From Planctomycetia bacterium (GTDB taxonomy: Bacteria; Planctomycetota; Phycisphaerae; Phycisphaerales; SM1A02), in contig JAACEA010000027.1 of assembly GCA_009936695.1 (NCBI GenBank), positions 1 through 10,880 of the forward strand: a stretch of 10,880 bases of DNA, read 5' to 3'. Shown one piece after another: positions 1 to 10,880 of this stretch. A program made the position numbers and the translations under genes. Every line of letters starts with the position of its first letter. Positions within the stretch are counted from its first letter, which is position 1. The notes under the pieces were generated by a model. The model worked only from the letters and a program-made list of their open reading frames with translations, made no database searches and was not told where the DNA came from.

Positions 1-167
1 CCTGGTCACGTCGTTCTACAATTACACCCGATTTTGTGGGTCTAAATTTTGCGGTACACAACGGGAAGGCATTCATCCCCGTCTACGTCACGGAAAACAT
101 GGTGGGACACAAGCTCGGCGAGTTCTCTCAGTCGCGCATGTTCAAGGCTCACGGTGGCAGCAAATAA
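1..167 (+). CDS. rpsS: 30S ribosomal protein S19, 3' part (5' end outside window)
   Basis: This is the C-terminal 54 residues of ribosomal protein S19, read from base 3 (TGG) to the TAA at 165-167. S19 sits in the head of the small ribosomal subunit with S13 and contacts 16S rRNA. The visible residues carry the conserved S19 core: TITPDFVG, then [19 protein letters not shown], then [14 protein letters not shown] near the C-terminus. The gene is complete at its 3' end and is followed after 17 bases by rplV, which is the usual order in the S10 operon. Codon use is mixed, with many A/T third positions (ATT, ACA, TTT, CTA, GTA), unlike everything after base 524. The identification is secure; the host lineage is not. 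Confidence 0.97.
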
Positions 168-169
168 TC

Positions 170-175
170 AAGGGA
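170..175 (+). promoter_or_regulatory. Ribosome binding site of rplV
   Basis: The bases AAGGGA lie nine bases before the rplV ATG at 185, inside the short gap after the rpsS stop. It is a normal Shine-Dalgarno match and supports this start for rplV. Confidence 0.75.
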
Positions 176-184
176 GTTAATATA

Positions 185-523
185 ATGGAAGTACAAGCGC
201 TAACCAAATACGCACGCATGTCACCGAAAAAGGTGAACGAGGTAGCCCGTGCCATTCGCGGCAAACAGGCCACGGCAGCTCTCGACCTGCTGAAGTTTAT
301 TCCACGAAAGTCGGCGGCACTGATTTCAAAGACATTGCAGTCAGCAATTGCGAACGCTGAAAACAACCACGACTTGTCTGCGGACAATCTGACCGTTGAT
401 AAGGCGATCATCGAAATGGGTCCGGCTCTTAAACGTTTCAAAGCAGCTGCTCGAGGTGGGGTTGCCAAACGAAAGAAGCGTATGTCGCACATCCGCATCG
501 TATTAACCGACAACGCTAACTAA
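185..523 (+). CDS. rplV: 50S ribosomal protein L22
   Basis: Complete L22 of 112 residues, the usual bacterial length. L22 binds 23S rRNA and its long beta hairpin lines the peptide exit tunnel. The sequence shows the family pattern: an N-terminal KYARMSPKKVNEVARAIRG segment, a central helix with LQSAIANAENNH, the acidic IIEMGPALKRFKAAARG stretch, and the KKRMSHIRIVL C-terminal strand. It follows rpsS directly, as in the S10 operon, with a good ribosome binding site. The odd point is downstream: rpsC should start within a few bases of the TAA, but no S3 sequence follows, and base composition changes from about 50% to about two-thirds G+C. The protein vaguely recalls Verrucomicrobia; this is an impression, not a comparison. 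Confidence 0.97.
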   Translation: MEVQALTKYARMSPKKVNEVARAIRGKQATAALDLLKFIPRKSAALISKTLQSAIANAENNHDLSADNLTVDKAIIEMGPALKRFKAAARGGVAKRKKRMSHIRIVLTDNAN

Positions 524-588
524 TTTCAGACATATGGCCTTCATCCGAAACCCGCCGCCTCGAGGCGATCCACCTTCGCCCCGGGTTC
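524..588. other. Composition break after rplV; probable chimeric or rearrangement joint
   Basis: Between the rplV stop and the ATG at 589 the sequence changes from roughly 50% G+C ribosomal-operon DNA to GC-rich DNA. An ATG at 534-536 lies where rpsC would begin, but the following bases (GCCTTCATCC) do not encode the S3 start (usually MGQK), and that frame stops after 37 codons. The joint therefore probably lies at about 524-545, perhaps just after an original rpsC start codon. In the frame of the next gene the sequence is already open here and Arg-rich (RRLEAIHLRPGF), so the true start of that gene may have been lost at the joint. No promoter is recognised in these 65 bases. Confidence 0.7.
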
Positions 589-3500
589 ATGCCGATCCTC
601 ACCGCGATCGTCGGCTTCGTTCTCGCATTCGGCGTTCGCGCGGCTGAGGCGCAGCAGTGCCCGCCGCCGCCGCCCATCCCGGTCAACTGGGTCCTCTGCG
701 GCGAATGCCGTGGCGACCTCAACGGCGACGGCCTCCTCAACGCACTCGACCTCATGCTCTTCGAGGTCTACCGGGAACAGATCCCGCAGAATCCCTGCGC
801 CGACTTCAACGACAACGGCGTCGTGGACACGTTCGACCTGCAGATCCTGACCTGCGTGATCGACGAATCGGACGGCGCCTGCGTCGCGGTGTGTGGTGAT
901 CCGCTCAATCAGAGCTGCTTCGATGCCGCCAATCCGGGCGACCCGGTCCCCGGCGGCTGTACCGACACCACCTGCTGCGCCACGGTCTGCGAGGTCGACC
1001 CGCAGTGCTGCACCGATGTCTGGGACATCACCTGCGTCGCGATCGCGACCGAGATCTGCCTGCCGGACCGCCCGGATACGCGGGTGGATGTCGGCAATGC
1101 GTTGCGGATCCACGAATACGCCCAGCCCTTCGGCTCGGGAAGCGGGCTGCCCAACGACTGCCTCACCGCCCATCCGACGCCGGGTTGCGCCGATGGTCGC
1201 TGCATCGATCTCGTCTGCGTCGCCGACCCCGCCTGCTGCACGGCCGGCTGGGACGACGCCTGTGTCGCCCTCGCGAAGATCCACTGCCAATCGCCCTGCA
1301 CCAGTCCGAGGATCCAGGAGGAGGTCTGCATCCTCCGACCCGAGTGCTGCGACAGCGGCCTCTGGGACGAAGCCTGCACGCAGTTCGCGACCCTCTGGCT
1401 CACCCAGGGGAACGCCGTCGCCTTCGACGTGCGGCCGCGAGCCTTCCTCCTCAGTCCGATCCCCGAACCGACGCCGAAGAACCCCCTGCCCTTCCAGGCC
1501 GAGCTCGACCGTTTCCGGATCCTGCTCTGCCAGATCGACCCGACCTATTGCGCTCCGGCCGGTGACCTCGCCTTCTTCCAGGACATCCAGATCGCCCTGG
1601 CGACGATCGCGGTCAACTACCCCGACTGTGTCGACCAGTTCCTCGGCGACGAATGGGACGCCGGCTGCGCCCAGGTCGCCGCCCGACTCACCCGACGACC
1701 CGTTCCCGGAAACGTCGGACTCGGCCCTTGCCTTCGCCCCCACGGTGGCCTCGGCTGCGCCGACGCGTACTGCTCCGAACTGGTGTGCAATCTCGACCCG
1801 ACCTGCTGCTCGCTCGAGTGGGACGCCGACTGCGTCCGACTCGCCGGCCGTCAGTGCGAGCTGGTTCCGAGTCGCGATCTCGCGTTCGGCGACGTCGGAA
1901 CCATCGGAGCGGTATCCACCGGCGTGGCCCCGATCGAATGCGGCGCCGACGGCGTCGGCAGCTGCTGCTACCAGAGCAACACCCCGTACTGCAGTGAAGC
2001 GGAATGCTGCCAGCTCGTCTGCGGCTACGACGCCTACTGCTGCGACGTCCGATGGGATGAACTCTGTGCGACCCTCGCGACGGCGGGCTGCGAAACCCTT
2101 TCCGAAGTGTGCAGTTGCGGACCGAAGACGATCGTGTTCGGGCCGTTCGATCGTTCGTGCTTCACCCCGCGCGACCCGTTCGCCCAGTATCCAGCGGGCT
2201 GCGCCGATGCCGGCTGCTGCAACACCGTCTGCGTCGTCGATCCGTTCTGCTGCGAGGTGCTCTGGGATCAGGTCTGCGCCGACGGCGCCGAAACCCTCTG
2301 CGCCCAGGTCTTCCCGGAATGCGGCGAGATCCTCGCCGGAAGCTGCTACGTCCCCCGCGAGAATCCCTACTGCGATGACGAGTCCTGCTGCGAGAGCGTC
2401 TGCGTGGTGGAACCCTTCTGCTGCAACGAGGCCTGGGACGAGGACTGCGTGCAACTCGCCAGCGAAGTCTGCACCGAATGCGGCGACGCCTACTCCGGCT
2501 CCTGCCTCGCCCCGCATCCCGGCCCCGCCTGCTCCGACGAGGACTGCTGCGAGGCGGTCTGCGACGTCGATCCGTTCTGCTGCCTCGCGGCCTGGGACGG
2601 ATCCTGCGTCGCCGCGGCGGCGTTCTTCCCCGCGCTGTGCGACCGGTCGCTCTCCTGCGGCGACGCGTCCGCCCGCAACTGCTTCGTCTCGAGCCCCGAC
2701 CCGGGCTGCAGCGACGACGCCTGCTGCAAGAGCGTGTGCGAGGACTACGACCCCTGGTGCTGCGAGGTCCGATGGGATTCGATGTGCGCAGCCCAGGCCT
2801 TCACCGTCTGCGACATCCCCTTCATCGTGAACGCCCGCGAGCCGTGTGACGAGTTCCACCTCACGCCGGCCTGCAACGACCCCGAATGCTCGGCCGCGGT
2901 CTGCTCGATCCCCGGCCTCGAATTCTGCTGCACGCAGCGATGGGACACCGCGTGCGTCGACGCCGCGGCCACGGTCTGCGTCGGCCTCTACGAGTGCCCC
3001 GGCGTCGGCGACTGCCAGAGGTCGAAGGCCACGCCGATGTGCGACGACGCCGCCTGCTGCAACGTGGTCTGCACCATCGACCCGACCTGCTGCACCGTCC
3101 AGTGGGACAACAGTTGCGCCGTGCTCGGCATCAGCCTCTGCGTCGTTCCCAGTTCCACGCCGAGCGGGGACGACTGGCAGTGCCCCTGCGAGGGCAGCTG
3201 CTTCGAAGCCCGGCCCGAAGACGACCCGAAGCCCGGTTGCGACGACGCCAGCTGCTGTGCTGCGATCTGCAACGTCGACGAACTCTGCTGCACCGTGAAC
3301 TGGGACGCCGAGTGCGTCGTCCTCGCCGAGTTCTACTGCGGAAGCGGACTCCAGTGCGGTTCGTTCAGCACCGGATCATGCCTCCAGTCCTCGGAGACCC
3401 CGTTCTGCGACGACTCCGTCTGCTGCCAGGCGGTGTGTGCGATCGATCCGAGCTGCTGCGTGAACACGTGGGATTCGTTCTGCGTGGCCACCGCGTTCGA

Positions 3501-4398
3501 CCGCTGCCGACGCGGCTGGGGTGTGGAGACGGCGGGATCCTGCTTCTCACGCCACCTGTCACCCGGCTGCAGCGACGGTGAATGCTGCGTCGAGGTCCGC
3601 GACGCCGATCCCCTGTGCTGCACCCTCGTCTGGGACAGTGTCTGCGCGGAAGCGGCGCTCGTCGCGTGCGAGGCGCCGGAGTGCGGCGATTTCCCGGCCG
3701 GCGACTGCTGCCTGCCCAACGGAACGCCCAGTTGCAACGACAAGCGATGCTGCGACGACGTCTGCGTCGACGACCCGTTCTGCTGCGACGTCACCTGGGA
3801 TCTGGGATGCGTCCAGCTCGCCCGCCAGAGCACCCGCTGCGACTGCGGCGCGAACTGGGATTGCGGCGACCCCTGTGCCGGCGACTGCTGCCTGCCCAAC
3901 GGAACGCCGAAGTGCGACGACGAGGACTGCTGCGACGCGGTCTGCCTCGAGGACTCCTTCTGCTGTGACGTCACCTGGGACCTCGTCTGCGCGAACATGG
4001 CCCGAAGCAACCCCGACTGCACCGGCCCCGAGGACGCCTGCCCCGTGCCGGTCTGCGGTGACGCCGATGCCGGCGACTGCTGCTTCCCCAACGGCACCCA
4101 CGCCTGCAGCGACGCGGATTGCTGCGAGGACGTCTGCGACATCGACCCCGCGTGCTGCGACGTCGCCTGGGATTCGATCTGTGCCCAGATCGCCTCGGAG
4201 ACCTGCGAGGATCTCTGCAACTCGGATCTCGCCTGCGGATCCGACGAGACGCTTCCCTGCAACGTTCCCCACGAGGGGCCGTTCTGCAGCGACGAAGCAT
4301 GCTGCGATCAGGTCTGCCTCTTCGAACCGTTCTGCTGCCTCGGTGACTGGGACGAGTTCTGCGTGCTGCTCGCCGACACCTACTGCAACCTGAACTGA
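589..4398 (+). CDS. Secreted giant cysteine-rich repeat protein with N-terminal dockerin-like domain
   Basis: An uncharacterised exported protein of 1269 residues. Residues 2-21 form a signal peptide-like hydrophobic stretch (PILTAIVGFVLAFGVRA then AEAQ). Residues 43-91 hold two dockerin-like calcium loops, DLNGDGLLNALD at 43-54 and DFNDNGVVDTFD at 72-83. Residues 102-1266 are about 19 tandem units of roughly 50-65 residues with the pattern CGD, GSC, PxC, CC, VC, DPxCC, WDxxC, A, C. About 185 Cys are present by hand count, some 15% of the protein. Units 3 and 4 (about residues 240-390) are degenerate. The chain ends three residues after the last unit, with no anchor or sorting signal seen. 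The signal peptide lacks a basic n-region and no ribosome site precedes ATG 589; the open frame reaches upstream into an Arg-rich stretch, so the true start may be missing. I recall similar repeats in uncharacterised planctomycete proteins. A structural, adhesive or surface role is inference only. Confidence 0.93.
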   Translation: MPILTAIVGFVLAFGVRAAEAQQCPPPPPIPVNWVLCGECRGDLNGDGLLNALDLMLFEVYREQIPQNPCADFNDNGVVDTFDLQILTCVIDESDGACVAVCGDPLNQSCFDAANPGDPVPGGCTDTTCCATVCEVDPQCCTDVWDITCVAIATEICLPDRPDTRVDVGNALRIHEYAQPFGSGSGLPNDCLTAHPTPGCADGRCIDLVCVADPACCTAGWDDACVALAKIHCQSPCTSPRIQEEVCILRPECCDSGLWDEACTQFATLWLTQGNAVAFDVRPRAFLLSPIPEPTPKNPLPFQAELDRFRILLCQIDPTYCAPAGDLAFFQDIQIALATIAVNYPDCVDQFLGDEWDAGCAQVAARLTRRPVPGNVGLGPCLRPHGGLGCADAYCSELVCNLDPTCCSLEWDADCVRLAGRQCELVPSRDLAFGDVGTIGAVSTGVAPIECGADGVGSCCYQSNTPYCSEAECCQLVCGYDAYCCDVRWDELCATLATAGCETLSEVCSCGPKTIVFGPFDRSCFTPRDPFAQYPAGCADAGCCNTVCVVDPFCCEVLWDQVCADGAETLCAQVFPECGEILAGSCYVPRENPYCDDESCCESVCVVEPFCCNEAWDEDCVQLASEVCTECGDAYSGSCLAPHPGPACSDEDCCEAVCDVDPFCCLAAWDGSCVAAAAFFPALCDRSLSCGDASARNCFVSSPDPGCSDDACCKSVCEDYDPWCCEVRWDSMCAAQAFTVCDIPFIVNAREPCDEFHLTPACNDPECSAAVCSIPGLEFCCTQRWDTACVDAAATVCVGLYECPGVGDCQRSKATPMCDDAACCNVVCTIDPTCCTVQWDNSCAVLGISLCVVPSSTPSGDDWQCPCEGSCFEARPEDDPKPGCDDASCCAAICNVDELCCTVNWDAECVVLAEFYCGSGLQCGSFSTGSCLQSSETPFCDDSVCCQAVCAIDPSCCVNTWDSFCVATAFDRCRRGWGVETAGSCFSRHLSPGCSDGECCVEVRDADPLCCTLVWDSVCAEAALVACEAPECGDFPAGDCCLPNGTPSCNDKRCCDDVCVDDPFCCDVTWDLGCVQLARQSTRCDCGANWDCGDPCAGDCCLPNGTPKCDDEDCCDAVCLEDSFCCDVTWDLVCANMARSNPDCTGPEDACPVPVCGDADAGDCCFPNGTHACSDADCCEDVCDIDPACCDVAWDSICAQIASETCEDLCNSDLACGSDETLPCNVPHEGPFCSDEACCDQVCLFEPFCCLGDWDEFCVLLADTYCNLN
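715..861 (+). other. Dockerin-like pair of EF-hand calcium loops
   Basis: This part of the Cys-repeat gene encodes residues 43-91. Two loops with the D-x-N-x-D/N-G-x-x-x-x-x-D spacing are separated by about 17 residues, which matches type I dockerins. Classical dockerins bind cohesins and usually sit at the C-terminus; here the pair lies right behind the signal peptide. Planctomycetes have many dockerin-like modules with no known cohesin partner, so calcium binding is well supported and cohesin binding is not. Confidence 0.85.
892..4386 (+). repeat. Coding tandem array of about 19 Cys-rich units
   Basis: The units encode about 50-65 residues each. Numbering the cysteines C1 (CGD), C2 (GSC), C3 (PxC), C4-C5 (CC), C6 (VC), C7-C8 (CC after DP), C9 (WDxxC) and C10 (unit end), most units carry all ten. 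The WD pair before C9 is kept in nearly every unit. Units 2, 5 and 11 lack both C1 and C5. Unit 15 lacks C1 and has Arg instead of C6 (residue 1004, CGC for TGC). Units 6, 16, 17 and 18 have an extra Cys beside C2. Units 16 to 18 are the most alike; units 3 and 4 are the most decayed. Confidence 0.9.
3697..3908 (+). repeat. Recent 180-bp tandem duplication (units 16 and 17)
   Basis: A 32-base stretch at 3697-3728 recurs without a mismatch at 3877-3908, exactly 180 bases (60 codons) later. It encodes AGDCCLPNGTP. Further down the same two units, CGACGTCACCTGGGA also recurs at a 180-base offset (near 3786 and 3966). Unit 18, starting about 192 bases later, shares a weaker copy (GDCCFPNGT). The high nucleotide identity in an otherwise diverged array points to recent expansion of the C-terminal end. 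Confidence 0.85.
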
Positions 4399-4470
4399 CC
4401 GGCCGGGACGAGCGGATCACCAGAACCCGCGTGCCCCACGAACCCGCCCCGGAAGATCGTCCTCGACGTC

Positions 4471-4497
4471 AAGGCCCGCCCTCCCGGGGCGGGCCTT
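4471..4497. terminator. Bidirectional intrinsic terminator-like hairpin
   Basis: AAGGCCCGCC at 4471-4480 pairs perfectly with GGCGGGCCTT at 4488-4497 around a 7-base loop, giving a 10-bp stem. It lies 72 bases after the Cys-repeat gene and 37 bases beyond the stop of the convergent minus-strand gene, so it is well placed to end transcription from both sides. The T-tract is short on both strands (two T then mixed sequence), which weakens the call. Confidence 0.75.
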
Positions 4498-4534
4498 GCC
4501 TTGCGTTCATCAGGGGATTCGCGGGGCCTCGTCG

Positions 4535-6136
4535 TCAGTCCGCCGCGCGACGAATGACCAGCACGGTCAGGTCGTCGTCGAAATGATCGCGCTCGCACCA
4601 GTCGACGAGGTCCGCGAGGATCGCGGCGGGATCAGCGCCATGGGCGTCGATGGACGCCTCGATGCGTTCGAGCCCGTAGCGATCGCCATCGCGACTGGAT
4701 GACGGTTCCTCGGCCAGGCCATCGCTGAAGAGGATCAGCGCCTCACCCGGTTGCAACGTGGCCTTCGAGGCCTCGGCGGGGAACGCGTCGATTCCGAGCG
4801 GGGGTCGCCGGGCACCGACCAGCGGCGAGATCGAGCCATCGGCATGCTGCACCAGGGCGAGCCCGTGCCCCGCATCGACGAATTCGACGCCACCGTCCGC
4901 ATCGAGCCGGCCACACCAGAGCGTGATGAAGCACGCTTCCGGAATGGTCCGGACCGCCCAGGCGTCGAGTCGCTCGACGATCTCGGCCGGCGCGAGGCCT
5001 GATTCCGCGAGGGTGTCGGCGCAGGCCTGGGTGCCCGCCATGACCATGCCGGCCCGGGCGCCCTTCCCGCTCACGTCCCCGAGGACCACGTGGAGGCCGT
5101 CGCCGTTTCGCCGCACATCGACGAGGTCACCCGCGACGGTGCGACCCGGGATCGCGACGACCTGCCACGAGAGATCCCCGAGCGAGCCGGACTCGCTCGG
5201 CAGGAGAACCTCCTGGACCGCACGGGCCGCGTTCATCTCCGCCACCATCTGCGCCCGCTCGGATTCCGCGACCCGCCCCTGCTGCATCCGCATGGAGACC
5301 GAACAGAGCTCGGCGATGGCGTCGAACCAGGCGACCAACTCGTCGTCGGCGATGCCCATGCGGCAATCGGCGTAGACCGCGAGCCGGACGCCCTCCTCGG
5401 TCGTTCCGACGTCGATGCACCGACACAATGCTTCACGCACCCCCGCGAGCACGAAACTCTGCGCCTGATCGACGTCGGGATGTTCCTCGAGCCGGACCGT
5501 TCGTCCGGATTCGATCGAGGCCTTGAGCAGCGTCGCGGAGAACGGACGCGGGCTGGTCTCCTCGGACCGTTCCGACGACCGGATCGCCACCGCCCGCGTG
5601 ACCTCGTCCTCGATCCGCAGGATCATCGCACGATCGAGTTCGCAACCGTCGAGCAGGCATTCGAGCAGAGCGCCGAAGATCTCCTCCTCGCCGGTCCGGG
5701 TCGAGGCCCGTCGCACGGCGCTCACCAGGCCGTCGAAGCGATCTCGCAACTGTGGATCGGACACCGCTTCGGCGATCGAGCCGCCGACGTCGCGGTCATC
5801 CAGCACGACGCCGGCCGTCGCCTCCCGACCGAGCACCAGCAGGCTCCATGGATTGATCTCGAGGAGATCCCCTTCGACGATCGCCGTGATCTCACCCGGG
5901 GCGAGTCGCCGCCCGTTCACCCAGGTTCCCCGTGTGGAATGGAGATCCTCGATCGACCAGCCGCCGTCCTCTCCCGGACGCAGGGACGCGTGCCGACGCG
6001 AGATGCCGGGGTCGAGCAGGAGCACGTCCACGTCCCGGCTGCGACCGAAGATCGCCGGGGCGGTGAATTCACGGATCTCCTCTTCAAGACCGGTGGCTTC
6101 CGCGTTTCGAATTCGAAGTCGGAGGGGCGTCGTCAC
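4535..6136 (-). CDS. FHA-GAF-SpoIIE (PP2C-type) serine/threonine phosphatase, RsbU-like
   Basis: A 533-residue cytoplasmic signalling phosphatase. Residues about 5-105 form an FHA phosphothreonine-binding domain with GR at 31-32, SRRH at 46-49 and NG at 74-75. Residues about 130-290 look like a GAF sensor domain. Residues about 320-531 form the SpoIIE/PP2C domain with its acidic metal ligands: AGDLVD at 335-340, GDVSGKG at 353-359, FSDG at 470-473 and DDDLTV at 520-525. The usual GGDYYD motif is changed to AGDLVD, but the two Asp are kept. Such enzymes dephosphorylate anti-anti-sigma or other STAS proteins; no anti-sigma or STAS gene is visible here, so the target is unknown. The start is GTG at 6136, 24 bases after the asnB stop, suggesting cotranscription. 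There are no membrane segments. An FHA domain implies recruitment to a phosphothreonine partner, hence a Hanks-type kinase somewhere else. Confidence 0.93.
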   Translation of the reverse strand: MTTPLRLRIRNAEATGLEEEIREFTAPAIFGRSRDVDVLLLDPGISRRHASLRPGEDGGWSIEDLHSTRGTWVNGRRLAPGEITAIVEGDLLEINPWSLLVLGREATAGVVLDDRDVGGSIAEAVSDPQLRDRFDGLVSAVRRASTRTGEEEIFGALLECLLDGCELDRAMILRIEDEVTRAVAIRSSERSEETSPRPFSATLLKASIESGRTVRLEEHPDVDQAQSFVLAGVREALCRCIDVGTTEEGVRLAVYADCRMGIADDELVAWFDAIAELCSVSMRMQQGRVAESERAQMVAEMNAARAVQEVLLPSESGSLGDLSWQVVAIPGRTVAGDLVDVRRNGDGLHVVLGDVSGKGARAGMVMAGTQACADTLAESGLAPAEIVERLDAWAVRTIPEACFITLWCGRLDADGGVEFVDAGHGLALVQHADGSISPLVGARRPPLGIDAFPAEASKATLQPGEALILFSDGLAEEPSSSRDGDRYGLERIEASIDAHGADPAAILADLVDWCERDHFDDDLTVLVIRRAAD

Positions 6137-6160
6137 GACTGCAGCCTACCGAGGACTCGT

Positions 6161-7981
6161 TCACGATGGGTCGAGCGTGATTCCAGTCTCGACCGACCAG
6201 AGACCGAGATTCGCCAATGGCCAGGCCTGCAGCGGATGGGCCGCCGGATCCTCGCACAGCGCCGACGACACCTCGGGGCGGACCAGGGGACGAATCGCGT
6301 CCGAGACCGCGGGTTCGGCGAGCATCGACGCCGCCCACGGCGCGAACGGCGTGGGGAAACTCGCCTTCGGCCGCGCGACGATCTCGGCCGGCAGTTCCTT
6401 CGCAAAGGCGCGTCGCAGCACCGTCTTGGTTCGGTAGGTCCCATCCGCTTCCGGACCGAAGAGATCCGCGGTGTCGACCCGGGCGACCGCCTCGGCGAAT
6501 CGTCGGTCCGCGAACGGCGGCCTCGCCTCGACCGAGGCCAGCATGCAGGCGGCATTGAGCCGCCCGAGGAGGCCGGGGAGATTCACGGTCTGAAGCCAGT
6601 GCAGATACGACCTCGGCTCGGCGGCACTCCCACCCGAATCGATCGCCGACCCCAGTTCGCCGATCAGGGCCGCGTCGTGACCGATCGCGTCCGCCCATCG
6701 ATCGACCAGCACCGTGGACTTCGCACCGGGGGTGATCCACGAGGCCGATTCGAGCAGCGTGGCCGCGGCGACTTCCGGCCCCGGATCGGCACCCGCGATC
6801 TGCTCGACGAGCCGGAGTATCGGTTCATAGCCACCGAGGATCTCGTCCGCGCCTTCGCCACCGATGGCGACCTTGACGCCGGCGGTCGAGACCGCCTCCG
6901 CGAGCGCGTTGATCGCGATCTCGTTCGGCGTACCGAGTGGCACGCCCATCGATCGCACCATCCGGCGCCACCGCGCGATCGGCGTTTCCGTCGCCTCCGC
7001 GACCGCGACGTCGACCTGATCGGTTCGGAGCCGTCTCGCCATCATCGCGGCGGCCTCGCGGTCGGGATCGGCGGTACCGTCGCCTCCGAGCGCCGTGAAG
7101 GTGCGAAGCGGATCGACCCGGGCCTTCATCAGGGTCGTGAGCACGGCACTGTCGATGCCGCCCGACAGGAGTCCGCAGCGTTCCACGTCGCTCTGGAGAT
7201 GCGCCTCGAGCGTCTCGATCACCGCATTCCGGACCAGGTCATCGGCGGCGTCACCCGTGACGTCACCGGTCGCCTCCGGCGGCGTCCACCAGCATCGATC
7301 GTGGACCCGGGGTCGGGATTCGCGGCAGTCGATCGTGACCAGACCACCCGGACGCACGGTCCGCACCCCGTCCACCATGGTGCGGTCGCCAAGGGTGATC
7401 CGGATCGTCGAGAGGTACCCCGACAGGGTGATCGGATCCACGCGTCGCACGAATCCGGGATGCTCGAGGATCGGCGTCATCTCGCTCGCGAAGACGATCT
7501 CGTCGCCGTGCGCGGGAATCGAGGTCCACATCAGCGGAACCACCCCGAAGGGATCGCGGGCGAGCCGAAGCGTCCGCTCCCGCGGCCGGTACCAGCCGAT
7601 CGCGAACATCCCGCGGAATCGATCGAGCGCGTCCTCGCCCCAGTGATGCACCGCCGCCGCCGCGGTCTCCGCGTCGCAGTTCGTCGAGAACGCGACGCCC
7701 TCCCGTTCGAGGTCCACGCGAAGCGCCCGGTGATTCAGCAGTTCGCCGTTGAAGACGACCACTGTGACGTGGTCGCCGGTGCCCCGTACGAACGGCTCCC
7801 GCCCGTGCTGCGGATCCATGATGGCGAGCCGCCGATGTCCGATCCACGCGACGTCGTCCGACCAGTCCCCGCTCCCATCGGGCCCGCGGTGGCGGAGCCG
7901 ATCGCGCATCCGTGCCCGCGTCGCCTCGTCGGCCGAGGGGGCCCGATCCGCACACGCGATGATTCCGGTGATGCCGCACAT
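6161..7981 (-). CDS. asnB: Asparagine synthetase, glutamine-hydrolysing (class II amidotransferase)
   Basis: A 606-residue AsnB-type enzyme that makes Asn from Asp, ATP and glutamine-derived ammonia in the cytoplasm. The start is set by the catalytic N-terminal Cys: ATG at 7981 gives MCGITGII, so Cys2 is the nucleophile; a longer reading from 8005 would bury it. A GGAG lies about nine bases upstream. The glutaminase half shows RHRGPDGSG and FNGELLNH. The synthetase half has the PP-loop SGGIDS at 273-278, GEGADEILGGY at 375-385, the VEARPPFADRRF segment (family LEVRVPFLD) and a C-terminal KTVLRRAF...LPAEIVARPKASFPTPF region. All key motifs are present and the length is normal. It lies between a MazG-like gene (112 bases upstream) and the FHA phosphatase. 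Some relatives act on other acceptors, for example in natural-product or cell-wall amidation, so the exact substrate is not proven. Confidence 0.93.
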   Translation of the reverse strand: MCGITGIIACADRAPSADEATRARMRDRLRHRGPDGSGDWSDDVAWIGHRRLAIMDPQHGREPFVRGTGDHVTVVVFNGELLNHRALRVDLEREGVAFSTNCDAETAAAAVHHWGEDALDRFRGMFAIGWYRPRERTLRLARDPFGVVPLMWTSIPAHGDEIVFASEMTPILEHPGFVRRVDPITLSGYLSTIRITLGDRTMVDGVRTVRPGGLVTIDCRESRPRVHDRCWWTPPEATGDVTGDAADDLVRNAVIETLEAHLQSDVERCGLLSGGIDSAVLTTLMKARVDPLRTFTALGGDGTADPDREAAAMMARRLRTDQVDVAVAEATETPIARWRRMVRSMGVPLGTPNEIAINALAEAVSTAGVKVAIGGEGADEILGGYEPILRLVEQIAGADPGPEVAAATLLESASWITPGAKSTVLVDRWADAIGHDAALIGELGSAIDSGGSAAEPRSYLHWLQTVNLPGLLGRLNAACMLASVEARPPFADRRFAEAVARVDTADLFGPEADGTYRTKTVLRRAFAKELPAEIVARPKASFPTPFAPWAASMLAEPAVSDAIRPLVRPEVSSALCEDPAAHPLQAWPLANLGLWSVETGITLDPS

Positions 7982-8093
7982 GTCGCCGACTCCGACGGGG
8001 ACCATGACTGAAGAACTGAATCACGCGGTCGGAACCGCTACCGAGGCTTGTGATCTTCGGCCCGCGCGTCCTCCCCGCTGGAGAACCGGGCGA
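7982..8093. other. Intergenic gap between the MazG-like gene and asnB
   Basis: These 112 bases carry a small hairpin (GCGGT at 8025-8029 with ACCGC at 8034-8038, 4-base loop) and the asnB ribosome site. I see no convincing promoter. The gap is long enough for one, so cotranscription of the MazG-like gene and asnB is possible but not shown. Confidence 0.4.
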
Positions 8094-8378
8094 TCACTTG
8101 ACGCCTTTCGGCCCTCCGTCCGTCAGGTACTTCTCCCGGATCGCCGCTTCGAGGTCGACCTCGCAGATGTTCGCCAGCGTGGTCAGCCACGCGAGCACGT
8201 CGGCGAATTCCTCGCGGAGATTCTCCTCGTCCCCATCCCCACGTTCCCGTCGACCGAAGGCCTCCGCGAGCTCCCCGACCTCCTCGCTGAACCAGAGGAA
8301 GGTCCCCGGGACCCCTCGGGCGGCGTCGGTGGCGTGGTAACGGTCGCGGATCAGCTGCTGGAACTCGGCAAGTCGCAT
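8094..8378 (-). CDS. MazG-like nucleotide pyrophosphohydrolase (short single-domain type)
   Basis: A 94-residue all-alpha protein of the MazG superfamily, whose members hydrolyse NTPs or dNTPs to monophosphate and pyrophosphate and often act in house-cleaning. The metal-binding signature is visible as EEVGE at 32-36 and E57 with D60 in REEFADVLAWL. The start ATG at 8378 has a strong GAGGAG site (8385-8390 on this strand), so the longer open frame up to 8663 is not used. Close relatives that I recall end in a short Cys-rich tail after the KY motif; here the tail is KYLTDGGPKGVK with no Cys. It is the first gene of a minus-strand run followed by asnB after 112 bases. Substrate is unknown. Confidence 0.9.
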   Translation of the reverse strand: MRLAEFQQLIRDRYHATDAARGVPGTFLWFSEEVGELAEAFGRRERGDGDEENLREEFADVLAWLTTLANICEVDLEAAIREKYLTDGGPKGVK

Positions 8379-8714
8379 CGGACGCTCCTCGAGGACGGCA
8401 TGAAAATGTGGATCGGACGGCGGTGCGGTCGCACCCCGCGACCGGGCCCGTAGTCTCCCATGGAAAGACCCGCGAGGTCGGACTCGCGGCGATCCATGCT
8501 TCGACCCCGCTCCGGCCGCCATCCCTTGCCTGAATCGCTCGAACCATCCTCGGCCGCGCCAGTCGATTCGATTCCACCGCCTTCCGCGGTGGAACCGGAG
8601 GCGATCGGCCCACGCGAGGCGGTTCGAGGCCGGGTCCGGGATCACCCCCGCCAGACCGTGCACCCCCTCGGCCGTCGGACGAAGACGCCTCGATCCGCCC
8701 GATTGGAAACCCTC
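8379..8714. other. Divergent intergenic region with overlapping small hairpins
   Basis: This 336-base stretch separates the minus-strand MazG-like gene from the plus-strand membrane protein and should hold both promoters, but no clear -35/-10 pair is seen. Two mutually exclusive hairpins overlap at 8422-8443: GGTGC/GCACC (8422-8426, 8431-8435) and GGTCGC/GCGACC (8427-8432, 8438-8443). An open frame from ATG 8460 runs in frame into the downstream gene, but its 85 codons are Arg/Pro-rich and less GC-biased at third positions than the genes around it, so I treat it as noncoding. Confidence 0.45.
8385..8390 (-). promoter_or_regulatory. Ribosome binding site of the MazG-like gene
   Basis: On the minus strand GAGGAG lies six bases before the ATG at 8378. 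It decides the start in favour of the 94-residue protein over a frame that is open up to 8663. Confidence 0.8.
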
Positions 8715-9770
8715 GTGACTGACCTCAAGCCCACCACGTCATCACCGAAGTCAGACACCGCCCCGGCGCCGGGATCGAACCACGAACAACTCGAACTCGA
8801 CCTGTCCACGGATTCGGACTCGACGACGCCGACCGAGATCACGACCGAGTCCACCGAACGACCGGAGCCACCCTCCATCGCGACGAATCCGGTCGCCGCG
8901 CGACGTTGGGCGATGACCTGGAAGCCGGACGCCGAGACGACGGATCGAAACTCGCAGCATCCCGCCGCACGGGTGACGCGAGAGAACATCGACGCCGCGA
9001 CCAACCAACCGTCGATTCCTCAGGTCCAGTCGCCGCGTTCGGACGTCGGACCCACCGAACGGGCGGACACCCTTGTCACCGACGACGAGCTCGGCGACGA
9101 ACTCGGCGAGACCACGGTAGAGATGCCGAAGACGCTCACGCCCGAACCCGAGGCGGCATCCGACGCGGTGGCGGATGCGGTCGCCGAATCGGAGACACGC
9201 TCGACGGGAGACACCGCGGCCGACCCGGAGCCGATCGCGGACGAGATGCCGACGCCCGTCATCGAGCCCGCCCCGGTGACGACGGAACCCGCTGAATCCG
9301 ATGTCGTGCCGGAAACCGCCGCGGTCCGGGCAGTCAACACCCCGACGCGCTCCACGACCGAACGCATGCCCGCACCAGCCGCGTCCGGGGCCATCCGGAT
9401 CGCCGCCGCCGGCTGGGTCGTCGCGGTGCTGGTCGGCCTTGGTTGGTTGGTCGCGTCGAATCGGCCGACGATCCTCCCGCCGCCCGCAGCCGGAGTCGCG
9501 CCCGCCGAGACGCCCGTCAGCACCAAGGCGGACACCGAGGCGGAAACCGAGTCGATCATGGACCTCCAAGCCGCGATCGTCGACCTCGAGGCCATGGCCG
9601 CGAGCGGCGCCGCTCGGATCTCGGCGCTGGAGACCGAGCTCGAGCAAGCCCGATCGGACGCCGCCTATCTGGCCCGGGAGCGCTCGCTCCTGCAGGCCGA
9701 GCTCGAAGGCCTGATGGAGATCATCGAACCACCCGCGACCGCGACGAACAGCGCCGCCGCCGGCGGCTGA
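8715..9770 (+). CDS. Uncharacterised single-pass membrane protein, acidic N-terminus and C-terminal coiled coil
   Basis: A 351-residue protein I do not recognise. From GTG 8715 (MTDLKPTTSSPKSD) the first 220 or so residues are low-complexity and rich in Thr, Pro, Glu, Asp, Ala and Ser, hence probably disordered and acidic, with one less biased patch ARRWAMTWKPDAETTD. Residues 229-248 (IAAAGWVVAVLVGLGWLVAS) form one transmembrane segment. Residues about 280-337 have heptad-like spacing (MDLQAAIVDLE, ISALETELEQA, ERSLLQAELEGLMEII) and probably form a coiled coil on the far side. The start is uncertain: GGAAA lies about seven bases before GTG 8715, while ATG 8460 would add 85 Arg/Pro-rich residues. 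It is divergent from the MazG-like gene and ends 79 bases before a tRNA. A scaffolding or envelope role is possible but not supported by a motif. Confidence 0.75.
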   Translation: MTDLKPTTSSPKSDTAPAPGSNHEQLELDLSTDSDSTTPTEITTESTERPEPPSIATNPVAARRWAMTWKPDAETTDRNSQHPAARVTRENIDAATNQPSIPQVQSPRSDVGPTERADTLVTDDELGDELGETTVEMPKTLTPEPEAASDAVADAVAESETRSTGDTAADPEPIADEMPTPVIEPAPVTTEPAESDVVPETAAVRAVNTPTRSTTERMPAPAASGAIRIAAAGWVVAVLVGLGWLVASNRPTILPPPAAGVAPAETPVSTKADTEAETESIMDLQAAIVDLEAMAASGAARISALETELEQARSDAAYLARERSLLQAELEGLMEIIEPPATATNSAAAGG

Positions 9771-9788
9771 CCAGCCGCTTCAGGCCGG

Positions 9789-9817
9789 TCGACGATCGCA
9801 TTCGACCGGATTACAAT
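9789..9817 (+). promoter_or_regulatory. Probable sigma70-type promoter of the tRNA-Arg gene
   Basis: TCGACG at 9789-9794 (4 of 6 to TTGACA) and TACAAT at 9812-9817 (5 of 6 to TATAAT) are separated by 17 bases. Transcription would start near 9824, about 26 bases before the mature tRNA end. The placement just before a tRNA with no other upstream gene on this unit supports it. Confidence 0.6.
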
Positions 9818-9849
9818 GTTCGATCGCGACCAGCCGTTTCGTCGCCCCG

Positions 9850-9923
9850 GTCCATGTAGCTCAATTGGATAGAGCACTGCCCTCCGAAGGCAGGGGTTGG
9901 AGGTTCGAGTCCTCCCATGGACG
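9850..9923 (+). tRNA. tRNA-Arg, anticodon CCG
   Basis: A complete 74-base cloverleaf. The acceptor stem is a perfect 7 bp (GTCCATG at 9850-9856 with CATGGAC at 9916-9922) with discriminator G9923. The D stem is GCTC/GAGC (9859-9862, 9872-9875). The anticodon stem is CTGCC/GGCAG (9877-9881, 9889-9893) with loop CTCCGAA, so the anticodon is CCG at 9884-9886, reading the Arg codon CGG. The T arm is GGAGG, TTCGAGT, CCTCC (9899-9915). The CCA end is not encoded. An integrase gene starts 133 bases downstream in the same direction, so this tRNA may be an integration site. Confidence 0.97.
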
Positions 9924-10002
9924 TTCGCTCGATGATCTTGCGTCCCCGTTAGCCATAGGGTTTACGGGTCACCCGCTCCGGCGGCGTCGAGGCTTCCTTA
10001 GA

Positions 10003-10035
10003 TCTGAACAGGTGCGCGCGCGCACCCGTTCCAGA
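10003..10035. repeat. Long imperfect palindrome between tRNA-Arg and the integrase start
   Basis: The core GGTGCGCGCGCGCACC (10011-10026) is a perfect 16-base palindrome. It extends outward through one A/C mismatch (10010/10027), AAC/GTT, and then TCTG/CAGA with C10031 bulged, giving arms that reach 10003 and 10035. A smaller odd palindrome, CGGGT-C-ACCCG, lies at 9965-9975, and AAAGGCCTTT at 10041-10050. The long one could be a terminator for the tRNA, an operator for the integrase or a recombinase site; no T-tract follows, so terminator is not favoured. Confidence 0.55.
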
Positions 10036-10055
10036 CTCAGAAAGGCCTTTCGCCG

Positions 10056-10880
10056 ATGACGCAAAAGCCACCCCCCCGTCTCCTCCGCCGAAAATCCGGC
10101 GGGTTCTTTGTGAAGTGTGGCGCCCGACGCCGCTCCTTCGGAACCTGTCCCGCGGAGGCTCATGCCTCATACGAAAGATTCCGCATCGAGTGGGATCAGG
10201 CCGGCGGACGCTGGCCATTGGATCGGGCCGTCGCCCCCAGTGTTTCGATTCTGGTCGCAGAAGTCTGGCCATGGATTGAAGCCCGCACCGCGGCCCCGAG
10301 CCTCTCAGGCTGGCGTTCGGCTGCGCGGACCCTGATCGAGATGAATGGTCCGACGGATGCTGAGTGTTTCGGTCTTCCCGAGCTGGAAGCGATCCGACAA
10401 CGCCTCATCGACATCGGCCTCGGCTCCTCCACGGTTACCCAGCGAGTGCGGCAGATCAAGACGCTCTTTCGACGCGGCGCCGCCGTCGGTTACTACACCA
10501 ACGCCAGCCGGCTGATCGTCCAGCCCGCCACGCAGCTGAACACGCCCCTCACCTCGGTCGCGATCCCCGCCCTGAGCCGGCTCCAATCCGATCCGGAGCG
10601 GTTCCGCGCGTTCTACCGCCGGGGTCTGGAAGCCGTGATCTTCTTGCTCTGCCCCTTCATGCTCGTGGCGATGGCGGGCGCCGACCATCTGATCCCCTTG
10701 TTCCTCGGGCCGCAGTGGAAGGCGTCGATTCCCCTCTTCCTCGCCCTCACGCCCGCGGGGCTCGTGGCGTGCACCGGGGTCGCCACGAGCTGGGTCTACA
10801 TCCCCCTCGGTCGCACCGACCGCCAGTTCCGCTGGCGGATCCTGTCATCGATCGTGACGATCGTCGCGGTCCTGATCGGA
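10056..10880 (+). CDS. In-frame chimera: tyrosine recombinase N-terminus joined to Wzx/MOP flippase (runs off window)
   Basis: One frame of 275 codons with no stop, open at the window edge. Residues 1-144 match the N-terminal part of planctomycete-type phage integrases: a basic start (RLLRRKSGGFFVKCGARRR), a GTCPAEAHASYERFRIEW segment, and the SAM-like core-binding helices ending LGSSTVTQRVRQIKTLFRR. The catalytic domain (R-HxxR-Y) is absent. From G145-Y146 on the sequence is a MOP-superfamily polysaccharide exporter: GYYTNASRL, NTPLTSVAIPALSRL, DPERF, then LFLGPQWKASIPLF and hydrophobic segments. By hand count 44 of 144 codons end in A/T before the switch and 10 of 131 after it. AAAGG lies about 10 bases before ATG 10056. 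A working fusion is unlikely, since both halves are incomplete domains; a joint between two genomes or a deletion is more likely. Confidence 0.8.
   Translation, partial: MTQKPPPRLLRRKSGGFFVKCGARRRSFGTCPAEAHASYERFRIEWDQAGGRWPLDRAVAPSVSILVAEVWPWIEARTAAPSLSGWRSAARTLIEMNGPTDAECFGLPELEAIRQRLIDIGLGSSTVTQRVRQIKTLFRRGAAVGYYTNASRLIVQPATQLNTPLTSVAIPALSRLQSDPERFRAFYRRGLEAVIFLLCPFMLVAMAGADHLIPLFLGPQWKASIPLFLALTPAGLVACTGVATSWVYIPLGRTDRQFRWRILSSIVTIVAVLIG
10480..10493. other. Switch point from integrase to flippase sequence
   Basis: Homology changes between codons FRRG (about 10467-10478) and GYYTN (from 10488). Integrases of this type usually continue with a short hydrophobic stretch and PxxV after the helix, whereas GYY is the start of a conserved flippase segment; the GAAVG between them could belong to either side. 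Codon bias rises sharply here. The exact base cannot be fixed without both parent sequences. Confidence 0.65.

Follow-up and report, generated by a model that had tools for sequence, protein, structure and literature searches.

We analysed a 10,880-nucleotide stretch of DNA (the window), in which ORF translation gave an open reading frame at positions 589 to 4398 of the forward strand, encoding 1269 aa plus a stop. An earlier note on this DNA had put the number of cysteines at about 185, and the count, 187 Cys in 1269 aa, agreed with it. The features around the gene and at the N-terminus of its product are the following.

524 to 541, strand not applicable: probable false contig join between a low-GC rpsS/rplV piece and the giant gene
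589 to 4398, + strand: giant Cys-rich ORF, 1269 aa plus stop; frame also open further upstream
589 to 651, + strand: core of the signal peptide as judged by eye, aa 1-21 (...RAAEA, then QQC)
712 to 849, + strand: dockerin type I-like EF-hand pair, aa 42-87 (PF00404, 23.2 bits, cut-off 22.9)

Met 589 is probably internal rather than the true start of the gene, because the orthologue P0001 has an N-terminus 22 aa longer and another contig of the window's genome, C405, has uppS with the apparent missing 5' end of the giant gene after it. The true start is probably absent from the window's contig, cut off by the chimeric join at about 524-541. At the other end, the protein stops 3 aa past its last unit, and reading by eye showed no anchor there; no S-layer signal was seen in the protein either.

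The units and their array were computed directly with a unit profile, which detected 19 units in the window protein, all on the + strand.

892 to 1059, +: unit 1
1153 to 1287, +: unit 2, 8-Cys form, without the Ca/C4 pair
1297 to 1392, +: unit 3, degenerate
1648 to 1686, +: unit 4, remnant, WDxxC helix only (6.8 bits)
1720 to 1857, +: unit 5, 8-Cys form
1939 to 2091, +: unit 6, odd Cys count, linker included
2152 to 2301, +: unit 7, odd Cys count, linker included
2320 to 2472, +: unit 8, modelled (AF2)
2479 to 2640, +: unit 9, modelled (AF2)
2656 to 2811, +: unit 10, modelled (AF2)
2836 to 2979, +: unit 11, 8-Cys form
2995 to 3141, +: unit 12
3181 to 3339, +: unit 13, odd Cys count, linker included
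3355 to 3507, +: unit 14
3529 to 3669, +: unit 15, two Cys (Ca and C5) lost
3688 to 3828, +: unit 16, odd Cys count, linker included
3862 to 4008, +: unit 17, odd Cys count, linker included
4054 to 4206, +: unit 18
4234 to 4386, +: unit 19, odd Cys count, linker included

The protein has 19 WDxxC motifs, against 0.42 on average and never more than 3 when its residues were shuffled 1000 times, which bears out the about 19 units and nearly invariant WDxxC claimed earlier. Two of the 19 units are degenerate (aa 237-268 and the remnant at aa 354-366), and a stricter profile cut-off lost the remnant and left 18. Non-Cys identity among the units averaged 29%. Unit 15 lacks Ca and C5, which are kept in P0001, L036 and L037, and its loss pattern was found in 1 of 2035 unique units.

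The earlier note knew of no named domain for this unit; this did not hold, since all 120 homologues listed (of 181) bear Pfam PF26780. The Pfam release that we searched is older than PF26780, and because the family is missing from that copy, it and NCBIfam gave no match for the unit. In every one of the 120 homologues, the profile built from the window's units found between 12 and 25 units, indicating that the unit is common to PF26780 members, and PF26780 presumably covers one unit or several in a row because P0029 and P0023 are units nearly end to end. PF26780 was also annotated on 83 of 104 homologues of the four-unit L078 protein (8000 candidates scored), several of them named Nannocystis or Myxococcales, so the unit is also present in myxobacteria. 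No strong match to a characterised domain of known function, the kind of hit that the earlier note had set against its own proposal, came from the searches run: in Pfam, NCBIfam and PDB sequence searches with the unit, the only Pfam hint was Keratin_B2_2 (E 0.33, 1 of 16 units), and NCBIfam gave no family for the whole protein at E up to 10, NF033662 included. Likenesses to hydrophobin, CFEM, phospholipase A2 and plant 8-Cys patterns were considered, were supported by no search and were set aside. In the literature searched, no paper naming PF26780 was found, and none of the titles listed dealt with the giant protein.

To describe the cysteine pattern, we used the units of the 120 homologues listed (of 181) and the window, of which 2036 of 2105 kept all core columns. 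In its canonical form the unit carries 10 Cys, arranged as C, C, C, CC, C, CC, C, C. The earlier note had described three CC pairs per unit; the canonical unit has two, and three are true of some units only, because an extra C stands beside the second C in 485 of the 2036 units. The pairing for three bonds was computed directly from joint losses, with statistics that ignore shared descent: Ca-C4 were lost together in 108 units against 9.0 expected (23 unit-number/slot combinations), C1-C2 in 43 against 1.6 (7 combinations) and C5-C7 in 5 against 0.0 as printed (4 combinations). Exceptions were C4 lost with the upstream Cys kept (60), C1 lost with C2 kept (34) and C7 lost with C5 kept (6). These counts support Ca-C4, C1-C2 and C5-C7 as three disulfides within the unit. 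The test required at least 4 losses on each side, and all pairs with C6 or C8 lie outside it; geometry and elimination suggest C3-C9 and C6-C8 as two further disulfides. Of the alternatives given earlier, disulfide or metal-bound knots, the disulfides stood and the metal sites were dropped, because the Cys vanish in specific pairs; in addition, the common Asp residues (in 73%, 77% and 97% of units) sit one or two residues before predicted helices, as helix caps would.

The AF2 model of units 8-10 reached a mean pLDDT of 92.4 and predicted three helices per unit, with helix 1 and helix 3 antiparallel and a short helix between them. This is in line with the chain of small knots proposed earlier, the fold being predicted for three units. 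An early AF2 model (26 rows) had a pLDDT of 57.7, too weak to lean on, and gave no VIA-align match. A coevolution run on 2029 unique units gave the pairs 25-49, 29-49, 29-45, 21-49 and 32-45; its top two pairs, 6-12 and 2-16, are not between helices, and it also gave Ca-C9 (z 2.9) and C6-C9 (z 2.3), both outside the proposed disulfide map. The fold search with the pLDDT 92.4 model found no PDB match to the three-helix unit, and the sequence search found no relative of the unit among PDB sequences.

We compared the array among homologues. Seventeen units were detected in 86 of 121 proteins (the 120 homologues listed of 181, plus the window), and in 14 of 22 chosen loci 17 units span 951-965 aa despite long branches. 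By profile count, the family's giant has about 16 to 20 units, most often 17, and 18-20 in the clade to which the window belongs. A three-unit stretch retains its full set of 30 Cys in 117 of the 120 homologues listed (of 181). Over aa 96-1269, all 182 Cys are retained in 7 homologues among the first 25; in five of the seven, identity is 54-56%. In five homologues of equal unit number among the first 25, slot k of the window best matched slot k in 75 of 90 tests, and a different slot matched better in 15. Among the 17-unit proteins, 46 have an odd total of Cys and 40 an even one. A repeat array nearly fixed in number and span over such deep divergence is unusual.

The genome address and distribution were also computed directly. 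We compared 24 loci, chosen from the best matches and not at random; without L101 (4 units) and the partial L038, 22 loci remain, all with at least 16 units, and in 21 of them uppS lies upstream of the giant on the same strand. The spacing is at most 0.2 kb, or the frames overlap, in 14 loci, and it is 1-5.3 kb in 7. The synteny may carry no functional meaning, since purA and uppS are housekeeping genes. Within the window's family, the unit was found in 151 of 181 genomes, covering 42 of 45 genera, and the other 30 genomes showed no unit; across the phylum it was found in 2 of 294 genomes, where absence is not proof because the first pass of the screen was loose. Going by some homologue names, the host family would lie within Phycisphaerales, and the giant is probably a vertically inherited core gene of one planctomycete family. 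Other proteins of these genomes hold 1-9 units, including subtilases, a C-type lectin and proteins with a C-terminal dockerin-like pair, so the unit is a general module and not wall-specific. In G618, a genome of another phylum, two proteins have eight listed unit matches each.

The dockerin-like module behind the signal peptide was recovered by PF00404 at aa 42-87, with a marginal score that barely exceeds the gathering score. It contains two calcium-loop sequences, DLNGDGLLNALD and DFNDNGVVDTFD, which read as canonical calcium loops. Its N-terminal placement had been called unusual, but is not confined to the window protein: a DxNxDG loop precedes the units in 21 of the first 25 homologues. 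Among the first 44 homologues, nine short 17-unit proteins of about 1000 aa showed no such loop. None of the 8 genomes from the window's genus, its own genome (88% complete) included, gave a cohesin match; among family genomes 2 of 25 had one and among relatives 3 of 41, in a search whose control was positive in 1 of 14 named genomes. A cellulosome reading was rejected because no cohesin was found in these 8 genomes of the genus.

For comparison, we considered the YTV wall proteins. Published reports describe Cys-rich YTV proteins in planctomycete cell wall preparations (PMC8567305), suggest that they influence wall rigidity (PMC10632474) and record them from part of the phylum only (PMC8567305, PMC10632474). 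The YTV profile (PF07639) did not match the window protein, with E values up to 10 allowed, and was found in 0 of 41 relatives; it was found in 13 of 199 phylum genomes, a working control, none of them in the window's class.

A structural role of the giant at the surface is plausible. More specifically, we see a roughly even chance that it is a secreted, disulfide-welded surface scaffold, YTV-like in function and unrelated to YTV. The secreted-type N-terminus agrees with the secretion proposed earlier, and the signal peptide suggests that the protein would leave the cell by Sec export. Each unit of about 50 residues would fold into a three-helix knot locked by up to five intra-unit disulfides (Ca-C4, C1-C2, C5-C7, C3-C9 and C6-C8), and a chain of near-constant length and order would result, usually from 17 knots and in the window's clade from 18-20. 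A few units with odd Cys at fixed slots could weld neighbouring units or neighbouring chains. We infer that the chain may form or cross-link a protein layer at the cell surface, which would do the job of the unrelated Cys-rich YTV proteins of other planctomycetes, and the calcium-loop pair may help to fold or attach it. A bolder form, rather unlikely in our estimate, is that this planctomycete family evolved its own covalent protein envelope, encoded by one core gene beside uppS and unrelated to the YTV wall, in which odd Cys at fixed slots join fixed-length rods, usually of 17 knots with a fold unseen among solved structures, and the array span acts as the ruler of layer thickness or lattice.

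Elsewhere in the window's genome, proteins combine the unit with C-type lectin and galactose-binding-like domains, unit proteins in genomes of another phylum have N-termini that look lipoprotein-like by eye, and the window's units share little outside their Cys. These observations would suit an adhesive or ligand-binding surface fibre, whose variable knot faces bind polysaccharide or particles and whose knot number gives avidity. We hold this to be rather unlikely: repeat adhesins usually differ in repeat number, whereas the giant's unit number, order and span are nearly constant, which disfavours freely expanding adhesin repeats, and no binding residue was identified. As a metal-binding or cysteine-storage protein, the mature chain would offer its 187 Cys and 205 acidic residues; the paired Cys losses, the cap-like Asp positions and an N-terminus of the secreted type make this barely credible.

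Two further readings concern peptidases. The planctosome proposal for freshwater Phycisphaerae unites cohesin/dockerin, lamin-tail and M12B reprolysin-like parts (PMC6461901), and the giant might be a scaffold or partner of such an extracellular peptidase complex, held via its dockerin-like module. A reprolysin-like FG-GAP protein does lie between uppS and the giant in L040, L097, L098, L099, L106 and L107, its copies matching that of L040 at 34-47% (the L109 match is weaker, 27%), and the unit is borne by subtilases. However, a protease match is absent beside the giants of L046, L047, L096 and L102, none of the 8 genomes of the genus has a cohesin match and the nine short homologues show no DxNxDG loop, so we consider the complex distinctly unlikely. 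That the units act as inhibitors of secreted proteases, like other chains of small disulfide knots, is highly improbable: such knots precede the subtilase domains of two proteins (L042, L056), but the unit had no inhibitor-family match in Pfam or PDB sequences and no fold match, and no reactive loop was identified.

The make-up of planctomycete envelopes has long been disputed, and the scaffold reading offers the giant as a concrete envelope candidate for another planctomycete family; with a candidate gene at a near-constant address, the question is directly testable by proteomics. New here are the uppS address, the near-constant 17-unit span, the proposed disulfide map, the predicted fold, the family-restricted distribution and the absence of YTV in relatives. 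The map and the predicted fold are now given for PF26780, a family for which the sequence and fold searches found no relative among solved structures.

Among known systems, the PF26780 relatives of the L078 protein are shorter and have fewer units, whereas 19 units make up the array of the window protein. TraA is a myxobacterial surface protein with Cys-rich repeats, and TraA-type proteins share Cys-rich tandem repeats with the giant, a putative surface protein. The model of the acidic double-disulfide repeat NF033662 matches L089 and not the window protein. The giant has two N-terminal calcium loops, as dockerin type I (PF00404) likewise has two; unlike the dockerin/planctosome systems, its module follows the signal peptide in a genus with no cohesin match (0 of 8 genomes). 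The YTV (PF07639) proteins of Planctomycetia are, like the giant, planctomycete, Cys-rich and built of short repeats.

The giant ORF at window positions 589-4398 (plus strand) was present as the earlier note had described it, encoding 1269 amino acids with 187 Cys (about 185 in that note). The unit profile detected 19 units, two of them degenerate, and the WDxxC motif occurred 19 times, compared with an average of 0.42 and never more than 3 in 1000 residue shuffles. The Cys-rich repeat giant is therefore real and far beyond chance, and the number of units and their nearly invariant motif agreed with the note. The dockerin-like module that it had placed behind the signal peptide was also recovered: a signal peptide, read by eye, is followed by an EF-hand pair resembling dockerin type I (match to PF00404 at 23.2 bits; cut-off 22.9). 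Without residues 1-21, the protein contains 205 Asp and Glu versus 47 Lys and Arg. Unit 15 (window 3529-3669) has lost two Cys that close orthologues retain, and its Cys pattern is unique among 2035 unique units; this is either a genuine change or a sequence error.

The GC content was 50% at window 1-523, which contains rplV and probably the end of rpsS, versus 68% at 541-4398. A second rplV-like gene lies on C220, another contig of the same genome (66% GC; 36% identity to the window copy). The contig is probably chimeric just upstream of the giant gene (window 1-541), by misassembly or contamination. The uppS gene of this genome, which relatives place upstream of the giant gene, is on contig C405, whose end aligns with the region of a partial relative locus (L038) leading up to where the giant gene begins, and the orthologue P0001 extends 22 residues beyond the N-terminus of the window protein. 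Together with the GC step, these results indicate that Met 589 is probably internal. No alignable stretch common to the C405 tail and the window was found, so we infer the link between them. At window 9850-10880, a tRNA-Arg(CCG) is followed by an integrase-like start that, by eye, seems to enter flippase-like sequence, a possible second contig join.

The earlier statement that the unit has no named domain no longer holds. PF26780 was assigned to all 120 homologues among the matches listed, and thus the unit is a catalogued family; it was also assigned to 83 of 104 homologues of a four-unit protein from another locus (L078). A literature search found no paper mentioning PF26780.

A canonical unit carries ten Cys, in the order Ca, C1, C2, C3C4, C5, C6C7, C8 and C9, with WD preceding C8. 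We analyzed joint Cys loss in 2036 units from 121 proteins (the window protein and the 120 homologues among the matches listed). Joint losses numbered 108 for Ca and C4 (9.0 expected), 43 for C1 and C2 (1.6 expected), and 5 for C5 and C7 (0.0 expected at the precision given). No remaining tested pair reached p 0.05, the nearest being C3-C9 (4 versus 1.6 expected, p 0.07). Exceptions occurred: C4 was absent yet an upstream Cys retained 60 times, C1 absent with C2 retained 34 times, and C7 absent with C5 retained 6 times. C6 and C8 were lost in none of the 2036 units and so could not enter the test. In a coevolution analysis of 2029 units (effective number 1091), the top 30 pairs included C1-C2 (z 4.9) and C5-C7 (z 2.9). 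The pairs 25-49, 29-49, 29-45, 21-49 and 32-45 correspond to helix 1 antiparallel to helix 3 in the predicted fold. This register would place C3 by C9 and C6 by C8; against it, the same list contains Ca-C9 (z 2.9) and C6-C9 (z 2.3), and the top two pairs, 6-12 and 2-16, are not inter-helix. Therefore, the pairing of Ca-C4, C1-C2 and C5-C7 rests on data, whereas C3-C9 and C6-C8 are putative pairs. In a Deltaproteobacteria record (L039), the Ca/C4 pair is missing or replaced in its units.

The array is conserved in number, order and span. All 182 Cys of residues 96-1269 were retained in 7 of the 25 first-listed homologues, five of which are 54-56% identical, and all 30 Cys of a three-unit stretch in 117 of the 120 homologues among the matches listed. 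For the five of these 25 homologues with equal unit number, 75 of 90 tests gave the best match of a window unit at its own slot, and same-slot identity outside Cys was 60%, versus an average of 29% among the units of the window protein. Seventeen units were detected in 86 of the 121 proteins (median span 958 residues, range 946-1106), while the window's clade has 18-20. Among the 17-unit proteins, the Cys number was odd in unit 4 (82/86), unit 5 (83/85) and unit 11 (86/86), and often in units 14 (57/84), 15 (66/86) and 17 (65/86). Units 4 and 5, being neighbours, could share a bond, and unit 11, which lacks an odd-Cys neighbour of this kind, might instead bond at long range or with another chain. 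Because the total Cys number of these proteins is mixed in parity (46 odd, 40 even), the odd-Cys slots give only a hint of bonds between units or chains.

We compared 24 loci, a non-random sample, 22 of which had an ORF of at least 16 units; 14 of these 22 had 17 units over 951-965 residues despite the long branches between them. A same-strand uppS lay upstream of the giant gene in 21 of 22 loci (exception, L100), at no more than 0.2 kb or with overlapping frames in 14 and at 1 to 5.3 kb in 7. On its far side, uppS adjoined purA in 18 of 21 loci. Six loci had a gene for a reprolysin-like FG-GAP protein between uppS and the giant gene, and L109 had a weaker match there. Neighbouring genes were as follows.

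L040 8443-11448: gene for a reprolysin-like metalloprotease that carries FG-GAP repeats, located between uppS and a 17-unit giant gene
Window 4535-8005, minus strand: genes for a phosphatase with FHA and SpoIIE/PP2C-like parts and for asparagine synthase (AsnB), both identified by eye and convergent with the giant gene

Relatives of these FHA-PP2C and AsnB genes lie downstream of the giant gene in L036, L037, L046, L047, L096 and L102. Within this non-random sample, the results suggest that the giant is a vertically inherited core gene. The genome of L037 (G481) is a 6.5 Mb MAG, exceeding the listed family genomes in size, and nearly all of its unit matches are on one short contig, which may be a bin contaminant.

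The unit profile matched 151 of 181 family genomes, 42 of 45 genera and 86 of 104 good genomes. Phylum-wide, 2 of 294 genomes matched (the window's own and one of the same family), unchanged with a wider profile. Of 140 genomes in the phylum to which a MAG titled Deltaproteobacteria belongs, 42 matched, and one protein of this MAG has homologues labelled Nannocystis, Paraliomyxa or Myxococcales, among other names. Unit arrays outside planctomycetes were found in two proteins of genome G618, with at least 8 matches each. Other proteins of the window's genome and of G251 carry 1-9 unit copies; among these, two have subtilase domains, one a C-type lectin domain, two galactose-binding-like domains and several C-terminal dockerin-like pairs, some of which score below the Pfam cut-off. 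The unit is thus a general extracellular module, of which the giant is the most constrained use seen. A protein at L082 1-2283 has three units amid thrombospondin type 3 repeats and matched the MtsC cohesion model (370 bits; cut-off 350), which may reflect the repeats only.

The gene, its units, the pairing for three bonds, its address and its distribution are established by the analysis, whereas the fold is predicted and all statements on function are inferences. We favour a structural role, in which the giant would be a secreted, rod-like chain of disulfide knots, building or tying together a surface layer. Cys conservation, the near-fixed unit count and order, and the near-constant address count for this role; against it, no anchor was seen by eye in the giant, and the same unit also occurs in enzymes and in other phyla. 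The giant may instead be an adhesive fibre. It may also belong to a peptidase complex such as the planctosome, proposed for freshwater Phycisphaerae (PMC6461901), a reading weakened because no cohesin was found in any of 8 genomes of the window's genus. The structural role also draws on comparison with YTV (PF07639), the known Cys-rich repeat of planctomycete wall proteins. YTV was found in 0 of 41 genomes of the window's relatives and in 13 of 199 genomes of the phylum, and we counted this lack of matches in the relatives for a structural role, given that YTV proteins are reported in wall preparations of other planctomycetes (PMC8567305). YTV is also listed among essential Planctopirus proteins and termed there restricted to Planctomycetia (PMC10632474).
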